Source of the DNA: Pseudomonas uvaldensis
GTDB lineage: Bacteria > Pseudomonadota > Gammaproteobacteria > Pseudomonadales > Pseudomonadaceae
Length of the DNA stretch: 64,000 nucleotides
Reading direction: 5' to 3'
Assembly (NCBI RefSeq): GCF_021271205.1
Contig: NZ_JAIWKS010000006.1
Span: 186,001 to 250,000 of the forward strand
Each line of letters starts with the position of its first letter. Positions within the stretch are counted from its first letter, which is position 1. The notes under the pieces were generated by a model. That model ran no database searches and was not told the DNA's origin. It worked only from the letters and a program-made list of their open reading frames with translations. Positions 1 to 64,000 of the stretch are shown here, one piece after another. The position numbers were made by a program, and so were the translations under genes.

Positions 1-821
1 ACCCGGCGGCGATGTTCGACGTACAGGTCAAGCGAATCCACGAGTACAAGCGTCAGTTGCTCAACCTTATGCACACCGTGGCACTGTACCAGGCGATCCG
101 CGCCGAACCGGAGGTGGACTGGGTACCGCGGGTGAAGATCTTCGCCGGCAAGGCCGCCGCCAGTTATCACCAGGCGAAGCTGATCATCAAGTTGACCAAT
201 GACATCGCCCGGGTGGTGAACAACGACCCGACCGTGCGTGGTCTGCTCAAAGTGGTGTTCCTGCCCAACTACAACGTCAGCCTGGCCGAGAGCATCATCC
301 CGGCGGCGGACTTGTCGGAGCAGATTTCCACCGCCGGCTTCGAAGCATCCGGTACCAGCAACATGAAGTTCGGCCTCAACGGCGCGCTGACCATCGGTAC
401 CATGGACGGCGCCAACGTGGAAATGCATGAGCGCGTGGGCGGCGAGCACATGTTTATCTTCGGCCTGACCGCCGAGCAAGTCGAGGCCCGCAAGCGCAAC
501 GGCGAATTCAGCGCCGCGCCGGACATCGCCGCCTCCCATCGCCTCAACGACGTGTTGCAGGCGATCCGTGGCGGGGTGTTTTCCCCGGACGATCCGATGC
601 GCTACACCGGGCTGGTGGATTCGCTGGTGGACTACGACCGCTTCCTGGTCTGCGCCGATTTCGACTCGTACTGGCATGCCCAGGCCAAGGTCGAGGAGCG
701 CTGGCACGACTCCAAGCAATGGTGGCGCTCGGCAGTGCTCAACACGGCGCGCATGGGCTGGTTCTCCTCCGACCGGACCATCCGCGAGTACGCCACCGAC
801 ATCTGGAAGGCGTTGGAATAG
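1..821 (+). CDS. glgP: Glycogen phosphorylase, C-terminal part (5' end outside window)
   Basis: Glycogen/maltodextrin phosphorylase releases glucose-1-phosphate from alpha-1,4-glucans using pyridoxal phosphate in the cytoplasm. The reading frame is open from the first base of the window, so the gene is cut by the window edge and only about 272 C-terminal residues are seen. Family signatures visible: VKRIHEYKRQLLN, then IIKLTNDIARVVNND, VVFLPNYNVSLAE and EASGTSNMKFGLNGALTIGT, which are the C-terminal glucan/PLP-binding segments of the family (GT35); the lysine in EASGTSNMKF is next to the PLP lysine region. The stop is followed by a perfect 11-bp hairpin. Certain as a family call; whether it is glgP- or malP-type cannot be told from this fragment. 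Confidence 0.95.
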   Translation, partial: PAAMFDVQVKRIHEYKRQLLNLMHTVALYQAIRAEPEVDWVPRVKIFAGKAAASYHQAKLIIKLTNDIARVVNNDPTVRGLLKVVFLPNYNVSLAESIIPAADLSEQISTAGFEASGTSNMKFGLNGALTIGTMDGANVEMHERVGGEHMFIFGLTAEQVEARKRNGEFSAAPDIAASHRLNDVLQAIRGGVFSPDDPMRYTGLVDSLVDYDRFLVCADFDSYWHAQAKVEERWHDSKQWWRSAVLNTARMGWFSSDRTIREYATDIWKALE

Positions 822-843
822 CCTTAGCTGTCAGAAATGTGAG

Positions 844-869
844 CGAAGCCCAACGACGGTTGGGCTTCG
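844..869 (+). terminator. Hairpin downstream of glgP
   Basis: Perfect 11-bp inverted repeat (CGAAGCCCAAC and its complement, four-base loop), 23 nt after the glgP stop. There is no run of T after it, so it is either a weak intrinsic terminator or an mRNA 3'-end stabilising hairpin. Confidence 0.5.
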
Positions 870-940
870 TCGATATACTAGGCGCCAGTTTCGCCGGGCT
901 TTGTGGCGGGATTCAGAGATTGGGGATGCCCCCCATCCAT

Positions 941-1030
941 TGTGGGAGCGGGCTTGCTCGCGAAAGCGGTGTGCCAGGCTGAGTTGAAGTCGCCTGACAC
1001 ACCGCTTTCGCGAGCAAGCCCGCTCCCACA
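941..1030. repeat. REP pair (BIME-like), GTGGGAGCGGGCTTGCTCGCGAA family
   Basis: Two near-identical copies of the REP motif in head-to-head inverted arrangement, separated by about 40 bp, with the inverted symmetry extending into the spacer (GCGGTGT ... ACACCGC). Sits between glgP and the DUF2339 gene. It is one of many copies in this window, all intergenic. Confidence 0.9.
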
Positions 1031-1113
1031 GGATTATTGGGTTGTTCCACTAGACTGATCCAGGCACAAATGCCCCGGTCATGCCCGCAACGGGCCGCTT
1101 AGGGATATCAACC

Positions 1114-4100
1114 ATGCAATGGATCTTGACGCTGTTGGGCCTGGCTCTTGGCTGGGTGGTGGATGAGTCGCTCGCCGATGCGCTGATAGGCGCGTTGGTG
1201 GGGCTTGGCATCGCCCAGGTGTTTCGTATCAGGTACCTGGGATCCGAGGCCGCCCGGCAGCAGGTTTTGCTGCAAGCGGCCCAGCAAGAGCTGATCACGC
1301 TGGAGGCGCGTCTGGCGGTGCTGGAGCGCGGCACGTTGTATGCTGCCCCTGATCCCGCGACGGCGCCCCCAGTCACCGCGGCCCAGGTCACCGCGCCCCA
1401 GGTCCCCGAGCCTGTCGCCCGCACCGAACCGGAGCCGGAACCCGAGCTGGTCTGGGAACTGCCGCCCGATCTTGCGCCCGAGCCGGCGACGGCCACGCAG
1501 GCCAGCCAGCCATTGCCCGACAACGTCTGGACCCCGGCACCTGCTCGCTCCAGGCGCGAGTCCCGTGAATTCGAGCCAGTGGAACCGATTGCCGCGCAAC
1601 CGGCAGCGCCACGGGGCCCGAATTTCATCGAGCGCGCCATAGCCGGTGCGCGCAACTGGTTGTTTGGCGGCAATACCGTGTTGCGGGTCGGCGTGGTGCT
1701 CTTGTTCCTCGGCCTGGCGTTCCTGCTGCGTTATGCCACCGAAGGCATGGTGGTGCCGATCGAGCTGCGTTACGCCGGCGTCGCGGCCAGTGCGCTGGGC
1801 CTGTTGGGTCTGGGCTGGTGGCTGCGCCAGCGCAATGGCAGCTATGCGCTGATGCTCCAGGGTACCGGCATTGCGGTGCTGTACCTGACCGTGTTCGCCG
1901 CCATGCGTCTGCATCCGCTGCTCGACTCGAAGGCAGCCCTGGGCATGCTGGTGGCGGTCACGGTGTTCTCGGCGATCCTGGCGGTGACCCAGAATGCCTT
2001 GGGCCTGGCCGCGGTGGCCGCTCTGGGTGGGTTTGCCGCGCCGATCCTGACCTCCACTGGGAGCGGCAATCACGTTGCGCTGTTCAGCTATTTCATTCTG
2101 CTCAACACTGGCATTCTCGCCATTGCCTGGTTCAAGGCCTGGCGCCTGCTCAACCTGATCGGCTTCGTCGGTACTTTCGGTATTGGTGTCGCCTGGGGCC
2201 TGCGCTCCTACACGCCGGAGCTGTTTTGGAGCACCGAGCCATTTCTGATCGTATTCTTCGTGATGTACCTGGCGATCGGTCTGCTGTTCACCCGTCGCAA
2301 GCTGCTGGAAACCGCGGGGGCGCCCGACGGTGACAGCCGGGAGGCATTGCTGCGCTGGTCGGCGCGCAACGGCGACTATGTGGACGGAACGATGCTGTTC
2401 GGGCCACCGCTGGTGGGGTTCGGCCTGCAGTATGCGCTGGTGCAGCACCTGGAGTTTGCCGCGGCGTTCAGTGCCCTGGCCCTGGGCGCGATCTACATGG
2501 GTCTGGCGCGGATATTGATGGGGGGGCGAGCCTTGCTGCTGGCCGAAACCTGCCTGGCCCTGGGGGTGATTTTCGCCAGCCTGGCTATTCCCCTCGGCCT
2601 CGATGCCCGCTGGACTTCGGCAGCCTGGGCCGTGGAAGGCGCCGGGATTTTCTGGTTGGGGTTGCGTCAACACCGGCCATTGGCACGCGCTTTTGCGCTG
2701 TTGTTGCAATTGGGCGCGGCGCGGGCCTTCCTCGGCGAGTTGAGCTTCGGCGAAAGCAGCCTGCTCGATGCCCCTGCGCTGGGCGCCTTGATGATCGGTG
2801 GCGCGCTGCTGTTCAGTTTCCTTCAATTGCGCAAGGCTGCGCCCGAGCATACCCATGGCTGGGAGCGTCAGGGGCAGCCGGTTCTGGCGGTGTTGGGCCT
2901 GAGTTTCCTCTATCTGCTGGCACCGTTGTTTTTCTTCACCCATGGCACTGCGATCACCTGGGCGCTGGCGGGGTTGGCGACGCTATTCGTCGGCCTGCGC
3001 CTGCAATCGCGCAGTTTCCTGTTCACCGCGTTTGCCGTGCAGTTGTTGGGTGGTGCGTTGTTCCTGATGCGCTTGCGCGGTGCCGAGGGCGATTCGGCAG
3101 CGGTGTTCGACGCCGGCTGGAGCGGTTTGCTCAGTGCCTCGCTGATCGGCCTGGCGTTGATCGGCGGCATGTTGCTGGCGGCGCGTGACGATATGGTGCG
3201 CAAGGACGCACGTTTGCTGCGTGGGTTGTCCGTTGTATTGCTGGCAGGGCTGGTGCTGATCAACCTTGCGGTGCTGTTCGTCCTTCCCTGGCAGACGGCG
3301 AGTGGCGTATGGGCCGTCAGTGGCCTGTTTATCATTTGGTTGAGCTTGTACCTGAAGCAGCGCATGAGCTTTGTATTCGGTCTGTTGCTGCAATTGGTGG
3401 GCGGTGCGGCATTCCTGCTGGCAGGGCCGGCCTTGCTGGGTACGCTCGATGTCGAAGGCTTGCGGCCCCTGGCGCACAGCGGCTTCTGGACGCCGCTGGT
3501 GCTGGGGCTGGTGGCGCTGATCGGTGCGTGGCGACTGCAACGGGGTCAATCGGACACTGTCTTTGACGTATCGAGCTTGCAGCGCTTGTCCGAGTTGTTG
3601 CTGGTCTGGGGCGCCGGCTGGTGGGCGCTGGCGTGGCTCAGCGAAGTGCTGCGCTTCGCCCCGGTGAACCTGCAAGGCAGCCTGTTACTGGTGGTCGCGG
3701 CGCTCAGTGTGGCGGTGTGGAGCGTCCTGGCCCAGCGTTTGAAATGGCCATCCCTGGGGTTGCTGTGCACTTTGCTGATTCCGGCGGCGGGCTGTGTGTT
3801 GGTCGCGACCTGGCACAGCCGTTATCACCCGGCGGCGGATTTCGGCTGGCTCGCTTGGCTGGTGGTGTTCGGCGTGCATTTCCTGTCGCTCAGACGCCTG
3901 GCTTCGATGCTGCCGGCCCAGGCCCGTAGCACAGCTCATGTGCTCGGCTGCTGGCTGCTGATCGGTGTGCTGGCGCTGGAGCTGCGTTACGGCTTGCTGC
4001 TGTTGTCCGAGCAATACAACGCCTGGCGCTGGTTGGGTTGGGCGATCCTGCCGAGCCTTTACCTGGTGCTGATGGCCGCGCCGCGGGCCTGGCCTTGGCC

Positions 4101-4755
4101 AATATCGGCGCAGTCGCGGGAATATCGCGTCTACGCGGCGGCGCCCCTGGCCCTGCTGATGCTTGGCTGGTTCTGGCTGGCCAACACCTTCAGCGACGGC
4201 ACCGCTGAACCCTTGCCCTACGTGCCGCTGCTGAACCCGCTGGAGCTGGGCTTGCTGTTTGCCTTGTTTGGCGTCTACGTATGGGTCCGCAGCGCAGTGG
4301 GGCAACTGACGGTCCGTTGGGCGTATGCCGATCAGGTCGCCCAGTTGATCGCCGGCGTGTCGCTGTTCGCGTTTTTCACCGCCGTGGTAATGCGCAGTGC
4401 TCACCATTGGATGGGGATACCGTTCGAATTGGATGCGTTGCTTGAATCCATGTTCGTACAGGCTGGGCTGTCCATCGTCTGGACCCTGATTGCCCTGGGC
4501 CTGATGATCGGCGGGCATCTGCGGCATCGCCGGGAGGTATGGCTGATCGGCGCGGCGTTGATTGCCGTGGTGGTGGCCAAGCTGTTCTTTGTCGAGTTGA
4601 GTAACCGTGGCGGTCTGGCGCGGATCGTGTCGTTCATCGGCGTGGGGGTACTGTTGCTGGTGGTGGGCTACTTCGCGCCGCTGCCGCCCAAGCGTCCGGA
4701 AACGGCTTCGCCTACCGAGCCGCCGATGCCTGTCAGTGAGGGAGTGTCATCTTGA
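1114..4755 (+). CDS. DUF2339 family multi-spanning membrane protein
   Basis: Large inner-membrane protein of 1213 residues. The first 25 residues are a hydrophobic segment (QWILTLLGLALGWVVDE), followed by a short basic/coiled stretch (about 30-70), a Pro/Glu/Ala-rich linker to about residue 170 and then roughly 25-30 consecutive hydrophobic helices to the C-terminus. This architecture matches the DUF2339 family, whose biochemical role is not established. The start at 1114 is chosen over an upstream in-frame ATG at 1081 because an AGGGA ribosome site lies at 1101-1105 and the protein then begins directly with the membrane helix. The stop overlaps the start of the DUF3999 gene (TTGA), so the two are translationally coupled and probably act together in the envelope. 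Confidence 0.85.
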   Translation: MQWILTLLGLALGWVVDESLADALIGALVGLGIAQVFRIRYLGSEAARQQVLLQAAQQELITLEARLAVLERGTLYAAPDPATAPPVTAAQVTAPQVPEPVARTEPEPEPELVWELPPDLAPEPATATQASQPLPDNVWTPAPARSRRESREFEPVEPIAAQPAAPRGPNFIERAIAGARNWLFGGNTVLRVGVVLLFLGLAFLLRYATEGMVVPIELRYAGVAASALGLLGLGWWLRQRNGSYALMLQGTGIAVLYLTVFAAMRLHPLLDSKAALGMLVAVTVFSAILAVTQNALGLAAVAALGGFAAPILTSTGSGNHVALFSYFILLNTGILAIAWFKAWRLLNLIGFVGTFGIGVAWGLRSYTPELFWSTEPFLIVFFVMYLAIGLLFTRRKLLETAGAPDGDSREALLRWSARNGDYVDGTMLFGPPLVGFGLQYALVQHLEFAAAFSALALGAIYMGLARILMGGRALLLAETCLALGVIFASLAIPLGLDARWTSAAWAVEGAGIFWLGLRQHRPLARAFALLLQLGAARAFLGELSFGESSLLDAPALGALMIGGALLFSFLQLRKAAPEHTHGWERQGQPVLAVLGLSFLYLLAPLFFFTHGTAITWALAGLATLFVGLRLQSRSFLFTAFAVQLLGGALFLMRLRGAEGDSAAVFDAGWSGLLSASLIGLALIGGMLLAARDDMVRKDARLLRGLSVVLLAGLVLINLAVLFVLPWQTASGVWAVSGLFIIWLSLYLKQRMSFVFGLLLQLVGGAAFLLAGPALLGTLDVEGLRPLAHSGFWTPLVLGLVALIGAWRLQRGQSDTVFDVSSLQRLSELLLVWGAGWWALAWLSEVLRFAPVNLQGSLLLVVAALSVAVWSVLAQRLKWPSLGLLCTLLIPAAGCVLVATWHSRYHPAADFGWLAWLVVFGVHFLSLRRLASMLPAQARSTAHVLGCWLLIGVLALELRYGLLLLSEQYNAWRWLGWAILPSLYLVLMAAPRAWPWPISAQSREYRVYAAAPLALLMLGWFWLANTFSDGTAEPLPYVPLLNPLELGLLFALFGVYVWVRSAVGQLTVRWAYADQVAQLIAGVSLFAFFTAVVMRSAHHWMGIPFELDALLESMFVQAGLSIVWTLIALGLMIGGHLRHRREVWLIGAALIAVVVAKLFFVELSNRGGLARIVSFIGVGVLLLVVGYFAPLPPKRPETASPTEPPMPVSEGVSS

Positions 4756-6122
4756 GTCGCAAGTTGAGTCGGATCGGACTGGGTGTGGTCGGGTTATGGG
4801 TAGCATTGTCGGCCATGGCCCAGGAAAAGCCGGCGGACTTCGCCCACCAAGTGCCGTTGGCCTTGAGCGGTGAAGGGCCTTGGTATCGTCTCCCGTTGCC
4901 CCTGGAGGTCCAGCTGCAAGCGCGACAGACCGACCTGAGCGACCTGCGGGTATTCAACGCGGCCGGGCAGGCCCAGGCCTATGCGCTGGTCCGCGAAACG
5001 GCCCAGAGTCGCGAAAATCGCACTCTCACCGACGTGAAATGGTTTCCGCTGTACAACGCCGCCGATGACAACGAACGCGCGCCCAGCGTGCGGGTGCAAT
5101 CGAACGCCAACGGTACGCTGGTGGAGGTCCAGCCATCCAGCCGGCTCGAAGCGGGGGAAGAAGAGCTGCGCGGATGGCTGCTGGATGCCAGCGCGATCAA
5201 GGCGCCCTTGCAACAGTTGATTCTGGACTGGACCAGCGAACGCGACGGCTTCCAGCGGTTTACCATCGAAGCCAGCGACGACTTGCAGAACTGGCAGGCG
5301 TGGGGCGAAGGCCAAGTGGCACGGCTGACCTTTGCCGATGAGCGGGTCGAGCAACATGAGGTGAGCCTGCCGGGACAATCGGCCCGCTACCTTCGACTGC
5401 TGTGGGATTCGCCATCCTCCGCGCCGGTGCTGACCTCGGCGCAGTTGCAAAGCGCCAGTCGCGAAAGCCTGCCGTTGCCGCTGGTCTGGTCACAGCCTTT
5501 GGCCGGCACCACCACGAAGGCCGGTGAATACACCTGGCAGTTGCCCATGGGGTTGAATCTCGAACAGGTGCAGGTGGAACTGAGCCAGGCCAACAGCCTG
5601 GCCCCGGTAACACTGGCCGGCCGACGTGAGAGCAGCCATTCCTGGCAGCCGATGACCAGTGGCTTGCTGTATCGCCTGACCCAGAACGGCCAGGACGTGG
5701 TGCAAAACCAACTGCAGTTGGACGGTCAGACCGTGCAGCAACTGAAGCTGACCGTGGACGAGCGGGGCGGCGGCCTTGGCGACCAGGCCCCGACGCTGCG
5801 TTTTGCGGTGCGTCCGAGCCAGGTGGTGTTTCTGGCGCGTGGAGAAGGGCCGTTCAGCCTGGCGCTGGGCAGCGCGACCGTGAAGGCGGCCAGTCTGCCC
5901 TTGTCTACACTGGTGCCCGATTACCGGCCGTCGCGGCTGGCGAGCCTGGGCGTAGCAACAGTAAATGGGGCCGCGACTTCGACGCCGGCAACCGAGACGG
6001 CACCGGCAGTCGTCGGGACGGACTGGAAGAAAATCGGCCTGTGGGCTGTGCTGGTGCTCAGTGTGCTATTCCTCGGGGCGATGGCATACAGTCTGCTGCG
6101 CAAGCCGCCGGTCAAATCCTGA
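4752..6122 (+). CDS. DUF3999 family exported, membrane-anchored protein
   Basis: 456 residues. The N-terminus is a typical signal peptide (SRKLSRIGLGVVGLWVALSA, then MAQEKP with a likely cut after AMA). The middle is a periplasmic beta-rich region resembling discoidin/carbohydrate-binding folds (for example RFTIEASDDLQNWQAW). One hydrophobic helix near the C-terminus (IGLWAVLVLSVLFLGAMAY) followed by a short basic tail anchors it in the inner membrane. Start is TTG at 4752, overlapping the upstream stop by four bases. Genes of this family are commonly paired with DUF2339 genes, as here. Function unknown; a cell-envelope or polysaccharide-related role is inference from topology only. Confidence 0.85.
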   Translation: MSRKLSRIGLGVVGLWVALSAMAQEKPADFAHQVPLALSGEGPWYRLPLPLEVQLQARQTDLSDLRVFNAAGQAQAYALVRETAQSRENRTLTDVKWFPLYNAADDNERAPSVRVQSNANGTLVEVQPSSRLEAGEEELRGWLLDASAIKAPLQQLILDWTSERDGFQRFTIEASDDLQNWQAWGEGQVARLTFADERVEQHEVSLPGQSARYLRLLWDSPSSAPVLTSAQLQSASRESLPLPLVWSQPLAGTTTKAGEYTWQLPMGLNLEQVQVELSQANSLAPVTLAGRRESSHSWQPMTSGLLYRLTQNGQDVVQNQLQLDGQTVQQLKLTVDERGGGLGDQAPTLRFAVRPSQVVFLARGEGPFSLALGSATVKAASLPLSTLVPDYRPSRLASLGVATVNGAATSTPATETAPAVVGTDWKKIGLWAVLVLSVLFLGAMAYSLLRKPPVKS

Positions 6123-6156
6123 CCCGATTTGGCCCCCTCAGGGTCCAGTGTTTTTT
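6121..6156 (+). terminator. Possible terminator after the DUF3999 gene
   Basis: Imperfect stem (GACCC ... GGGTC, with an inner GGCCCC/GGGTCC pairing) followed within a few bases by TTTTTT. It overlaps the stop codon of the DUF3999 gene. The stem is short and mismatched, so confidence is low. Confidence 0.35.
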
Positions 6157-6217
6157 CATAGCCAATGGAGTCCGGTAGGCTAAACAGAAATAAGGATCGC
6201 TGCCTTGCTTCGCTCGA

Positions 6218-6293
6218 TGCGCCCGGGTCCATACCGGGCGCACGGCTTTTTGGTCGGGCCGATGCGGGACCACACTTCAGTTTGTCCGCATCG
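6218..6293 (+). promoter_or_regulatory. Two consecutive hairpins in the leader of the oxygenase/methyltransferase pair
   Basis: The first hairpin is a perfect 9-bp GC-rich stem (TGCGCCCGG at 6218-6226, complement at 6234-6242) followed by CGGC and TTTTT at 6247-6251, the shape of an intrinsic terminator or attenuator. The second (6260-6293) is a 10-bp stem CGATGCGG(g)AC/GTCCGCATCG with one bulge. They lie 40-120 nt upstream of the oxygenase start. They could terminate the upstream DUF2339/DUF3999 transcript, or attenuate the downstream pair if its promoter lies before 6218. No known riboswitch class is recognised. Confidence 0.55.
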
Positions 6294-6335
6294 TGCCGAT
6301 TCTTAGGAAGGCTCGATGTATTCAGGAGGGGACCC

Positions 6336-7202
6336 GTGAATCTGTACATCAATCAGCTTCAGAACAAAGCTGACTTCAAAGAGGCTATTTACGCAGGCGA
6401 CATCTTCCTGAACACTCAATTGCGCATTGCCAGAGAGTTGTGCGCGTTCGCCCAGGAAAGCATCACTGCCGCCTTCAACGGCGAGACTAATCATCAAGCC
6501 TTGCACACATTGATGCCGGTAGAAGAGTTCGTGGCGCTGGTTACACGCCTCAAGGGGCAGTTCACCAACAGCTTGCGCGTTAAAGAGTTGATCCAGGGTT
6601 TCATTTATGAAATCGGCGCTGACCCTCGCGAGTTTATTTTCGACGTGCCCCGGATCCGTGTAGTACCCAATTATGACTACCTGCACGCTGGCGTCAGCTA
6701 TGCCTATAAACCCCACCGTGATACTTGGTACGGTGGGGTCGATTGTCAAATCAACACATGGATGCCGGTACACACCATCAGTGCCGACCAGACCATGATG
6801 ATCAATGGGGGCTATTTCGATGTCCCTGTGGAAAATACTTCCAAGGACTGGAGCCTGTCTGACTGGATCAGCAACCAGCGTCATCGGGCCAAGGAAAACC
6901 TCAAGGAAGAAGCCCGGGTACACCCGGTTCCGCTGGAGCAGATCAATACTTCGTCGGAGCTGCGCGTAGCCGGCAATATGGGCGACATGCTGGTTTTCTC
7001 AGGTTCGCACCTGCACGGCACCGTTCCCAACTACACTCAACTAACCCGTTTCAGCGTGGATTTTCGCTTGATGCATCTTGACGATCTCAAGCACAAGCGC
7101 GGTGCGATCAACGTAGACAGCGCTTGTCCGGACGTTGGTGCAGGCTTCAAAGATTATTTCCACGCTCACGACTTCTCGAATTTCCAAGGAATCCAGCAAT
7201 GA
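6336..7202 (+). CDS. Putative Fe(II)/2-oxoglutarate-type dioxygenase, uncharacterised
   Basis: 288 residues. The start is GTG at 6336 because a strong AGGAGGGG site lies at 6324-6331; the longer reading frame from 6165 would run through the leader hairpins. The sequence shows a His-x-Asp facial-triad candidate in KPHRDTWYGG (His127, Asp129), a distal histidine candidate in SGSHLHGTVPN (His225 or His227) and a following arginine (Arg238 in TRFSVDF) that could bind 2-oxoglutarate, an order typical of phytanoyl-CoA-dioxygenase-like enzymes. No signal peptide, so cytoplasmic. The gene overlaps the next one by four bases (ATGA), an O-methyltransferase, suggesting hydroxylation followed by methylation of one substrate. 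The substrate is not deducible and the fold assignment rests on motif order only. Confidence 0.6.
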   Translation: MNLYINQLQNKADFKEAIYAGDIFLNTQLRIARELCAFAQESITAAFNGETNHQALHTLMPVEEFVALVTRLKGQFTNSLRVKELIQGFIYEIGADPREFIFDVPRIRVVPNYDYLHAGVSYAYKPHRDTWYGGVDCQINTWMPVHTISADQTMMINGGYFDVPVENTSKDWSLSDWISNQRHRAKENLKEEARVHPVPLEQINTSSELRVAGNMGDMLVFSGSHLHGTVPNYTQLTRFSVDFRLMHLDDLKHKRGAINVDSACPDVGAGFKDYFHAHDFSNFQGIQQ

Positions 7203-7921
7203 CCAAGCGCCGCATTACGCCCGCCGAGGCTCAGTACAACGAGACTCGTGCCAATGTCTTGAAACGGGTGGACGCCGAGTATGTGGCCGACGCGCCATTT
7301 GTCTTTGCCCATCGCATTGGCGTTACCGCTGCGCTGTCGCGCATGGAACTGTTCAAGAAGGTCGCCGAAATACCGGGGGCGATCATCGAATGCGGCGTGT
7401 ACAAGGGCAACTCGTTGATGCTCTATATGCACCTTTCAATGATCCTGGAACCCTATGCGATCAATCGCTCGATCATCGGCTTCGACACCTTCGAGGGGTT
7501 CCAGAGTATCGACAAGAAAGAAGACCCGGCGGACGTCAATGAAACCATGTTCTCCGACACCGACCAGTCCTTGATCCAGGAAATGATCGATGCCAACGAC
7601 CTGTTGCGCCCGGTCAACCGCATCCCGCGCTGTGAATTGGTCAAGGGAGACATTGTCAAAACCGTGCCGGAATGGGTCCAGACCCGCCCTGACCTGGTGG
7701 TAGCGATGCTGATCCTCGACACCGACCTGTACGAATCAACCAAGGTCGCTCTGGAAACGTTCCTGCCGTATATGCCAAAAGGTGCGATCGTGGTGCTCGA
7801 CGAAGTTGCCTACCGTAACTTTCCAGGAGAAACCAAAGCCTTGCGCGAAGTGCTCGATCTGAACAAGATCGAACTCAAACGTCTGCCGTTCGATTCGTGT
7901 GTGGGTTACTTCCACGTTTGA
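7199..7921 (+). CDS. TylF/MycF-type SAM-dependent O-methyltransferase
   Basis: 240 residues. The Rossmann motif I is seen at residues 62-71 (IIECGVYKGN), the acidic end of the next strand at 94-99 (GFDTFEG), and acidic metal-ligand candidates at Asp174/Asp176 (LILDTDLYES) and Asp201-Glu202 (VVLDEVAY), matching the Mg-dependent macrocin-O-methyltransferase (TylF/MycF/NovP) family that methylates sugar hydroxyls in natural products and some surface glycans. The ATG overlaps the stop of the dioxygenase gene, so they form a coupled two-gene unit. A hairpin with T-run follows at 8016. Family confident; substrate unknown. No glycosyltransferase or sugar-nucleotide gene is nearby. Confidence 0.8.
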   Translation: MTKRRITPAEAQYNETRANVLKRVDAEYVADAPFVFAHRIGVTAALSRMELFKKVAEIPGAIIECGVYKGNSLMLYMHLSMILEPYAINRSIIGFDTFEGFQSIDKKEDPADVNETMFSDTDQSLIQEMIDANDLLRPVNRIPRCELVKGDIVKTVPEWVQTRPDLVVAMLILDTDLYESTKVALETFLPYMPKGAIVVLDEVAYRNFPGETKALREVLDLNKIELKRLPFDSCVGYFHV

Positions 7922-8015
7922 GAACACTTCGGCCTTTGCTTCGGTCGAGCGGCTTGTGACTTGGGGCATACAGAAGTCGGAGCGGATAGTCTGCAAGCTC
8001 CAGCCAGGATCGGGT

Positions 8016-8045
8016 ACCTCCATGTTGATGGGGGTCCGATTTTTC
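8016..8045 (+). terminator. Terminator after the methyltransferase gene
   Basis: Stem ACCTCCAT/ATGGGGGT (8 bp with one G-T pair, loop GTTG) followed by CCGATTTTTCC. It is about 95 nt after the methyltransferase stop and would separate this unit from fbp. Confidence 0.55.
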
Positions 8046-8175
8046 CGTATTGCAACGGATGGCGATTGCCATCTCGTGAACTCAATCCCCCATATCCCGT
8101 CTCATAGGAGGAATTAAGTCCCGACTCGCGCTAAACTGCGCAGGTTTTTCCGCCCCCTATTCTTCGGAGCCGTCC

Positions 8176-9186
8176 ATGTCCCGCGTTACCTTGAGTCGCT
8201 ATTTGATTGAGCAGACCCGCAGCAACAACACCCCTGCCGATCTGCGCTTTTTGATCGAAGTGGTGGCGCGTGCGTGCAAGGAGATCAGCCACGCCGTATC
8301 CAAAGGCGCCCTGGGTGGTGTCCTGGGCAGCATGGGCACGGAGAACGTACAGGGCGAAGTGCAGAAGAAGCTCGACGTGCTGTCCAACGAAATCCTGCTC
8401 GAAGCCAACGAGTGGGGCGGTCACCTGGCCGGCATGGCGTCCGAGGAAATGGACAATGCCTACCAGATCCCGGGTAAGTACCCCAAGGGCGCCTACCTGC
8501 TGGTGTTCGACCCATTGGACGGCTCGTCGAACATCGACATCAACGCACCGGTCGGTACCATTTTCTCGGTACTGCGCTGCCCGAACGAGTACCTGAGCCA
8601 GAACGAAGCCCTGAACGAAAAGGCCTTCCTGCAACCAGGCACCGCACAGGTAGCCGCCGGCTACGCGATCTACGGTCCTCAGACCATGCTGGTACTGACC
8701 CTGGGCGACGGCGTGAAAGGCTTCACCCTGGATCGCGAGATGGGCAGCTTCGTACTGACTCACGAAGACATCACCATCCCTGAAACCACCCAGGAATTTG
8801 CTATCAACATGTCCAACCAGCGTCACTGGGAAGCCCCGGTGCAGCGCTACGTGAGCGAGTTGCTGGCGGGTGAGGAAGGCCCGTTGAAGAAGAACTACAA
8901 CATGCGTTGGGTCGCCGCGATGGTCGCCGACGTACACCGCATCCTGAACCGTGGCGGCCTCTTCATGTACCCACGCGACAGCCGCGAACCGACCAAGCCG
9001 GGCAAGCTGCGCCTGATGTATGAAGCCAACCCGATGTCGTTCCTGGTGGAGCAGGCCGGTGGTGCTTCCACTGACGGCCATCAGCGCATTCTCGACATCC
9101 AGCCTGAAGGCCTGCACCAGCGCGTTGCGGTATTCCTGGGATCGAAAGAAGAAGTGGCCCGCGCCACGGCCTACCACAAGGAATAA
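8176..9186 (+). CDS. fbp: Fructose-1,6-bisphosphatase, class I
   Basis: Hydrolyses fructose-1,6-bisphosphate to fructose-6-phosphate in gluconeogenesis, in the cytoplasm. The 336-residue length fits proteobacterial class I enzymes. The metal/phosphate-binding signature [20 protein letters not shown] is present around residue 113, and the C-terminal [20 protein letters not shown] segment is the family hallmark. A gluconeogenic enzyme is essential in Pseudomonas growing on organic acids and amino acids, because these bacteria lack a complete forward Embden-Meyerhof pathway. The DUF924 gene starts 3 nt after the stop, so the two are likely cotranscribed. Confidence 0.97.
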
Positions 9187-9189
9187 ACC

Positions 9190-9780
9190 ATGGCCCAGCC
9201 CTGGCAGCCGTTGCTCGATTGGTGGTTCGGTTCAGCCGAGGCGCCGGACGATATAGCCGCTGAAAAGGGCAAGCTGTGGTTCGGCAAGGGCCATGATCGC
9301 CAGGCGCGGGAGCGTTTTGGCGATCAGGTCGAACAGGCGCTGGCCGGCGAATTGACCGACTGGGCGCAACGCCCCGAAGGTTGGCTGGCCCTGGTATTGC
9401 TGCTCGACCAATTGCCACGAATGATCTTTCGCGACACCCCCAAAGCCTTTGCCGGGGACCTGCGCGCCCAAGCGCTGGTGGCCCAAGGCATGGCGGCGGG
9501 TTTCGACCGACAACTCAAACCCATCCAACGCGTCTTTATCTACCTGGTGCTCGAGCACTGCGAAAACCTGGCCGTGCAGAACGAGGCCGTGTCGCGATTT
9601 ATCGACCTGGTTCGTGAGCAGCCGGACGCGGCAGTGTTCGAAGACAATCTCGATTATGCCGAACGGCACCAGAAGATCATTGCGCGGTTTGGGCGGTTTC
9701 CCCATCGCAACGCGGTGCTAGGAAGGGAATCCACGGCGGAGGAAGTGGAATTCTTGAACAGGCCTGGTTCGCGCTTTTAA
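9190..9780 (+). CDS. DUF924 family protein
   Basis: 196 residues, soluble and alpha-helical. Recognised by the DUF924 signature segments: WFG..FD-like N-terminus (DWWFGSAEAPDD), LVLLLDQLPRMIFRDTPKAF at about residues 70-90, and YLVLEHCENLAVQNEAV with RHQKIIARFGRFPHRNAVLG near the C-terminus. These are TPR-like helices in known members, with no firmly assigned function. It follows fbp by three bases. No signal peptide or membrane segment. Confidence 0.85.
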   Translation: MAQPWQPLLDWWFGSAEAPDDIAAEKGKLWFGKGHDRQARERFGDQVEQALAGELTDWAQRPEGWLALVLLLDQLPRMIFRDTPKAFAGDLRAQALVAQGMAAGFDRQLKPIQRVFIYLVLEHCENLAVQNEAVSRFIDLVREQPDAAVFEDNLDYAERHQKIIARFGRFPHRNAVLGRESTAEEVEFLNRPGSRF

Positions 9781-9787
9781 TGGCGGC

Positions 9788-10120
9788 TTATGGATGACCT
9801 CGAAGCAACCGTTTCATGAGTAACGCGGGCAGGCTTTTGCGGCTATCGGCAATGATATGGATGTAAATCGTTTGGCCTCGCACTTCATAAATGATCCTGT
9901 TCATTCCTGACAGGACCTGCCGATACTGACCAAAATTCAGCTTTTCTATTTCGTCCGGGATCGACCCCGCATAAGGGAGTGTCGCCAAATGACGGATCGC
10001 AGTCTTAAGACTGGCAAGGGTGCTTTGCCATGTTTGAACAGAAAACCGTTCGGTCAGATAAATACGCAGTTCTTTGAGATCGGTCTCAGCCGATTGAAGG
10101 ATTACGATCTTCAAACTCAT
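9788..10120 (-). CDS. RelE/ParE-family toxin of a type II toxin-antitoxin pair
   Basis: 110 residues. The sequence shows the RelE/ParE layout: an N-terminal helix with a conserved acidic/hydrophobic pattern (SAETDLKELRIYLTERF), then LPYAGSIPDE and the C-terminal beta-strands ending YRQVLSGMNRIIYEVRGQTI and IIADSRKSLPALL. Small toxins of this kind either cleave mRNA at the ribosome (RelE) or poison gyrase (ParE); which applies cannot be told here. Its ATG overlaps the antitoxin stop by four bases. The module lies between two core genes and is oriented opposite to fbp-DUF924, consistent with an inserted accessory cassette. Confidence 0.85.
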   Translation of the reverse strand: MSLKIVILQSAETDLKELRIYLTERFSVQTWQSTLASLKTAIRHLATLPYAGSIPDEIEKLNFGQYRQVLSGMNRIIYEVRGQTIYIHIIADSRKSLPALLMKRLLRGHP

Positions 10121-10389
10121 CGTTCGTCGGCCGCGTCCAATTCAGCGAAGACATCCTCGACATCCCGGTACTTACCCTCCTCGATTTCCTTATTACCCAT
10201 AGCCAACAGCTTTAATAGCGCCATGGTGTCTTCTTGCTCTTCGAAGCTTTTTACATCCATGACCACGAGCTTGGCTTCGCCATTTTGAGTGATGACTAAC
10301 GGCTCCCTGGTTTCTGTGATGCTCTTTACGACTTCGGCGGTATGGCTTTTCAAATAGCTGATAGGTTTGATTTGGGATGACAACTTCAT
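10117..10389 (-). CDS. Phd/YefM-family antitoxin
   Basis: 90 residues. The N-terminal half has the Phd/YefM DNA-binding signature (IKPISYLKSHTAEVVKSI, then REPLVITQNGEAKLVVMDVK), with an acidic, probably disordered C-terminal tail (EEGKYRDVEDVFAELDAADE) that would wrap the toxin. It is first in the operon, as is usual for autoregulated antitoxins. A palindrome just upstream (10414-10429) is the likely operator. Confidence 0.88.
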   Translation of the reverse strand: MKLSSQIKPISYLKSHTAEVVKSITETREPLVITQNGEAKLVVMDVKSFEEQEDTMALLKLLAMGNKEIEEGKYRDVEDVFAELDAADER

Positions 10390-10413
10390 GATGGGAACCT
10401 CTCAAAACTGAGT

Positions 10414-10440
10414 GGACTGAGTTTAGTCCTAATTCAGTCC
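10414..10440 (-). promoter_or_regulatory. Probable antitoxin operator
   Basis: GGACT-6 nt-AGTCC palindrome at 10414-10429, with a further AGTCC half site at 10436-10440 at the same spacing step. It lies 25-50 nt upstream of the antitoxin start, where Phd/YefM proteins bind to repress their own operon. Confidence 0.5.
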
Positions 10441-10479
10441 TGCGTCAGGTCGTGTTGTCTAAACGGTCCCCAGCGGGAT

Positions 10480-10523
10480 TGGCCCCTATCGCGAGCGAAC
10501 TCTCGATAGGGGCCAATCCAGGC
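10480..10523 (-). terminator. Inverted repeat after the chemoreceptor gene
   Basis: Long near-perfect stem (TTGGCCCCTATCG ... CGATAGGGGCCAA) immediately 3' of the minus-strand chemoreceptor stop. It has no clear T-run, so it may act as a 3'-end hairpin rather than a strong terminator. Confidence 0.5.
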
Positions 10524-10526
10524 GCT

Positions 10527-12419
10527 TTAAATCCGGAAACTCCCCACCAATTGCTTCAACCGCGCCGCCTGCTGTTCCAGGTCGGAACAGGCGCGCAACG
10601 TGGCTTGCAGGTTTTCCACGCCTTCCTGGTTCAGCGTGTTGATCTCGCTGATGTCGACGTTGATCGACTCCACCACGGCGGTCTGTTCTTCGGTGGCGGT
10701 CGCCACGGACTGGTTCATGCCGTCGATTTCACCGATACGCTGGGTCACGCTGCCCAGCCGTTCGCCGGCCTGGTTGGCGATGTCGACGCTGCCTTCGCTC
10801 TGGCGCTGGCTGTCGGTCATGGTCAGTACCGCTTCCCGTGCACCGACCTGCAGTTCTTCGATCATCTTCTGTACTTGCTGCGCTGAATCCTGGGTGCGGT
10901 GGGCCAGGTTGCGCACCTCATCGGCCACGACCGCAAAGCCGCGCCCGGCTTCACCGGCCCGGGCTGCCTCGATGGCGGCGTTCAAGGCGAGCAGGTTGGT
11001 CTGTTGCGAAATGCTGGTGATCACTTCAAGAATCTGGCCAATGTTCACCGTGTTGCTGTTCAGGGTTTCGATGTTGCCGCAGGAGTCACTGATCTTCGCC
11101 GAGAGCTGTTGCATCGCGCTGATGGTTTTGTCCACCACTTGCTGGCCGTCTTCGGCCAGGCTGCGGGCCTCGCTTGAGTGCTGCGAGGCGAGGGCGGCGT
11201 TCTGGGCAATTTCCTGGGCGGCGGCGCCGAGCTGGTTGATGGCTGCGGCCACGCTGCTGGTGCGCGAGGCTTGTTGATCAGAGTTGAACATCGATGAATT
11301 GGAGGCACTGACTACGCGCAAGGCAACTTCGTTGACCTGGCCGGTGGCCGAAGCCACTTCACGGATCGACGTATGGATACGCTCGACAAAGCGGTTGAAA
11401 GATGTGCCCAACGCGCCGAATTCATCGTGGCCGTGGATGGTCAGGCGCCGGGTCAGGTCGCCTTCGCCTTCGGCGATGTCATGCATGGCGCGACCCATGG
11501 TCAACAGCGGTTGCATCAACACGCGGATCAACATGCCCAGCAGGGCGATGATGAACACCACGGCAATGGCCATGGCAATCAACGCCGAGGTGCGGAACTC
11601 GCTGAGCATCGCCAGCGCCGTGTCCTTGTCGAGCACCAGCGCTACGTACCAGTCGGCGCCCGGCACGCCGTTGACGCGGGTGAAGGACATGAACTGGGTC
11701 TTGCCGTCGAGTTCGACTTCCTTCATGCCCGGGCTGACCTGCGGCGTACCGTTGGGGTAGGCCTCGGCCAGTGTCTTGAGCACCCGCTTGCTATCGGGAT
11801 GGATCAGGATCTTGCCATCGGCGCTGACGATGAACGCATGACCGTGGCCGCCGAAGTTCAGGGAGTTGATGATTGCGCTGATGCTCGACAGGTCGATGTC
11901 CGCACCGGCCACGCCGATCATCTGGTTCTGATGTTTCACCGGGGTGGCCACGGTGATGACCAGTTTGCCCGACGAGGCGGCGATGTAGGGTTCGGTGACG
12001 ATGGTTTGCTGCGCGCCGTTGGCGGCCTTGTACCAGCCTCGGGCGCGAGGATCGTAGTCGGCGGCGCGATTGCCGGCCGGTACCGAGAACATCACGCCGT
12101 CGGTGCCGCCGAAATAGCTGAGCTGGAAATTACCCGTGTAGGCCGGCAGGTCGATGGCGCGTTTGAGGCTGGCGGCGCTGCTGCCGTCCGTTGCGATCTG
12201 CTGGGCCAGCGATTGCAGCAATTGGATGCGACCTTCTACCCACGTCTGAATGTTTCGGCTGGTCAGGCTGCCGAGTTCCTGCATCGACGTCTCGGTGCTC
12301 GAATGCAGGCTCTGGCGCTGACGATAGTCGTTGAACAGGATGAAACAGGCGAATGCAACGGCCACCACGAGGGCGGCAGCCAGCAGAATTTTGTGGCTGA
12401 ACTTCATGTTTCTGGTCAT
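10527..12419 (-). CDS. Methyl-accepting chemotaxis protein, dCache (PctA/CtaA-like amino-acid receptor)
   Basis: Inner-membrane chemoreceptor of 630 residues: N-terminal membrane helix ([19 protein letters not shown]), a periplasmic double-Cache sensor (about 35-270), a second membrane helix ([20 protein letters not shown]), HAMP, and the cytoplasmic signalling domain with the hairpin tip [20 protein letters not shown]. The sensor contains [10 protein letters not shown] and a downstream Asp (AGADIDLSS), the residues that bind the amino- and carboxyl groups of amino-acid ligands in PctA-type receptors. The start is placed at 12419 because [19 protein letters not shown] aligns with the PctA N-terminus and gives the same length; the reading frame extends further upstream but that part would contain the probable sigma-28 site. 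No C-terminal CheR pentapeptide is seen. Confidence 0.93.
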
Positions 12420-12495
12420 TAATAACGCTACCGCACTGGAGCTGGTCAGGAAGGGGCGCCAATTTGCCATAACGCAGGGCACAGCGCTGTTCTTT

Positions 12496-12530
12496 TTATC
12501 GGCCTGGAAGCGCCAGGGATCAGGCGCCGG
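12496..12530 (-). promoter_or_regulatory. Sigma-28 (FliA)-like promoter of the dCache chemoreceptor
   Basis: On the minus strand GCCGATAA occurs at 12503-12496, identical to the sigma-28 -10 consensus, 77 nt upstream of the chosen start. The -35 part (TGATCC, 14-16 nt upstream) is a poor match to TCAAG/TAAA. It supports the shorter start for the receptor. Confidence 0.45.
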
Positions 12531-12540
12531 CGGGGCAATC

Positions 12541-12626
12541 CCGACGAAATGCACGACGGCATCACAAACTGATTGATTTGCCGACGAAATACCCCCTTTT
12601 TGTTCAATAAATACAAGGTTCGTCGG
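12541..12626. repeat. Three copies of CCGACGAA between chemoreceptor and lipoprotein genes
   Basis: CCGACGAAAT at 12541-12550 and again at 12581-12590 (40 bp apart, same orientation), and the inverted copy TTCGTCGG at 12619-12626. The spacing suggests a binding-site array, but no known regulator is recognised. Confidence 0.4.
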
Positions 12627-12703
12627 GGAACCAGACAAGGGTTTTCTCTTCTAAGCTTCTGGTTGGCACCCTGCCACCTCCCTTCCGCTCCAGGAGTTAC
12701 CCG

Positions 12704-12958
12704 ATGTCCCTGCGATCTATCGCGTTGTTGTCTTTGTGCGTCTTGTTGGCCGCGTGCAGCAAAGTGAACCAGGAAAACTATTCCAAGCTGTCGGCTGGCA
12801 TGTCCAAGGCCGAAGTCGAAACGTTACTGGGGAAACCGACCGATTGTTCGGGCGCGCTCGGCATGTCCAGTTGCACCTGGGGCGACCAGAAAAGCTTTAT
12901 CAGCGTGCAATATGCCGGTGACAAAGTGTTGATGTTTTCCGGCCAAGGCCTGAAGTAA
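12704..12958 (+). CDS. Small SmpA/OmlA-like lipoprotein
   Basis: 84 residues. Signal peptide with a lipobox (SLCVLLAACS; lipidated Cys at about residue 19), then a short domain NYSKLSAGMSKAEVETLLGKPTDC that matches the BamE/SmpA-like fold, where the motif G-MS--EV--LLG-P is characteristic. Because residue +2 after Cys is Ser, outer-membrane sorting is expected. A good AGGAG site lies 8 nt before the ATG. The lipocalin gene follows 31 nt later. Exact function unknown. Confidence 0.8.
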   Translation: MSLRSIALLSLCVLLAACSKVNQENYSKLSAGMSKAEVETLLGKPTDCSGALGMSSCTWGDQKSFISVQYAGDKVLMFSGQGLK

Positions 12959-12989
12959 ACCGAGGCCATGGGCCTGCGGGAGAAAAATA

Positions 12990-13559
12990 ATGAAGCGGTT
13001 ATTGTTAGTGCTTTTGGCTGGCCTGGTATTGGCCGGCTGTGCCACTTCTGGCGAAGACCCGTTGGCGCCCAAGACCGTCAACAGTGTCAATTTGAAGCGT
13101 TACCAAGGGACTTGGTACGAGTTGGCCCGCCTGCCAATGTATTTCCAGCGCAACTGCGCGCAATCCGAAGCTCATTACACACTCAAGCCTGACGGCGACC
13201 TGGGGGTGCTCAATCGCTGCCTGACCTCGGACTGGCAGTGGGAGGAAGCCAAGGGCACCGCCACCCCACAAGTACCTGGCAAGACCGACAAGCTCTGGGT
13301 CAGGTTCGATACCTGGTTCTCGCGGATCCTGCCGGGTGTGGCGAAGGGTCAATACTGGGTGCTATACATCAGCGACGATTACAAGACAGCCATCGTAGGC
13401 GACCCGAGCCGCCGCTACATGTGGCTGTTGTCCCGTACTCCGACAGTCAAGGTCGACGTGCGTGAAGAGCTGCTGAGCAGGGCGCGTCAGCAGGGCTACG
13501 ACACGACTCGACTGATCTGGCGTGCGTCGGATCGGCAGATGGCCAAGACGTCGGATTGA
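12990..13559 (+). CDS. blc: Bacterial lipocalin, outer-membrane lipoprotein
   Basis: 189 residues. Lipoprotein signal peptide with lipobox LVLAGC (Cys at about residue 16). The lipocalin signature GTWYELARLP occurs about 20 residues further on, followed by the NRC motif (VLNRCLT) and a C-terminal YKTAIVGDPSRRYMWLLSRTP. Blc-type lipocalins bind lysophospholipids or fatty acids at the outer membrane and are usually expressed in stationary phase or stress. A GGGAG ribosome site precedes the ATG. Downstream is a REP pair followed by a run of T. Confidence 0.93.
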   Translation: MKRLLLVLLAGLVLAGCATSGEDPLAPKTVNSVNLKRYQGTWYELARLPMYFQRNCAQSEAHYTLKPDGDLGVLNRCLTSDWQWEEAKGTATPQVPGKTDKLWVRFDTWFSRILPGVAKGQYWVLYISDDYKTAIVGDPSRRYMWLLSRTPTVKVDVREELLSRARQQGYDTTRLIWRASDRQMAKTSD

Positions 13560-13577
13560 GGGCCTGAAAATATCCAA

Positions 13578-13675
13578 TGTGGGAGCGGGCTTGCTCGCGA
13601 AGACGGTCTATCCGTTAATGTCTATGTCGACGGATACACCGCATTCGCGAGCAAGCCCGCTCCCACGTTTTTTAC
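13578..13675. repeat. REP pair with trailing T-run between blc and hutF
   Basis: Inverted pair of GTGGGAGCGGGCTTGCTCGCGAA motifs (13578-13601 and 13643-13666), followed by TTTTTT on the plus strand. It could double as a terminator for blc; hutF converges from the other side. Confidence 0.88.
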
Positions 13676-13678
13676 GCG

Positions 13679-15043
13679 TCAACCCAGGAGTTCGCGTAAC
13701 ACCTGGGCAAACGCCCGGGCGCTTTCCTCTTCCCCGGCATGCCGTCCGTCGCATACCACCCACTGCCCGCCGACCATCACGTCGCGCACCTGGCGATCCC
13801 CGCCGGCAAACAGCCAACGATTGAGAATTCCATCGCCACTTGCCGTCGCCAGGTACGGGTCGTTGCCATCGAGCACCAGCCAGTCGGCGCGTTTGCCGAC
13901 GCCGAGTCCGCCGACCGGTTGGCCGAGGGCTTGGGCACCGCCCTCCAGGGCGGCATCGAACAGGGTGCGGCCGACCATCGGTTGATCTGGCCGATATAAG
14001 CGGTTGCGTCGCTGATCCCGCAGGCGCTGGCCGTATTCCAGCCACCGCAGCTCTTCCACCACGCTCAACGACACATGACTGTCGGAGCCGATACCCAGGC
14101 GTCCGCCCTGGGCCAGGAAATCCACCGCCGGGAAGATGCCGTCGCCAAGGTTGGCTTCAGTCGTGAGGCACAGACCGGCAATCGCCCGGCTTCTGGCCAT
14201 GAGGCTGACTTCACGAGCGTCGGCATGGGTGGCATGCACCAGGCACCAACGCTGATCGACGTCGACGTTTTCGTATAACCATTGCAGCGGACGGGCGCCG
14301 CTCCAGCTCAAGCAGTCGTCGACTTCCTTCTGTTGTTCGGCAATGTGGATGTGCACCGGGCAATCGCGGTCGCTCGCCGTCAAAACCTCATGGATTTGCC
14401 CAGGTGTTACGGCGCGCAGGGAATGGAAGCACAGCCCAAGGGCCTGGTTCGGCCGTCCAGCCAGAAGGGGCTGCAAGCGCGACTGAAGCGACAGATAGTT
14501 CTCGGTGCTGTTGATGAAACGTCGTTGTCCGTCATTCGGCGCCTGGCCACCAAAACCGGAGTGGCTATAGAGCACCGGCAGCAGCGTCAGGCCGATACCG
14601 GCGGTGCTGGCCGCCTGGCTGATGCGCAGCGCCAGTTCCGCGGGGTCGGCGTAAGGCGTGCCGTCGGTATCGTGATGCACGTAATGAAATTCGGCGACCG
14701 AGGTGTAACCGGCCTTGAGCATTTCGATGTACAGCTGTCGGGCAATGGTGCCGAGCTGGTCCGGACTGATTTTTCCGACGAGGCGATACATCAGGTCGCG
14801 CCAGGTCCAGAAACTGTCGTTGGGGTTGCCCGCGACTTCCGCCAGCCCGGCCATGGCCCGCTGGAATGCATGGGAATGCAGGTTCGGCATGCCCGGCAAG
14901 AGCGGCCCCTTCAGCCGTTCGGCGCCGTCTGCGTGGGAATCGGCCTGGACACGAGTCAGAACGCCGTTGGCGTCGACCTCAAGACGTACATCATTGGCCC
15001 ATCCACTAGGCAGCAGCGCGCGTTCGGCAAAAAAAGCGGGCAT
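13679..15043 (-). CDS. hutF: Formimidoylglutamate deiminase
   Basis: Converts N-formimino-L-glutamate to N-formyl-L-glutamate plus ammonia, the step that distinguishes the five-enzyme Pseudomonas histidine pathway. 454 residues, amidohydrolase superfamily: metal-binding HxH in PNLHSHAFQRAM (His56, His58), CPVHIHIAEQ, HATHAD and GSDSHVSLSV carry the remaining ligands. The start is ATG at 15043, since GAGG lies 7 nt upstream; a TTG two codons earlier is possible. Divergent from hutC, with a HutC-like palindrome between them. HutG, the next enzyme, is encoded 13 kb away at the end of the hut run. Confidence 0.95.
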   Translation of the reverse strand: MPAFFAERALLPSGWANDVRLEVDANGVLTRVQADSHADGAERLKGPLLPGMPNLHSHAFQRAMAGLAEVAGNPNDSFWTWRDLMYRLVGKISPDQLGTIARQLYIEMLKAGYTSVAEFHYVHHDTDGTPYADPAELALRISQAASTAGIGLTLLPVLYSHSGFGGQAPNDGQRRFINSTENYLSLQSRLQPLLAGRPNQALGLCFHSLRAVTPGQIHEVLTASDRDCPVHIHIAEQQKEVDDCLSWSGARPLQWLYENVDVDQRWCLVHATHADAREVSLMARSRAIAGLCLTTEANLGDGIFPAVDFLAQGGRLGIGSDSHVSLSVVEELRWLEYGQRLRDQRRNRLYRPDQPMVGRTLFDAALEGGAQALGQPVGGLGVGKRADWLVLDGNDPYLATASGDGILNRWLFAGGDRQVRDVMVGGQWVVCDGRHAGEEESARAFAQVLRELLG

Positions 15044-15066
15044 GGTCAAACCTCATCGTGTGTAAT

Positions 15067-15084
15067 TTGTATATACATATACAG
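15067..15084. promoter_or_regulatory. HutC-like operator between hutF and hutC
   Basis: TTGTATATACATATACAG contains the perfect palindrome TGTATATACA (15068-15077), similar to the CTTGTATGTACAAG-type HutC site and to the copy upstream of hutU. Its position between divergent hutF and hutC fits repression of hutF and autoregulation of hutC, relieved by urocanate. Confidence 0.65.
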
Positions 15085-15147
15085 ACGTTTGCCTGGCCGG
15101 TAAACTCCGGCAAGCTAGCAATCTTATTTGCAGAACAGGGAACCGCC

Positions 15148-15897
15148 GTGCCGACTCCGCCTGCCAAACCACCAATCGCCGCGAACATGGGTGACAGTCC
15201 GGCGCCCTTGTACGCCCGCGTCAAACAAATGATTACCCAGCAGATCGACAGTGGAAACTGGCCGCCGCATTACCGCGTGCCATCGGAAAGCGAATTGGTC
15301 AGCCAGTTGGGCTTCAGTCGCATGACCATCAACCGCGCCCTGCGGGAAATGACTGCCGATGGCCTGCTGGTGCGCATGCAGGGTGTCGGTACGTTCGTGG
15401 CCGAACCCAAGAGCCAATCCGCGCTATTCGAAGTGCATAACATCGCCGATGAGATCGCCTCCCGTGGCCATCGCCACACATGCAAGGTCATTACCCTGGA
15501 AGAGGAGGCCGCAGGTTCCGAGCGCGCCCTGGCCCTGGAAATGCGCGAAGGCCAGAAGGTGTTCCACTCTCTGATCGTGCATTTCGAGAACGACATTCCG
15601 GTGCAGATCGAGGACCGTTTCGTCAACGCACTGGTGGCGCCGGATTACCTCAAGCAGGATTTCACCCTGCAAACGCCTTATGCCTATCTGAACCAGGTGG
15701 CGCCATTGACCGAAGGCGAACATGTGGTGGAAGCGATTCTCGCCGAGCCGAGCGAATGCAAGCTGCTGCAAATCGAGCAGGGCGAGCCATGCCTGTTGAT
15801 CCGCCGTCGTACCTGGTCCGGGCGCCAGCCGGTAACTGCCGCGCGCCTGATCCATCCCGGTTCGCGTCATAGCCTGGAGGGTCGGTTTCACAAATGA
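15148..15897 (+). CDS. hutC: Histidine utilisation repressor (GntR family, HutC)
   Basis: 249 residues. N-terminal GntR winged helix (LYARVKQMITQQIDSGNW, then PSESELVSQLGFSRMTINRA with the recognition helix) and a C-terminal UTRA ligand-binding domain (about 100-249), which in HutC binds urocanate. It represses the hut genes until urocanate accumulates. Start: GTG at 15148 with AGGGA 7 nt upstream gives the family length; the frame is open back to 15058 but that part would read through the operator. The stop overlaps the hutD start (ATGA). Confidence 0.95.
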   Translation: MPTPPAKPPIAANMGDSPAPLYARVKQMITQQIDSGNWPPHYRVPSESELVSQLGFSRMTINRALREMTADGLLVRMQGVGTFVAEPKSQSALFEVHNIADEIASRGHRHTCKVITLEEEAAGSERALALEMREGQKVFHSLIVHFENDIPVQIEDRFVNALVAPDYLKQDFTLQTPYAYLNQVAPLTEGEHVVEAILAEPSECKLLQIEQGEPCLLIRRRTWSGRQPVTAARLIHPGSRHSLEGRFHK

Positions 15898-16463
15898 GTC
15901 AGATGAATATTCTGCGCGCCGCGAATTACCCTCGCATGCCATGGAAGAACGGCGGCGGCAGCACCGAAGAAATCACCCGTGATGCTGGCACTGGCCTGGA
16001 TGGTTTCGGCTGGCGCTTGTCGATTGCCGATATCGGTGAGTCGGGTGGTTTTTCCACTTTCGCCGGTTATGAACGGGTCATCAGCGTGTTGCAGGGCGAC
16101 GGCATGACGCTCAATGTCGATGGTCGAACCACGCGACCGCTGCATCCGCTGGACGCCTTTTCATTCAGCGGCGAGAGCCATGTGCATTGCACGCTGCTGG
16201 GCGGGCCGATTCGCGACTTCAACCTGATCTATGCACCGCAACGTTACCGCGCGCGGGTGCAATGGATGAAGAATGAGCAGCGTTTTTTCAGCGAGGCGGG
16301 GACGGTGCTGGTATTCAGTGCGGATCCGGCGTTGTGCGTCAGGGTCGACGAATTCGACGCGGCACTGGGCCTCTACGATTGTCTGCAATTGAGCGGTAAC
16401 ACCGGACTGCTGGAAATTTCCACGAGCGGGCAGTGCTGCGTGATTGAACTGACAGCCCATTGA
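15894..16463 (+). CDS. hutD: HutD family protein
   Basis: 189 residues, cupin-like fold of the HutD family. Recognised by YPRMPWKNGGGSTEEITRD near the N-terminus and FSTFAGYERVISVLQGDGM in the middle. Genetic work in Pseudomonas fluorescens suggests HutD limits or buffers hut expression, possibly by binding a hut intermediate, but the mechanism is not firmly settled. It overlaps hutC by four bases and is followed by a 376-nt gap before hutU that holds the hutU promoter. Confidence 0.92.
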   Translation: MSQMNILRAANYPRMPWKNGGGSTEEITRDAGTGLDGFGWRLSIADIGESGGFSTFAGYERVISVLQGDGMTLNVDGRTTRPLHPLDAFSFSGESHVHCTLLGGPIRDFNLIYAPQRYRARVQWMKNEQRFFSEAGTVLVFSADPALCVRVDEFDAALGLYDCLQLSGNTGLLEISTSGQCCVIELTAH

Positions 16464-16477
16464 TATCCGCCGAATAG

Positions 16478-16514
16478 TTTTGTGGCAAAGGGAGCAGGCT
16501 CCTCGCCACAAAAG
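16478..16514. terminator. Hairpin after hutD
   Basis: TTTTGTGGC ... GCCACAAAA stem with an inner GGAGC/GCTCC pairing, 15 nt after the hutD stop. The A/T arms resemble a bidirectional terminator; the sequence also resembles another Pseudomonas REP family (TGTGGCGAGGGAGC-type). Confidence 0.55.
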
Positions 16515-16705
16515 CTGTGTGTTGTTCCCACTACGCGCACCAACTTGTTACCGAATGCCCCAGCGTGGCGCAAAGCCGCGCTTGTGTGACGCTCATTGTT
16601 CCTGCTGAAAACCCCCGCCCGAAATTTTCATTCAGCTCGCCGGCCCAAGCGCCACGGGCCTCGCAGCGATTTCGTGAATCAACCGCGAGCAGCTCCTGAA
16701 TAAAG

Positions 16706-16740
16706 TTGGCCGCTTGATTGCATATGCTTGTACATACAAG
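16706..16740 (+). promoter_or_regulatory. Sigma-54-type promoter of hutU overlapped by a HutC operator
   Basis: TTGGCCGCTTGATTGCA at 16706-16722 has GG (16708-16709) and GC (16720-16721) exactly 12 nt apart, as in the -24/-12 consensus TGGCAC-N5-TTGCA. This predicts transcription start near 16733. The palindrome CTTGTACATACAAG (16727-16740), a close match to the HutC site, spans that start. This fits sigma-54/CbrB-dependent activation with HutC repression, as reported for hut in P. fluorescens. Confidence 0.75.
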
Positions 16741-16839
16741 TAAAGACGTATGTGTATGAGTGCCTGCATTCAGCGCTGCGTCCCAAGAAATAGCTGCCCT
16801 GCCCGGGCTGGTCTGGATTGATCGCTGAGGAGTTTTGCT

Positions 16840-18528
16840 GTGACCGACGCTACCCGCAAACCTGAAAAATACCGTGACGTTGAAATCCGTGCCCCTCGCG
16901 GTAATACGCTGACCGCCAAGAGCTGGCTGACCGAAGCGCCGCTGCGCATGTTGATGAACAACCTCGACCCGGAAGTCGCCGAAAATCCCAAGGAACTGGT
17001 GGTCTACGGTGGCATTGGCCGTGCGGCACGCAACTGGGAGTGCTACGACAAGATCGTCGAAAGCCTGACCAACCTGAACGACGATGAAACCCTGCTGGTG
17101 CAATCCGGCAAGCCGGTAGGCGTCTTCAAGACCCACAGCAACGCGCCTCGCGTCCTGATCGCCAACTCCAACCTGGTCCCTCACTGGGCCACCTGGGAGC
17201 ACTTCAACGAGCTCGACGCCAAGGGCCTGGCCATGTACGGCCAGATGACCGCCGGCAGCTGGATCTACATCGGCAGCCAGGGCATCGTCCAGGGCACCTA
17301 CGAAACCTTCGTCGAAGCCGGTCGCCAGCATTATGACTCCAACCTCAAGGGCCGCTGGGTGCTGACCGCCGGCCTTGGCGGCATGGGTGGTGCACAGCCG
17401 CTGGCCGCCACGCTGGCCGGCGCTTGCTCGCTGAACATCGAGTGCCAGCAGGTGAGTATCGATTTCCGCCTCAAGACCCGTTATGTCGACGAGCAGGCCA
17501 CCGACCTGGACGACGCACTGGCCCGTATCGAGAAATACACCGCTGAGGGCAAGGCGATTTCCATTGCGCTCTGTGGCAACGCCGCCGAAATCCTCCCGGA
17601 ATTGGTCCGTCGCGGTGTGCGTCCGGACATGGTCACCGACCAGACTAGCGCCCACGATCCGCTCAACGGTTACCTGCCGGCCGGCTGGACCTGGGAAGAA
17701 TACCGTGCCCGCGCCAAGACCGAACCGGCTGCCGTGGTGAAAGCCGCCAAGCAATCCATGGCCGTCCACGTGAAAGCCATGCTGGCCTTTCAGAAAATGG
17801 GCGTTCCGACCTTTGACTATGGCAATAACATCCGCCAAATGGCCCAGGAAGAGGGCGTTGAAAACGCCTTCGACTTCCCGGGTTTCGTTCCGGCCTACAT
17901 CCGTCCGCTGTTCTGCCGTGGCATCGGCCCGTTCCGCTGGGCTGCGCTGTCGGGCGACCCGCAGGACATCTACAAGACCGACGCCAAGGTCAAGGCACTG
18001 ATCCCCGACGACGCCCACCTGCACAACTGGCTGGACATGGCGCGCGAGCGCATCAGCTTCCAGGGCCTGCCGGCACGGATCTGCTGGGTCGGCCTGGGCC
18101 AGCGCGCCAAGCTGGGCCTGGCGTTCAACGAAATGGTGCGCAGCGGTGAGCTGTCGGCCCCGATCGTGATTGGTCGCGATCACCTGGACTCCGGTTCCGT
18201 GGCGAGCCCCAACCGCGAAACCGAATCCATGCAGGACGGTTCCGATGCGGTCTCCGATTGGCCGTTGCTCAACGCCTTGCTCAACACTGCCAGCGGCGCG
18301 ACCTGGGTGTCGCTGCATCACGGTGGCGGCGTCGGCATGGGCTTCTCCCAACACTCGGGCATGGTGATCGTCTGCGACGGTACCGACGAAGCCGCCGAAC
18401 GTATTGCTCGCGTACTGCACAACGACCCGGGCACCGGGGTGATGCGCCATGCCGATGCCGGTTACCAGATCGCCATCGATTGCGCCAAGGAACAGGGGCT
18501 GAACCTGCCGATGATCACTGGCAAATAA
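16840..18528 (+). CDS. hutU: Urocanate hydratase
   Basis: Converts urocanate to imidazolone propionate using tightly bound NAD+ as electrophile; second step of histidine degradation, cytoplasmic. 562 residues, the family length. Signatures visible: [13 protein letters not shown] near the N-terminus, [20 protein letters not shown] (NAD-binding loop), [17 protein letters not shown] with the family motif, and [10 protein letters not shown] with its conserved cysteine. Start is GTG at 16840 with a GAGGAG site just upstream. Preceded by the sigma-54/HutC control region and followed by a REP pair before the permease gene. Confidence 0.97.
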
Positions 18529-18539
18529 CCGAACTCCTC

Positions 18540-18630
18540 TGTGGGAGCGGGCTTGCTCGCGAAGGCGGTTTTACATCCGACGCATGTATTGAATCGCCCA
18601 CCGTATTCGCGAGCAAGCCCGCTCCCACAG
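18540..18630. repeat. REP pair between hutU and the permease gene
   Basis: Inverted pair of the GTGGGAGCGGGCTTGCTCGCGAA family, 12 nt after the hutU stop and 46 nt before the permease ATG, inside the presumed hut transcript. Confidence 0.9.
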
Positions 18631-18675
18631 GGGGAGGCGGGTCCACAATCCAGAACAATCCACAGAGGTTGAACC

Positions 18676-20142
18676 ATGGCTGTCAGTAGCACACGCGCAA
18701 GCAGCAAGCCGTTGATCGAGAAACGTTCGATCGACTACATCCCGGAAGCGGAGCGACATGGCCGGCTGTTGAGCCAGTTCACCCTTTGGATGGGGGCCAA
18801 CCTGCAAATCACGGCCATTGTCACCGGTGCGTTGGCGGTGGTGCTGGGCGGCGATGTGTTCTGGTCGTTGATCGGTTTGCTGATCGGCCAAGTGCTCGGT
18901 GGTGGCGTCATGGCATTGCATGCGGCGCAAGGCCCCAAGCTTGGCCTGCCGCAGATGATCTCCAGTCGGGTGCAGTTCGGTGTGTATGGCGCGGCCATCC
19001 CGATCGTGCTGGTGTGCCTGATGTACCTGGGTTTCACCGCCACGGGCACCGTGCTTTCCGGCCAGGCGCTGGGGCAGTTGTTTGGCGTCAGCGACAGTGT
19101 CGGCATCTTCATTTTCGCCAGCGTCATCGTACTGGTCACGGTGCTCGGGTATCGGGTGATTCACTTCATCGGCCGTGTCGCCAGCCTCATTGGCGTGATT
19201 GCCTTTGTTTACCTGTTCGCTCGCCTGATCACTCAGGTGGACGTTGGCGCCCTGTTGCAAATCCGTCATTTCAGTTGGAGCAGCTTTTTGCTCGCGGTGT
19301 CGCTCGCGGCCTCCTGGCAGATCGCCTTCGGCCCCTATGTGGCGGACTACTCGCGTTACCTGCCGAGCAAGACGTCTTCGGTGAAAACCTTTTTTGCCGC
19401 AGGCGCAGGTTCAGTCATTGGCGCACAGGTGGCGATGATCCTCGGCGTGTTTGCCGCCGCCTCGGCCAACGGGCAGTTCGCCGGTCACGAAGTGGCCTAC
19501 ATCGTTGGCCTGGGCGGTACCGGCGCCACCGCTGCGCTGCTGTACTTCAGCATCGCGTTCGGCAAGGTCACGATTTCCACGCTGAACTCCTACGGCAGTT
19601 TCATGTGCATCGCGACCATCATCAGCGGCTTTCGTGGCCACCTGAACGTCACGCGCTTGCAGCGTCTGGTCTTCGTGCTGTTCATCGTCGGCGCCGCAAC
19701 CCTGATCGCGCTGCTCGGCCAGCACTCGTTCCTCGGTGCGTTCAAGTCTTTCATCCTGTTTTTGCTGGCGTTCTTTACGCCTTGGAGCGCCATCAACCTG
19801 GTGGACTACTACTGCATCACTCGCGAGCGCTATGACGTACCGGCACTGGCTGATCCGAACGGTCGCTACGGTCGTTGGAACTTCCTCGGGATCAGTGTTT
19901 ATGCGCTGGGTGTACTGATTCAACTGCCGTTCATCGCCACCAAGTTCTATACCGGTCCGCTGGTGGCCGCGATGGGGGGCGTGGACATTTCCTGGATCAT
20001 CGGTCTGGTGGTCCCGGCGGTGTTGTATTACGTCGCAGCCAGGAAGTGGCACAGCGCTGTACCCGATCGATTGATCCTGCCGGTCGAGCAGGACGCGGTT
20101 GACGCACAACCGAGCAGGGCGGGCCGCATCCAAGCGGTCTGA
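18676..20142 (+). CDS. NCS1-family permease, probable urocanate transporter of the hut locus
   Basis: 488 residues with about 12 hydrophobic helices, and the NCS1 (purine-cytosine permease, CodB-like) signatures: an N-terminal amphipathic stretch ERSIDYIPEAERHG, FTLWMGANLQITAIVTGALA in helix 1, and FGPYVADYSRYLPSKTSS. Located between hutU and the HutXWV importer. In P. fluorescens a CodB-like permease in the hut cluster has been described as a urocanate transporter (HutTu); this gene sits in the equivalent position, so that role is inferred from context. A cytosine/allantoin substrate cannot be excluded from sequence alone. Confidence 0.8.
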   Translation: MAVSSTRASSKPLIEKRSIDYIPEAERHGRLLSQFTLWMGANLQITAIVTGALAVVLGGDVFWSLIGLLIGQVLGGGVMALHAAQGPKLGLPQMISSRVQFGVYGAAIPIVLVCLMYLGFTATGTVLSGQALGQLFGVSDSVGIFIFASVIVLVTVLGYRVIHFIGRVASLIGVIAFVYLFARLITQVDVGALLQIRHFSWSSFLLAVSLAASWQIAFGPYVADYSRYLPSKTSSVKTFFAAGAGSVIGAQVAMILGVFAAASANGQFAGHEVAYIVGLGGTGATAALLYFSIAFGKVTISTLNSYGSFMCIATIISGFRGHLNVTRLQRLVFVLFIVGAATLIALLGQHSFLGAFKSFILFLLAFFTPWSAINLVDYYCITRERYDVPALADPNGRYGRWNFLGISVYALGVLIQLPFIATKFYTGPLVAAMGGVDISWIIGLVVPAVLYYVAARKWHSAVPDRLILPVEQDAVDAQPSRAGRIQAV

Positions 20143-20212
20143 TGGGACGTTGACAGGGCTGGATGCCTCTTGACTGCCGTAAGCCAACTCAAATGATTAG
20201 GAGCGTCATACA

Positions 20213-21181
20213 ATGAAATCGAACAAGACCCTGCTGACCACCTTGCTTTCCATGGGCCTGTTGGCCAGTGCTGGCGCCACGCAAGCGGCCGGTTGGTGCG
20301 AGTCGGGCAAACCGGTGAAGTTCGCCGGTCTGAACTGGGAAAGCGGCATGCTGCTGACCGACGTCCTGCAAGTGGTGTTGGAAAAAGGCTACGGCTGCAA
20401 AACCGACAGCTTGCCGGGTAACTCCATTACCATGGAAAACGCCCTGAGCAGCAATGACATTCAGGTATTCGCCGAAGAATGGGTGGGCCGTAGCGAGGTC
20501 TGGAACAAGGCCGAGAAGGCTGGCAAGGTGGTCGGCGTCGGCGCCCCGGTGGTGGGTGCCATCGAAGGCTGGTACGTGCCACGGTATGTGGTCGAAGGCG
20601 ATGCCAAGCGCAAGCTCGAAGCCAAGGCGCCAGGCCTGAAGAACATCGCCGATCTGGGCCAGTACGCCGCCGTGTTCAAGGACCCGGAAGAGCCGTCCAA
20701 GGGCCGCTTCTACAACTGCCCGGCCGGTTGGACCTGCGAGCTGGACAACAGCGAAATGCTCAAGAGCTACGGCTTGGAAAAAACCTACACCAACTTCCGT
20801 CCAGGCACCGGCCCGGCCTTGGATGCCGCAGTGTTGTCCAGCTATAAGCGTGGCGAGCCGATCCTGTTCTACTACTGGTCGCCAACGCCACTGATGGGCC
20901 AGGTGGACCTGGTGAAGCTGGAAGAAAAGCCGGGCGTGGACAAGAGCGTGACCATCAAGGTCGGTCTGTCCAAGACCTTCCATGACGAGGCTCCGGAGCT
21001 GGTGGCGGTGCTGGAAAAGGTCAACCTGCCCATCGATATCCTGAACCAGAACCTGGGCCGCATGGCCAAAGAGCGGATCGAGTCGCCGAAACTGGCGAAG
21101 ATCTTTCTGAAGGAACATCCTGAAGTCTGGCATGCCTGGGTCAGCGAAGACGCTGCCAGGAAAATCGACGCGGCTCTGTAG
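20213..21181 (+). CDS. hutX: Histidine ABC importer, periplasmic binding protein (ProX-like)
   Basis: 322 residues. Signal peptide (KTLLTTLLSMGLLASAGATQ, cleaved near QAA), then a type II binding-protein fold of the OpuAC/ProX family: GLNWESGMLLTDVLQVVLEKG at the start of the mature protein and NLPIDILNQNLGRMAKERIE near the end. Members next to hutW and hutV bind L-histidine in rhizobia and pseudomonads. First gene of a binding protein-permease-ATPase set. Confidence 0.88.
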   Translation: MKSNKTLLTTLLSMGLLASAGATQAAGWCESGKPVKFAGLNWESGMLLTDVLQVVLEKGYGCKTDSLPGNSITMENALSSNDIQVFAEEWVGRSEVWNKAEKAGKVVGVGAPVVGAIEGWYVPRYVVEGDAKRKLEAKAPGLKNIADLGQYAAVFKDPEEPSKGRFYNCPAGWTCELDNSEMLKSYGLEKTYTNFRPGTGPALDAAVLSSYKRGEPILFYYWSPTPLMGQVDLVKLEEKPGVDKSVTIKVGLSKTFHDEAPELVAVLEKVNLPIDILNQNLGRMAKERIESPKLAKIFLKEHPEVWHAWVSEDAARKIDAAL

Positions 21182-21252
21182 GTCGAGCATTGCCCGGCCA
21201 ACCCGAGGGCTGGCCGGGACGTTCACCGCATCCACCTGATCGAGAGTCTCTT

Positions 21253-22104
21253 ATGTTTCCCGAAAGCTTTACCTTTTCCATCGCCGACTGGGTCAACGGT
21301 TGGGTCGACGCCCTGGTGACAAATTATGGCGATGTGTTCCGGCACATCTCCGACACCTTGCTGTGGGCCATCGTCAATCTTGAAGGCTTGCTGCGCCTGG
21401 CGCCCTGGTGGCTGATGCTGGCGATTGTCGGTGGCGTTGCCTGGCACGCGACCCGCAAGGTCGTGGCCACGGCGGTGATCGTCGGCCTGCTGTTCCTGGT
21501 CGGCGCGGTGGGTCTGTGGGACAAACTGATGCAGACCCTCGCCCTGATGCTGGTGGCGACGCTGATCTCGGTATTGATCGGCATCCCGTTGGGCATTCTG
21601 TCGGCGCGCAGCAATCGCCTGCGTTCGGTGCTGATGCCGCTGTTGGACATCATGCAGACCATGCCGAGCTTCGTGTACCTGATTCCGGTGTTGATGCTGT
21701 TCGGCCTGGGCAAGGTCCCGGCGATTTTCGCCACGGTGATCTACGCCGCGCCGCCACTGATTCGCCTCACCGACCTGGGCATTCGCCAGGTGGACGGCGA
21801 AGTGATGGAAGCCATCAACGCCTTCGGCGCCAACCGCTGGCAGCAGCTGTTCGGCGTGCAACTGCCCCTGGCCCTGCCGAGCATCATGGCCGGGATCAAC
21901 CAGACCACCATGATGGCCCTGTCGATGGTGGTCATCGCCTCGATGATCGGCGCCCGTGGCCTGGGTGAAGACGTGCTGGTGGGCATCCAGACCCTCAACG
22001 TCGGACGCGGCCTGGAAGCCGGTCTGGCTATCGTGATTCTCGCTGTGGTCATCGACCGCATTACCCAGGCCTATGGTCGTCCTCGGCATGAGGTGAGCAA
22101 ATGA
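21253..22104 (+). CDS. hutW: Histidine ABC importer, permease
   Basis: 283 residues, ProW-like inner-membrane permease with about six hydrophobic helices. The cytoplasmic coupling loop [26 protein letters not shown] is the EAA motif that contacts the ATPase. Start set at 21253 ([17 protein letters not shown]), the first position that gives the family N-terminus; the frame is open further back but there is no ribosome site or homologous segment. Overlaps hutV by four bases. Confidence 0.9.
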
Positions 22105-22931
22105 GCAACGCAGCCATCAGCAAGATCGAAGTCAAAAACGTCTTCAAGATTTTTGGTAACCGCTCCACCGAAGCCCTGGAGCTGATCCGCCGGAACAAGA
22201 CCAAGGACCAGGTCCTGGCCGAAACCGGTTGCGTGGTCGGTGTGAACGACTTGTCGCTGAGCATCGGCACTGGCGAGATCTTTGTGATCATGGGCTTGTC
22301 CGGGTCCGGTAAGTCCACTCTGGTGCGGCACTTCAACCGGCTGATCGACCCCACCAGCGGGGTGATCCTGGTGGACGGCGAAGACATCCTGCAACTGGAC
22401 ATGGACGCCTTGCGTGAATTCCGCCGGCACAAGATCAGCATGGTGTTCCAGAGCTTCGGCCTGCTGCCCCACAAGAACGTGCTGGACAACGTCGCCTACG
22501 GCTTGAAGGTGCGCGGCGAGAGCAAGCAGGTATGCGCCGAGCGCGCGCTGCACTGGATCAACACCGTGGGCCTGAAAGGCTACGAGAACAAATACCCGCA
22601 CCAGCTCTCCGGTGGCATGCGCCAGCGCGTGGGCCTGGCCCGGGCCCTGGCGGCGGACACCGACATCATCCTGATGGACGAAGCCTTCAGCGCCCTCGAC
22701 CCGCTGATCCGCGCAGAGATGCAGGACCAGTTGCTGGAGCTGCAGAAGACCCTGCACAAGACCATCGTCTTCATCACCCACGACCTCGACGAGGCCGTGC
22801 GCATCGGCAACCGCATTGCGATTCTCAAGGACGGCAAGCTGATCCAGGTCGGCACGCCAAGAGAGATCCTGCACTCGCCGGCGGATGAGTATGTCGATCG
22901 GTTCGTGCAACGCAGGGCTGCGGTGGTTTAG
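22101..22931 (+). CDS. hutV: Histidine ABC importer, ATPase
   Basis: 276 residues, ProV/OpuAA-like. Walker [11 protein letters not shown] at about residues 65-74, Q-loop [11 protein letters not shown], signature [20 protein letters not shown], Walker [15 protein letters not shown] and the H-loop in FITHDLDEA. It lacks the paired CBS domains of osmoregulated ProV proteins, which fits a non-osmotic histidine importer. Preceded by hutW with ATGA overlap; a REP pair lies downstream. Confidence 0.92.
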
Positions 22932-22956
22932 AGAACTCTGGTGACTGGGCGGGCCT

Positions 22957-23022
22957 CTTCGCGAGCAAGCCCGCTCCCACAGGGGACCACATTCCAATGT
23001 GGGAGCGGGCTTGCTCGCGAAG
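22957..23022. repeat. REP pair, tail-to-tail, between hutV and the first hutH
   Basis: TTCGCGAGCAAGCCCGCTCCCACA then, 17 nt later, TGTGGGAGCGGGCTTGCTCGCGAA: the same motif as elsewhere, but with the two copies in the opposite relative orientation and a short spacer. Confidence 0.9.
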
Positions 23023-23071
23023 GCGTCAGTAAAGCTGCATCAATGTTCAGGTTGTAAGCATGAGGTTAAAG

Positions 23072-24595
23072 ATGTCCCAGGCTGAAAAAATCATCATCGC
23101 CGACACCCCGCTGCGCTGGCAGGACGTAGTCGCCGTCGCCCGCTTCGGGGCCGAGCTCGAGCTGTCGGCACAGGCCTGGGCGCGGATCGACAATGCCCAG
23201 GCCATCGTGCAGCGCATCGTTGAAAGCGGCGAGCGCGCCTATGGCGTCAACACTGGCCTGGGGGCTTTGTGCAATGTCTCGCTCAAGGACGAACAACTCA
23301 GCCAGCTGTCGCGCAACACGCTGCTTAGCCACGCCTGCGGGGTAGGTGCGCCGTTGGCCGATGAACAGACCCGGGCGATTCTCTGCGCCGCCATTCTCAA
23401 CTACAGCCAGGGCAAGTCCGGCATTCATCGGCGGGTGGTCGAGGCGTTGCTGGCGCTGCTCAATCGCGGCATCACCCCGCAAGTGCCGTCTCAGGGCTCG
23501 GTGGGTTACCTGACCCATATGGCCCACATCAGCATTGCGCTGCTGGGTGTCGGCCAGGTGAGCTATCGCGGGCAAATCGTCCCGGCGCAACAAGCCCTGG
23601 CCGCGGAAGGTCTGCAACCGGTGCAACTGGGCGCCAAGGACGGTTTGTGCCTGGTCAACGGCACGCCTTGCATGACCGGGCTCAGTTGCCTGGCCCTGGC
23701 CGATGCGACGCGACTGGTGCAATGGGCCGATGTGATCGGTGCCATGAGCTTCGAGGCCCAGCGTGGCCAGATCGCGGCGTTCGACGCCGAGATCATCGCC
23801 CTCAAGCCGCACCCTGGCATGCAACAGGTCGGAGTCAATCTGCGGGCCTTGCTCGACGGCAGCGAAGTCATTGCTTCGAGCCTGGGCATTCGCACCCAGG
23901 ATGCGTTGAGCATTCGCTCGATTCCCCAGGTGCACGGCGCCGCTCGTGATCAGTTGGCCCATGCGCGGCAACAGATCGAAACCGAACTCAACGCCACCAC
24001 CGACAACCCGCTGTTGCTCGGCACGCCGGACAATTTCCGGGTGATGTCCCAGGCCAATCCCCACGGCCAATCGGTGGCGATGGCTGCCGACCTGCTGACG
24101 ATTGCCATGGCGGAAATCGGCTCCATCGCCGAGCGCCGGCTTGACCGGCTGATCAACCCACACGTCAGCGGACTGCCGGCGTTCCTGGTGGCCAATCCTG
24201 GCGTGAACTCGGGGATGATGATCGTGCAGTATGTCGCCGCCTCGCTGTGCGCGGAAAATCGCCAGTTGGCGCAGCCGGCGGTAGTCGACAACTTCGTCAC
24301 CTCGGGCTTGCAGGAAGACCACCTGAGCATGGGCACCAATGCCGCGCTGAAACTGCACCGGGCGCTGGAAAACTGTACGCAGATCCTCTCCATCGAGTAC
24401 CTGCTGGCGGCCCAGGCCTTTGAATTTCTCAAGACGCAACGCTTCGGTGCCGGCACCGACGTTGCCTGGAAGCTGCTGCGCGGGCGCGTCCCGGCCTATG
24501 ACCAGGATCGTTGGCTGGCTCCGGATATCGCCAGCGCCGCCGCGCTGCTGAAAGACCCGGCCGTGCTGCACAACGCCTTACCGAATTTGAATTGA
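23072..24595 (+). CDS. hutH1: HutH paralogue lacking the MIO (Ala-Ser-Gly) triad
   Basis: 507 residues, aromatic amino-acid lyase fold along its whole length: GERAYGVNTGLGALC, LLSHACGVG, LVNGTPCMTG, TTDNPLL, LTIAMAEIGSIAERRLDRL and TSGLQEDHLSMG all align with histidase. However, at the MIO position the sequence reads GSVG-YLTHMAH (Gly145/Tyr146, codons at 23504-23509) where a histidase has [14 protein letters not shown]: the three residues that cyclise into the MIO electrophile are deleted in frame. The active-site tyrosine of the QDPYSLR motif is also replaced (QDALSIR). The active-site Tyr of YGxNTG, the Asn of LxNGT and the Glu of QEDH remain. Start 23072 is chosen because GAGG lies 6 nt upstream. 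Unlikely to deaminate histidine; it may bind hut ligands, regulate or oligomerise with the true HutH, or catalyse something else. Confidence 0.9.
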   Translation: MSQAEKIIIADTPLRWQDVVAVARFGAELELSAQAWARIDNAQAIVQRIVESGERAYGVNTGLGALCNVSLKDEQLSQLSRNTLLSHACGVGAPLADEQTRAILCAAILNYSQGKSGIHRRVVEALLALLNRGITPQVPSQGSVGYLTHMAHISIALLGVGQVSYRGQIVPAQQALAAEGLQPVQLGAKDGLCLVNGTPCMTGLSCLALADATRLVQWADVIGAMSFEAQRGQIAAFDAEIIALKPHPGMQQVGVNLRALLDGSEVIASSLGIRTQDALSIRSIPQVHGAARDQLAHARQQIETELNATTDNPLLLGTPDNFRVMSQANPHGQSVAMAADLLTIAMAEIGSIAERRLDRLINPHVSGLPAFLVANPGVNSGMMIVQYVAASLCAENRQLAQPAVVDNFVTSGLQEDHLSMGTNAALKLHRALENCTQILSIEYLLAAQAFEFLKTQRFGAGTDVAWKLLRGRVPAYDQDRWLAPDIASAAALLKDPAVLHNALPNLN

Positions 24596-24711
24596 TCAAA
24601 AAACCGCCAGCGTGCCAAGGCATCCATCGCCCATGAAGCGAGGATGACGGATAACGGAACATTCCGGAGCGACTGGCGGGTGAATAACAACACTCTCAAA
24701 AGGAGCATGAA
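24596..24711 (+). promoter_or_regulatory. Spacer before the second hutH with CA-rich Hfq/Crc motif
   Basis: AATAACAA at 24683-24690 matches the AAnAAnAA catabolite-activity motif bound by Hfq/Crc and is 14 nt upstream of the AAAAGGAG ribosome site, where binding would block translation of hutH when preferred carbon sources are present. The spacer also has an inverted CCGCCAG/CTGGCGG pair (24604-24610, 24673-24679). Confidence 0.6.
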
Positions 24712-26244
24712 ATGACAGCTTTGAACCTGATCCCCGGCCAACTGAGCCTGGCTCAGTTGCGTGAGATCTATCAGCACCCGGTGACCTTGAGCCTCGATGC
24801 CAGCGCTTCGGCGCAGATCGAAGCCAGTGTCGCGTGCGTGGAGCAGATCCTCGCCGAGAATCGCACCGCCTATGGCATCAACACCGGTTTTGGTCTGCTG
24901 GCCTCGACCCGCATCGCCAGCGAAGACCTGGAAAATCTGCAACGCTCCCTGGTGTTGTCCCATGCCGCCGGCGTGGGCGAGCCGATCAGCGATGCGCTGG
25001 TGCGGTTGATCATGGTGCTCAAGGTCAACAGTCTGAGCCGGGGTTTTTCCGGCATCCGCCGGCAGGTAATCGATGCGCTGATCGCGCTGGTCAATGCCGA
25101 GGTTTATCCGCACATTCCGCTCAAGGGCTCGGTGGGTGCATCCGGCGACCTGGCGCCGCTGGCCCACATGTCCCTGGTGTTGCTGGGCGAGGGCAAGGCT
25201 CGCTACAAAGGTGAATGGCTGCCGGCCGTCGAGGCGCTGAAAGTCGCTGGCCTCGCACCGCTGACGCTGGCGGCCAAAGAGGGCCTGGCACTGCTCAACG
25301 GCACCCAGGTGTCCACCGCGTTCGCCCTGCGCGGCCTGTTCGAAGGCGAGGACCTGTTCGCCGGCGCCCTGGCCCTGGGCAGTCTGACGGTGGAAGCGGT
25401 GCTGGGTTCGCGTTCGCCATTCGATGCGCGCATCCACGCTGCCCGCGGTCAGAAAGGCCAGATCGACGCCGCCGCCGCGTATCGCGACCTGTTGGGCGAG
25501 CGCAGCGAAGTCTCCGACTCGCACCAGAACTGCGACAAGGTCCAGGACCCATACTCGTTGCGCTGCCAGCCGCAAGTGATGGGCGCCTGCCTGACCCAGT
25601 TCCGCCAGGCCGCCGAAGTTCTGGTGATCGAAGCCAACGCCGTGTCGGATAACCCGTTGGTGTTCGCCGCCGAAGGCGACGTGATTTCCGGTGGCAACTT
25701 CCACGCCGAGCCGGTGGCGATGGCTGCCGACAACATGGCCCTGGCGATTGCCGAAATCGGCTCCCTGAGCGAGCGCCGCATCTCGTTGATGATGGACAAG
25801 CATATGTCGCAACTGCCGCCATTCCTGGTGGGCAATGGCGGGGTGAACTCAGGCTTCATGATCGCCCAGGTCACTGCTGCCGCGCTGGCCAGTGAGAACA
25901 AGGCACTGGCCCACCCTCATTCGGTGGACAGTCTGCCGACCTCGGCCAACCAGGAAGACCACGTCTCCATGGCCCCGGCCGCTGGCAAGCGCCTGTGGGA
26001 AATGGCGGAAAACACCCGTGGGATCCTGGCGGTGGAATGGCTGGCGGCGTGCCAGGGACTGGACCTGCGCGGCGGCTTGAAAACCTCTGCGAAGCTGGAG
26101 CAGGCCCGCAGCCTGCTGCGCAAGGCGGTGCCGTTTTATGAGAAAGACCGCTTCTTTGCGCCGGACATCAATGCCGCCAGCGAGTTATTGGCGAGCCGGT
26201 GCCTGAACGAGCTGGTCACAGCACAATTGTTGCCGAGCCTGTAA
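24712..26244 (+). CDS. hutH: Histidine ammonia-lyase (histidase)
   Basis: First enzyme of histidine degradation: removes ammonia from L-histidine to give trans-urocanate. 510 residues, the family length. The MIO-forming triad Ala143-Ser144-Gly145 is intact in [15 protein letters not shown], and the catalytic tyrosine (Tyr54, YGINTGFG), the Asn in [21 protein letters not shown] and QEDHVSM are all present. It is the functional counterpart to the MIO-less paralogue immediately upstream. A CA-rich motif ahead of its ribosome site suggests Hfq/Crc catabolite control. Confidence 0.97.
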
Positions 26245-26251
26245 CGGCCTC

Positions 26252-26449
26252 ATCGCGAGCAGGCTCGCTCCCACAAGGATTCGATGTTGAGCCCCATTTT
26301 GATTGACACCAGAGAGCCCTGTGGGAGCGGGCTTGCTCGCGAAAGCGCAGGGTCAGCTTGCACCAATGTCGTCTGTGCCACCGTCTTCGCGAGCAAGCCC
26401 GCTCCCACAGGTTCCGGGCGGTTCTTGTGGGAGCGAGCCTGCTCGCGAT
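26252..26449. repeat. Nested REP cluster (one inverted pair inside another) between hutH and hutI
   Basis: Outer pair: ATCGCGAGCAGGCTCGCTCC at 26252 and its inverse TGTGGGAGCGAGCCTGCTCGCGAT ending at 26449 (AGCGAGCCTGCTCGC variant). Inner pair: the common AGCGGGCTTGCTCGC variant at 26320-26343 and 26386-26409. So two different REP variants form concentric inverted repeats over 198 bp. Confidence 0.9.
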
Positions 26450-26479
26450 TCGATTTTGAATGAAACGAGGAGACTCGGG

Positions 26480-27682
26480 ATGAAAACCCTCTGGCAGAAC
26501 TGCCACGCCGCCACCATGGCCCAGGGCGTCTACTCGATCATCGAAGACGCCGCCATTGTCACCCAGGGCGAACATATCCAATGGATCGGCCCCCGTGCCC
26601 AGTTGCCGGCCGGCGACTACCCGGCAGTCCACGACCTCAAGGGCGCCTGGGTCACGCCGGGACTGATCGACTGCCACACCCACACGGTGTTCGGCGGCAA
26701 TCGCAGCGGTGAGTTCGAGCAGCGCCTGCAAGGTGTCAGCTACGCCGAAATTGCGGCCGCCGGCGGGGGCATCGCCAGCACCGTGCGCGCTACCCGCGCC
26801 GCCAGCGAAGACGAGCTGTTCGCCAGCGCCGCCAGACGCCTGAAGAGCCTGATGCACGATGGCGTAACCACCGTAGAAATCAAGTCCGGCTACGGTTTGA
26901 ACCTGGTCAATGAGCGCAAGATGTTGCGGGTGATCCGCCGCCTCGGCGCCGAGCTGCCGGTCAGCGTACGCAGCACTTGCCTGGCGGCTCATGCGTTGCC
27001 GCCGGAATACAACGAGCGCGCCGACGATTACATCGAACATATCTGCACCGAGATGCTCCCGGCCCTGGCGGCCGAGGGGCTGGTGGACGCTGTAGATGCT
27101 TTTTGTGAGTACCTGGCGTTCTCCCCGGCACAGGTCGAGCGAGTATTCGTCACCGCGCAACGACTGGGCCTACCGGTGAAGCTGCACGCCGAGCAACTGT
27201 CGTCGCTGCATGGCTCAAGCCTGGCCGCCCGTTATCAGGCGCTGTCTGCCGATCATCTGGAATTCATGACCGAGGATGACGTCCAGGCCATGGCAGAAGC
27301 CGGCACGGTGGCCGTGTTATTGCCGGGGGCGTTTTATTTCCTGCGCGAAACCCAACTGCCGCCGATGGACGCCTTGCGCAAGCACGGCGTGAAAATCGCC
27401 GTGGCCAGCGACCTCAACCCCGGCACCTCGCCGGCGCTGTCGTTGCGCTTGATGCTGAACATGGCCTGCACTTGTTTGCGCATGACCCCGGAAGAAGCCC
27501 TCGCCGGGGTGACGATTCATGCCGCGCAGGCCTTGGGCATGGCCCGGACCCACGGTTCGCTGGAGGCCGGCAAGGTGGCGGACTTCGTTGCCTGGCACAT
27601 CGACCGCCCCGCCGACCTTGCGTACTGGCTCGGCGGCGAACTGGAAAAACGCGTCGTGCGTCACGGCGTTGAACTCGATTGA
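26480..27682 (+). CDS. hutI: Imidazolonepropionase
   Basis: Third step of the pathway: hydrolyses 4-imidazolone-5-propionate to N-formimino-L-glutamate. 400 residues, amidohydrolase fold with metal ligands in [18 protein letters not shown] (His66, His68), KLHAEQ and a late [10 protein letters not shown]. The start at 26480 has GAGGAG upstream and follows the REP cluster; reading further upstream would pass through the REP sequences, so the longer frame is not real. Confidence 0.97.
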
Positions 27683-27693
27683 GGAGAACGGTT

Positions 27694-28497
27694 TTGGAAA
27701 AGGTCCTGAATTTCAAGCAAGGGCGCGTGCCGCTGCTGATCAGCATGCCTCACGCGGGCCTGCGCCTGACTCCGGCGGTACAGGCCGGGTTGATTCCCGA
27801 GGCCCAGAGCCTGCCGGACACCGACTGGCACATCCCCCGGCTCTATGACTTCGCCGCCGAGCTGGGTGCCAGTACGTTGTCCGCCGAGTATTCCCGGTTC
27901 GTCGTCGACCTGAACCGCCCATCGGACGACAAGCCGATGTACGTCGGCGCCACCACCGGTCTGTACCCGGCGACCCTTTTCAACGGCGTGCCGTTGTTTC
28001 GCGAAGGGCTGGAACCGTCAGCCGAAGAGCGGGCGACCTATTTGCAGCAGATCTGGATGCCATATCACCAGGCCTTGCAACAGGAACTGGCGCGACTCAG
28101 GGCCGAGTTCGGCTATGCGTTGCTGTTCGATGCCCACTCGATCCGCTCGGTGATCCCCCATCTGTTCGAGGGCAAGCTGCCGGACTTCAACCTCGGTACC
28201 TTCAACGGCGCCGCCTGCGACCCGTTGCTTGCCGGCCAGCTCGAAGCTATCTGCGCCCGCCACGACGCGTACACCCACGTGCTCAATGGACGGTTCAAGG
28301 GCGGACACATCACGCGGCATTACGGCAACCCCGCCGAACACATCCATGCGGTGCAACTGGAACTGTGCCAGAGCACCTACATGGAAGAGTTCGAACCGTT
28401 CAACTACCGGCCCGACCTGGCTGAGCCGACCCAGGTGGTGCTCAGGGAACTGCTTGAGGGCTTGTTGGCGTGGGGATGCCAGGCTTACAAGCGCTAA
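27694..28497 (+). CDS. hutG: N-formylglutamate deformylase
   Basis: Last step: hydrolyses N-formyl-L-glutamate to formate and glutamate, using the product of HutF. 267 residues of the FGase family: PLLISMPHAGLRLTP, DWHIPRLYDF, EYSRFVVDLNRPSDD, ATTGLYPATLF, FDAHSIRS and the late EHIHAVQLELCQSTYMEE. The start is TTG at 27694, with GAGGAG at 27681-27686 in proper spacing and giving the usual MEKVLxFKQG N-terminus; it lies 11 nt after hutI. Confidence 0.94.
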   Translation: MEKVLNFKQGRVPLLISMPHAGLRLTPAVQAGLIPEAQSLPDTDWHIPRLYDFAAELGASTLSAEYSRFVVDLNRPSDDKPMYVGATTGLYPATLFNGVPLFREGLEPSAEERATYLQQIWMPYHQALQQELARLRAEFGYALLFDAHSIRSVIPHLFEGKLPDFNLGTFNGAACDPLLAGQLEAICARHDAYTHVLNGRFKGGHITRHYGNPAEHIHAVQLELCQSTYMEEFEPFNYRPDLAEPTQVVLRELLEGLLAWGCQAYKR

Positions 28498-28653
28498 CCC
28501 GTGGGGGCAGGGCTTGCTCTCCCATGCCTTACCCCTCGACATGTTTTGACTGCCAGGGGACATGCTCATTAAGGTGATTCGGGTTTATGATGCCGGACGG
28601 CAGACTAAATAGAAGTCCCCACAGGGATGAATCGACCCCTTACGGAGCGCGCA

Positions 28654-29625
28654 ATGCAGACTTTGTACCCGCAGATCAAACCCTATGCCCGGCACGATCT
28701 GGCTGTCGATGACACGCATACGCTCTATGTCGACGAAAGCGGTTCACCGGAAGGTCTTCCGGTGGTGTTCATCCATGGCGGCCCGGGGTCGGGTTGCGAT
28801 GCGCAGAGCCGTTGCTACTTCGATCCGAACCTTTACCGCATCGTCACCTTCGACCAGCGTGGTTGTGGTCGCTCCACTCCCCATGCCAGCCTGGAAAACA
28901 ATACGACCTGGGACCTGGTCGAAGACCTGGAGCGCATCCGTAAGCATCTGGGCATCGATAAATGGGTGCTGTTCGGCGGCTCCTGGGGCTCGACCCTGGC
29001 CCTGGCCTACGCCCAGACCCATCCGGAACGGGTACACGGCCTGATATTGCGTGGGATCTTTCTCTGCCGTCCGCAGGAAATCGAATGGTTCTATCAGGCC
29101 GGCGCCAGCCGCCTGTTTCCCGATTACTGGCAGGACTACATCGCGCCCATTCCCCCGGAGGAGCGCGACGACCTGCTCAGCGCCTTCCACAAACGCCTGA
29201 CCGGTAACGATCAGATCGCCCAGATGCACGCGGCCAAGGCCTGGTCCATCTGGGAGGGCCGGACGGCGACCCTGCGCCCGAACCCGCTGGTGGTCGACCG
29301 TTTCTCCGAACCGCAGCGGGCGTTGTCGATCGCCCGTATCGAATGTCACTACTTCACCAATAACGCGTTCCTCGAGCCCAACCAGCTGATTCGCGACATG
29401 GGCAAGATCGCCCATTTGCCAGGGATCATCGTGCACGGTCGCTACGACGTGATCTGCCCGCTGGACAACGCCTGGGAACTGCACCAGAACTGGCCCAACA
29501 GCGAGCTCCAGGTCATCCGCGATGCCGGCCATGCCGCTTCGGAGCCGGGCATTACCGATGCGTTGGTGCGCGCCGCCGCGCAGATGGCCCGGCGCCTGCT
29601 CGACCTGCCGCCCGAAGAAGCATGA
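28654..29625 (+). CDS. pip: Prolyl aminopeptidase (proline iminopeptidase)
   Basis: Releases N-terminal proline from peptides; alpha/beta hydrolase, cytoplasmic, 323 residues, the usual length. Visible: oxyanion region [12 protein letters not shown], nucleophile motif [18 protein letters not shown], an Asp in GRYDVICP and a His in [10 protein letters not shown] completing the triad. Start at 28654 ([11 protein letters not shown]) with GGAG 7 nt upstream; an in-frame ATG at 28627 lacks a ribosome site. Overlaps dtd by four bases. Confidence 0.95.
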
Positions 29626-30059
29626 AGGGCCTGTTGCAACGGGTTCGCGGCGCCCGGGTCGAGGTCGGGGCAGAGGTCGTGGGCGCCGTGGATCAGGGCT
29701 TGCTGGTGCTGGTGGCGGTCGAGCCCGAGGACACCCGTGTCAGCGCCGACAAGCTTTTGCACAAGCTGCTCAATTATCGGGTGTTCAGTGATGCCGAAGG
29801 CAAAATGAACCTGTCCCTGGCGGACGTCGGTGGCGGGTTGCTGCTGGTTTCACAGTTCACCCTGGCGGCGGACACCAAAAGCGGCTTGCGGCCGAGTTTT
29901 TCGACGGCTGCACCGCCAGCCTTGGGCGAAGAGTTGTTCAACTATCTCGTCACCCAGGCGAAACAGGTGCATAGCATTGTGGCATCAGGTAGATTCGGCG
30001 CCGACATGCAAGTGCATCTGGTCAATGATGGCCCGGTAACCTTTTTGTTACAGGTCTGA
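29622..30059 (+). CDS. dtd: D-aminoacyl-tRNA deacylase
   Basis: Removes D-amino acids (and glycine mis-charged on tRNA-Ala) from tRNA. 145 residues with both DTD signatures: the [17 protein letters not shown] active-site segment with its SQxT motif (about residue 78-95), and the C-terminal [18 protein letters not shown] with the NxGPxT motif. Coupled to pip by ATGA overlap. Confidence 0.96.
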
Positions 30060-30379
30060 AAGCGTTTGAAACACCTTTTCGGTCCGATTTCGAGGCTAAA
30101 CAGGGAGTTTTCTCGATAAATACTTTGTTGCCCCTGATGCGTTGTCACGCGGCCTGCTAGATAATCGCGCGCTACGGGGGATCGGCGTTCGCCGGTCCAT
30201 TTGACTTAGGTAGAGACTTGTCCTGGACCGTTTGGGGAATCATTTTGTCCCATCGGAGTCGGAACAATGCTCGCCAACTTGGCAAGAGTGCTTCGCAAGG
30301 TCGGTTTTTCAATGCCGTTACCAAGCGGATACCTTAACTGGCCGTTGGTTTTTTGATCTGTTTTCGGCGAGGGTTGCTC
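30060..30379 (+). other. dtd-opgG intergenic region (320 nt)
   Basis: No gene found. The AT content is higher than in the neighbours, and it must hold the opgGH promoter. TTGACT at about 30200 could be a -35 element, but no convincing -10 is at the right distance. Short inverted motifs (GCCAACTTGGC at 30272-30282) suggest a structured leader. Nothing specific is recognised. Confidence 0.5.
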
Positions 30380-32152
30380 GTGATTGTTAGTCCCTGTAAT
30401 GCACCAAAAATGTCTGCCAAACGGTTTAGAAACGCTCTGGTAGCGGGTTCTGCCCTGTTGTGCCTGCTCGGCGCGGGCCAACTGTGGGCATTCAGCCTGG
30501 ATGATGTATCGGCGAAGGCTCAGGAACTGGCCGGGCAAAAATTCGAAGTCCCGCGCAGCAACCTGCCAAACGAATTTCGCGATATGAAGTTCGCCGACTA
30601 TCAGAAAATCCGTTTCCGCACCGAAAAAGCTGAGTGGGCTGACCAAAAGACACCATTCAGGCTGTCGTTCTATCACCAGGGCATGCATTTCGACACACCG
30701 GTGAAAATCAACGAGATCACCGCGACTAACGTCGAAGAGATCAAGTATGACCCGACGCGCTTCGATTTCGGTGACGTGCAGTTCGATCCAAAGGCCACCG
30801 AACAGCTGGGCTACGCGGGTTTCCGCGTGCTGTACCCCATCAACAAGGCCGACAAGCAAGACGAAATCATGACCATGCTGGGCGCGAGCTATTTCCGCGT
30901 CATTGGCAAGGGCCAGACTTATGGCTTGTCCGCTCGTGGCATGGCCATCGACACCGCCTTGCCATCCGGCGAGGAATTCCCGCGTTTCCGTGAGTTCTGG
31001 ATCCAGCGTCCGAAACCGACCGACAAGCACCTGGTGATCTTTGCCCTGCTGGACTCGCCACGGGCCACCGGCGCCTATCGCCTGACCCTGCGTCCAGGCA
31101 CCGATACCGTGGTCGATGTGAAGGCACGGATGTTCCTGCGTGATCGTGTCAGCAAGCTGGGCGTTGCCCCGCTCACGAGCATGTTCCTGTTCGGCGCCAA
31201 CCAGCCGTCCAAGGTGCTCAATTATCGCCGCGAGCTGCACGACTCCAATGGCCTGTCGATCCATGCCGGCAACGGCGAATGGATCTGGCGTCCGCTGAAC
31301 AACCCGAAACACTTGGCCGTGAGCAACTTCTCGGTAGAAAACCCGCGTGGTTTCGGCCTGCTGCAACGTGGCCGCGACTTCAGCCAATACGAAGACCTGG
31401 ACGATCGCTACGACAAGCGTCCGAGCGCCTGGATCGAACCCAAAGGCGACTGGGGCAAGGGCACTGTGGATCTGGTAGAGATTCCGACCGCCGATGAAAC
31501 CAACGACAACATCGTTGCCTTCTGGAGTCCGGAAAAACTGCCTGAGCCTGGTCAGCCGCTGGACTTCTCCTACCGCCTGCACTGGACCCTCGACGAGGCC
31601 AGCCTGCATTCGCCGGACAGCGCCTGGGTCAAGCAGACCCTGCGTTCCACCGGTGACGTGAAACAGTCCAACCTGATCCGCCAGCCGGACGGCAGTGTGG
31701 CCTACCTGGTGGATTTCGAAGGGCCTTCCCTGCAAGCGCTGCCGGAAGATGCAGAAGTGCGCAGCCAGGTGAGCGTCGGCGACAACGCCGAGGTCGTCGA
31801 GAACAACGTTCGCTACAACCCTGAAACCAAGGGCTGGCGCCTGACCTTGCGCCTGAAGGTCAAGGATCCTAAACAGGCTACCGAAATGCGTGCGGCGCTG
31901 GTCCGTCCGCTGACGCCTGTCGAAGCCCCTGCCGCGTCGCATGCCGTGACTACGACCCTTGCCAAGGCAGACAAGGTCGCCAAGCAGCAGAGCGAAAAAG
32001 AGAAAGAAAAAGAGCAGCAGCAAGCCAAAGAAGAAGCCAAGGCCGTCAAGGCGTCCACCGCCGTAGAGGCGACCCCAACCCCGCAGGAACCGGAACCGAC
32101 TGAACAAGTCCTGACCGAAACCTGGAGCTATCAGTTGCCAGCCGATGAGTAA
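30380..32152 (+). CDS. opgG: Glucan biosynthesis protein G (periplasmic)
   Basis: Periplasmic protein of osmoregulated periplasmic glucan (OPG) synthesis, needed for beta-1,6 branching of the glucan made by OpgH. 590 residues. A signal peptide ([20 protein letters not shown]) follows a short hydrophilic N-terminus. The core shows [16 protein letters not shown], the [16 protein letters not shown] segment and the C-terminal ETWSYQL typical of OpgG. Start GTG at 30380 has GAGGG upstream; an ATG at 30410 is possible. A Lys/Glu/Gln-rich insert (about residues 525-575) before ETWSYQL makes it about 80 residues longer than the E. coli protein. Overlaps opgH by 8 nt. Confidence 0.94.
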
Positions 32153-34715
32153 TACGCCAGTACAGCCAGAGACGCTCAGCGAATACCTGGCCCATTTGCC
32201 AATGACCGACGAGCAGCGCGCCGAGCTGGCGGGCTGCTCATCCTTCAGCGAACTGCACCAGCGGCTTTCGTCCTCGACCTTCGATGAGCCCGGCGAAGCG
32301 GCGCAGGCTTCAGTGGGGCGTCGTCTGACCTTGAGCACAGCCGAAGAGCTGGAGGACGCCGAAATGCTGGCGCTCGACGCCAGTGGTCGGGTGTGCCTGA
32401 AGGCGACACCACCAATTCGACGGACCAAAGTCGTGCCGGAGCCCTGGCGTACCAATATCCTGGTGCGTGCGTGGCGGCGTATTACCGGCCGTACCAACCC
32501 GCCGAAGCCACCGAAGGACGCCCGCGTGCTGCCCGAGGCGCGCTGGCGTACCGTGGGCTCGACACGGCGCTACATCCTGTTGCTGCTGATGCTCGGCCAG
32601 ACCATTGTCGCCGGTTGGTACATGAAAGGCATCATGCCGTATCAGGGCTGGTCGCTCGTGGACCTGGACGAAGTCCTGCACCAGCCGTTGTCGCAAACCG
32701 CCACGCAAGTGCTGCCGTATGCGCTGCAGACCAGCATCCTGATCCTGTTCGGTATCCTGTTCTGCTGGGTATCGGCCGGTTTCTGGACCGCCCTGATGGG
32801 CTTCCTGGAACTGCTCACCGGACGCGACAAGTACCGTATCTCCGGGGCCAGCGCCGGCAACGAGCCGATCCCCAAGGACGCCCGTACCGCGCTGGTCATG
32901 CCGATCTGCAACGAAGATGTGCCTCGGGTGTTTGCCGGTTTGCGGGCAACCTTCGAGTCGGTAGCCGCCACTGGCGACCTGGATCGTTTCGATTTCTTCG
33001 TGCTCAGCGACAGTAACGAAACCGACATCTGCGTGGCCGAGCAGCAAGCCTGGCTGGACGTCTGCCGCGAGGCTGGCGGCTTCGGCAAGATCTTCTACCG
33101 TCGTCGCCGTCGTCGCGTGAAGCGCAAGAGCGGTAACCTCGACGATTTCTGCCGTCGTTGGGGCAGCGATTACAAGTACATGGTCGTGCTTGATGCCGAC
33201 AGCGTCATGAGCGGCGAATGCCTGACCAGCCTGGTGCGCCTGATGGAAGCCACGCCGGACGCCGGCATCATCCAGACCGCGCCGAAGGCTTCGGGCATGG
33301 ACACGCTGTATGCGCGCATGCAGCAATTCGCGACACGGGTCTACGGTCCGCTGTTCACCGCCGGCCTGCACTTCTGGCAGTTGGGCGAATCCCATTACTG
33401 GGGACACAATGCGATCATCCGCATGAAGCCCTTCATCGAGCATTGCGCCCTGGCGCCATTGCCCGGCAAAGGTGCCTTCGCCGGTGCGATCCTGTCCCAC
33501 GACTTCGTCGAAGCAGCACTGATGCGCCGTGCCGGCTGGGGCGTGTGGATTGCCTATGACCTGCCGGGCAGCTATGAGGAATTGCCGCCGAACCTGCTGG
33601 ACGAACTCAAGCGTGACCGTCGCTGGTGCCACGGCAACCTGATGAACTTCCGGCTCTTCCTGGTCAAGGGCATGCACCCGGTACACCGTGCGGTGTTCCT
33701 GACCGGGGTGATGTCCTACCTGTCGGCGCCACTGTGGTTCTTCTTCCTGGTGTTGTCCACCGCGCTGCTGGCGGTCAATACGCTGATGGAGCCGCAGTAC
33801 TTCCTCGAACCGCGCCAGTTGTATCCGCTATGGCCGCAATGGCATCCGGAGAAGGCCATCGCGCTGTTCTCGACGACCATCGTGCTGCTGTTCCTGCCCA
33901 AGCTGCTCAGTGTCGTGCTGATCTGGGCCAAGGGTGCGAAGGAGTTCGGTGGCAAGTTCAAGGTGACGCTGTCGATGTTGCTGGAGATGCTGTTCTCCAT
34001 GCTGCTGGCACCGGTCCGGATGATCTTCCACACCCGTTTCGTATTGGCCGCGTTCCTCGGCTGGGCCGCCACCTGGAACTCGCCGAAACGTGACGACGAC
34101 TCGACGCCCTGGAGCGAAGCGGTCAAGCGCCACGGTCCGCAGACCTTGCTGGGCTTCCTCTGGGCGTTGCTGGTGATCTGGCTGAACCCCAGCTTCCTGT
34201 GGTGGCTGGTGCCGATCGTCGGCTCGCTGATGCTGTCGATCCCGGTCTCGGTGATCTCCAGCCGCGTGGGCCTGGGCTTGAAGTCGCGCGATGAAAGCCT
34301 GTTCCTGATCCCGGAGGAGTACGCTCCGCCGCAGGAACTGTTGTCGACCGACCAGTATGCCCATGAGAACCGCTGGCATGCGCTGAACGACGGTTTCATT
34401 CGGGCGGTCGTCGACCCACAGCAAAACGCCTTGGCGTATGCCTTGGCCACATCGCGGCACGGCAAGGCCGAGCCGATCGAATGGCTGCGGGGCGAACGCG
34501 TTCGCCATGCCTTGAAGGTTGGTCCGGCCGGCCTCAGCAATGCCGAGCGCCTGGCGCTGTTGAGCGACCCGGTGGCCCTGTCCCGCCTGCATGAGCAGGT
34601 CTGGAGCGAGAGCCATCCCGAGTGGCTGGCAGCGTGGCGTGAGTCGGTCAATGCCGATCCTCATGCGCCGTTGCTACCGCTTCAGCCGGTCAGTGCCCAG
34701 CCTCAACTGGCCTGA
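32145..34715 (+). CDS. opgH: Glucans biosynthesis glucosyltransferase H (inner membrane)
   Basis: Polymerises the beta-1,2-linked glucan backbone from UDP-glucose and exports it. 856 residues: cytoplasmic N-terminus, membrane helices around 145-165 and 190-225, a GT2 catalytic domain ([31 protein letters not shown] with the DxD-type motif, [17 protein letters not shown] with an ED/HD-type base, and RDRRWCHGN as the QxxRW-like motif), then five or six more helices. Cotranscribed with opgG by 8-nt overlap and followed by a strong terminator. The pair corresponds to the hrpM locus of plant-associated pseudomonads. Confidence 0.96.
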
Positions 34716-34719
34716 TGCA

Positions 34720-34758
34720 CAAAAAGCCCCGCTTCTGAAAGGAAGCGGGGCTTTTTGT
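34720..34758 (+). terminator. Intrinsic terminator after opgH
   Basis: AAAAAGCCCCGCTTC-TGAAAG-GAAGCGGGGCTTTTT: a perfect 10-bp GC stem flanked by A and T runs, a few bases after the opgH stop. Canonical rho-independent shape, symmetrical and so possibly bidirectional. Confidence 0.93.
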
Positions 34759-35094
34759 TGGGTCCAGGATTTGGAGCGCACCGGTGGATGTGGCGAGGGA
34801 AACCATCCCTTCGCCAAATCCGCACCTGGCTTCCCCTGGCCAGTCAGACTATGGTCGAGGGTCGACGCTATCCAGCGCCCGGTTTGCCAGCAAACTACCG
34901 AGCTCGATCAGTTGCTGGATGCCCAAGGCAACATGGCATTCACCATACATCCCTGTGGGAGCGGGCTTGCTCGCGAAAGCGGTGGGTCGGTTTGCGGGGG
35001 ATGTTGGATGTGCCGGCATCTTCACGGGCGAGCACGCTTCCCATAGGAGGAACCGGGCAAGGGCGCCCAGGACGGGCGCCTCGCTACGAGGGGA
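34759..35094. other. opgH to chemoreceptor intergenic region (about 340 nt) with decaying REPs
   Basis: No gene. It holds one intact REP (34952-34975) whose inverted partner at 35021-35046 (TTCACGGGCGAGCACGCTTC) is recognisable but degenerate, and a TGTGGCGAGGG/TCCCTTCGCCA hairpin at 34788-34813 of another repeat family. Both flanking genes end here (convergent). Confidence 0.65.
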
Positions 35095-36999
35095 TCAGAC
35101 CTTGAATCTCCCCACCAGCGTCTGCAAGTGCACGCCCAATCGCGCCAGTTCGGCACTGGAGGCAGCAGTTTCTTCGCTGGACGATGCCGTTTGCTCCGAG
35201 ACATCGCGCACGTTGAGCACGCTGCGGTTGATCTCCTCGGCCACGGCGCTCTGCTGCTCGGCGGCGGCAGCGATCTGCTGGTTCATCGACTGGATGGCCG
35301 AGACCGTGCGGGTAATGTTTTCCAGGGAACCGCCGGCGCGGCGGGTCAGTTCGACGCTGCTGTCGGTCAGGCTGCGGCTGTTGTCCATGATGGTCGCGAC
35401 CTGCTCGGTGCCGTTCTGCAGCCCCAGGATCAGCTCTTCGATTTCCTCGGTGGACTTCTGGGTGCGCTGGGCCAGGCTGCGGACTTCATCGGCGACCACT
35501 GCGAAACCACGTCCGGCTTCACCGGCGCGGGCGGCCTCGATGGCGGCGTTGAGCGCCAGCAGGTTGGTCTGCTGGGCCACGGACTTGATCACGTCCAGCA
35601 CGCTGCCGATCTTGTCGCTTTCGCGCTTCAAGTCGCCCATGGCGGCGGTGGAGTTGCCGACTTCCAGCGCCAGACGCTCGATCTGGGCGATGGCTTCGCC
35701 CACCACCTTGTCGCCTTCACGAGCCTGCTGGTCGGCGGCGACGGCAGCCTCCGAGGCTTCCTCGGCGTTGCGTGCCACTTCCTGCACCGTGGCGGTCATT
35801 TCGTGCATGGCGGTGGCAACCTGATCGGTCTCCACTTTCTGGCTGTTGACGCCGGCACTGGTTTGCTCGGTCACGGCCGAAAGCTGTTCGGCGGCGCTGG
35901 CGATCTGAGTGACGCCTTCGCCGATGCCCCCGATCAGTTGCCGAAGGCCCACGGTCATGCTTTGCATGGCCCGTTGCAGCTGGCCGAGTTCGTCGCGGCG
36001 ATCGGAGGTGAGGTTGTGGGTCAGGTCACCGGCGGCCACGCGTTCGGCCACCGTCAGCGTCTGGGCCAGCGGGCCGACGATCTGCCGGGTAATGAAGGTG
36101 GCGGCAATCACCCCGAACAGCAACGCCAACGCGGCAGCGGCAATCAGGACGGTCTTGGCCTGGGCCGCGTCGTGGTCACGCACGGCGGTCTGGGATACGG
36201 TCAGTTTCTGGCTGGCGTCGATCAACACCTGGCCTTGCTCGGTCATGCGCTGTTGCGCGGCGGCGTTGTCGATCTGCGAGTCGCGGAACTGGGCCACGGC
36301 CGCGCGATAGAGATTGAACGAGTCGTTGGCCTGCTGCAGGTTGGCGGCGTGTTCGGCTGGCAACTGATCGGGCAGGCGTGCAAGCAACTTCAGGACGTTA
36401 TCGATGGCGTCGAGGGCAGGTTGCTGGGCATCGCTCTTGCCACTGTAGGTGTAGCCGCGAACCTGGTAGCGCGCTTGCTGGATCGCTTTGCTCAGGGTGA
36501 CCACGCTATTGAACTGAGTGACATCGCCAGCTTGCAGCGCCGCTTTCTCCACTTCGGCGACGCGGGCCACGGCGTTGTCGGCGCTGGCGCCCAGCTTGCT
36601 GCGTGCATCTTCACGGTTGACGGTGGCGCGGGTCATCAGGGCAAAGGCGCCCTTGTATTCGGCGACGGCGGCCAGTTGCTTGTCGATCAGCGCCACATCG
36701 GCCGGTTGTTCGATCAACTGGCGGGCGGTATTGAGCCCGGCTTCCAGCTTGCCAAGCAGGTCGTTGACCTGCTGCGGCCCTTTCTCGCCCCGTGTGGTGT
36801 TGTAGTCGATGCTCGCCAGGTTCAGGTCCTTGCTCAAGTCGTTGAGACTGGCAATGAACCCCAGCTTGTCGCCTCGGCTGATGACATTGCCCAGGCTGCT
36901 CCAGCCGGTGAAGGCAATCATCAACGTGAGGAACAGCACCAGGCCAAAGCCTGCGCCGAGTTTGCGATTAACGCTTACATTTCCAAGCCATCGGAACAT
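35095..36999 (-). CDS. Methyl-accepting chemotaxis protein with HBM-type sensor
   Basis: 634 residues: membrane helix near the N-terminus ([20 protein letters not shown]), a long all-helical periplasmic region (about 35-285) of the helical bimodular (HBM) type found in McpS-like receptors for organic acids, second membrane helix ([20 protein letters not shown]), HAMP, and the signalling domain with the tip [20 protein letters not shown]. The start at 36999 ([15 protein letters not shown]) has GGGGAG 6-7 nt upstream, preferred over the ATG-like start seven codons earlier. Ligand not deducible. A sigma-28-like -10 lies upstream. Confidence 0.9.
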
Positions 37000-37041
37000 G
37001 CTGTCACTCCCCTGGAGCATCGAATTGGTTTTATGGGGACT

Positions 37042-37049
37042 GTATCGGC
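37042..37049 (-). promoter_or_regulatory. Sigma-28 (FliA)-like -10 of the HBM chemoreceptor
   Basis: GCCGATAC on the minus strand matches the sigma-28 -10 consensus GCCGATAA in 7 of 8 positions, about 43 nt upstream of the start codon. The -35 match (TACAG) is weak. Confidence 0.4.
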
Positions 37050-37098
37050 GGTTCGGGAGGGATCTGTAGAAATGAACTGAAGATCGTGAAACGGGGGG

Positions 37099-37806
37099 TC
37101 AGAACAGCCGAGCGAGCAGCGCCGTGACCGCCGTCTCGACCCGCAGGATTCGCTCGCCCAACTGCACCGGTTGCAGGCCGGCCTTGGCCAGCAGGTCGAC
37201 TTCGTAGGGGATCCAGCCGCCTTCCGGGCCGATCGCCAGGGTGATGGGTTCTGCCAGCGCCCGGGGGCAGGGGGGGTAGTTACCCGGATGACCGACCAGG
37301 CCCAGGGTGCCATTGGTCAGGGCCGGCAGGCGGTCTTCGACGAAGGGCTTGAAGCGTTTCTCGATGATGACTTCAGGCAGCACGCTGTCCCTGGCCTGCT
37401 CCAGGCCGAGGATCAGCTGTTCGCGAATGGCCTCCGGCTCCAGGAACGGGGTCTGCCAGAAGCTTTTTTCCACCCGATAGCTGTTGACCAGGATCACCCG
37501 TGGCACGCCCATGGTGGCGACGGTCTGGAATACCCGCCGGAGCATCTTCGGGCGCGGCAGTGCCAGTACCAGCGTCAGTGGCAGCTTGGCCGGTGGCGGC
37601 TGGTCCAGAGTGACTTGCAGCTCAGCCTCGCGGGCTTCCAGGCGCAGCACCTGGGCGGAGCCCATCAACCCTCCGATGCGCCCGACCCGTAGGCTGTCGC
37701 CAACGGCACTGCGATGGACTTCCTGCATGTGGGTCAATCGACGGTCGCGCAGGACGACCCGGTCCGGCCCGATGAAGTCGGCCTCTTCGAGCAGCAGCAG
37801 GTTCAC
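37099..37806 (-). CDS. rsmE: 16S rRNA (uracil-1498-N3)-methyltransferase
   Basis: Methylates N3 of U1498 in 16S rRNA. 235 residues, SPOUT-class fold: the C-terminal knot region [22 protein letters not shown] and [17 protein letters not shown] is diagnostic, with the N-terminal PUA-like domain [20 protein letters not shown] start overlapping the tatC stop (GTGA), so it ends the ubi-his-tat run. Confidence 0.95.
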
Positions 37807-38609
37807 GCTTGGGTCGCTGGCGGCTGGTCGTTATGGTCGTCGGCCGATTGTTCGTCCGCCTCGTCGTCCGGATGCTCGCTGCGCTTGCGCACCAGACCAC
37901 CGAACAGCACGCCGACCTCGAACAGCAGCCACATCGGGACCGCCAGGAGGGTCTGGGAGAAGATGTCCGGTGGCGTCAGGATCATGCCGACCACGAAGCA
38001 GCCGATGATCACGTACGGACGGATCTTCTTCAGGTACGCCACGTCCACCACGCCGATCCAGACCAGCAGCACCACCGCCACGGGAATTTCGAACGCCACG
38101 CCGAAGGCGAAGAACAGCGTCATGACGAAATCCAGGTAGCTGGTGATGTCGGTCATCATCTCGACGCCGGACGGGGTCGCGGCGGCGAAGAACTTGAAGA
38201 TCAGCGGGAACACCAGGAAGTAGGCGAAGGCCATCCCGGTGTAGAACAGCAGGATGCTGGACACCAGCAGCGGTACGGCGATGCGTTTTTCGTGCTTGTA
38301 CAGGCCTGGCGCAATGAAGCCCCAGATCTGATGCAGGATCACGGGAATCGCCAGGAACAGCGAGACCATCATCGTCAGTTTCAACGGCGTCAGGAACGGC
38401 GACGACACGTCGGTGGCGATCATCGTCGCGCCTTCCGGCAGGTACTGGCGCAGCGGCGTGGAGACGAAGGTGTAGATCTGCTGGGTAAAGGCAAACAGCC
38501 CGGCGAAGATGATGAATACCGCCGCGACACAGCGCAGCAGGCGGGTGCGCAACTCGGTGAGGTGCGATACCAGCGGCATTGGCTGGTCGTTCTCTGGGAT
38601 ATCGCTCAT
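37803..38609 (-). CDS. tatC: Sec-independent translocase TatC
   Basis: Inner-membrane receptor for twin-arginine signal peptides. 268 residues with six hydrophobic segments; the N-terminal [17 protein letters not shown] contains the conserved HLxELRxRL motif, and the first periplasmic loop and [16 protein letters not shown] are family hallmarks. The C-terminus is an acidic hydrophilic tail ([17 protein letters not shown]). Overlaps tatB by four bases. Confidence 0.97.
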
Positions 38610-39031
38610 GGGGCTCGCGGCGGCAAAGTAGGGTCGTTGGGAGCGGCGGACGCTGGCACCGTCGGGGCAGGTTCCGTCGATCTTGCGGGCTCGGCCACTG
38701 CCGGCGCGGTGTCACCCACCTGGGGCTGGGCCTGGGGTGCGTTCGCCGGCTCGACTGCCGGCTGGACCGGCGTTGGCTCCTGCTGGGTCGGTGTGAAGAT
38801 CTTCCGCGCTTCCTGCTCGAGGGACAGAATGTGTTCGTTGTGAAGCTGCCGACGGATGTCGTCGGCACCGATTTCACGCTCAACTTCCTGTTTGATCGCA
38901 TTGAAGCTGCGCTTCAGGCGGCCGATCCACAGGCCGGCGGTGCGCGCAGCACCCGGCAGGCGCTCGGGGCCCAGCACCAGCAGGGCGACGAGGCCGACGA
39001 GCAGCAGTTCAGTGAAGCTGATCCCAAACAT
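38606..39031 (-). CDS. tatB: Sec-independent translocase TatB
   Basis: 141 residues. N-terminal membrane helix starting [20 protein letters not shown] with the invariant GP hinge ([13 protein letters not shown]) and an amphipathic helix, then a Pro/Ala-rich C-terminus. It forms the substrate-receptor complex with TatC. Eleven nt from tatA, four-base overlap with tatC. Confidence 0.95.
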
Positions 39032-39041
39032 TAGTCAGTGC

Positions 39042-39329
39042 TCACGAGTCTTTGCGGGTCGGCTCTTCGACTTTCTGTGCCTGCACATCGATGGTGTGTG
39101 GCGCATTCACCGGCTGGGCCGCCTGGGGGTGTACCGGCTGGGTCGGCTGCACGGGTTGGGCGGGAGCGGCTGTCGGGTCGGCCGGTTTCTCGTCATCGTT
39201 CATGGCCTTGCGAAAGCCCTTGATCGACTCACCGACATCGGTGCCGAGGTTCTTCAGTTTCTTGGTGCCGAACACCAGCACCACGACGACCAGGATGACG
39301 AGCCAGTGTTTCCAGTCAAAAATACCCAT
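39042..39329 (-). CDS. tatA: Sec-independent translocase TatA
   Basis: 95 residues. N-terminal helix in [20 protein letters not shown] followed by the [20 protein letters not shown] amphipathic helix characteristic of TatA, then a Pro/Ala/Gln-rich tail. Forms the translocation pore. AGAGGAA ribosome site upstream of the ATG. Confidence 0.96.
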
Positions 39330-39353
39330 GTGGCTATTCCTCTCAAAAGTTGA

Positions 39354-39686
39354 TCAGGCGGACGGGCGCGAGGCTTTCTCGACATGCCCGGACAGACCGA
39401 AGCGACGGTCCAGTTCATCCAGTACGGCCTGCGGGTGCTGCCCCAGTTGGGCCAGCATGACCAGGCTGTGGAACCACAGGTCGGCGGTCTCGTAGATCAC
39501 ATCGCTGCAGTCGCCGCTGATGGCGGCGTCCTTGGCGGCGATGATGGTTTCGACCGATTCCTCGCCGACTTTTTCCAGAATCTTGTTCAGGCCCTTGTGG
39601 TACAGGCTGGCGACATAGGAGCTCTCGGCGGCGGCGCCTTTGCGCTCTTCCAGCACCTGGGCCAGGCGGGTCAGGGTGTCACTCAT
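39354..39686 (-). CDS. hisE: Phosphoribosyl-ATP diphosphatase
   Basis: Second step of histidine biosynthesis: phosphoribosyl-ATP to phosphoribosyl-AMP. 110 residues: the MazG-like helical fold with [19 protein letters not shown] and [17 protein letters not shown] carrying the acidic Mg ligands. Start at 39686 ([16 protein letters not shown]); the longer frame overlaps hisI in the wrong register. Overlaps hisI by 8 nt. Confidence 0.95.
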
Positions 39687-40077
39687 GGGTATGTCCTGAA
39701 TAAATGGCGTGCGGGTCCTTGAGCACCGGGTCGACGGTTTTCCAGTCGCCGTTCTCGAAGACGCGATAGAAGCAGCTTTGACGGCCGGTGTGGCAGGCAA
39801 TCTCGCCGACCTGTTCGACCATCAGGATGATGACGTCGCCGTCGCAGTCCAGGCGCATTTCGTGCAAATGCTGCACATGGCCGGATTCTTCACCCTTGCG
39901 CCACAGCTTGCCACGGGAACGTGACCAATAGATGGCGCGGTTCTCGGCAGCGGTCAGGGCCAGTGCTTCGCGATTCATCCAGGCCATCATCAGCACGCGC
40001 CCGGTCTTGTGATCCTGGGCGATGGCCGGCACCAGACCGTCAGCGTCCCATTTGATCTCGTCCTGCCAGTTTTTCAT
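39679..40077 (-). CDS. hisI: Phosphoribosyl-AMP cyclohydrolase
   Basis: Third step of histidine biosynthesis, opens the purine ring of PR-AMP. 132 residues. [31 protein letters not shown] and [15 protein letters not shown] are the family signatures, and Cys in CDGD and [11 protein letters not shown] provides Zn/Mg ligands. Separate hisI and hisE genes rather than a fusion, as usual in Pseudomonas, within the ubi-tat run. Confidence 0.96.
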
Positions 40078-40158
40078 CTTCGACTCCGACCATGGGCCTC
40101 GCGCTTCAAGATGGCGGGCCCAACGTTGAAACAGTGTGCCAGTGCGAGCGGGTGCTGG

Positions 40159-41763
40159 CTATCGGCGAACGACCAGATACAAACCGACCGCCACCATGAT
40201 AATCGCGGGCCAATGCCCCAATTCGTTCAATGGCCCCCCAGCGGCTACTGCCGCGCCGCCGCCCAGATGAGCGGCGCCGAGCAGGCGCAGGAACCAGTCG
40301 TCCTTGCGCTGTTTCCACGGCGGTGACGGGTCCTGGGCATGGGGCTGGGACATGCGTTCGAGCAGGTCGCGGGTCATGTTGGCCAGGTGCGGGATCTGTT
40401 CGAACTGGCTCTGTACGTTGCCCAGCAAGGCTTTGGGGCTGACGCGCTCGCGCATCCAGCGTTCCAGGAAAGGCTGGGCGGTGTTCCACAGGTCCAGGTC
40501 CGGGTACAACTGACGACCGAGCCCTTCGATGTTCAGGAGGGTTTTCTGCAACAGTACCAGCTGCGGCTGGACCTCCATGTTGAAGCGACGCGCGGTCTGG
40601 AACAGGCGCATCAGCACCTGGCCGAAGGAAATATCTTTTAACGGTTTTTCGAAGATCGGTTCGCACACGGTGCGGATCGCCGCTTCGAATTCGTTGAGCT
40701 TGGTCTCGGCCGGCACCCAGCCGGAGTCGATGTGCAATTGCGCGACACGGCGGTAGTCACGCTTGAAGAACGCAAACAGGTTGCGGGCCAGGTAGTCCTG
40801 GTCTTCGGGAGTCAGGCTGCCGACGATGCCGCAGTCGATGGCAATGTACTGCGGGCTCCAGGGCTGCACGGTGCTGACAAAGATGTTGCCCGGGTGCATG
40901 TCGGCATGGAAGAAGCTGTCACGAAACACCTGGGTGAAGAAAATCTCCACGCCGCGCTCGGCCAGCAGCTTCATGTCGGTGCGCTGGTCGGCCAGGGTGG
41001 CCAGGTCGGTGACCTGGATGCCGTAGATGCGCTCCATCACCAGCACTTTCGGCCGGCACCAGTCCCAGTAGACTTGCGGCACATAGAGCATGGGCGAGCC
41101 TTCGAAGTTGCGGCGTAACTGGCTGGCGTTGGCCGCCTCACGCAACAGGTCGAGTTCGTCGTAGATGGTTTTCTCGTAGTCCGTGACCACGTCCACCGGA
41201 TGCAGCAGCCGTGCATCGGCCGATAGCCGCTCGGCGGCGCGGGCGAGGATGAACAGCCATGCCAGGTCTTGGGCGATCACCGGCTTGAGGCCTGGCCGGA
41301 TGACCTTGACCACGACCTCTTCGCCGCTCTTGAGCTGGGCGGCATGGACCTGGGCCACCGACGCCGAGGCCAGCGGTTCGACGTCGAAGCGGCTGAAGAC
41401 CTCGCTGATCTTCTTGCCCAGTTGCTCCTCGATCAGCGCCACCGACAGTTTGGAATCGAACGGCGGTACGCGGTCCTGCAACAGCATCAACTCGTCGGCG
41501 ATGTCTTCGGGCAACAGGTCGCGCCGGGTGGAAAGGATCTGGCCGAACTTGATGAAGATCGGCCCCAGGTCCTGCAAGGCCAGGCGCAGGCGTGCGCCGC
41601 GGCTCAGGTCCAGCGTTCGACGAGGGAACCAGCGCCAGGGCAGCACGAAACGCAGTGCCAGCAGAAACCAGGGCAATGGCAGGGCGAACAGCAGGTCATC
41701 GAGGCGGTAGCGGATCACGACGCGCTGGATGCGCAACAGACGGCGGACGGCAAGCAGCTTCAT
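40159..41763 (-). CDS. ubiB: Ubiquinone biosynthesis regulatory ATPase/kinase UbiB
   Basis: 534 residues, atypical protein-kinase-like (ABC1/ADCK) family needed for ubiquinone synthesis. Visible: KxGQ motif ([15 protein letters not shown]), the Ala-rich loop [25 protein letters not shown] (catalytic loop) and [10 protein letters not shown] (DFG-equivalent). Two hydrophobic helices at the C-terminus ([14 protein letters not shown], and [15 protein letters not shown]) tether it to the membrane. Three nt from ubiJ. Confidence 0.95.
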
Positions 41764-41766
41764 GCG

Positions 41767-42384
41767 TTATCGCTTGGTTTCAAGGGATCGGGAAAGGCGC
41801 TCGAAGCGCGCCTCGAGTCGTTCCAGATCGAGTTTGATCCGGTCCAGTTCACTAAAACGAGCTTCGGCTTCGCGTTTGCCCACGAGCGTACGCGATTCTT
41901 CGGCCAGGTATTCACTCAAATTCTGTCCCAGGCTGGCAAACCCCTGCCGGTACCAGCGCGTGCGGCTGCGCAGATGACCACTGAGCAACTGGGTGGCCAC
42001 TGGGCCGAGCCAGCGGGAGAGCTCATATTCCCAGTCCAGTTCCAGATCCTGGAGAATCGCCGCTAGCTCCAGCAGCACGCCGCTGTCGCCGTCCAGTTCC
42101 ACATCGGGACTGTGCAGCACCGCTGTCTTGTCCTTGCTCAAAGCCAGATTCAGCAGGCTCGATGCCGGGGCGCGCAGCGTGCAGTCCGCTTCGGCTTCCC
42201 AGTGGGCGGCGAGCATCAGGCCCTCGTCACTGGGCAGGATGAACAGTCGCAGGGCCGGGCTGCGGCAATCCACGGCAATCACTTTGCCGCTCAGGTGCGT
42301 CAGGCGCGCCAGCGCCGTGCTGTCCAGGCGCAATACCCGGTTGATGCCGAGTTCGACACTGGCGAGCAGGCCGGTGAGCAGCAT
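41767..42384 (-). CDS. ubiJ: Ubiquinone biosynthesis accessory factor UbiJ (SCP2 domain)
   Basis: 205 residues. N-terminal SCP2-like lipid-binding domain (LARLTHLSGKVIAVD..., then LRAPASSLLNLAL) and a C-terminal helical coiled coil (KREAEARFSELDRIKLDLER). UbiJ binds hydrophobic ubiquinone precursors as part of the soluble Ubi complex. It is in its usual place between ubiE and ubiB; starts where the ubiE stop ends (TGATG). Confidence 0.92.
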   Translation of the reverse strand: MLLTGLLASVELGINRVLRLDSTALARLTHLSGKVIAVDCRSPALRLFILPSDEGLMLAAHWEAEADCTLRAPASSLLNLALSKDKTAVLHSPDVELDGDSGVLLELAAILQDLELDWEYELSRWLGPVATQLLSGHLRSRTRWYRQGFASLGQNLSEYLAEESRTLVGKREAEARFSELDRIKLDLERLEARFERLSRSLETKR

Positions 42385-43154
42385 CAGGGCTTGATACCGC
42401 GGTGCAGGGCCACGATGCCCGAGGTCATGTTGTGGTAGGTCACACGGTCGAAACCGGCCTCGACCATCATCGACTTCAGGGTTTCCTGGTCCGGGTGCAT
42501 GCGGATCGATTCGGCCAGGTAGCGATAGCTGTCCGCATCGTTGGTGATCAGTTTGCCCATCAACGGCATGAAGGCGAACGAATAGGCATCGTAGGCCTTG
42601 GACATCAGCGCATTGGTCGGCTTGGAGAACTCCAGCACCAACAGGCGGCCACCGGGCTTGAGCACACGCAGCATCGAGCGCAGGGCGTCCTCCTTATGGG
42701 TGACGTTGCGCAGGCCGAAGGCGATGGTCACGCAGTCGAAATGGTTGTCGGGGAACGGCAGCTTCTCGGCGTCGGCCTGGACGAACTCGACATTGCCGGC
42801 CACACCCAGGTCCAGCAGGCGGTCACGGCCGACCTTGAGCATGGACTCGTTGATGTCGGCGAGTACCACCTGGCCGGTCGGCCCGACGATGTGGGAGAAT
42901 TTTTTCGTCAGGTCGCCCGTGCCGCCGGCGATGTCCAGCACGCGATTGCCGCTGCGCACGCCCGACAACTCGATCGCGAAACGCTTCCACAGACGATGCA
43001 TGCCACCCGAGAGCAGGTCGTTCATCAAGTCATATTTGGCGGCTACCGAGTGGAAAACCTCAGCGACTTTTTCCGCCTTCTGGCTTTCCGGCACGTTCTT
43101 GAAGCCGAAGTGAGTGGTGGGTTCGGCATCGCTGCCTTTGCGCTGATCAGTCAT
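42384..43154 (-). CDS. ubiE: Ubiquinone/menaquinone C-methyltransferase
   Basis: C-methylates demethoxy-ubiquinol precursors using SAM. 256 residues: [23 protein letters not shown] motif [16 protein letters not shown], and [30 protein letters not shown] are UbiE signatures (positions about 40, 70 and 145). Start at 43154 ([18 protein letters not shown]); the frame is open to 43325 but that part has no family similarity and would overlap the divergent gene. Confidence 0.96.
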
Positions 43155-43295
43155 ATCGCTGTCACCAAAAAAGAATGCGGGACATTCTAATCCCCGGTGA
43201 AGGGCTTTGTCTTGGCAAGGCTGAAGGTAAGATGGACCACCGCCGGGACGTTTTGACGCAGTCCCGGTAATTGCGGATATATCAGGAGTCAGCAG

Positions 43296-43571
43296 ATGGC
43301 CAGAATCAGTGTTGAGCGTGCCCACGACCTGGGCAAGGAAGCGGCCCGCGCGAAGGCCGACCAGTTGGCGCAGAAATTATCCGACAGCTACGGCCTGAAG
43401 CCGCGGTGGTCTGGCGACACGCTTGAGTTCAAGGGCTCCGGAGTCGAAGGCCAGGTGGAGGTCGGCGAGGACTTGATTCGCGTCGATGTGAAGCTGGGCC
43501 TGCTGATGTCGGCCATGAGCGGCATGATCAAGACGGAAATCGAAAAGGCGCTGGACAAGGCGCTGGCCTGA
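43296..43571 (+). CDS. Polyhydroxyalkanoic acid system family protein
   Basis: 91 residues, soluble. Matches the small PHA granule-region family (PHA_gran_rgn): [40 protein letters not shown] and the C-terminal [12 protein letters not shown]. Genes of this family are found next to pha loci; the function is unproved. It is transcribed divergently from ubiE, immediately before phaIF. AGGAG lies 8 nt before the ATG. Confidence 0.8.
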
Positions 43572-43614
43572 TCGATCGAAGGGCTTGTCGCTGTCTTGAG
43601 TTTTCCACTGGACC

Positions 43615-43705
43615 TTGTGGGAGCCGGCTTGCTCGCGAAGGCGCCGGATCAGTCGGCATCGACATTGAATGATCCACCGCATTCGCGAGCAAGCCCGCTC
43701 CCACC
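43615..43705. repeat. REP pair before phaI
   Basis: Inverted pair of the common family; the left copy has one change (GAGCCGGCTTGCTCGCGAA). About 45 nt after the small PHA-region gene and 130 nt before phaI. Confidence 0.88.
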
Positions 43706-43832
43706 GGATATCATTGCACCCGGGAACTGCGTCAGTTGTTAGGGTGTTGTTTCTAAAAATTCTCACTACTTTGTGCCTGAGCCCGTCCGTGTGCGGGCAG
43801 TTCCTCCCATCTGTCTTCCCGTGAGGTGCACC

Positions 43833-44255
43833 ATGGCCAAAGTTATTCTGAAGAAAAAAACCGACGTTGAATCCTCCACGCTGAGCGACGTGAAAACCTA
43901 CGCGCGCAAGATCTGGCTGGCTGGCCTGGGCGCCTATGTCAAGGTGGGCCAGGAAGGCAGCGAGTACTTCCAGGAGCTGGTCAAAGCGGGTGAAGTTGTT
44001 GAAACCAAAGGCAAAAAGAAAATTTCCGGCAAACTTGAAGCGGCCAACAGCGAACTGATCGAGGCCAAGGCCGAGGTCAGCACTTTCAAGTCCAGGGTCG
44101 AATCACAACTCGATAAAGTCGAGAAGGTATTCGACGCCCGTGTTGCAAGTGCCTTGAATCGTATCGGCATTCCGTCTAAACATGACGTTGAGGCACTCTC
44201 TGCCAAGCTCGATGAGCTGACGGCATTGCTCGAACGTGTGGCGCGTAAACATTAA
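43833..44255 (+). CDS. phaI: Phasin PhaI
   Basis: 140 residues, PHA-granule-associated protein. The phasin segment TYARKIWLAGLGAYVKVGQE with the following FQELVKAGE is shared with PhaF, then a long amphipathic helix with coiled-coil character (VEKVFDARVASALNRIGIPS). It coats PHA granules together with PhaF. Start at 43833 (MAKVILKKKTD) with GTGAGG upstream. Eleven nt before phaF. Confidence 0.93.
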   Translation: MAKVILKKKTDVESSTLSDVKTYARKIWLAGLGAYVKVGQEGSEYFQELVKAGEVVETKGKKKISGKLEAANSELIEAKAEVSTFKSRVESQLDKVEKVFDARVASALNRIGIPSKHDVEALSAKLDELTALLERVARKH

Positions 44256-44265
44256 GGAGAACGGG

Positions 44266-45171
44266 ATGGCTGGCAAAAAAAGCACCGAAAAAGAAAGCAG
44301 CTCGTGGGCCGGGAAGATTGAAAAATATTCCCGCAAAATCTGGCTTGCTGGTTTAGGCGTGTACTCGAAGATCGACACTGACGGCAGCAAACTCTTCGAG
44401 TCCCTGGTTAAGGACGGCGAGAAGGCCGAAAAACTCACCAAAACGGCAGTGGCCAAGCAAGTCGATGCTGCCAAGGACACTGCCGGGTCTGCCAAGTCGC
44501 GAATGAGCGGCGTGAAGGAAAGTGCGTTGGGCAAGTGGGGCGAACTGGAAGGGGCTTTCGACAAGCGCCTCAACAGTGCTATCTCTCGCCTGGGCGTGCC
44601 CAGCAGCAGTGAAGTCAAGGCGCTGCACAGCAAGGTCGACGCATTGACCAAGCAGATCGAAAAACTCACCGGGGCCAAGGTCACACCGGTGGCGGCCAAG
44701 ACGGCAGCGGCCAAACCGGCCACCAAGACGGCAGCCAAGCCACTGGTTAAAGCCGCGGCAAAAACCGCTGCTAAACCTGCGGTGAAGGCAGCGGCCAAGC
44801 CAGCGGCAAAAACCGCCGCGGCCAAGCCTGCAGCCAAAGCGGCGGCCAAGCCGGTAGCAGCAGCCAAGGCAGCTGCGAAACCTGCCGCCAAGGCAGCCGC
44901 GAAACCAGCGGCGAAAACCGCTGCGGCGAAACCTGCAGCGGCCAAACCGGCAGCAAAACCAGCGGCCAAGCCAGCCGCCAAACCTGCCGCCGCGAAAAAA
45001 CCTGCCGTGAAGAAAGCGGCCACGCCAAAGGCACCGGCGGCAGCGGCCAAACCGGCGACCCCGACGAGCACAGCGAGTGTAGCGAGTACGGCAAACTCCG
45101 CCTCGGCTCCGACCCCGGTTGCCACCCCGACTCCAGCGCCGGTTCCATCGACGCCAACCAGTCAGTCCTGA
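44266..45171 (+). CDS. phaF: Phasin/nucleoid-binding protein PhaF
   Basis: 301 residues. N-terminal phasin domain (KYSRKIWLAGLGVYSKID, then LNSAISRLGVPSSSEVKALH leucine-zipper region), followed from about residue 140 by a histone-H1-like basic tail of AAKPA/AAKTA repeats. PhaF links PHA granules to the nucleoid, aids granule segregation and affects pha gene expression. Start at 44266 with AAGGAG upstream. Followed by a strong terminator. The tail length is expected to vary among strains. Confidence 0.95.
   Translation: MAGKKSTEKESSSWAGKIEKYSRKIWLAGLGVYSKIDTDGSKLFESLVKDGEKAEKLTKTAVAKQVDAAKDTAGSAKSRMSGVKESALGKWGELEGAFDKRLNSAISRLGVPSSSEVKALHSKVDALTKQIEKLTGAKVTPVAAKTAAAKPATKTAAKPLVKAAAKTAAKPAVKAAAKPAAKTAAAKPAAKAAAKPVAAAKAAAKPAAKAAAKPAAKTAAAKPAAAKPAAKPAAKPAAKPAAAKKPAVKKAATPKAPAAAAKPATPTSTASVASTANSASAPTPVATPTPAPVPSTPTSQS
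44694..45056 (+). repeat. AAKPA/AAKTA coding repeat in phaF
   Basis: Low-complexity tandem peptide repeat (Ala, Lys, Pro, some Thr and Val) encoded by variants of GCNAAACCNGCNGCCAAG. It forms the DNA-binding tail of PhaF. The imperfect DNA repeats make slippage likely. Confidence 0.85.
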
Positions 45172-45189
45172 TTTTTCAGGGCACACAAG

Positions 45190-45223
45190 AAAACGCCCGG
45201 CCTGTGAAGGTCGGGCGTTTTTG
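45190..45223 (+). terminator. Intrinsic terminator after phaIF
   Basis: AACGCCCGGCC-TGTGAA-GGTCGGGCGTTTTTG: 11-bp stem with one G-T pair, then TTTTTG, about 20 nt after the phaF stop. Confidence 0.9.
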
Positions 45224-45236
45224 TTCGTGATGCGTG

Positions 45237-45272
45237 TCCCTGTGGAAGCGAGCCTGCTCGCTCCTACAGGGA
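45237..45272. terminator. Hairpin between phaF and phaD ends
   Basis: TCCCTGTGGAAGCGAGC-CT-GCTCGCTCCTACAGGGA, a nearly perfect 16-bp inverted repeat directly abutting the phaD stop. It resembles one of the REP variants and may terminate the minus-strand phaC1ZC2D transcript. Confidence 0.6.
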
Positions 45273-45893
45273 CTACTCGTCGTCTTCGAGATAGCGCAAC
45301 GCCAGCCGCTCGGTCGCCACCTTGGCCGCGAGTGGCAGATGCGGAGCCACCAGCATCATGATCTGGTAGACCACCAGCCGGACGTCGGCCTCGCGGTCCA
45401 GAACCCGTTGATAGTCCAGCGAGAACAGCAACGTCAGAGTGATCTGCTCCACCAGTTGCCCCAGGGCCTGGGTATCGCTGACCAGCAGTCCACGCGCCTT
45501 GAGCTGCGCCAGCAGCGAGGCCAGGGTACGTTTCAGAGCGTTGAGCAATTGGCGGATGCCCTTGGCCAGTTTCGGCAGGCGTCCGGCCAGGTTCGATAAG
45601 TCCTGGAACAGGAACCGGTACTGGGCCAGGCGCTCGACGATCAGGTGCAGGAACAGCCAGTAATCCTCCGGCGCCAGATGCGCATCGGCGGGCGGGTCCA
45701 GCAGTGGCGACAGCTCGCTCTGGAATCGCTCGAACAACGCGAGAACCAGCGGCTCCTTGCCATGAAAGTGGTAGTAGAGGTTACCCGGGCTGATGCCCAT
45801 TTCATTGGCGATTTCCAGGGTGGAAACGTTTGGCTCGCCCTTGTCGTTGAACAACTGCAGGGCACACTCAAGAATACGGTCGCGGGTTTTCAT
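45273..45893 (-). CDS. phaD: TetR-family regulator PhaD
   Basis: 206 residues. N-terminal helix-turn-helix (TRDRILECALQLFNDKGEPN, then LEIANEMGISPGNLYYHFHG) and a helical ligand-binding domain. PhaD is the activator of the phaC1 and phaI promoters in P. putida and likely senses a CoA intermediate of beta-oxidation. Last in the order phaC1-phaZ-phaC2-phaD. Confidence 0.93.
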   Translation of the reverse strand: MKTRDRILECALQLFNDKGEPNVSTLEIANEMGISPGNLYYHFHGKEPLVLALFERFQSELSPLLDPPADAHLAPEDYWLFLHLIVERLAQYRFLFQDLSNLAGRLPKLAKGIRQLLNALKRTLASLLAQLKARGLLVSDTQALGQLVEQITLTLLFSLDYQRVLDREADVRLVVYQIMMLVAPHLPLAAKVATERLALRYLEDDE

Positions 45894-45950
45894 CCGATCT
45901 TCTTAATGATAGAGACGTGCCACGGTCCTTTCCCCGCCCAGGGCGAGAGG

Positions 45951-47633
45951 TCAGCGCACACGCACATAGGTGCCGGGCGCCGCTTCCATGGGCGGATAGT
46001 TCGCGCTGCCCAGGCTTGTCAGGGTTTCGTTCCGAGCACCGGAGCGCTCCTGAATCCAGCCCAGCCATTGCGGCCACCAACTGCCCTCGACGTGTTTTGC
46101 ATCGTAGTACCAGGCCCGTGGATCGCCGCTCAGTTTCGGGTTTTCGATGTAGGTGGCCTTGGGGTTGCCCGGCGGGTTGATGATGCTCTGGATATGGCCG
46201 CTGTTGGACAGCACGAAGCGTCGGTCACCCCCCAACAGAAGCGTCGAGCGATACACCGCGTCCCAGGGCGTGATGTGGTCGTTGATACCGGCCACGCTGA
46301 AGCTGTCCACGGTGACCTTTTGCAGGTCGATCGGCGTGCCGCACACTTCCAGCCCGCCGGGGTGAGTCAATGGGTTGTGCTTGAAGAAATCCAGCAGGTC
46401 GCCGTGATAGGCCGCCGGCAGCCGCGTGGAGTCGTTATTCCAGTAGAGGATGTCGAAAGCCGGTGGCTCCTTGCCCAGCAGGTAATTGTTGATGAAGTAG
46501 TTCCAGATCAGGTCGTTGGGCCGCATCCAGGCGAAAACCCTGGCCATTTCGCGGCCATCGAGAATGCCTTTCTGGTAGGAGCGGCGCTTGGCGGCTTCGA
46601 GGGTCTGTTCGTCGATGAACAGCGTGGCCGGACTGTCGATCTCACTGTCCAGCAGGCTCACCAGGTAGGTGGCGCTGGCGACCCGACGCAGTTGGCGCTT
46701 GGCCTGGAGAACGCCTTGCAGGGCCGCAATGATCAGCCCACCGGCACAAGCTCCCATCAGGTTGACATCGCGTGAGCCGGTGATCGCCCGGCAGGCGTTC
46801 ATGGCTTCTTCCGTTGCCTCGACGTAGCTGGACAGGCCCCATTCGCGGTGGCGCACATCGGGGTTGCGCCAGCTGATGATGAACACCTGCAAATCGTTTT
46901 TCAGGGCGTATTGAACCAGGCTATTGGAAGGGCTCAGGTCGAAGACATAGAACTTGTTGATTTGCGGTGGCACGATCAGCAACGGCTTGGCGTATTGCTT
47001 TTCGCTCATGGACTTGTATTGGATCAATTCCAGAAACTCGTTGCGAAACACCACCGCGCCAGGCGAGGTCGCCAGGTTTCTGCCGACCTCGAACGCCTGG
47101 GGCGTGACCTGTCGTGGCAGGCCATCGTTGTGCAACAGGTCATCCACCAGATGGCTGACGCCGCGAACCAGACTGTTGCCGCCCGTATTGAAGAATTCCT
47201 TGATGGCCAGCGGATTGAGCAGGGTATTGGAGGGCGAAACGGCGTCATTGAGCAGGGCGAAGGCGAAGTGAGCGCGAGCACGATCATCGGGGCTCATGTC
47301 GCATTCGTCGATCCAGCACTTCACCTGTTTCTGCCAGCTCAGGTAGGCCTGGAGGCTGCGACGATAAAACGGATTCAATTGCCAGGTCGGATCGGCGAAG
47401 CGCTTATCGTTGGGGCTGGTGGGGTGCAGGGTCTCGCCCAACAACACACGCCCCAACTGGCTGCCCAGTTTCAATGCATGACGGGCGCTGTGCACCGGGT
47501 TGCGCAGGCCGTGGGCGGCTACGCTGCGCAAGGTAGACAGCAGATCCCTGCCTCGCAGGCCAGTGACCGCACTTTGTGCGTTCATGAAGTGGGCAGGGGT
47601 GGGCATTGAACCTTTCGCTGGCTTGTCGCGCAT
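45951..47633 (-). CDS. phaC2: Class II PHA synthase PhaC2
   Basis: 560 residues. Polymerises medium-chain (R)-3-hydroxyacyl-CoA on granule surfaces. The nucleophile Cys296 is in the lipase-like box LMGACAGGL; Asp in INDHITPWDAV and His in SNSGHIQSIINPPGNP complete the triad. N-terminal MRDKPAKGSMPTPAHF, GGAG ribosome site 7 nt upstream. Close paralogue of phaC1. Confidence 0.97.
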   Translation of the reverse strand: MRDKPAKGSMPTPAHFMNAQSAVTGLRGRDLLSTLRSVAAHGLRNPVHSARHALKLGSQLGRVLLGETLHPTSPNDKRFADPTWQLNPFYRRSLQAYLSWQKQVKCWIDECDMSPDDRARAHFAFALLNDAVSPSNTLLNPLAIKEFFNTGGNSLVRGVSHLVDDLLHNDGLPRQVTPQAFEVGRNLATSPGAVVFRNEFLELIQYKSMSEKQYAKPLLIVPPQINKFYVFDLSPSNSLVQYALKNDLQVFIISWRNPDVRHREWGLSSYVEATEEAMNACRAITGSRDVNLMGACAGGLIIAALQGVLQAKRQLRRVASATYLVSLLDSEIDSPATLFIDEQTLEAAKRRSYQKGILDGREMARVFAWMRPNDLIWNYFINNYLLGKEPPAFDILYWNNDSTRLPAAYHGDLLDFFKHNPLTHPGGLEVCGTPIDLQKVTVDSFSVAGINDHITPWDAVYRSTLLLGGDRRFVLSNSGHIQSIINPPGNPKATYIENPKLSGDPRAWYYDAKHVEGSWWPQWLGWIQERSGARNETLTSLGSANYPPMEAAPGTYVRVR

Positions 47634-47739
47634 GAGTCAACTCCTTTAAACCCTAAAAACAAACACACCGAACCAGACAACATAGTCGCTGTTTCGGAAG
47701 TTGCGCGTTCCGGCTTCCTGCCGGGCGCGACGAGCGGCG

Positions 47740-48597
47740 TCAACCGCTACCCCGCGCGGAGGGATGCGGGTGCATGACCGCCCGCTGACGTTCTTCCTGC
47801 AGGAATTTCATGATGATGGGCGCCACGGCCTCGGCGCGGGTAATCAGGAACAGGTGCCCGTCATCGATGATGTGCAATTGGGAATTGGGGATACGCCAGG
47901 CCAGCAGGCGCATGTTGATCAGCGGAATCAGCGGATCGTCGTCGCCGGCCAGGATCAGGGTCGGCTGATGGATCTTGTGCAGCCAGTGGATGCTGGTCCA
48001 GCCCAGCCCCGCGAACAGTTGCCAGTAATAACCGAGCTTGCCGGCCGAGCGTACCCGGGCCGCATGGCTGGTCGCCAGGTTCGGGTCGCGACGGAACGAG
48101 CCGCCGTAGATCAGTGGAGCGATGCGCAGTACGTGCGATGGCTGAACATAGCGACGAGGGCTCGCCATCATCCACAGCACCTTGGGTTTGCCCGGCACCA
48201 TTACCGCGCCGGCGGCGGTAGCGGCCAATATCAACTTCTTGCAGCGTTCCGGGTAGTCGTGGGCGAACTGCTGGGCCAGGGCGCCGCCCCAGGACACGCC
48301 GACCACGCTGACCTGCCCGTAGTCGAGATAATCGAGCATCCGTGCGGCAAGCTTTGCCAGCCCGGGAAAACGATAGGGCCGGCTGGGCGTCGACGAGCCG
48401 CCAACGCCGGGCACGTCGAAGGCGATGACCTCCAGGTCCGGGTCCAGGGCCTCGATGAACGGAAATACCAGCTCCAGGTTGGCGCCGATACCGTTGAAGA
48501 TCAGCAGAGGCGTCAAGTGAGGCTTGCCGGGACGTACCGCGGTGCGCAGGGTCTGGCCATCCAGATCGACGGTACGAAAGATGTACGGTTGCGGCAT
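47740..48597 (-). CDS. phaZ: Intracellular mcl-PHA depolymerase
   Basis: 285 residues, alpha/beta hydrolase; Ser102 in GVSWGGALAQ, an Asp in ILAGDDDPLIP and a His in IIDDGHLFLI form the triad, as in P. putida PhaZ. Mobilises stored PHA to 3-hydroxy acids. Between the two synthase genes, the usual order. No signal peptide, so cytoplasmic and granule-bound. Confidence 0.96.
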   Translation of the reverse strand: MPQPYIFRTVDLDGQTLRTAVRPGKPHLTPLLIFNGIGANLELVFPFIEALDPDLEVIAFDVPGVGGSSTPSRPYRFPGLAKLAARMLDYLDYGQVSVVGVSWGGALAQQFAHDYPERCKKLILAATAAGAVMVPGKPKVLWMMASPRRYVQPSHVLRIAPLIYGGSFRRDPNLATSHAARVRSAGKLGYYWQLFAGLGWTSIHWLHKIHQPTLILAGDDDPLIPLINMRLLAWRIPNSQLHIIDDGHLFLITRAEAVAPIIMKFLQEERQRAVMHPHPSARGSG

Positions 48598-48660
48598 GCT
48601 TCAAGCCCTGTGGGTCATGTCTGGGATACCTGTGTTCGGTCTGAAAGACCGAGTCGCTGC

Positions 48661-48815
48661 CTTCGCGAGCAAGCCCGCTCCCACAACGGGTTGGTGTGAG
48701 CCTGGCCTCCCGGTTCACATCGATCCGACTGTGGGAGCGGGCTTGCTCGCGAAGAGGGCCTTGCATTCAATCTCAATGTCGGCTGCGGGAGTACTTTCGT
48801 GAGCAAGCCCACCCC
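48661..48815. repeat. REP cluster between phaC1 and phaZ
   Basis: An inverted pair of the common family at 48662-48685 and 48731-48754 plus a third, degenerate copy (TTTCGTGAGCAAGCCCACCC, from 48788). Located in the 240-nt gap inside the pha operon. Confidence 0.85.
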
Positions 48816-48837
48816 CGCGCCAGACGAGCAGCAGCCC

Positions 48838-50517
48838 TCACCGCTCATGCACATAAGTACCCGGCGCCGCCTCGCCCGCCACATAGGTCTTGTTGCCCAG
48901 CACGGTCGGGGCCTTTTTCAGCTTGCCCGAGCGCTCGGCTTGCCAGGCTTGCCAGTGCAGCCACCAGGAGTCGGTATGCTTGGTGGAGTTTTCCTGCCAA
49001 TCCTCGGGGTTGGCCGGCAGGTCTTCGCCGGTCATGTAGCGTGACTTGGGATTGCCCGGTGGGTTGAGAATGCTCTGGATATGACCGCTGCTCGACAGCA
49101 CGAAGTCCACTTTGCCGCCAAACAGCTGTGCCGACTTGTAGCAGGACTTCCAGGGGGTAATGTGGTCGTTGGTGCCGGCCAGGGCAAAGATGTCGCAGGT
49201 GACCTGCTTGAGGTCAATCGGCGTGCCGCACACTTCAAGCGCGTTGGGGCGAGTCAACGGGTTGGTCTTGAACATTTCGATAAGGTCGCCGTGGAATGCC
49301 GCCGGTAGCCTCGTGGTGTCGTTGTTCCAGAACAGGATATCGAATACCGGCGGTTCGTTGCCCAGCAGGTAGTTGTTGACCCAATAGTTCCAGATCAGGT
49401 CGTTGGGCCGCATCCAGGCGAAGACCTTGGCCATGTCGCGGCCTTCGAGCACGCCGGCCTGATAGGAATGACGCTTGGCGGTCTCCAGGGTCTGTTCGTC
49501 GACGAACAGCGCTACGTCGGTGTCCAGCGTGGTGTCGAGCACGCTCACCAGCAGGGTCAGGGCGTTGACTTTTTTCTCGCCGAGGGCGGCGTAGTGGCCC
49601 AGCAGCGCGGTGCAGGTGATGCCACCCGAGCACGCGCCGAGCATGTTCACATCCTTGCTGCCGGTGATGGCCGTGACCACATCCACCGCTTCCTTGAGCG
49701 CCTCGATGTAGGTCGACAGGCCCCACTCGCGCTGTTCCTTGGTGGGGTTGCGCCAACTGACGATGAAAGTCTGCACGTTGCTGCGCAGGCAGAAGCGGGC
49801 CAGGCTCTTGTCCGGGCTCAGGTCGAAAACGTAGAACTTGTTGATCTGTGGCGGCACCACCAGCAGCGGTCGTTCGTGGACCTGCTCGGTGATGGGCCGG
49901 TACTGGATCAGCTCCAGCACGTCGTTGCGAAACACCACGGCGCCTTCGGTCACGCCCAGGCTTTTGCCCACTTCGAATGCGCCCATATCGACCTGGCTCG
50001 GCATTCCGCCGTTGTGCACCAAGTCCTTGGCCAGGTGGGACAGGCCATCGAGCAGGCTCTTGCCACCGGTTTCGAAGAAACGCTTGACGGCCGCCGGGTT
50101 GGCCGCGGTATTGGTCGGCGCCATCGCTTCGGTCATGAGGTTGATGACGAAGTGCCCGCGGCTGATGTCCTGGGGCGGGAGATTGCTTTCATCGATCCAG
50201 GCGTGCAGCTCCTTGCGCCACGCCAGGTAGGTTTGCAGATAACGCTTGTAGAGAGGGTTCTGGCTCCAGGCCGGATCGGTGAAGCGGCGGTCGTCGCTCG
50301 AAGGCTGCAGTTCGGATTTACCGAACAGGACTTTCTTGAGTTCGACGCCAAAATGGGCAACGTGCCTGGCACTGTGCAGCGGTTGCTTGAGGGTCTGGGT
50401 CAGCACCATTCGGGCAGAGGCCAGCAGGTCTTTCCTGCGCAAGCCGACGACGGGGTTCAAGCCAAGGGTATTCTCCGAAGCCTGGTTCTTCAGGTCATCG
50501 TTGTTCTTGTTGCTCAT
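48838..50517 (-). CDS. phaC1: Class II PHA synthase PhaC1
   Basis: 559 residues, the main mcl-PHA synthase. Cys296 in MLGACSGGITCTAL, Asp in GTNDHITPWKSCY and His in SSSGHIQSILNPPGNP form the triad. The N-terminus MSNKNNDDLKNQASE is encoded by a CA-rich stretch matching the Hfq/Crc motif. GGAG lies 8 nt before the ATG. First gene of phaC1-phaZ-phaC2-phaD. Confidence 0.97.
   Translation of the reverse strand: MSNKNNDDLKNQASENTLGLNPVVGLRRKDLLASARMVLTQTLKQPLHSARHVAHFGVELKKVLFGKSELQPSSDDRRFTDPAWSQNPLYKRYLQTYLAWRKELHAWIDESNLPPQDISRGHFVINLMTEAMAPTNTAANPAAVKRFFETGGKSLLDGLSHLAKDLVHNGGMPSQVDMGAFEVGKSLGVTEGAVVFRNDVLELIQYRPITEQVHERPLLVVPPQINKFYVFDLSPDKSLARFCLRSNVQTFIVSWRNPTKEQREWGLSTYIEALKEAVDVVTAITGSKDVNMLGACSGGITCTALLGHYAALGEKKVNALTLLVSVLDTTLDTDVALFVDEQTLETAKRHSYQAGVLEGRDMAKVFAWMRPNDLIWNYWVNNYLLGNEPPVFDILFWNNDTTRLPAAFHGDLIEMFKTNPLTRPNALEVCGTPIDLKQVTCDIFALAGTNDHITPWKSCYKSAQLFGGKVDFVLSSSGHIQSILNPPGNPKSRYMTGEDLPANPEDWQENSTKHTDSWWLHWQAWQAERSGKLKKAPTVLGNKTYVAGEAAPGTYVHER
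50501..50511 (-). promoter_or_regulatory. CA-rich (Hfq/Crc) motif at the phaC1 start
   Basis: On the coding strand the codons just after ATG read AACAAGAACAA, containing two overlapping AAnAAnAA motifs. Crc-dependent translational control of phaC1 has been reported in P. putida; this is a plausible site for it here. Confidence 0.6.
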
Positions 50518-50791
50518 CTACGACGCTCCATTGTCAGACGAGTACCCGGACCATGCCGTAAAGCCACACAGCCAATACCAGGTACGCTGCTCGGGTGACC
50601 GTTAATTCCGCATCGAGATCAATGAGGAAACATGTGCAAAGAAACTCCCCGGTTCCTTTGCAGGGAACTTGCCAGCTCCATTGGTTACCCGAGTTTAATT
50701 TTTTTCGCAAGCAGGCCAGTCATTGACGCTGCTGCGCGGGCATTGAAGCAGATGAGTCTAGAAAATTCGCCCTAAAGCGCCAGCCCTTGAG

Positions 50792-51169
50792 CTAGAGCAT
50801 CAGCTTGACGACGGACTCGTTGGGATCGCGGGTTTTACCGGCGGCCTTGAGCTCGGCGAGATAATCGTTCCACAGGTCTTCCTGACGCACCGCCAACTGG
50901 TACAGATAGTCCCAGGTGAACAGTCCGCTGTCATGGCCGTCGTCGAAGGTCAGTTTCAGTGCGTATTGGCCGGCCGGTTCGATCTTGGTCAGGCCGACGC
51001 CAAGCTTGCCGTATTGCAGGATGGGTTTGCCGTGGCCCTGGACCTCGGCGGAAGGCGAGTGCACTCGCAGGAATTCGGCGGGCAGGTGGTACTCCTCGTC
51101 CGGCGCGTACTTCAGCGTCAGGGTCCTGGAGGCCTTGTGCAGGTTGATGGCGGTGGGGAGTTTGGTCAT
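50792..51169 (-). CDS. DUF971 family protein
   Basis: 125 residues. The DUF971 (gamma-butyrobetaine hydroxylase N-terminal-like) fold is suggested by LTLKYAPDEEYHLPAEFLRV, VGLTKIEPAGQYALKLTFDD and the late SGLFTWDYLYQLAVRQEDLW. These small proteins are often linked to iron-sulfur or Mrp-type functions, but no role is established for this gene. Start at 51169 (MTKLPTAINLHKAS); the longer frame runs into the REP. Lies between hslU and phaC1, a conserved Pseudomonas order. Confidence 0.82.
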   Translation of the reverse strand: MTKLPTAINLHKASRTLTLKYAPDEEYHLPAEFLRVHSPSAEVQGHGKPILQYGKLGVGLTKIEPAGQYALKLTFDDGHDSGLFTWDYLYQLAVRQEDLWNDYLAELKAAGKTRDPNESVVKLML

Positions 51170-51210
51170 GGCCTGTGATCCGTAGGGTATGGCGCGTCCA
51201 CTTGTCTCCC

Positions 51211-51280
51211 TGTGGGAGCACGACTTGCCGGCGATGGCGTACTGACAGACGCCATCGCCGGCAAGCCGTGCCCCCACAGA
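51211..51280. repeat. REP-like inverted repeat, AGCACGRCTTGCCGGCGATGGCG variant
   Basis: TGTGGGAGCACGACTTGCCG (51211) and its inverse ending in GCCCCCACA (51280), with the palindrome continuing through GGCGATGGCGT. Same outer GTGGGAGC as the common REP but a different core. Between hslU and the DUF971 gene. Confidence 0.8.
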
Positions 51281-51292
51281 GAAGACGCCGGG

Positions 51293-52630
51293 TTACAGGA
51301 TATACCGCGACAGGTCTTCGTTCTGCGCCAATTCACCCAGGTGGCTGTTGACGTACTCGGCGTCGATCCGGATCGGCGTTTCGCTGTGGGCGCTGGCCAG
51401 GTCGCCGGCGCTGAACGAGACTTCCTCGAGCAGGCGTTCGAGCAGCGTGTGCAGGCGACGAGCACCGATGTTCTCGGTCTTCTCGTTGACCTGCCAGGCA
51501 ATCTGCGCCAGACGCTTGATACCTTCCGGTGCAAACTCGATGTCCAGGCCTTCGGTCTTGAGCAGTGCACAGTACTGTTCGGTCAGCGACGCATGGGGCT
51601 CGCTCAGGATGCGTTCGAAGTCTTCCGGAGACAGCGCCTTGAGTTCGACACGGATCGGCAGGCGGCCTTGCAGCTCCGGTACCAGGTCGCTCGGCTTGCT
51701 CAGGTGGAACGCGCCGGAGGCGATGAACAGGATGTGATCGGTCTTGACCATGCCCAGCTTGGTGTTGACCGTGCAGCCTTCGATCAATGGCAGCAGGTCG
51801 CGTTGCACGCCCTCGCGGGATACATCGGCTCCGCCGACGTTGCCACGCTTGGCAACCTTGTCGATTTCGTCGATGAACACGATGCCGTGCTGTTCGACCG
51901 CTTCCAGGGCCTTGGCCTTCAACTCTTCTTCATTGACCAGGCGGCTGGCTTCTTCATCGCGCACCAGTTTCAGCGCTTCCTTGACCTTGAGCTTGCGGCT
52001 TTTCTTCTTGCCCTTGCCCATATTGGCGAACAGGTTTTGCAGCTGGTTGGTCATTTCTTCCATGCCCGGCGGCGCGGAGATGTCGACGCCGGTCATCTCG
52101 GCCACTTCGATCTCGATTTCCTTGTCGTCCAATTGCCCTTCGCGCAGGCGCTTGCGGAACAACTGGCGGGTGTTGGAATCCTGGGTCGCGGCGGTATCGG
52201 CGTTGAAACCCATGCGCGCCGGAGGCAGCAGCGCGTCGAGGATGCGCTCTTCGGCGGCGTCTTCGGCGCGGTGGCGTACCTTGGTGATTTCCTGCTCGCG
52301 CAGCAACTTGATGGCGGCGTCGGCCAGGTCGCGGATGATCGACTCGACGTCACGGCCGACATAGCCGACTTCGGTGAACTTGGTGGCTTCGACCTTGATG
52401 AACGGCGCGTTGGCAAGCTTGGCCAGGCGACGGGCGATTTCGGTCTTGCCGACGCCGGTCGGGCCGATCATCAGGATGTTTTTGGGGGTTACTTCGACGC
52501 GCAACTCTTCGGGCAATTGCATCCGGCGCCAGCGGTTACGCAGGGCAATGGCGACGGCGCGCTTGGCATCGTCCTGGCCGATGATGTGGCGGTTGAGTTC
52601 GTGGACGATTTCGCGGGGAGTCATGGACAT
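51293..52630 (-). CDS. hslU: ATP-dependent protease ATPase subunit HslU (ClpY)
   Basis: 445 residues, AAA+ unfoldase that feeds HslV. Walker [34 protein letters not shown] pore-loop region, Walker [15 protein letters not shown] and the C-terminal sensor 2 segment. Also needed by the I domain between them (about 110-240). Start [13 protein letters not shown]; a second ATG two codons in is possible. Follows hslV by 54 nt. Confidence 0.97.
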
Positions 52631-52684
52631 AATAATTGGCGGTCCTCAAACAAGAATGAGCCGTGGCGCTGGGCCTGGACAGGC

Positions 52685-53215
52685 TTACTCCGCGAGATCC
52701 TGCTCCTCAATGGTTTGGGTATGGTTGGTGAAGACGCAGATGTCGCCGGCGATGCCCAGGGCAGTCTCGACGATTTCACGGGCAGACAGGTCGGTTTTTT
52801 TCAGCAGGGCGCTGGCCGCGGCCTGGGCGTAGGCGCCGCCGGAACCCATGGCGATCAGGCCGTCTTCGGGCTCAACGACGTCGCCATTGCCGGTGATGAT
52901 CAGCGAGGCGTCCTTGTTGGCGACCGCGAGCATGGCTTCGAGGCGGCTCAGGGAGCGGTCGGTGCGCCATTCCTTGGCCAGCTCCACGGCGGCGCGAATC
53001 AGGTGCCCCTGATGTTTCTCAAGCTGGCCTTCGAAACGCTCGAACAGGGTGAAGGCATCGGCGGTAGCGCCGGCAAAACCGGCGATGACCTGGCCGTGGT
53101 ACAGGCGACGGACTTTCTTCGCGTTGCCTTTCATCACGGTATTGCCCAGTGAAACCTGGCCGTCGCCGCCCATGACGACTTTGCCATGACGGCGGACTGA
53201 AACGATGGTGGTCAA
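52685..53215 (-). CDS. hslV: ATP-dependent protease peptidase subunit HslV (ClpQ)
   Basis: 176 residues, the standard length. Threonine protease: removal of the initiator Met exposes Thr2 ([19 protein letters not shown]). That requirement fixes the start at the TTG codon at 53215, with GGAG upstream; the longer reading frame beginning five codons earlier would bury the catalytic threonine. Forms a dodecamer capped by HslU. Confidence 0.95.
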
Positions 53216-53327
53216 GGGAAGAGTCTCCACGCAGCGGGGCGAAAATGCCCGGATGAAAACTCATATGGGGGTAGTGTGGTTTTTTTCAACTGCGGGGCGG
53301 GGGTGCTGACAAGCGGTTCGCCTTACC

Positions 53328-53418
53328 TGTGGGAGCAAGGCTTGCCCGCGATGAAGTCAAAGCGGTTCGCCCTTGGGGCCGGAGGCGGCTGCATCGCGGG
53401 CAAGCCTTGCTCCCACAG
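53328..53418. repeat. REP-like inverted repeat, AGCAAGGCTTGCCCGCGAT variant
   Basis: TGTGGGAGCAAGGCTTGCCC with its inverse at the far end (53397-53418), about 50 bp apart. A third core variant of the GTGGGAGC-type repeats in the window, located between the SPOR gene and hslV. Confidence 0.8.
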
Positions 53419-53423
53419 TATGT

Positions 53424-54128
53424 TCAGCGGCTCTGGCGTTGTTGTAACAACAGATTGCTGAAACCGCTGCCGGCCAGTTGCTTCTGGGCCTTGGTCAGCT
53501 CCTCGCGATTGCTGAACGGGCCAACCAGCACCCGATACCAGGTTTCGTCCTTCACGGTCCCGGACTCCACCGACACGGATTGGCCCAGCAGGATGATCTG
53601 CGCCCGGACCTTGTCGGCATCGGCTTCCTTGCGGAATGAACCGGCTTGCAGGAAGAACTTCGTCACCGGGGCGGCTTTCTGCACGGGTGGGGCCGGTGGC
53701 GGCGTGATGCCGGCCAGGGCGGCTTGGGCACGGGCGGTGTCGATCTTCGCCGCTTCAGCCGGAGTGACCGGCGTGGCAGGCACCTGCGGCACTTGCGGTG
53801 TCGGCAGGGTTTTCTCCGGTACGGCCTCGGGCGGCACGATGACTTCCGATTCCGGCAACAAGGTATAGAAGTCGTACTTCGGCTTCACCGGTTGTGTGGG
53901 GCTCGGCGGGGTCTTGTTGGCCTCGGCAATCCGCGTGGCCTTCTGCTGCTCTTGCTTGACGCGCTTGACGTCATCGCCCTGACCCGGTTCCAGCTTCATC
54001 AGGAAAACAATGAAAGCGCCAACCGTCAGGCCGATAGCCATCCACAACCAGCCCGGAATCGGCTTTTTGGCCGGGGGCTGGTAACGACTGGCGCCGCGCT
54101 TGGGTGCAGGTTTTTTCTTGGCGGCCAA
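53424..54128 (-). CDS. SPOR-domain inner-membrane protein (FtsN-like)
   Basis: 234 residues: basic N-terminus (AAKKKPAPKRGASRYQPPAK), one membrane helix (PGWLWMAIGLTVGAFIVFLM, about 25-44), Pro/Ala-rich periplasmic linker and a C-terminal SPOR domain (FFLQAGSFRKEADADKVRAQ ... WYRVLVGPFSNREELTKAQK) that binds denuded septal peptidoglycan. This is the position of an ftsN-like gene in many pseudomonads. Start is TTG, one nt after the argS stop. Function in division is inferred from domain content. Confidence 0.88.
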   Translation of the reverse strand: MAAKKKPAPKRGASRYQPPAKKPIPGWLWMAIGLTVGAFIVFLMKLEPGQGDDVKRVKQEQQKATRIAEANKTPPSPTQPVKPKYDFYTLLPESEVIVPPEAVPEKTLPTPQVPQVPATPVTPAEAAKIDTARAQAALAGITPPPAPPVQKAAPVTKFFLQAGSFRKEADADKVRAQIILLGQSVSVESGTVKDETWYRVLVGPFSNREELTKAQKQLAGSGFSNLLLQQRQSR

Positions 54129-54129
54129 C

Positions 54130-55866
54130 TTACATGCGCTCCAGGGTTTCCAGGCCCAGCAGTTCCAGGCCCTGCTTGAGCGTGCGCGCAGTCAGCGCGG
54201 CAAGGCGCAGGCGGCTTTGCATTTGCTCGGGGGTATCGGCATTGAGGATCGGGCAATTCTCGTAGAAGCTGGAGAACAGGCCGGCCACGTCATACAGATA
54301 CGCACACAGGGTATGCGGCGTGCCTTTGTCGGCCACGTTATTGAGCACTTCGCCGAACTGCGCCAGTTTCGCCGCCAGTTCCTGCTCCTGGGCCGCTTCG
54401 AGCACGATCCGCCCTTCGACTTCATCGAAGCCCTTGCCGAGCTTGCGGAACACGCCGGCCACGCGGGTGTAGGCGTACAACAGGTACGGAGCTGTGTTGC
54501 CTTCGAAGTTGAGCATCAGGTCGAAGTTGAAGCTGTAGTCGCTGGTGCGGTGCTTGGACAGGTCGGCATATTTCACCGCATCGATGCCCACGACCTTGGC
54601 GATCTGGCGCAGCTCGTCTTCGGCCAGGTCCGGGTTCTTGCCCTTGACCAGCGCATAGGCGCGCTCCTGGGCTTCGGTCAACAGGTCGATCAGCTTCACC
54701 GTGCCGCCGTCGCGGGTCTTGAACGGACGGCCGTCGGCGCCGTTCATGGTGCCGAAGCCCATGTGTTCCATTTCCATCGGGCGCGGTACGAAGCCGGCCT
54801 GACGGGCCACTTCGAACACTTGCTGGAAGTGCAGGGCCTGACGCTGGTCGACGAAGTACAGGACCCGGTCCGCCTTGAGCACACCGTTGCGATAGCGCAC
54901 GGCCGCGAGGTCGGTAGTGGCATAGAGATAGCCGCCGTCGGCCTTGACGATGATCACTGGCAGCGGCTCGCCGTCGGCGGTCTTGAACTGGTCGAGGAAC
55001 ACGCACTGGGCGCCGTTGCTCTCCACCAGCATGCCCTTGGCCTTGAGGTCGTTGACCACGTTGATCAGGTCATCGTTATAGGCGCTTTCGCCCATGACGT
55101 CGGCCATGGTCAGTTTGACGTTCAGCAACTCGTAGATTTTCTGGCAATGGGACAGCGAGATGTCCTTGAACCGGGTCCACAGCGCCAGGCACTCGGCATC
55201 GCCGGCCTGCAACTTGACCACCAGGCCACGGGCACGGTCGGCGAACTCCGGGGATTCGTCAAAGCGCTGCTTGGCGGCGCGGTAGAAGTTCTCCAGGTCC
55301 GACAGTTCATCGCTGGTAATCGGGTTTTCCTGGAGATAAGCCATCAGCATGCCGAACTGGGTGCCCCAGTCGCCCACATGGTTCTGACGGATCACGGTGT
55401 CGCCAAGGAACTCCAGCACCCGGGCCACGCCGTCGCCGATGATGGTCGAGCGCAGGTGGCCGACGTGCATTTCCTTGGCGAGGTTGGGGGCCGACAGGTC
55501 CACCACGGTGCGCTGCAGCGGGCCGGCCTTGCGCACGCCGATGCGCTCGTCGGCCAAGGCCGCGTCCAGGCGCGAGGCCAGGGCCTGAGTGTTCTGGAAG
55601 AAATTGATGAACCCGGGGCCGGCGATCTCCGCTTTGGCGACGTTTTCGTCGGCCGGCAGCGCGGCGATGATTTTCTCGGCCAGGTCCCGCGGCTTCATGC
55701 CGGCCGGCTTGGCCAGCATCATGGCGATGTTGCTGGCAAAATCGCCGTGGGTCTTGTCGCGGGTGTTTTCGACCTGAATCGCCGGCGACAGGCCTTCTGG
55801 CAACACACCTTCAGCGACGAGTTGGGTGATGGCTTGCTGGATGAGCTGGCGAATGGTGTCTTTCAT
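54130..55866 (-). CDS. argS: Arginyl-tRNA synthetase
   Basis: 578 residues, class I synthetase. The HIGH-like motif is in [19 protein letters not shown] (about residue 125) and the C-terminal anticodon-binding domain is recognisable (FVMLNFEGN-like segment, [14 protein letters not shown]). As in many ArgRS, the KMSKS motif is not well conserved ([11 protein letters not shown]). Start at ATG 55866 with AAGAGAAG upstream; a TTG five codons earlier is less likely. Confidence 0.97.
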
Positions 55867-56014
55867 GGTCTTCTCTTTCAACCGCAGGCGCGGCGGCGCT
55901 TCGATGCGCTGGTGGAAAAACTGGGCATTATCCGTGGCGAAGGCGGGCTTGCCAACTGTAGCGGGTCGGTTGGGGCTGTGTGGTGATTATTCGGGCCTCA
56001 TCGCAATTTTGAAT

Positions 56015-58234
56015 TCAATACAAATCCACCGGATCCACATCCAGCGACCAGCGCACCGCCCGCCCACTGGGCATTTGTTCCAGCACCAGCAGCCAGGCAC
56101 TCAATAGTCGGTGTAGTGACGCCCGGGCATTGGCCTGTAATAACAGCTGCGCCCGATAGCGTCCGGCCCGCCGCTCCATCGGAGCCGGCACTGGGCCCAA
56201 CAGTTCGATCCCGGTGAGGTTCTGTTCCGCCAGCAAACGCTCGGCCTCGCTGCACGCGTCGTCGAGGAAGCCTTCGGCCTGTCCCGGTTTATGGGCTTCG
56301 GCCCGCAACAGTGCCAGGTGGGCAAACGGTGGCAGGCCGGCGCTGCGGCGTTCGCTCAGGGCCTGCTCGGCGAAAGCGAAATAGCCTTCTTCAGACAGTT
56401 GTATCAGCAGAGGGTGGTCCGCCAGATGGGTCTGGATGATCACCCTGCCCGGCTCCTCGGCGCGCCCGGCCCGGCCGGCAACCTGGACAATCAACTGCGC
56501 CATGCGCTCGCTGGCGCGGAAGTCACCGGAGAACAGCCCTCCGTCGGCGTCGAGGATCGATACCAGCGTCACCCGGGGGAAATGATGTCCCTTGGCGAGC
56601 ATCTGCGTGCCCACCAGGATGCACGGCTGGCCTTTCTGGATGGTGGCGAACAACTGATTCATCGCGTCTTTGCGCGATGTGCTGTCGCGATCCACCCGCA
56701 GCACCGGGTAATCGGGAAACAAGATGCCCAGCCGTTCTTCGGCGCGCTCGGTGCCGGCGCCTACCGGCCGCAAGTCCACTTTGCCGCATTGCGGGCAATG
56801 CCTTGGCACGCGTTCGGTGTGTCCGCAATGGTGGCAGCGTAATTCACCGTAGCGTTGATGCACGGTCATCCGGGCGTCGCAGCGCTCGCAGCCGGACATC
56901 CAGCCACAGTCGTGACACAACAGGGTCGGGGCGAACCCCCGGCGATTGAGAAACACCAGGACTTGCTGTCCGGCAGCCAGGGTCTGGCCGATGGCTTGTT
57001 GCATCGGCCCGGAAATGCCGCTGTCCAGTGGCCGGCTTTTTACGTCCAGGCGCAGGAAGCGCGGTTGTTTGGCGCCGCCGGCCCGTTCGTTCAGGCGTAA
57101 CAGGCCGTAGCGGCCGGTGTAGGCGTTGTGCAGGCTTTCCAGGGACGGCGTCGCCGAACCGAGGACGATGGGGATGTTCTCCTGGCGGGCGCGTACCAAT
57201 GCCAGGTCACGGGCGTGATAGCGCAGGCCTTCCTGCTGTTTATAGGAGCCGTCGTGTTCTTCGTCGATGATGATCAGGCCGGGATTTTTCATCGGCGTGA
57301 ACAGGGCCGAGCGGGTGCCGATGATGATGTCGGCCTCGCCATCCCGTGCCGCGAGCCAGGCTTCGAGGCGCTCGCGGTCGTTGACCGCCGAGTGCACCAG
57401 GGCGATCCGGGCGTTGAAGCGTTGTTCGAAACGCGCCAGCGTTTGCGGGCCGAGGTTGATTTCCGGAATCAACACCAGGGCCTGCTTGCCCGCTTCAAGG
57501 GTCTGGCGGATCAGCTGCAGGTAGACCTCGGTCTTGCCGCTGCCGGTGACGCCGGCCAGCAGGAAGGCATGGTAGCTGTCGAACCCGGCGCGAATCGCCT
57601 CGCAGGCGGCCCGTTGTTCGGCATTGAGCGGCAGTTCCGGCTGGGCCAGCCAATGTTCGTGGCGCACGCCCGGCGCGTGCCGGCGTACCTCTACCTGGAC
57701 CAGCTCTTTTGCCAGCAGGAGGTCGAGGCTGTCCTTGCTGAGCATCAGCTTGCTCAGCAAGGCGTGGGCCACACCATGGGGATGCTGGGCCAGGGTCGCC
57801 AGGGCTTCGCGCTGACGAGGCGCGCGGGCGATGCGCGGGTCGTCCGTCGACGCCCCCGGCGCCACGGACCAGAACCGCTCCTGGCGCGCCTCCGCCGGTT
57901 CGCCCTGGCGCAACAGCACCGGCAGCGCCCAGCTCAAGGTGTCGCCCAGGCTGTGCTGGTAATACTGGGCCGTCCACAGGCACAGCTTGAACAGTGACGC
58001 CGGCAGCGGTGACGTGGCATCGAGCAGCGCAAGGGCCGGTTTGAGCTTGTCGGCCGGGACCTCGCTATGGTCGGTGACTTCCACCAGGATGCCGATCATT
58101 TCGCGTCGACCGAATGGCACCCGCAGGCGCATGCCGGGTTGCAACCGGGCGCGTGGGACCCCGGCCGGAGCGCGGTAGTCGAACAGGCGGCGCAGGGGCG
58201 AAGGCAGGGCGAGGCGCAGGATGGCGTCGGGCAC
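56015..58234 (-). CDS. priA: Primosomal protein N' (helicase PriA)
   Basis: Restarts stalled replication forks. 739 residues from GTG 58234, matching the Pseudomonas family length. Visible: Walker A GVTGSGKTEVYLQLI, DEEH box (IIIDEEHDGSYKQQE), and the paired zinc ribbons CHDCGWMSGCERCDARMT and CHHCGHTERVPRHCPQCG. In-frame GTG (58258) and TTG (58264) starts are also possible; no strong ribosome site distinguishes them. Divergent from rpmE. Confidence 0.95.
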   Translation of the reverse strand: MPDAILRLALPSPLRRLFDYRAPAGVPRARLQPGMRLRVPFGRREMIGILVEVTDHSEVPADKLKPALALLDATSPLPASLFKLCLWTAQYYQHSLGDTLSWALPVLLRQGEPAEARQERFWSVAPGASTDDPRIARAPRQREALATLAQHPHGVAHALLSKLMLSKDSLDLLLAKELVQVEVRRHAPGVRHEHWLAQPELPLNAEQRAACEAIRAGFDSYHAFLLAGVTGSGKTEVYLQLIRQTLEAGKQALVLIPEINLGPQTLARFEQRFNARIALVHSAVNDRERLEAWLAARDGEADIIIGTRSALFTPMKNPGLIIIDEEHDGSYKQQEGLRYHARDLALVRARQENIPIVLGSATPSLESLHNAYTGRYGLLRLNERAGGAKQPRFLRLDVKSRPLDSGISGPMQQAIGQTLAAGQQVLVFLNRRGFAPTLLCHDCGWMSGCERCDARMTVHQRYGELRCHHCGHTERVPRHCPQCGKVDLRPVGAGTERAEERLGILFPDYPVLRVDRDSTSRKDAMNQLFATIQKGQPCILVGTQMLAKGHHFPRVTLVSILDADGGLFSGDFRASERMAQLIVQVAGRAGRAEEPGRVIIQTHLADHPLLIQLSEEGYFAFAEQALSERRSAGLPPFAHLALLRAEAHKPGQAEGFLDDACSEAERLLAEQNLTGIELLGPVPAPMERRAGRYRAQLLLQANARASLHRLLSAWLLVLEQMPSGRAVRWSLDVDPVDLY

Positions 58235-58340
58235 GCGGGGGGTTCTCGGTACGGACACGTTCAAAGGCTGGGCACAAATCCCAACACTGGAATGGTGCTT
58301 GAGGCGGGGAGCCTAGCAGACGGTTGGTACAAGGCATAGC

Positions 58341-58368
58341 TTGCGTCATTGTCGATGTCTGGTAGAAT
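58341..58368 (+). promoter_or_regulatory. Sigma-70-type promoter of rpmE
   Basis: TTGCGT (58341-58346), 16-nt spacer, TAGAAT (58363-58368). The resulting leader is about 60 nt and contains a small hairpin CAACA/TGTTG (58395-58408). Confidence 0.6.
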
Positions 58369-58438
58369 CCGCGCCCTAATTACGTGCGGTATTCAACAAT
58401 AGTGTTGGGTGGCGGCACGCTAGCCTGAGGAAAACATC

Positions 58439-58660
58439 ATGAAAGCCGATATCCATCCAGAATACCCAGCCGTTGCCGTGACCTGCAGCTGCGGCAACAA
58501 GTTCGAAACCCGTTCGACCTACGGCAAAGCCCTGGCGATCGACGTTTGCAACGAATGCCACCCGTTCTACACCGGTAAGCAAAAGACTCTGGACACCGGT
58601 GGCCGCGTTCAGAAGTTCGCCGACCGTTTCGGTGCTTTCGGCGCTACCAAAAAGGCCTGA
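58439..58660 (+). CDS. rpmE: 50S ribosomal protein L31
   Basis: 73 residues, zinc-binding (C+) form: Cys16, Cys18, Cys37 and Cys40 in VTCSCGN and [11 protein letters not shown]. Zinc-containing L31 serves as a zinc store that can be replaced by a C- paralogue under zinc limitation. Own promoter and a leader with a hairpin; terminator overlaps the next gene. Confidence 0.97.
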
Positions 58661-58701
58661 GGCTGATCATTTTGGAGGCTCGTTCCGGCGGCTCCAGATT
58701 G

Positions 58702-59487
58702 ATGAAAAAGGCGTCCCTGGTGGGCGCCTTTTTTGTGTCTGCGATTTGGCTGAGCGGGGCCGAAGCCTTCTGTCCGGCGCCGGCGGGCCTGGTCCGGGCG
58801 AAGGTCCAGCGGGTGGTCGATGGCGACACCCTGCGCCTGGCAGATGGCCGAAGCGTGCGCATGATCGGTCTCAACAGTCCCGAGCTGGGCCGTCAGGGCC
58901 GCTCCGACGAGCCCTTCGCCGTTGCGGCCCGGCGTCGTCTCGAAACGCTGGTGGCTGCCGGCGACGGGCAAGTGGGCCTGCTTCCCGGCCGGGAGGGCCG
59001 GGATCGCTATGGGCGCACTTTGGCTCACGTCTATGGTGCCGACGGCAAAAACCTCGAAGCGCAACTGCTCGCCGAGGGCCTGGGTTTCCAGGTGGCGGTG
59101 GCGCCGAATACCGACTTGGCGGACTGCCAGCGGACCGCCGAGCGTCAGGCCCGTGAAGCGCGCCTAGGGCTCTGGAAGCGTTCGCCGGTGCTCAAGGCGC
59201 AGCAGGTCGGGGCGCCTGGTTTCGCAGTGCTCAGCGGTCGCGTGAATTCCGTCAGGCGCAATCGTGGCGGTGTTTGGCTCCAATTGGAGGGGGCGGTTGT
59301 ACTGCATGTTGCTCCCAATTGGATAAGCCGTTTCGATATGGCTTCGCTTGAGCGTCTGCTGGGGAAGCAGATCGAGGCGCGCGGCTGGGTGGTGGATCGG
59401 TCGAGGCATGGGGCGCTCGAACCGGGACGGGATCGCTGGTTATTGCCTTTGACTGATCCGGCGATGCTGGTCGCTCTACCTCGATAA
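58702..59487 (+). CDS. Secreted staphylococcal-nuclease-like (thermonuclease) protein
   Basis: 261 residues. Signal peptide KKASLVGAFFVSAIWLSGAE (cut near EAF). SNase domain at about 30-140: VQRVVDGDTLRLADGRSVRM, LNSPELG and RDRYGRTLAHVYGADGKNLE carry the calcium/phosphate-binding Asp, Arg and Glu of the family. The last 110 residues (VLSGRVNSVRRNRGGVWLQL ...) are a separate beta-rich segment resembling an OB fold. Start 58702 chosen because it gives the signal peptide; its first codons also form the terminator of rpmE. Probably periplasmic or extracellular. Confidence 0.85.
   Translation: MKKASLVGAFFVSAIWLSGAEAFCPAPAGLVRAKVQRVVDGDTLRLADGRSVRMIGLNSPELGRQGRSDEPFAVAARRRLETLVAAGDGQVGLLPGREGRDRYGRTLAHVYGADGKNLEAQLLAEGLGFQVAVAPNTDLADCQRTAERQAREARLGLWKRSPVLKAQQVGAPGFAVLSGRVNSVRRNRGGVWLQLEGAVVLHVAPNWISRFDMASLERLLGKQIEARGWVVDRSRHGALEPGRDRWLLPLTDPAMLVALPR
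58704..58735 (+). terminator. Intrinsic terminator of rpmE inside the nuclease signal-peptide codons
   Basis: AAAAAGGCGTCC-CTGGT-GGGCGCCTTTTTT: 7-bp stem (one G-T pair) flanked by A5 and T6, 44 nt after the rpmE stop. The same bases encode the first residues of the nuclease signal peptide. Confidence 0.85.
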
Positions 59488-59667
59488 AAATTGTAGACAT
59501 TTTCCAGTTTAATTGTATGCATCAAGCCCTTGTGTTTAGCGGCTCTTGGCCCAAAGTCGTAGGGCAGGCCGCTTGACAAGGGTGACCGGCCAGTCTTGTA
59601 GGGACTTTGCGAGGGGCGTATCCTCGGCGGTCCGTCTGTCCAACACAGTAAAAAGCGGAATGCCCAC

Positions 59668-60936
59668 ATGTCTGATCTGAAAACTGCCGCTCTCGAATAT
59701 CACGCTAATCCTCGTCCAGGAAAGCTGAGTGTCGAGCTCACCAAGGCCACCGCTACTGCCCGCGATCTGTCGCTGGCCTACAGCCCCGGCGTAGCCGAAC
59801 CCGTACGCGAAATCGCTCGCGACCCGGAACTGGCCTACAGATACACCGGCAAGGGCAATCTGGTTGCAGTCATTTCCGATGGCACCGCGATCCTCGGCCT
59901 GGGTGACCTCGGTCCACTGGCTTCCAAACCGGTCATGGAAGGCAAGGGCGTGCTGTTCAAGCGCTTCGCCGGTATCGATGTGTTCGACATTGAAGTCGAC
60001 TCCGAGAGCCCGCAAGCCTTCATCGACACCGTCAAGCGTATCTCCATCACTTTCGGCGGCATCAACCTGGAAGACATCAAGGCTCCCGAGTGCTTCGAGA
60101 TCGAGCGCGCTCTGATCGAGCAGTGTGACATTCCGGTGTTCCACGATGACCAGCACGGCACCGCGATCGTGACTGCGGCCGGCATGATCAACGCCCTGGA
60201 AATCGCCGGCAAGACTCTGCCGGAAGCCAAGATCGTCTGCCTGGGTGCCGGCGCTGCGGCCATCTCCTGCATGAAATTGCTGGTGAGCATGGGCGCCCGG
60301 ATCGAAAACATCTTCATGGTCGACCGTACCGGTGTGATCCACTCCGGCCGTACCGACCTGAACCAGTACAAGGCGGTCTTCGCCCACGCCACTGACAAGC
60401 GCACCCTGGCTGAGGCGCTGGACGGCGCCGACGTGTTCGTCGGTCTGTCGGGTCCGAACCTGCTGAGCCCGGAAAACCTGTTGCGCATGGCGCCGAACCC
60501 GATCGTGTTCGCCTGCTCGAATCCGGACCCGGAAATCTCCCCGGAGCTGGCTCACGCCACCCGCAGCGACGTGATCATGGCCACCGGCCGTTCGGACTAT
60601 CCGAACCAGGTGAACAACGTGCTGGGCTTCCCGTTCATCTTCCGTGGTGCCTTGGACGTTCGCGCCAAGCGCATCAACGAAGAAATGAAAGTCGCGGCCG
60701 CCAACGCTCTGCGCGAGCTGGCCAAGCTGCCGGTTCCCCAGGAAGTGTGCGACGCCTATGGCGGCATCAAGCTGGAATTCGGTCGTGAGTACATCATTCC
60801 GAAACCAATGGACGCCCGCCTGATCACCCTGATCTCCGACGCCGTGGCCAAGGCCGCGATCGAGACCGGCGTGGCGACCCTGCCGTATCCGAAGAACTAC
60901 CCGCTCAAGAGCGTGGATGACGTGTTCAACGGTTAA
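59668..60936 (+). CDS. maeB: Malic enzyme (oxaloacetate-decarboxylating malate dehydrogenase)
   Basis: Converts malate to pyruvate and CO2, producing NAD(P)H; links the TCA cycle to gluconeogenesis/fatty-acid synthesis. 422 residues. SVELTKATATARDLSLAYSPG, GKGNLVAVISDGTAILGLGD, PVFHDDQHGTAIVTAAG and ACSNPDPEIS are family signatures, with the NAD(P)-binding VCLGAGAAAISCMKLL. It lacks the C-terminal phosphotransacetylase domain of long E. coli-type MaeB. TTGACA at 59573 is a candidate -35 but the -10 is poor. Confidence 0.94.
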   Translation: MSDLKTAALEYHANPRPGKLSVELTKATATARDLSLAYSPGVAEPVREIARDPELAYRYTGKGNLVAVISDGTAILGLGDLGPLASKPVMEGKGVLFKRFAGIDVFDIEVDSESPQAFIDTVKRISITFGGINLEDIKAPECFEIERALIEQCDIPVFHDDQHGTAIVTAAGMINALEIAGKTLPEAKIVCLGAGAAAISCMKLLVSMGARIENIFMVDRTGVIHSGRTDLNQYKAVFAHATDKRTLAEALDGADVFVGLSGPNLLSPENLLRMAPNPIVFACSNPDPEISPELAHATRSDVIMATGRSDYPNQVNNVLGFPFIFRGALDVRAKRINEEMKVAAANALRELAKLPVPQEVCDAYGGIKLEFGREYIIPKPMDARLITLISDAVAKAAIETGVATLPYPKNYPLKSVDDVFNG

Positions 60937-60945
60937 AAGCAGCCG

Positions 60946-60987
60946 CCCATAAAAAAACCTGGCCTCGGCCAGGTTTTTTTATGGGCT
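60946..60987. terminator. Bidirectional terminator between maeB and ponA
   Basis: CCCATAAAAAAACCTGGCC-TC-GGCCAGGTTTTTTTATGGG, a perfect inverted repeat with A7 and T7 flanks. Serves maeB on the plus strand and could serve ponA on the minus strand. Confidence 0.93.
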
Positions 60988-60988
60988 T

Positions 60989-61077
60989 CGAGCGGCAAGC
61001 TTCAAGCTGCATGAGAAGCGAGGCCTACCGCGCTTGCTTTGGCTTTACTTGAAGCTTGCGGCTTGAAGCTCGCCGCT
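60989..61077. repeat. Long imperfect inverted repeat next to the ponA stop
   Basis: AGCGGCAAGCTTCAAGCTGC (60991-61010) pairs with GCGGCTTGAAGCTCGCCGCT (61059-61078 region), with an extra CTTGAAGCTTG copy between. It resembles the AAGCTTCAAGCTGCAAG-type intergenic repeat of Pseudomonas, a different family from the REPs above. Confidence 0.65.
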
Positions 61078-61083
61078 GCTTCC

Positions 61084-63531
61084 CTAGAACAAATCAATCG
61101 GCGCCGCTTCGTCCGCCGGCAGCGGGCTGCCTGGCGCGACGCCGTTGCCCAGCTCGTTGACCGATGGCGGGGTGTCTTCGCTCTTGAACAGTTCGAAATA
61201 CGCCCCTGGGGTGCCTGGCGTGGCCGCACGGCCGCTGGCCGGGTCGACCCGCAGGCTGAGGATGCCTTCCGGCTCCGGTTGGGTATGGGGCGGTTTGTCC
61301 TTGAGGGCGGCGCCCATGTAACTCATCCAGATCGGCAATGCCACGGTGCCACCGAACTCGCGACGACCGAGGCTTTCCGGTTGATCGAAACCGGTCCAGA
61401 CAGTGGTCACGTAATCGCCGTTGTAACCCGAGAACCAGGCATCCTTGGATTCATTGGTGGTGCCGGTCTTGCCCGCCAGGTCGGTACGGCCCAGGGCCAA
61501 TGCACGGCGGCCCGTGCCGAGCTTGATCACGTCCTGCAGCATGCTGTTGAGGATGTAAGTGGTACGGCCATCGACAATACGTTCGGCGATGGCTGGTGCC
61601 TGTGGTACCGCCGGGGCGGTCGCGGCTTCACCCGGGGTAGCGTTCACCGTGAACGTTTCTGTGGCTGGCGCCGCAATGCCGTCGCTGGCCTGCTCGCCTG
61701 TTGGTACCCGTGGCGGATTGGCAACGAACAGGGTCTCGCCGTTACGGCTTTCGATCTTTTCGATGATGTACGGGGTGACCTTGTACCCGCCATTGGCAAA
61801 GGTGCTCCAGCCCGTGGCGATTTCCATCGGCGTCAGGGTCGCCGTGCCCAGGGCCAGGGACAGGTTGCGCGGCAGGTCCTGCTTGTTGAAGCCGAACCGG
61901 CTGATGTAATCGATGGTGCGATCCACGCCCAGCGCCTGCAGCAGGCGAATCGACACCAGGTTGCGGGACTTGTACAGCGCTTCGCGCAGACGGATCGGAC
62001 CGAGGAACGTGTTGGTGTCGTTCTTCGGTCGCCAGACCTTGTCGAGGTACTCGTCGACGAACACGATCGGCGCATCGTTCACCAGGCTGGCGGCGGTGTA
62101 GCCGTTATCCAGGGCCGCGCTGTAGACGAACGGCTTGAAGCTCGAGCCGGGCTGGCGCTTGGCCTGCAAGGCGCGGTTGTAGTTACTCTGCTCGAAGGCG
62201 AAGCCACCCACCAGCGAGCGGATCGCGCCGTCTTGCGGGTCGAGGGATACCAGTGCGCCCTGGGCCGCCGGGATCTGGCTGAATTTGAGCGCATTGTCCG
62301 GTTGGCGTTGCACCCGGATCAGGTCGCCGACCTGGGCAACGTCCGATGGTTGCCGGGGAGCGGCGCCCATGCTGTTGGTGTTGAGAAACGGGCGTGCCCA
62401 CTTCATCGATTCCCAGCTTACATGCTCTTCCAGCTCGCCGTTGCGGGTCAGGACCTTGATGCCGTCCTTCCCCACCTCGGTGACGATTGCCGGCTCCAGC
62501 CCGCTGATGGCGCGTTGCTTGGTCAGTTCCAGGGCCCAGGCTTCGCGAGTCTTGCCCGGCAAGCGCGATTCAGGCCCACGGTAGCCGTGGCGCTGGTCGT
62601 AGGTCATCAGGCCTTCGTGCAGCGCGGTGTTGGCCATTTCCTGAAGGTTGCTGGGCACTGTGGTGGTTACGCGAAAACCTTCGGTGTAGGCATCGCTGCC
62701 GTAGCGACCGACCATCTCGGCGCGGGCCATTTCGGCGATATAAGGCGCATTCACTTCCGGCGTCGGTACGTGATAGCTGGCGTTCAAGGGCTCGTTGATC
62801 GCGGCGGTGTACTCGGCTTCGCTGATCTTGCCGAGCTTGTACATGCGCCCCAGGATCCAGTCGCGACGCTCCTTGCTGCGTGCGGGGTTGGCCAACGGGT
62901 TGAAGCGCGACGGCGCCTTGGGCAGGCCGGCAATCATCGCCATCTGCGCCAGGCTCACGTCGCGGATCGACTTGCCGTAGTAGACCTGTGCAGCCGCTTC
63001 GATGCCGTAGGCGCGGTTGCCCAGGTAAATCTTGTTCACGTACAGCTCGAGGATCTCGTCCTTGGTCAGCTGTCGCTCGATTTGCAGGGCCAACAAAATC
63101 TCAGTGGTCTTGCGCGAGAAGCTGCGCTCGCTGGTCAGGAAGAAATTCTTGGCCACCTGCATGGTGATGGTACTGCCGCCGGACTGGATGTGCCCGCTCT
63201 TGACCAATTGGCTCGCGGCCCGCATCAGGCTACCGGGATCGACGCCGTAATGATTGGCGAAGTTGTCGTCTTCAGCACTTAGTAACGCATTGATGAAATT
63301 GGGCGGAATGTCGGCGAAACGGATCGGTGTGCGGCGCATTTCGCCAAATTCGGCGATCAGTTTGTTGTCGCTACTGTAGACCCGCAGAGGAATCTGCAAC
63401 TGAATACTTCTCAGCGCCTCCACAGACGGCAATCCCGGACTAAGGTAAAGAAACGCACCGCTCAGACCCAGGAGCAGTCCGCAGAAAACGGCGACGATGG
63501 ACCATCCGAAAAATTTCAGCAGACGAATCAA
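61084..63531 (-). CDS. ponA: Penicillin-binding protein 1A (bifunctional peptidoglycan synthase)
   Basis: 815 residues. One membrane helix (SIVAVFCGLLLGLSGAFLYL), glycosyltransferase domain (FINALLSAEDDNFANHYGVD and GGSTITMQVAKNFFLTSERS), then the transpeptidase with catalytic Ser in RQPGSSFKPFVYSAAL (SxxK) and LAGKTGTTNESKDAWF (KTGT). Start TTG 63531 (LIRLLKFFGW) gives the membrane-anchor N-terminus; the longer frame is basic and leads into the promoter. Divergent from pilM, the normal Pseudomonas arrangement. Confidence 0.95.
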   Translation of the reverse strand: MIRLLKFFGWSIVAVFCGLLLGLSGAFLYLSPGLPSVEALRSIQLQIPLRVYSSDNKLIAEFGEMRRTPIRFADIPPNFINALLSAEDDNFANHYGVDPGSLMRAASQLVKSGHIQSGGSTITMQVAKNFFLTSERSFSRKTTEILLALQIERQLTKDEILELYVNKIYLGNRAYGIEAAAQVYYGKSIRDVSLAQMAMIAGLPKAPSRFNPLANPARSKERRDWILGRMYKLGKISEAEYTAAINEPLNASYHVPTPEVNAPYIAEMARAEMVGRYGSDAYTEGFRVTTTVPSNLQEMANTALHEGLMTYDQRHGYRGPESRLPGKTREAWALELTKQRAISGLEPAIVTEVGKDGIKVLTRNGELEEHVSWESMKWARPFLNTNSMGAAPRQPSDVAQVGDLIRVQRQPDNALKFSQIPAAQGALVSLDPQDGAIRSLVGGFAFEQSNYNRALQAKRQPGSSFKPFVYSAALDNGYTAASLVNDAPIVFVDEYLDKVWRPKNDTNTFLGPIRLREALYKSRNLVSIRLLQALGVDRTIDYISRFGFNKQDLPRNLSLALGTATLTPMEIATGWSTFANGGYKVTPYIIEKIESRNGETLFVANPPRVPTGEQASDGIAAPATETFTVNATPGEAATAPAVPQAPAIAERIVDGRTTYILNSMLQDVIKLGTGRRALALGRTDLAGKTGTTNESKDAWFSGYNGDYVTTVWTGFDQPESLGRREFGGTVALPIWMSYMGAALKDKPPHTQPEPEGILSLRVDPASGRAATPGTPGAYFELFKSEDTPPSVNELGNGVAPGSPLPADEAAPIDLF

Positions 63532-63621
63532 GGCTTTTGGATATCCAGGCAAAGAATGAAAAAGGCGCCAGGTGCAGGGGAAGGACCCGAGCGTGCAACA
63601 AAGCGAAAAAAAGCGCTGCGC

Positions 63622-63627
63622 ATTATA
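63622..63627 (-). promoter_or_regulatory. -10 element of ponA
   Basis: TATAAT on the minus strand, about 90 nt before the ponA start codon, preceded by an A-rich stretch. No good -35 (GTTCCC at the right distance). Confidence 0.45.
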
Positions 63628-63710
63628 AGCATTTTTTTTCGTCGGGAACGCCATCCGGACGTCCGTCGGGCCGGCGTGATTGAACGCAATGCGTATTAGA
63701 GAGTCCGTAA

Positions 63711-64000
<290 letters not shown>

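Follow-up and report, generated by a model that had tools for sequence, protein, structure and literature searches.

The hut locus of Pseudomonas uvaldensis raises the question of what a histidase homolog does once the site of its cofactor is gone. In the window (the whole stretch of DNA that was analyzed, 64,000 nucleotides) two histidase-like genes adjoin each other, and the first of them, hutH1, lacks the Ala-Ser-Gly (ASG) triad of the MIO site (Table 1). Histidase needs MIO to turn the amino group into a leaving group, whereas a trimethylammonium group needs no such help. An initial annotation had offered three roles for the protein, namely a ligand-binding regulator, a hetero-oligomer partner of HutH, or a new MIO-independent reaction.

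The genes of the locus are arranged in the order hutF (minus strand), hutC, hutD, hutU, permease, hutX, hutW, hutV, hutH1, hutH2, hutI and hutG. The names hutF, hutC, hutD, hutU, hutI and hutG were taken from family knowledge and presumably hold for the window. Operon position suggests that the cytosine/purine-type permease takes up histidine or urocanate.

Table 1. Features of the hut locus (positions are those of the window)
Feature	Positions	Strand	Basis
hutF, formiminoglutamate deiminase	13679..15049	-	ORF; family knowledge
hutC, GntR-type repressor of hut genes	15058..15897	+	ORF; family knowledge
hutD	15894..16463	+	ORF; family knowledge
hutU, urocanase, expected consumer of the HutH1 product	16840..18528	+	ORF; name from family knowledge and operon order
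Cytosine/purine-type permease (Pfam Transp_cyt_pur)	18676..20142	+	Pfam
hutX, OpuAC-type (glycine-betaine class) substrate-binding protein	20213..21181	+	Pfam, linkage to hutH1
hutW, ABC permease (start codon unrefined)	21190..22104	+	ORF, Pfam
hutV, ABC ATPase, directly upstream of hutH1	22101..22931	+	ORF, Pfam
hutH1, MIO-less HAL homolog, proposed hercynine trimethylamine-lyase	23072..24595	+	ORF, alignment, profiles
MIO-site codons, Gly145-Tyr146 (HutH has ASGD, HutH1 one Tyr)	23504..23509	+	alignment
hutH2, canonical histidase (ASGD present)	24712..26244	+	ORF, alignment
hutI region, imidazolonepropionase (listed ORF begins upstream of the likely start)	26303..27682	+	ORF; family knowledge and operon order
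hutG, N-formylglutamate deformylase	27679..28497	+	ORF; family knowledge and operon order

The hutH1 frame is open and encodes 507 amino acids; an alternative start is provided by an in-frame ATG at 23060, which would add four residues. HutH1 shares 41% identity with the adjoining HutH2 from end to end and is thus a full-length histidase homolog, in agreement with the initial description of an intact gene, histidase-like along its whole length, in the middle of the hut operon and ahead of a normal hutH. At the MIO site the ASGD of HutH2 is replaced by a single tyrosine (GSVGYLTHMAH), a net loss of three residues. The removal of Ala-Ser-Gly had been placed between 23506 and 23507; this junction is right (Gly145 is encoded by 23504-23506 and Tyr146 by 23507-23509), and the change is described more exactly as ASGD to Y. 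The change of the tyrosine in QDPYSLR to leucine was also borne out: HutH1 reads QDALSIR, where the replaced residue is Tyr280 (P. putida numbering), the catalytic tyrosine of histidase. Pfam assigned HutH1 to the aromatic amino-acid lyases (PF00221, 559 bits) and found no DNA-binding domain in it. The NCBIfam histidase model TIGR01225 accepted it narrowly (547.3, with a cutoff of 539.15), and bit scores placed it nearer to histidases (339) than to ergothionase (212).

The loss of MIO at the hutH1 locus is real and conserved across the family. A search of 57 genomes (including that of the window) with the whole protein yielded close orthologs, with 78-100% identity, in 26 genomes, and GSVGYLTHMAH was present in all 26. 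The exact codon motif of HutH1 was found in 275 of the 398 genomes of the genus; the control, the pattern read backwards, gave 0 in the rows shown. A looser pattern matched two of 369 genomes of the class, one of which was the window's own; the family of the other (81 genomes) was then searched with the protein, and the six HutH1 genes obtained all carried GSVGYLTHMAH. Regarding the 133 distinct HutH1 sequences chosen by identity from the ORFs of all fetched loci, ASG occurred in none and GSVGY in each (GSVGYLTHMAH in 132, GSVGYLSHMAH in one); as many of these loci came from motif searches, the unbiased counts for the MIO site are 26/26 and 6/6. QDALS, with leucine for Tyr280, was likewise present in 133/133, and this leucine formed no part of any search pattern. 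Regarding the 73 distinct HutH sequences chosen by identity, ASGDL was present in 73 and QDPYS in 72, the other one having no readable QD..S motif. A local mutation or a sequencing error is ruled out by these counts (26/26, 6/6, 275/398 and 133/133). The comparison with homologs proposed in the initial annotation as a possible refutation spoke for the annotation, with ASG in none of the 26 orthologs and none of the 133 sequences. That hutH1 is a pseudogene is also ruled out, as no internal stop was seen in the 26 close orthologs and the dN/dS values with ten relatives compared pairwise were 0.037-0.129 (HutH2 somewhat lower, 0.015-0.064), which indicates clear purifying selection on hutH1.

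HutH1 was found in about two thirds of the sampled Pseudomonas and is scattered among alpha-, beta- and other gammaproteobacteria. When the named genomes of one species-level collection were scanned, 570 related stretches were obtained, the best 80 of which were kept; they belong to Pseudomonas, Halomonas and its kin, Salinicola, Zobellella, Corticimicrobacter, Paracoccus, Brenneria, Prodigiosinella and Pantoea. Since the confirming query for these best 80 of 570 was a halomonad sequence, proportions among them are not population frequencies.

Active-site residues were compared in an alignment of 116 HutH1 and 44 HutH rows gathered by motif, together with six ergothionase-like rows. Tyr53, His83, Asn195, Gln277, Arg283 and Glu414 of histidase (P. 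putida numbering), which hold the imidazole and the carboxylate in that enzyme, were retained in 115-116 of the 116 HutH1 rows. In HutH1, His87, Asn196, Gln276, Arg282 and Glu415 were kept in 116/116 rows, and Tyr57 and Gln414 in 115/116. Tyr280 was replaced by leucine in all 116 rows, Phe329 by proline in 115, and a valine found in at least 95% of the HutH rows by Tyr387 in all 116. Judged by sequence, the imidazole end of HutH1 is histidase-like and the MIO end ergothionase-like. A histidase that works on L-histidine itself without MIO would agree with the acceptance of HutH1 by TIGR01225, and might replace HutH in the four genomes discussed below in which no canonical HutH was found; it is nevertheless very unlikely, as MIO and Tyr280 are both gone in 133/133 sequences. 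It would also often be redundant, since a HutH motif lies beside HutH1 in the fetched locus of 21 of the 26 close relatives and HutH is present in 36 of the best 80 of 570 loci. According to the accessible part of PMC3903478, exchange of the MIO serine for alanine lowers the activity more than 1000-fold, which speaks against the same reading.

The AlphaFold model of HutH1 (mean pLDDT 91) matched 7tqr (Z 46.7, rmsd 1.9 over 479), 1b8f (Z 45.1, rmsd 2.1 over 498) and 6s7j_F (Z 44.7, rmsd 2.5 over 492), rows less than 1 Z apart being regarded as tied; Foldseek agreed on the histidase/ergothionase fold. Fumarases matched weakly (Z about 13, rmsd about 4.2 over ~280 residues), perhaps only because of a common helical arrangement. 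This match would fit an unrelated reaction (hydration, isomerization or other chemistry of the fumarase/HAL fold), which is extremely improbable given the retained imidazole pocket of histidase and the linkage with urocanase-bearing genomes. The confidence of the model drops in the block 141-150, which holds the motif (pLDDT 72), and in 401-420 (pLDDT 65 and 63). The active site of HAL enzymes is built from several subunits and the model is a monomer, so that, with the low values in these two regions, it supports no geometric conclusion on Tyr146 or Tyr387.

HutH1 can be regarded with good confidence as a lyase without MIO whose product is urocanate and whose substrate is hercynine or some other activated derivative of histidine. 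The more specific reading, a MIO-free trimethylamine lyase that converts hercynine to urocanate and trimethylamine, is probable. We infer that the protein is catalytic, that its product is urocanate and that its substrate is hercynine. Hercynine (Nalpha-trimethylated histidine, or histidine betaine) is the natural quaternary amine with an imidazole ring. It would be imported by HutXWV in Pseudomonas and by a BCCT carrier in halomonads, would bind in the histidase-like imidazole and carboxylate pocket of HutH1, and would lose trimethylamine there to give urocanate, which would be degraded onward by HutU, HutI and HutF/HutG. As in ergothionase, the reaction would do without the electrophile, since a quaternary ammonium leaves readily by itself. 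The trimethylammonium end may be held or acted on by Tyr387 and by Tyr146, the invariant residue in place of ASGD. In combination, a histidase pocket free of MIO, an importer of the betaine class and a urocanase suggest that hercynine goes in and that trimethylamine and urocanate come out. Among the roles first offered for the protein, the favored one is thus the new MIO-independent reaction.

The neighbors of hutH1, the most informative line of evidence, are consistent with a substrate of this kind. Among the best 80 of 570 named loci, HutV (of HutXWV) was encoded directly upstream in 62 and a transporter of the BCCT family in 13, which amounts to linkage with a quaternary-amine transporter in 75/80; the exceptions were L188, with HutU upstream, and L159, L178, L186 and L191, without HutV, BCCT or HutU in this place. 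Both BCCT-type transporters tested (L063 and L125) matched Pfam BCCT. In rhizobia and P. fluorescens HutXWV transports histidine, and in rhizobia betaines as well, so that its class is no proof of a betaine substrate and the linkage could reflect histidine; in sequence, HutX resembles the solved betaine binders modestly (91 bits at best). The hutH1 copies of Prodigiosinella (L178) and Pantoea (L186) adjoin genes for family-3 binding proteins whose nearest matches bind lysine/arginine/ornithine and histidine. These two enterobacterial copies suggest that a substrate other than a classic betaine is conceivable, and the evidence from context and pocket would be identical if the MIO-free lyase made urocanate from another histidine derivative, such as a partly methylated histidine, an oxidation product of ergothioneine or a conjugate. 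Such a substrate is unlikely, as the presence of two unrelated betaine-class carriers (OpuAC-type and BCCT) upstream in 75 of the best 80 of 570 loci favors a quaternary amine.

Other neighbors bear on whether HutH1 acts on its own. Within flanks of up to 6 kb, no other hut gene was found in 21 and no canonical HutH in 44 of the best 80 of 570 loci. In two Pseudomonas loci, L067 (contig of L167) and L074 (contig of L172), hutXWV-hutH1 is isolated, and next to hutX lies a divergently oriented gene of the LysR type, Pfam having been run on the L074 copy. A BCCT-HutH1 pair in an otherwise hut-free flank was seen in L121, L125 and L126 (two Halomonas and one Paracoccus); the best NCBIfam match of a gene lying upstream in L121 was GbdR, a regulator of choline metabolism, and lay below the cutoff (309 bits against 480). 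A dead homolog that binds histidine or urocanate, as a partner of HutH or as a regulator, would be in line with the missing MIO, with the position beside hutH2 in the window and with the hutH1 of P. fluorescens SBW25, which is reportedly dispensable for growth on histidine. It is nonetheless quite improbable in view of the 44 flanks without HutH among the best 80 of 570, the four genomes without canonical HutH, the BCCT-HutH1 pairs away from hut genes, the lack of a DNA-binding Pfam domain, and pocket residues and dN/dS values that are typical of an enzyme. As a general role, that of a HutH subunit, and with it the hetero-oligomer first suggested, is rejected by the same 44/80 (best 80 of 570) and the same four genomes; the ligand-binding regulator is possible in Pseudomonas, yet leaves the BCCT-HutH1 pairs unexplained.

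Across the 398 genomes of the genus, HutX (called at E up to 1e-150) and HutH1 were both present in 261, HutH1 only in 14, HutX only in three and neither in 120; these genomes share ancestry, and a Fisher value for this co-occurrence is not readable as a probability. One of the 14 genomes with HutH1 only, G023, has kept HutW and HutV, with HutX missing at the threshold. Regarding the genomes with HutX only, the absence of HutH1 from G064 and G269 was borne out when they were searched with the protein, and the same search in G293 (1,200 contigs) gave other HAL types only and no HutH1. HutU was present in 271 of the 275 genomes with HutH1 versus 94 of the 123 without (of the 33 genomes with no HutU match, 13 were recognized by their absence from the match list), and in 9/9 chosen genomes. 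Among the four exceptions, G002 has pieces of HutU, including one where a contig ends; G243 has a completeness of 73%, and G116 and G187 consist of 140 and 290 contigs, respectively.

Canonical HutH was not found in G789, G840, G812 and G867, each of which has HutH1 and urocanase, with hutH1 inside the hut gene cluster. The cleanest case is G867 (Corticimicrobacter populi, the genome of L122), in which HutH1 was the sole HAL-family match. The species that gave no canonical HutH include Salinicola corii. In G789, G840 and G812 there is in addition a protein of the L077 clade that carries ASG (~32% paralogs), and the hut genes of G789 have an ergothionase-like neighbor. The genome of the window has a protein of the L077 type as well, a third HAL paralog located outside the window, which keeps ASG and falls in a different clade. 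It is possible that the L077-type protein makes urocanate in G789, G840 and G812; HutH1 is still the most evident source of urocanate besides uptake in all four genomes. The presence of HutH1 and urocanase without canonical HutH favors a urocanate-making lyase over a protein that assists or regulates HutH, and HutH1 may be the sole entry to the hut pathway in some genomes.

The relationship to other MIO-less proteins was addressed with two trees. In the tree of 51 rows, to which ORFs were admitted by length and motif (L030 and L087 contributed none), all 31 MIO-less rows fell on the same side of a branch supported at 97/91, and the program warned of long branches. The tree of 45 rows, which left out five distant or long-branched rows (ergothionase 6s7j, L084, L078, L080 and L029) and the duplicate L064, gave the MIO-less split at 93/87, below the star threshold of the program. 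HutH1 formed a clade of its own in both trees (100/99), with the ergothionase-like clade beside it (100/99 with 51 rows, 100/100 with 45); a position of HutH1 inside the ergothionase clade was not recovered, the two being separate and well supported. The branch that unites them has moderate support. A single loss of MIO in the branch of HutH1 and ergothionase is suggested by these placements, and because of the long-branch warning and the unrooted tree it is put forward as a suggestion only. On balance, it appears rather probable that HutH1 is an unrecognized hercynine trimethylamine-lyase, a major member of the MIO-free branch together with ergothionase, and that it makes up an add-on module with HutXWV or a BCCT carrier.

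Among the literature matches listed, no title dealt with a hercynine lyase or with the loss of MIO in Pseudomonas HutH1; most subscription journals lay outside the scope of this search. The gene PA5093 is, we assume, HAL-like. In the accessible part of PMC12772324 it is named 'hutG', and a hutG deletion is said to grow poorly on histidine and urocanate, where the gene actually deleted is ambiguous. Two adjacent hutH genes in the hut operon of Pseudomonas sp. J380 were described in PMC8069873; both were called histidine ammonia-lyase, and the missing MIO goes unmentioned in the accessible text of that paper. If the proposal is true, it provides a bacterial route from hercynine to central metabolism with release of trimethylamine, accounts for the two hutH genes in Pseudomonas and suggests a natural substrate of HutXWV. 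Hercynine is a betaine made by fungi and actinobacteria. HutH1 would then be the second natural case, beside ergothionase, of a MIO enzyme fold that works without MIO. Because the histidase model accepts HutH1 without the defining cofactor, the histidine metabolism of many genomes is probably misinterpreted, the scanned collection alone having 570 related stretches.

Known systems offer further comparisons. On the side of transport, ergothioneine, which is a betaine of histidine, is imported by EgtU, a system that carries an osmoprotectant annotation (accessible part of PMC9732360); HutX likewise is a binding protein of the OpuAC family, as in EgtU and other quaternary-amine ABC transporters, and its ligand is predicted from this class.

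Ergothionase (ergothioneine trimethylamine-lyase; Treponema denticola, PDB 6s7j/6s7q) has the HAL fold without MIO, as does HutH1. It reads SSIGEGDITTLSH at the MIO site in the alignment, without ASG as in HutH1, and the available portion of a 2026 paper (PMC13405746) states that it lacks MIO; the initial claim that all aromatic amino-acid lyases need MIO had overlooked this enzyme. Ergothionase and its five ergothionase-like relatives have leucine at the Tyr280 position (6/6 rows), the same as HutH1. The two share 28-29% identity in structure alignments and differ in several residues: the ergothionase-like rows have lysine or arginine at the position of Tyr387 (6/6), keep an aspartate after the shortened motif (GEGD or GESD/GAAD; 6/6) that HutH1 does not have, and show serine or alanine where HutH1 has Asn196, and ergothionase keeps Phe330 where HutH1 has proline. 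The differences at Tyr387, the aspartate and Asn196 imply that the catalytic machinery of HutH1 and the ergothionase-like proteins is not identical. In Pseudomonas, three ergothionase-like genes have a gene for a HutX-like protein (52-56% identity) no more than a few kb away, and Pfam assigned one of these proteins to OpuAC.

Histidase (HutH, PDB 1b8f) has the same fold as HutH1, with 39-41% identity and shared imidazole and carboxylate residues, whereas HutH1 has no ASG triad and no Tyr280, has proline for Phe329 and usually has a transporter rather than HutH as its neighbor. A MIO-free trimethylamine lyase of the HAL fold was already known in ergothionase; new with respect to the literature matches listed is a second, widespread clade that combines the missing MIO with a histidase-like pocket and is accepted by the histidase model.

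Ergothionase-like genes were found in Pseudomonas as well as in Salinicola (see table). At each of the three Pseudomonas loci (L083, L084 and L085) a HutX-like protein is encoded a few kb or less from the ergothionase-like gene, and the HutX-like protein of L083 is assigned to OpuAC (Pfam). In two Salinicola genomes (loci L105 and L108) hutG lies immediately upstream of the ergothionase-like gene; at L105 the genes of an OpuAC-type ABC system come next, along with one of the ornithine-cyclodeaminase family, and the group is likely an ergothioneine catabolic cluster. Genome G828 carries two hut clusters, at L106 and L107/L108, one comprising HutF, HutU, HutH1 and HutI, the other canonical HutH, HutF, HutU, HutI and HutG together with the ergothionase-like gene.

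Coordinates of HAL-family genes and of the inverted repeat
Feature	Location	Strand	Source; motif
MIO-less HAL paralogue	L078:4674-6215	-	genome G006; GSVGYLAVEGH
Ergothionase-like protein	L083:4902-6377	+	Pseudomonas; GSLGESDLAPLAH
Ergothionase-like protein	L084:4939-6348	+	Pseudomonas; GSLGESDLAPLAH
Ergothionase-like protein	L085:4474-5904	-	Pseudomonas; GSLGESDLAPLAH
Ergothionase-like gene	L105:5510-7045	-	Salinicola; GSLGAADLAQLAQ
Ergothionase-like gene	L108:3782-5317	+	Salinicola; GSLGAADLAQLAQ
Third HAL-family gene	G000:C56:281895-283262; L077:5234-6778	-	same genome as the window, outside it
Perfect inverted repeat	window 22957-23022		between hutV and hutH1

The MIO-less paralogue of genome G006 retains both Tyr280 and Phe329, and the permease gene closest to it gave a below-cutoff match to histidine/arginine ABC permeases. 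It is possibly a third MIO-free type. ASG is intact in the third HAL-family gene of the window's own genome.

PA5093 is presumably the HAL-like gene of its P. aeruginosa locus. In a 2025 paper (PMC12772324) it is labeled hutG, which, given that identity, may be a slip; the label bears on the use of the deletion phenotype given there.

In genome G029 (G029:C1) hutU was seen solely as several separate partial pieces, and G008 has a full copy in addition to a partial hutU at the hutX locus and other pieces; rearrangement or insertion has possibly occurred at hutU in both. In G034 the canonical hutH (L069:12662-14214, forward strand) is broken into two open frames, unlike the adjoining hutH1, which is intact. 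Neither HutH1 nor urocanase was found in genomes G064 and G269, despite a HutX orthologue in each; HutX was not found in G023, whose hut operon (L066) has HutW, HutV and HutH1.

The arms of the inverted repeat in the window are 25 bases each (22957-22981 and 22998-23022), and the element is similar to the REP-type elements of Pseudomonas.
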